DNA of 5,278 bases, from assembly GCA_015229045.1 (NCBI GenBank), contig JADGCJ010000207.1, positions 1 through 5,278 of the forward strand. The letters are read 5' to 3'. The notes beneath the pieces are model-generated. The model searched no databases, had not been told where the DNA came from, and worked only from the letters and a program-made list of their open reading frames with translations. The DNA comes from Magnetococcales bacterium. Lineage in GTDB: Bacteria > Pseudomonadota > Magnetococcia > Magnetococcales > DC0425bin3. The stretch's first letter is position 1, and every line of letters begins with the position of its first letter. This document shows, one piece after another, positions 1 to 5,278 of this stretch. The translations under genes and the position numbers were made by a program.

Positions 1-30
1 TCATTCCTTGCAAAGCGGGGGGGACCATAT

Positions 31-90
31 ATGGGGTCTGGGGCGAAGCCCCAGTAAAATATCAGGCTGGGGCTTCGCCCCAGACCCCAT
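31..90. repeat. Perfect 24-bp inverted repeat with nested hairpins
   Basis: The arms at 31-54 and 67-90 are exact reverse complements over 24 bases and are separated by a 12-base AT-rich loop (55-66). Each arm is itself a small hairpin: a 7-bp stem CTGGGGC/GCCCCAG around a 3-base loop (38-54 and 67-83). The element can therefore fold as one long stem or as two short ones. It lies just past the 3' end of purD and would be transcribed as the tail of purD mRNA, where it could stop transcription or protect the 3' end. No T run follows it on the minus strand. It resembles GC-rich extragenic palindromes seen between genes in many proteobacteria; that family resemblance is from memory. Confidence 0.9.
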
Positions 91-124
91 TGGGGGATGA
101 ATCCCCCAAACCCCCTCTTTTTTT
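90..124 (+). terminator. 9-bp hairpin followed by a T run, possible terminator
   Basis: Bases 90-98 and 101-109 form a perfect 9-bp stem (TTGGGGGAT / ATCCCCCAA) around a 2-base centre. On the plus strand this is followed by a C run and then seven T at 118-124. The T run begins 8 bases after the stem, which is further than in a standard intrinsic terminator. Read on the plus strand, it would stop transcription arriving from a gene left of the window before it ran antisense into purD. On the minus strand the same stem lies directly after the purD stop codon and may help end purD transcription. Confidence 0.4.
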
Positions 125-1419
125 CAATTTGTTTTTTTTCGTTGTTTTTGATGATCGATGGCTCGATAACCAATATCGCGCCGGAAATGAACATCCTGCC
201 AGCGAACAGGCTCCACAGCCTCATAGGCACGTTGCTGTGCTGCCCTGGCATCGATGCCAAGGGCCGTGACGCCCAACACCCGGCCCCCCTGGGTGACAAT
301 CTTGCCATCCTGCTGGCGGGTTCCGGCGTGGAAGACCATGGTATCGGGGAGCTGTGCGGCCTTGTCCAACCCGGTGATGGGCAAACCTTTGGCGTAGGGT
401 CCGGGGTATCCACCGGCAGTCATCACCACACACAGGGCAGTGCGTGGATCCCAGGTGATGGTCATGTCACGCAACGAACCACAGGCCGCAGCCTCCAGAA
501 GCGGCACAAGGTCGGATTGCAGGCGCATCAGGAGGGGTTGTGTCTCGGGATCGCCAAAACGGGCGTTGAACTCCAGCACACGCATGGTGTCGCCATCGAT
601 CATCAAACCGGCATAGAGAAGGCCACGATAAGGGCGTCCCTCGGCAGCCATGGCGCGAACCGTGGGGAGCATGACCTGTTCCATGGCCATGTCGTGCAGA
701 CGGGGCGTCAGGACCGGGGCGGGCGAGTAGGCGCCCATGCCGCCGGTGTTGGGGCCGGTATCGCCCTCGAAGACCGCTTTGTGATCCTGGGAACCGGCCA
801 GGGGCAGAACCCTCTCCCCATCCACCAGAGCCATGAACGAGACCTCCTCCCCGGCGAGAAAATCCTCCACCACGACCTGGTCACCGGCATCGCCGAACTC
901 CCGGGACACCATGATGCGCTCCACGGCATGCACGGCATCGGCCACGGTCGGACAGACAATGGCCCCCTTGCCGGCAGCCAGCCCCGATGCCTTGACCACC
1001 ATGGGTGCCGGGCGTCGACGCACATGTTCCAAGGCGGCGGTGGGATCGGTGAACAGATGGTAGGCCGCCGTGGGGATGCCATATTTGGCAAACAACCCCT
1101 TCATGAAGGCCTTGGATCCTTCGATGGCCGCCGCTGCCCGATTGGGACCAAACACCTTCAAGCCTGCGGCCTGGAACTGATCAACGATGCCAAGCACCAG
1201 AGGGGCTTCGGGTCCGACAACGGTCAGGTCGATCTTTTCCTGTAGGGCAAACCGGCACAGCCCGGGCAGATCCTCCGAACCGATGGCCACGCAGGTGGCC
1301 ACCTGGGCGATACCCGCGTTGCCCGGAGCGCAAAACAGGTGCGTGACGAGAGGTGATTGGGCGATCTTCCAGCACAGGGCGTGTTCCCGCCCGCCGTTGC
1401 CAATGACGAGTATCCGCAT
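124..1419 (-). CDS. purD: Phosphoribosylamine-glycine ligase (GAR synthetase)
   Basis: The enzyme joins glycine to 5-phosphoribosylamine using ATP, the second step of de novo purine synthesis, in the cytoplasm. The 431-residue protein matches the usual bacterial length of about 430. The N domain opens with MRILVIGNGGREHAL. Central ATP-grasp motifs include GSKAFMK (101-107), VVKASGLAAGKG (141-152), the loop around DHKAVFEGDTGPNTGGMGAY (212-231), and the family signature RFGDPETQ (287-294). The C-terminal domain runs to VRWQDVHFRRDIGYRAI (405-421). An in-frame ATG lies 14 codons upstream at 1459-1461, but the start at 1419 is preferred: family proteins begin at MRILVIG, and AAGGAT sits about 9 bases upstream of it. 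The tail after residue 421 is basic (QKQRKK), encoded by a T-rich stretch of the plus strand. The gene is divergent from aat, and no purine operon partner is visible. Confidence 0.97.
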   Translation of the reverse strand: MRILVIGNGGREHALCWKIAQSPLVTHLFCAPGNAGIAQVATCVAIGSEDLPGLCRFALQEKIDLTVVGPEAPLVLGIVDQFQAAGLKVFGPNRAAAAIEGSKAFMKGLFAKYGIPTAAYHLFTDPTAALEHVRRRPAPMVVKASGLAAGKGAIVCPTVADAVHAVERIMVSREFGDAGDQVVVEDFLAGEEVSFMALVDGERVLPLAGSQDHKAVFEGDTGPNTGGMGAYSPAPVLTPRLHDMAMEQVMLPTVRAMAAEGRPYRGLLYAGLMIDGDTMRVLEFNARFGDPETQPLLMRLQSDLVPLLEAAACGSLRDMTITWDPRTALCVVMTAGGYPGPYAKGLPITGLDKAAQLPDTMVFHAGTRQQDGKIVTQGGRVLGVTALGIDARAAQQRAYEAVEPVRWQDVHFRRDIGYRAIDHQKQRKKTN

Positions 1420-1823
1420 GGCGCTTGCATCCTTGAAAAACATTTGAAAAACGATGACCATCCATGCCGGGCCGCAATGAGGCCATGCCCGCTTCGAGTG
1501 GCGTCCTGTTCAAGGCGCCACGATAGGACGAACAGGCTGGAGATTGCAAAGTCAAAAGTCATGGTAATTGTTCAGCACCCGGTAACTCGGGGTCCAGGGA
1601 GCTGGCTCCCTGGCGGGTCAAGGGCAGAGCCCTTGCGGGGTTTGAGCCCCAATAAAGTCTTTCATGTCACCCCTTTTTCCCGATCACGAAAAAACGACGT
1701 ATTTCAAAATAGACGCGGTTCAAGGTCCGATTTTTCAAGCATGCCAATTGCAAATGCGATTGCCCTGGCTGAATGGTTACAAGTCATATTCGTTTGAGTA
1801 CAGTTGGGGATCGATCCAAATCC
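1420..1823. other. Divergent intergenic region purD / aat
   Basis: This 404-bp spacer holds the 5' ends of purD (leftward) and aat (rightward). I see no convincing gene in it; the reading frames here are short and do not look like proteins. It contains a 7-bp inverted repeat (1505-1511 / 1530-1536) in the purD leader, a GC-rich repeat cluster at 1589-1650, and an AT-rich 6-bp inverted pair TTTTTC / GAAAAA at 1674-1679 and 1688-1693. Promoter matches are weak. A TTGACT box on the minus strand (1550-1555) lacks a good -10 at the right distance. On the plus strand, TTGCCC (1760-1765) with CATATT (1785-1790) has a 19-base spacer. None is called as a feature. Confidence 0.6.
1589..1650. repeat. 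GC-rich multi-hairpin repeat, second copy of the family
   Basis: There are three stems in a row. The first has 9 bp, CCAGGGAGC (1594-1602) with GCTCCCTGG (1605-1613), around a 2-base centre. The second has 7 bp, CAAGGGC (1619-1625) with GCCCTTG (1629-1635), around AGA. The third has 4 bp, GGGG (1637-1640) with CCCC (1647-1650). The first two stems have exactly the geometry of the pair at 67-109 read on the minus strand (9 bp with a 2-base centre, then 7 bp with a 3-base loop, with GGGT-type spacers), but with different bases. It lies between divergent genes, so it is not placed to terminate either one. It is best read as an extragenic palindromic repeat. Confidence 0.75.
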
Positions 1824-2534
1824 ATGCCCGTATTTCGACTGCCCAGGGAGAACCATTTTCCGCCGGTGGAGTTTACCGAACCCAATGGCCTGCTGGCCGT
1901 CGGAGGTGATCTCTCCGTGCATCGGTTGCTCGCGGCTTATCGCTGCGGCATTTTTCCCTGGTATTCGGCAGGTGAGCCCCTGCTCTGGTGGAGTCCTGAT
2001 CCACGCATGGTGTTGAAACCGGCATGGTTCCACCTGCCTGGGAGTTTAAAAAAAACCTTGCGCCAGGGGCGTTTTCGTCTGACTCTGGATCACTCCTTTT
2101 CCGAGGTGATTCGGGCGTGTGGCGAGGTTCGCCAGGAAAAAGGCACCTGGATCACCGGAGAGATGGTGGCGGCCTACATCCGTTTGCACGAAATCGGTTT
2201 TGCCCACTCTGCCGAGGCCTGGAGTACGGACACCGATCCTTCCCGACTTGTGGGCGGGGTCTATGGGGTGGCCATCGGCGGCTGTTTTTTTGGCGAATCA
2301 ATGTTTTTCAAGGAGGCAGATGCCTCCAAGTGTGCCTTTGCTTTTTTGGTGGAAACCTTGCGGCAAAAGGGTTTCACCCTGATCGATTGTCAAATGCACA
2401 CTGCCCATCTGGCCCGGTTCGGGGCACGGGAAATTTCCCGTCGACAATTCCTTGCCGAATTGAAAGAAGGATTGATGCGGCCGGTCCCCCAGGAGTCCTG
2501 GGGAGGGGTTGCGGACCCTTTGTCGTCGAAATAG
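1824..2534 (+). CDS. aat: Leucyl/phenylalanyl-tRNA-protein transferase
   Basis: The enzyme transfers Leu or Phe from charged tRNA to the N terminus of proteins that begin with Arg or Lys. This marks them for the ClpS/ClpAP protease in the bacterial N-degron pathway, in the cytoplasm. The protein has 236 residues, close to the 234 of E. coli. Conserved blocks appear in family order: EPNGLLAVGGDL (19-30), CGIFPW (41-46), WWSPDPR (55-61), GTWIT (107-111), GFAHSAEAW (125-133), GGVYGVAIGGCFFGESMF (144-161), LIDCQ (186-190) and HLARFGAREISR (195-206). Asp188 in LIDCQ corresponds to the Asp reported as catalytic in E. coli Aat. The frame is open from an ATG at 1773, but family proteins start close to the PNGLL block, so the ATG at 1824 is chosen. 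Its ribosome site is weak (GGGGA, 13 bases upstream), so the start is less certain than the function. It appears monocistronic. Confidence 0.96.
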   Translation: MPVFRLPRENHFPPVEFTEPNGLLAVGGDLSVHRLLAAYRCGIFPWYSAGEPLLWWSPDPRMVLKPAWFHLPGSLKKTLRQGRFRLTLDHSFSEVIRACGEVRQEKGTWITGEMVAAYIRLHEIGFAHSAEAWSTDTDPSRLVGGVYGVAIGGCFFGESMFFKEADASKCAFAFLVETLRQKGFTLIDCQMHTAHLARFGAREISRRQFLAELKEGLMRPVPQESWGGVADPLSSK

Positions 2535-2552
2535 TTCCCTGTTTCCGGTTTT

Positions 2553-2590
2553 ATGCACCACCATGACGCATGGGATATGGTGTCTTGCAT
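2553..2590 (+). other. Imperfect hairpin downstream of aat
   Basis: ATGCA (2553-2557) pairs with TGCAT (2586-2590), and CACCAT (2559-2564) pairs with ATGGTG (2577-2582), with a small asymmetric bulge between the two helices and a 12-base loop. A competing shorter hairpin, CCATG (2561-2565) with CATGG (2569-2573), overlaps the inner helix. No T run follows, so this is not a canonical intrinsic terminator. It sits between the aat stop and the possible promoter for the transporter, so it could be an aat 3' structure or a regulator site; the sequence does not decide. Confidence 0.35.
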
Positions 2591-2603
2591 CTTCAGCGGC
2601 TTC

Positions 2604-2632
2604 TTGACTGTTGCACGGTTTTTTTTTAACCT
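2604..2632 (+). promoter_or_regulatory. Possible sigma-70-type promoter for the transporter gene
   Basis: TTGACT (2604-2609) matches a -35 box at five of six positions. A 17-base spacer leads to TAACCT (2627-2632), which matches the -10 consensus at only three of six, keeping the first T and A and the last T. Transcription starting about 7 bases downstream would begin at or next to the A of the ATG at 2639. That placement suits the lack of a ribosome binding site before the start codon. The weak -10 keeps this tentative. Confidence 0.3.
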
Positions 2633-2638
2633 CCGCGC

Positions 2639-4876
2639 ATGAGTGTTCAATCATCTGCGACCTTATCCCAGCCTGATCGACCATTGCGCCGGGCGGTGCT
2701 GCTTCCTACGCTGCTCTCCGGTCTCATGATCGGCATCGACAACATCGGGTCGAGTTTGGCCGTCGCCTCTCTGCTGTTTTCGGGGGCGCTGGCGTCCGGG
2801 TTGCAGCTGGGCATTCAGGTGCTTTTGTTGAGTTCCGTCATCATGGCTGTCGGGTTGCGCAGCGCTCAACCCAACGCCATAGGCCTGGTCCAGGAGACGG
2901 GTATTGCCATCCTGTCTGCCGCCCTGGTGGCCATGTCTGGCCGTCTGGATTACATGGGGGAGGGGGCGCGGGTTGCCACGGCTTTGGCCATTATCGGCGG
3001 GGCCTCCCTGGTCACCGGCGTGGTGTGTGTTGTTGTCGGCTGGCTGCGGCTTGGGGGGTTTGCCCGTTTCATTCCCTTTCCGGTGGTGGCCGGTTTCCTG
3101 GCCGGATCGGGGTGGATGCTGGTGGAAGGGTCTCTCACCATGCTGGCCGGAACCGGCGCCAACTCTGATGGTCATCCGGTGCTTTTGCATCGGTTGGCTC
3201 AGTGGGACACGTTCAGCAAGGTCGGTGTGGCTTTTCTGTTTGCCGGGGGGTTGACGGTCCTGTTGCGGCGTTTTTCGCATCCCATGATTTTACCGGGGTA
3301 TTTGTTGGCATCGGGAGCGGTTTTTTACCTTGTTCTCTTTCTGGGAGGCCTGGATCCCGAACAGGTTCGTCAGGCCGGTTGGTTGCCTCAAACCATGGCT
3401 CATTCGACTGCTGCGGTCTCCCTGGGTTGGACTTCCCTGCCTGCACTGATTGTCTGGCCGGAAGTTTTCGTGGCACTGCCCTCCGTTTTGTCTGTGGCTC
3501 TGTTGAACCTTCTTGGCACGTTGCTCAACTCCAGTGGCCTGGAACTGGCCACCGGGCGGGAACTGGATGCCAATCACGAGCTGAAAGTGACGGGCGTGGC
3601 CAACCTGCTGGTCTCTCCGTTTGGCGGGGCGTCGGGATTCATGGGGCTTGGCGTGACACTGCTGTCGGAGAAGATGGGTGCGACGACCCGTTGGACCGGG
3701 GTTGCCGCTGCAGTGGCCACGGCACTGGGTTTGCTGTTCGCTGGTCCTTTGATTGGCGTCATGCCGGTATTTTTGACCTCGGGCATCGTCCTGTTTTTGG
3801 GGCTTGAACTTCTTCAGGAGTGGCTGGTGATCACCTGGCGCAGCCTGCCGCATACCGAGTGGGTTGTGGTTCTCCTGGTGGTTTTGGTGACCGCTGCTGC
3901 CGGGTTCATCAATGGTCTTGCCTTGGGTGTGGCCGTGGCCATGGTGCTGTTTGTCGTCAACTATGCGCGGTTGCCGGTCTTGCGCAGCGTCACCAGCGGG
4001 GCGGAGCAGCGCAGCAGCGTGGATCGCTCTCTGGAGGCCACCCACTATTTGCAAAAGCATGGCGACTCCATCGTTTTGTTGCAAATCCATGGTTATCTCT
4101 TCTTTGGCAGTACGGTCGCCATCGTTGATTGGATTGTGCAACGCATTGCCGCCACGGGGGGCTCCCCGCTGCGTTATGTGATCCTGGACATGCGGCGGGT
4201 GCAGGGTGCCGATTCCTCGGCGATGGCCTGTTTTGCCAAAATTCGCAAATTGGCCGAGGGGAGCGGTTTTTTGGTCTTTTTCAGCCAGCTCTCTGCGGAT
4301 TTGGTGTATTTGTTCAAGCATTCCGGGTTGGGATTTGCGGAAGGCGGCGTTTTTTCCCTGGAACCCGATATGGATCATGCCCTGGAGCGTTGCGAAACGC
4401 ATCTCCTGGCCAACTCTCCCAAATCGCTGCTTGTCGATGCGGAGTTGCAACACCATTTCGAGACCATCATAGGGCTCCATCCCCGTATTCCCGACATGGT
4501 GAAAATCATGGATCGTCTCTCTTTCTCGGCGGACGTTCCCTTGATTCGCCGTGGGGATCTGGCCGACTCCTTCTATTTTCTGGAGAGCGGTAGTGTCAGG
4601 ATCTCCGTGACGCTCCCTGACGGGCGCCTTTTGCGTCTGCGCACCATGACGTCGGGGGCCATCGTGGGCGATGTGGGGGTTTGTCTGGGGCAGGTCCGCA
4701 CCGCAGATGTTGTTGCCGACAGAACAGTCGTGGCCTACCGCCTGTCGGTCACCACCTTGGAATATTTGGAAAAACAAGACCCTGATCTTGCAATCCTCTT
4801 TCATCGATTGCTGGCCAGGGCCTTGGCGGAAAAGGTTTTAGGGTCTACTGCGGCGCTGCGTGCTTCCCAGAACTGA
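2639..4876 (+). CDS. SulP-family anion transporter with STAS and cyclic-nucleotide-binding domains
   Basis: This 745-residue inner-membrane protein is a probable secondary anion transporter with built-in regulatory domains; the substrate cannot be read from sequence. Residues 17-445 hold the hydrophobic SulP core with about a dozen membrane segments, including LLPTLLSGLMIGIDN near the start and the NGLALGVAVAMVLFVVNYARL segment at its end. Residues 475-590 form a STAS domain with VILDMRRVQGADSS; Asp525-Ser526 align with the Asp-Ser of anti-sigma antagonists. Residues 618-725 form a cyclic-nucleotide-binding fold with a degenerate phosphate cassette GDVGVCLGQVRTADV (677-691): the usual GE is GD, while the binding Arg (687) is kept. 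The N-terminal pattern fits the SulP-STAS-cNMP group related to yeast YGR125W rather than classical sulfate permeases. An in-frame stop at 2627-2629 makes ATG 2639 the first possible start, although no ribosome site precedes it. aat lies 104 bp upstream. Confidence 0.9.
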   Translation: MSVQSSATLSQPDRPLRRAVLLPTLLSGLMIGIDNIGSSLAVASLLFSGALASGLQLGIQVLLLSSVIMAVGLRSAQPNAIGLVQETGIAILSAALVAMSGRLDYMGEGARVATALAIIGGASLVTGVVCVVVGWLRLGGFARFIPFPVVAGFLAGSGWMLVEGSLTMLAGTGANSDGHPVLLHRLAQWDTFSKVGVAFLFAGGLTVLLRRFSHPMILPGYLLASGAVFYLVLFLGGLDPEQVRQAGWLPQTMAHSTAAVSLGWTSLPALIVWPEVFVALPSVLSVALLNLLGTLLNSSGLELATGRELDANHELKVTGVANLLVSPFGGASGFMGLGVTLLSEKMGATTRWTGVAAAVATALGLLFAGPLIGVMPVFLTSGIVLFLGLELLQEWLVITWRSLPHTEWVVVLLVVLVTAAAGFINGLALGVAVAMVLFVVNYARLPVLRSVTSGAEQRSSVDRSLEATHYLQKHGDSIVLLQIHGYLFFGSTVAIVDWIVQRIAATGGSPLRYVILDMRRVQGADSSAMACFAKIRKLAEGSGFLVFFSQLSADLVYLFKHSGLGFAEGGVFSLEPDMDHALERCETHLLANSPKSLLVDAELQHHFETIIGLHPRIPDMVKIMDRLSFSADVPLIRRGDLADSFYFLESGSVRISVTLPDGRLLRLRTMTSGAIVGDVGVCLGQVRTADVVADRTVVAYRLSVTTLEYLEKQDPDLAILFHRLLARALAEKVLGSTAALRASQN

Positions 4877-4927
4877 GCTGCTAAAACTCCTGGAAGTTTC
4901 CGATCCGTGCAGATAAACTCCGCAGCT

Positions 4928-4973
4928 GGAGGAGTGTCCTGTGTCGGCCTTGTCGGGTCCGTGGATTGATTGA
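4928..4973 (+). other. Strong ribosome site with a 10-codon mini-ORF
   Basis: GGAGGAG (4928-4934) is the best ribosome binding sequence in the window and stands 6 bases before GTG (4941-4943). The frame it opens reads VSALSGPWID and stops at TGA (4971-4973). Upstream, ACTCCT (4886-4891) and ACTCC (4917-4921) can each pair with this site (AGGAGT, 4930-4935), giving two competing ways to mask it. This could be a leader peptide for the downstream gene, or chance. An ATG at 4973 overlaps the stop and opens a longer frame to 5245, but that frame is out of register with the MamI-like gene and does not look like a protein. Confidence 0.25.
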
Positions 4974-5039
4974 TGATCCGATCGTGGCAGGGCCCCGGGA
5001 CGCTGGCAGGCGTTCACACTGAAGAGGAAAAAGCGGATC

Positions 5040-5278
5040 ATGCCGAGCATCATAATCGGGTTGGTGGCCATTTCGCTTGGCCTGTGGGGCTTGTCTGCCT
5101 GGTGGTGGTCGATGGTCGAGTTTTTGCGGGGAGTCGCTCCACTCGCCCTGGTTCTTTTTGGTTTCATAGCCTTGGGAGCCGGTGTGACCCGCCTGCGCGA
5201 GGCGCCGACCCCCTCTGCCCCGGGGAGCGATCACGACGCGGATGAACTCCGTGATCCCTCTCCGCCATCCAAGCCGGT
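5040..5278 (+). CDS. mamI: MamI-like magnetosome membrane protein, cut by window end
   Basis: The frame from ATG 5040 stays open for 79 codons to the window end. It begins MPSIIIGLVAISLGL and carries WWWSMVEFLRG (21-31), followed by a second hydrophobic stretch and then GAGVTRLRE (46-54). There are two membrane helices, about residues 3-23 and 31-50, joined by a short Trp-rich turn. A polar Pro/Asp-rich tail follows from residue 55. The MPS start, the WWWS-x-x-EFLRG turn and the two-helix layout match my memory of MamI, a protein of about 70-77 residues needed for magnetosome membrane formation in Magnetospirillum magneticum AMB-1. AAGAGGA lies about 11 bases upstream of the start. The tail is at least as long as in known MamI, so the protein may be somewhat extended. 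The gene follows the SulP gene after 163 bp on the same strand. Alternatively, it may be a MamI-related small protein in a non-magnetotactic bacterium. Confidence 0.68.
   Translation, partial: MPSIIIGLVAISLGLWGLSAWWWSMVEFLRGVAPLALVLFGFIALGAGVTRLREAPTPSAPGSDHDADELRDPSPPSKP

Follow-up and report, generated by a model that had tools for sequence, protein, structure and literature searches.

A mamI gene without mamH beside a SulP transporter gene: a likely magnetosome cluster border in an uncultured Magnetococcales bacterium

MamI is a small membrane protein involved in building the magnetic organelles of magnetotactic bacteria. The window analysed here, a stretch of 5,278 nucleotides that is a complete contig, derives from an uncultured member of the Magnetococcales related to Magnetococcus sp. 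DMHC-1 and MAG HA3dbin3, and its right-edge gene is a genuine mamI. It is likely that this mamI heads a magnetosome transcription unit without mamH, at a cluster border beside a SulP transporter gene. The presence of mamI without mamH is an unusual arrangement, but one with precedents. The features of the window are as follows:

124..1461, minus strand: purD (TIGR00877, 544 bits against a cut-off of 288)
1773..2534, plus strand: aat, leucyl/phenylalanyl-tRNA--protein transferase (TIGR00667, 199.7 bits against a cut-off of 143.55)
2639..4876, plus strand: SulP-family anion transporter with STAS and cNMP-binding domains (PF00916, PF01740, PF00027)
4883..4919, plus strand: conserved 37-nt element, located with a profile from four relatives' sites, beginning 6 nt after the SulP stop
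5021..5039, plus strand: pre-start stretch GAAGAGGAAAAAGCGGATC with a likely ribosome-binding site, conserved before the mamI of close relatives
5040..5278, plus strand: mamI (NCBIfam NF040963, homologues, purifying selection), its 3' end cut by the contig end

The ATG frame at the right edge (5040-5276) contains 79 full codons and runs open off the end of the window, as an earlier note on this DNA had recorded. That note had also recognized in it a two-helix MamI with a WWWS turn, and both readings were borne out. The product has two hydrophobic stretches, with 19-residue hydropathy maxima starting at residues 4 and 31, and the WWWS turn lies in it, in line with the form expected of MamI (about 70-85 aa, two membrane helices and a W-rich turn); the homologues have 72-84 aa. 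In NCBIfam, the sole family matched is MamI (NF040963), with 95.5 bits against a cut-off of 80 (E 1.3e-27) and residues 1-67 aligned to positions 1-67 of the 69 in the model. In the protein database, in which P0001 is the 80-residue entry for the window's own mamI product, recorded from one contig with a length of 5278, eight non-self proteins match at E <= 1e-3 and are 61-77% identical. Seven of these are Magnetococcus, Magnetococcales or Magnetofaba records and the eighth, P0007, is a nameless record; Mmc1_2268 of Magnetococcus marinus MC-1 is 61% identical and the MamI of Magnetofaba australis 62%. The MamI cut-off is also exceeded by the four closest homologues and by P0006 and P0008. The profile and database search that the earlier note had proposed for the translation thus returned MamI proteins as the best matches. 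The MamI identity is supported because a curated model is matched over its cut-off and the homologues come from Magnetococcales. Pfam, run on the same frame, listed nothing beyond an E1-E2 ATPase match below threshold (E 0.32). PF26391 is listed by the protein database for two MamI proteins, for which the Pfam scan reported no family.

All four closest MamI relatives share a length of 84 residues and the ending ...SKPxxGL(E/G), and in three of the four (L001, L066 and L067) the mamI stop overlaps the start of a mamE-type gene by 4 nt. Judged from this shared length and ending, the window mamI should lack its last four or five residues and the stop codon, and the frame is unlikely to continue into a larger protein. 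Over the first 55 alignment columns, dN/dS between the window mamI and the four closest copies is approximately 0.10-0.12 (0.055/0.55, 0.069/0.56, 0.096/0.96 and 0.081/0.81). When the entire frame is taken, dN is higher, at 0.144-0.19, with a dS of 0.63-1.03, because the tail varies. The gene is under purifying selection, and this low dN/dS together with the family match (E 1.3e-27) shows that it is not a chance frame.

To the left of mamI, the neighbours named in the earlier note, SulP, aat and purD, were confirmed by family models. Relatives of the SulP protein are present in G001 (MAG HA3dbin3; 76% identical), G046 (64%) and G049 (62%), and aat and sulP are adjacent in G001 as well, where the contig ends 16 nt past the sulP stop. 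No match to the queried Mam proteins was obtained in the 17.9 and 19.9 kb around the SulP relatives of G046 and G049, respectively. In G007 and G008, no close SulP relative was found (best 26% and 28%, respectively), and aat has other neighbours there. Since the surroundings of SulP and aat differ among the relatives, this flank looks like ordinary, variable chromosome, which places the cluster border at approximately 4877-4882. Neither of the two collections searched showed a sign of a mobile element: no phage matched 4877-5278, and the seven plasmid records matched by SulP are all below 60% identity.

A chimaeric assembly, in which the SulP and mamI sides come from different places and the organism itself has the ordinary mamH-mamI-mamE order, is considered unlikely. 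The putative junction (4877-4882) does fall between the SulP stop and the conserved element, the window's protein is known from one short contig only, and the end of the G001 contig just past sulP means that no relative shows a sulP-mamI junction. However, the G+C content is even (0.554-0.582 in sub-windows from 4001 to 5250), there is no repeat of at least 16 nt within the window at the junction, and other genomes also have a mamH-less mamI. In addition, both sides resemble the same relatives to a similar degree, with identities to G001, G007 and G008 of 81-86% for purD, 77-81% for aat and 71-78% for mamI. These similar identities, together with the aat-sulP adjacency in G001, argue that the left and right parts belong to one organism.

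The region upstream of mamI contains blocks that are common to the window and to the mamI genes of G001, G007 and both copies in G008, and that align gap-free as a 37-nt element. This element begins 146-172 nt before the start codon in the window and the relatives, and in the window it lies 121-157 nt upstream of the mamI ATG. A profile built from the four relatives' sites only (G001, G007 and G008 twice), with the window left out, has its best site in the window at 4883-4919 with 36.4 bits, followed by 0.5 bits for the next site; the best of 300 Markov-simulated windows reached 18.5 bits. In 125 loci (1.006 Mb), the best further profile site scored 20.2 bits and lies in L070 (MC-1), not before mamI. 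Allowing at most two mismatches, a search of eight genomes found the element pattern at four sites in three of them, all before mamI (once in G001, once in G007 and twice in G008, including the mamH-less mamI copy); as the pattern was designed on these four sites, finding them was expected, and finding nothing else is the result. The pattern is absent from G039, G040, G041, G046 and G049, and read backwards it gave no site. A broader function as a mark of a wider magnetosome regulon was not supported, as the pattern stands only before mamI and is absent from five of the eight genomes. A sigma-70 consensus scan did not report the element, and gave only a 9-of-12 site overlapping the mamI start codon. 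Closer to the gene, positions 5021..5039 share 18 of 19 nt with contig C109 of G008 and 13 of 14 with G007, and likely include the ribosome-binding site.

The region at 4883..4919 is probably the promoter/operator region of mamI, and the mamI unit appears, from these alignments, to have kept its own upstream region while the left neighbours differ. Because just 6 nt separate the SulP stop from an element otherwise seen solely in front of mamI, a cluster border is the best reading of this position; it is probable, and the border is perhaps lineage-specific. The earlier note had suggested a novel cluster boundary; the border is supported, but the word novel is too strong, since mamH is likewise absent at eight of the 52 places with mamI in this order. 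Its observation that the mamH neighbour, a usual but not a defining companion of mamI, is missing was correct, as no MamH is encoded in the 5039 nt upstream of mamI.

These counts come from a search of 48 genomes of the order to which G001 belongs, 45 of which have a mamI match (G015, G019 and G034 have none). The 60 matches comprise 52 stand-alone mamI genes and eight N-termini of proteins of 511-537 aa. The count excludes these eight and also G003, which does not belong to the set and has mamI with mamH upstream. One contig scan gave at least 593 candidate stretches, with five loci among the matches listed, and the counts were taken from the 48-genome search. Directly upstream of mamI, mamH is present in 44 of the 52 stand-alone places (43 by tblastn and that of G020, whose mamI was missed there and recovered separately), with the largest gap, 875 nt, in G001. 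The gene after mamI is of the mamE type in 43 of these 44 places, and in G049 the contig ends 40 nt past mamI. The eight mamH-less places are C109 of G008, C364 of G009, C43 of G012, C59 of G013, C318 of G014, C3 of G016, and C28 and C119 of G044. A MamH family search of G001, G007, G008, G009, G012, G013, G014, G016 and G044 gave no match on the contigs of these eight places. A mamE-type gene follows mamI in six of them, the exceptions being the two of G044, and directly follows it in all four closest copies (G001, G007 and G008 twice). Of the seven genomes with a mamH-less mamI, six have a second mamI with mamH present, and the mamH of G012 is cut by the contig end. MamE is the best family for all four mamE-type proteins that were scored, three of them from mamH-less clusters and one from a standard cluster, but their 329-434 bits stay below the family's cut-off of 800. 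NCBIfam identifies the gene after mamL as MamM in all three cases checked, and the labels mamF and mamL are a reading of the sequence, with no NCBIfam match at E 1e-5. As the MAGs are mostly fragmented, contamination is possible for any single case, including the second copy of G008.

A close precedent is this second mamI of G008 on C109 (L067), which resembles the window in lacking mamH and in carrying the same element, with shared blocks of 16/16 and 18/19 nt. There, mamI is followed by a mamE-type gene, whereas the window contig ends inside mamI, and the left neighbour is not sulP but a divergent 490-aa gene, read as radical-SAM-like. By coding sequence, a grouping of the window mamI with this mamH-less copy was not borne out, and only the upstream blocks lean that way: nucleotide identity is 79% to the mamH-linked copy of G007 and 78% to the mamH-less copy of G008, so the coding sequence does not mark the window mamI as a second copy. 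G009 has mamH in one cluster and mamI in another. Its sole stand-alone mamI lies in the mamH-less cluster C364, and C177 contains mamH, a 142-aa mamE-like frame and mamE-type, mamK, mamF-like, mamL-like and mamM-type genes but no mamI; the MamH of C177 (627.7 bits) and the MamM of C364 (381.4 bits) are both over cut-off. As in the window, mamI is uncoupled from mamH, although G009 is a distant relative (mamI 63% identical) and C364 shows only 1257 nt to the left of mamI. The two G009 clusters (L126:1-8843 and L114:1228-10733) share mamE-type, mamK, mamF-like, mamL-like and mamM-type genes. Compact second units were also found in G013 (mamI, mamE-type, mamK, mamL-like and mamM; L082:9341-14072) and G014 (mamI, mamE-type, mamK and mamL-like; L116:4173-7900). 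On the other side of mamI, these two units have large adhesin-like and TolC/HlyD-like (secretion-like) genes, names that are a reading of the sequence. The window mamI most likely belongs to a second, mamH-less mamI-mamE cluster, comparable to C109 of G008, or to one that lost mamH or forms half of a split pair, the latter as in G009. A mamI that keeps its own upstream region without mamH shows which portion of the magnetosome cluster can be separated. Pairs divided as in G009 open the division of labour between duplicate clusters to testing.

The two extra mamI copies of G044 (L079:6307-6573 and L080:9134-9400) score 84.3 and 88.7 bits, both over cut-off. On C28, the next gene is MamA-like (188.7 of 200 bits), and mamK and a gene read from its sequence as FeoB-like are in the vicinity; the copy on C119 is followed by a gene similar to the MamA-like one. 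These copies, true to the MamI model and with a MamA-like gene in place of a mamE-type gene next to them, lend some weight to the alternative that the window mamI was relocated or duplicated alone, as a stand-alone paralogue that does not precede mamE and perhaps has another job. This is improbable, as the G044 copies are more distant from the window mamI (58% and 64%), whereas the four closest copies, the mamH-less one included, all precede a mamE-type gene, and the strong codon constraint and full family score of the window mamI fit a normal role. For the paralogue with another job that the earlier note had raised, no finding of the analysis gives support in the case of this gene.

Within the Magnetococcales, mamHIE(C) clusters have been described in M. 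marinus MC-1 and 'Ca. Magnetaquicoccus inordinatus' UR-1 (PMC3934378, PMC6783814). These bacteria are of the same order and carry the same mamI gene as the window, but mamH precedes mamI in them and a SulP transporter gene precedes it in the window. According to the available text, the mamHIE unit of UR-1 is separate from mamAB (PMC6783814), and duplicate magnetosome operons are known (PMC6819731). Descriptions of mamI-headed, mamH-less Magnetococcales clusters were not found in titles and the beginnings of abstracts, a weak negative as most subscription journals fall outside this search. In Magnetospirillum gryphiswaldense, reporter measurements ranked a promoter within mamH as the strongest of mamAB, and the available text of that study concludes that it carries mamI and mamE once the first promoter has been deleted; a mamH deletion that took the internal promoter along did not abolish magnetosomes (PMC8547445). 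Since this promoter, rather than the first one of the operon, was concluded to be the main driver of mamI and mamE, a mamI without mamH is workable. Like the candidate in the window, it is a promoter of mamI and mamE independent of the one before mamH, but it lies inside mamH, whereas the putative promoter element of the window is intergenic, before mamI. The 37-nt element is thus a concrete candidate magnetosome promoter for this group of Magnetococcales.

For a mamH-less unit at a cluster border, transcription would probably start at or near the conserved element and run through mamI into mamE. By analogy with Magnetospirillum, MamI would be a two-helix protein of the magnetosome membrane that acts with MamL, MamB, MamQ and MamE, either in vesicle formation or in early magnetite formation. 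A location in the magnetosome membrane and a role in its formation have been published for Magnetospirillum MamI (PMC4902198). Deletion of mamI in AMB-1 is reported to eliminate the magnetosome membrane, and the same deletion in MSR-1 to leave vesicles, some but not all with particles (PMC4902198, PMC7017999); the MSR-1 effect is worded more strongly in PMC8547445. When expressed in mammalian cells, MamI and MamL co-localise and are reported to interact (PMC12730242).

The SulP neighbour of mamI is probably incidental. A single functional unit of SulP and mamI, with the transporter as a magnetosome component co-transcribed with mamI, is highly improbable. The two genes lie on the same strand, 163 nt apart, and a MamI-like domain is fused elsewhere to another anion-transporter family (YeiH/PF03601). 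Yet no mam gene lies near SulP in G046 and G049, the two relatives with readable flanks, G007 and G008 have no close SulP relative, and an element otherwise found only before mamI stands between the two genes. The fusions, a MamI-like N-terminus joined to a larger protein, occur in eight of the 48 Magnetococcales genomes:

L119:7786-9321, MamI-like fusion
L120:3893-5428, MamI-like fusion
L121:5133-6671, MamI-like fusion
L122:2184-3722, MamI-like fusion
L123:6854-8437, MamI-like fusion
L124:4986-6599, MamI-like fusion
L125:6684-8231, MamI-like fusion
L077:9573-11102, MamI-like fusion

The three fusions tested join the MamI-like part to a putative sulfate exporter of the YeiH type (PF03601, over cut-off), and their N-termini score 33-62 bits against the MamI model, below its cut-off of 80. 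The protein database lists both PF26391 and PF03601 for P0010. The fusion of G041 adjoins MamX and MamZ, both over cut-off, and that of G002 adjoins MamX-like (317 of 400 bits) and MamZ. A literature search pairing 'magnetosome' with 'YeiH' found nothing. The idea that MamI, as a small subunit, recruits or regulates anion transporters in the magnetosome membrane, serving the SulP-STAS-cNMP protein here and YeiH-type fusions elsewhere, is very doubtful.

Some further observations concern the surroundings of these genes. Between mamH and mamI of HA3dbin3, a frame of 165 aa (L001:1921-2418) shares 42% identity across 92 residues with a frame immediately upstream of G007 mamH, which was read as a member of a repeated transposase-like family. 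In the window, a perfect 24-nt inverted repeat is located at 31-90, just beyond the purD stop. Its 22-nt core, absent from G001, G040 and G049 at up to one mismatch, is dispersed in other genomes, with one site in G046, two in G008, five in G039, 13 in G007 and 80 in G041.
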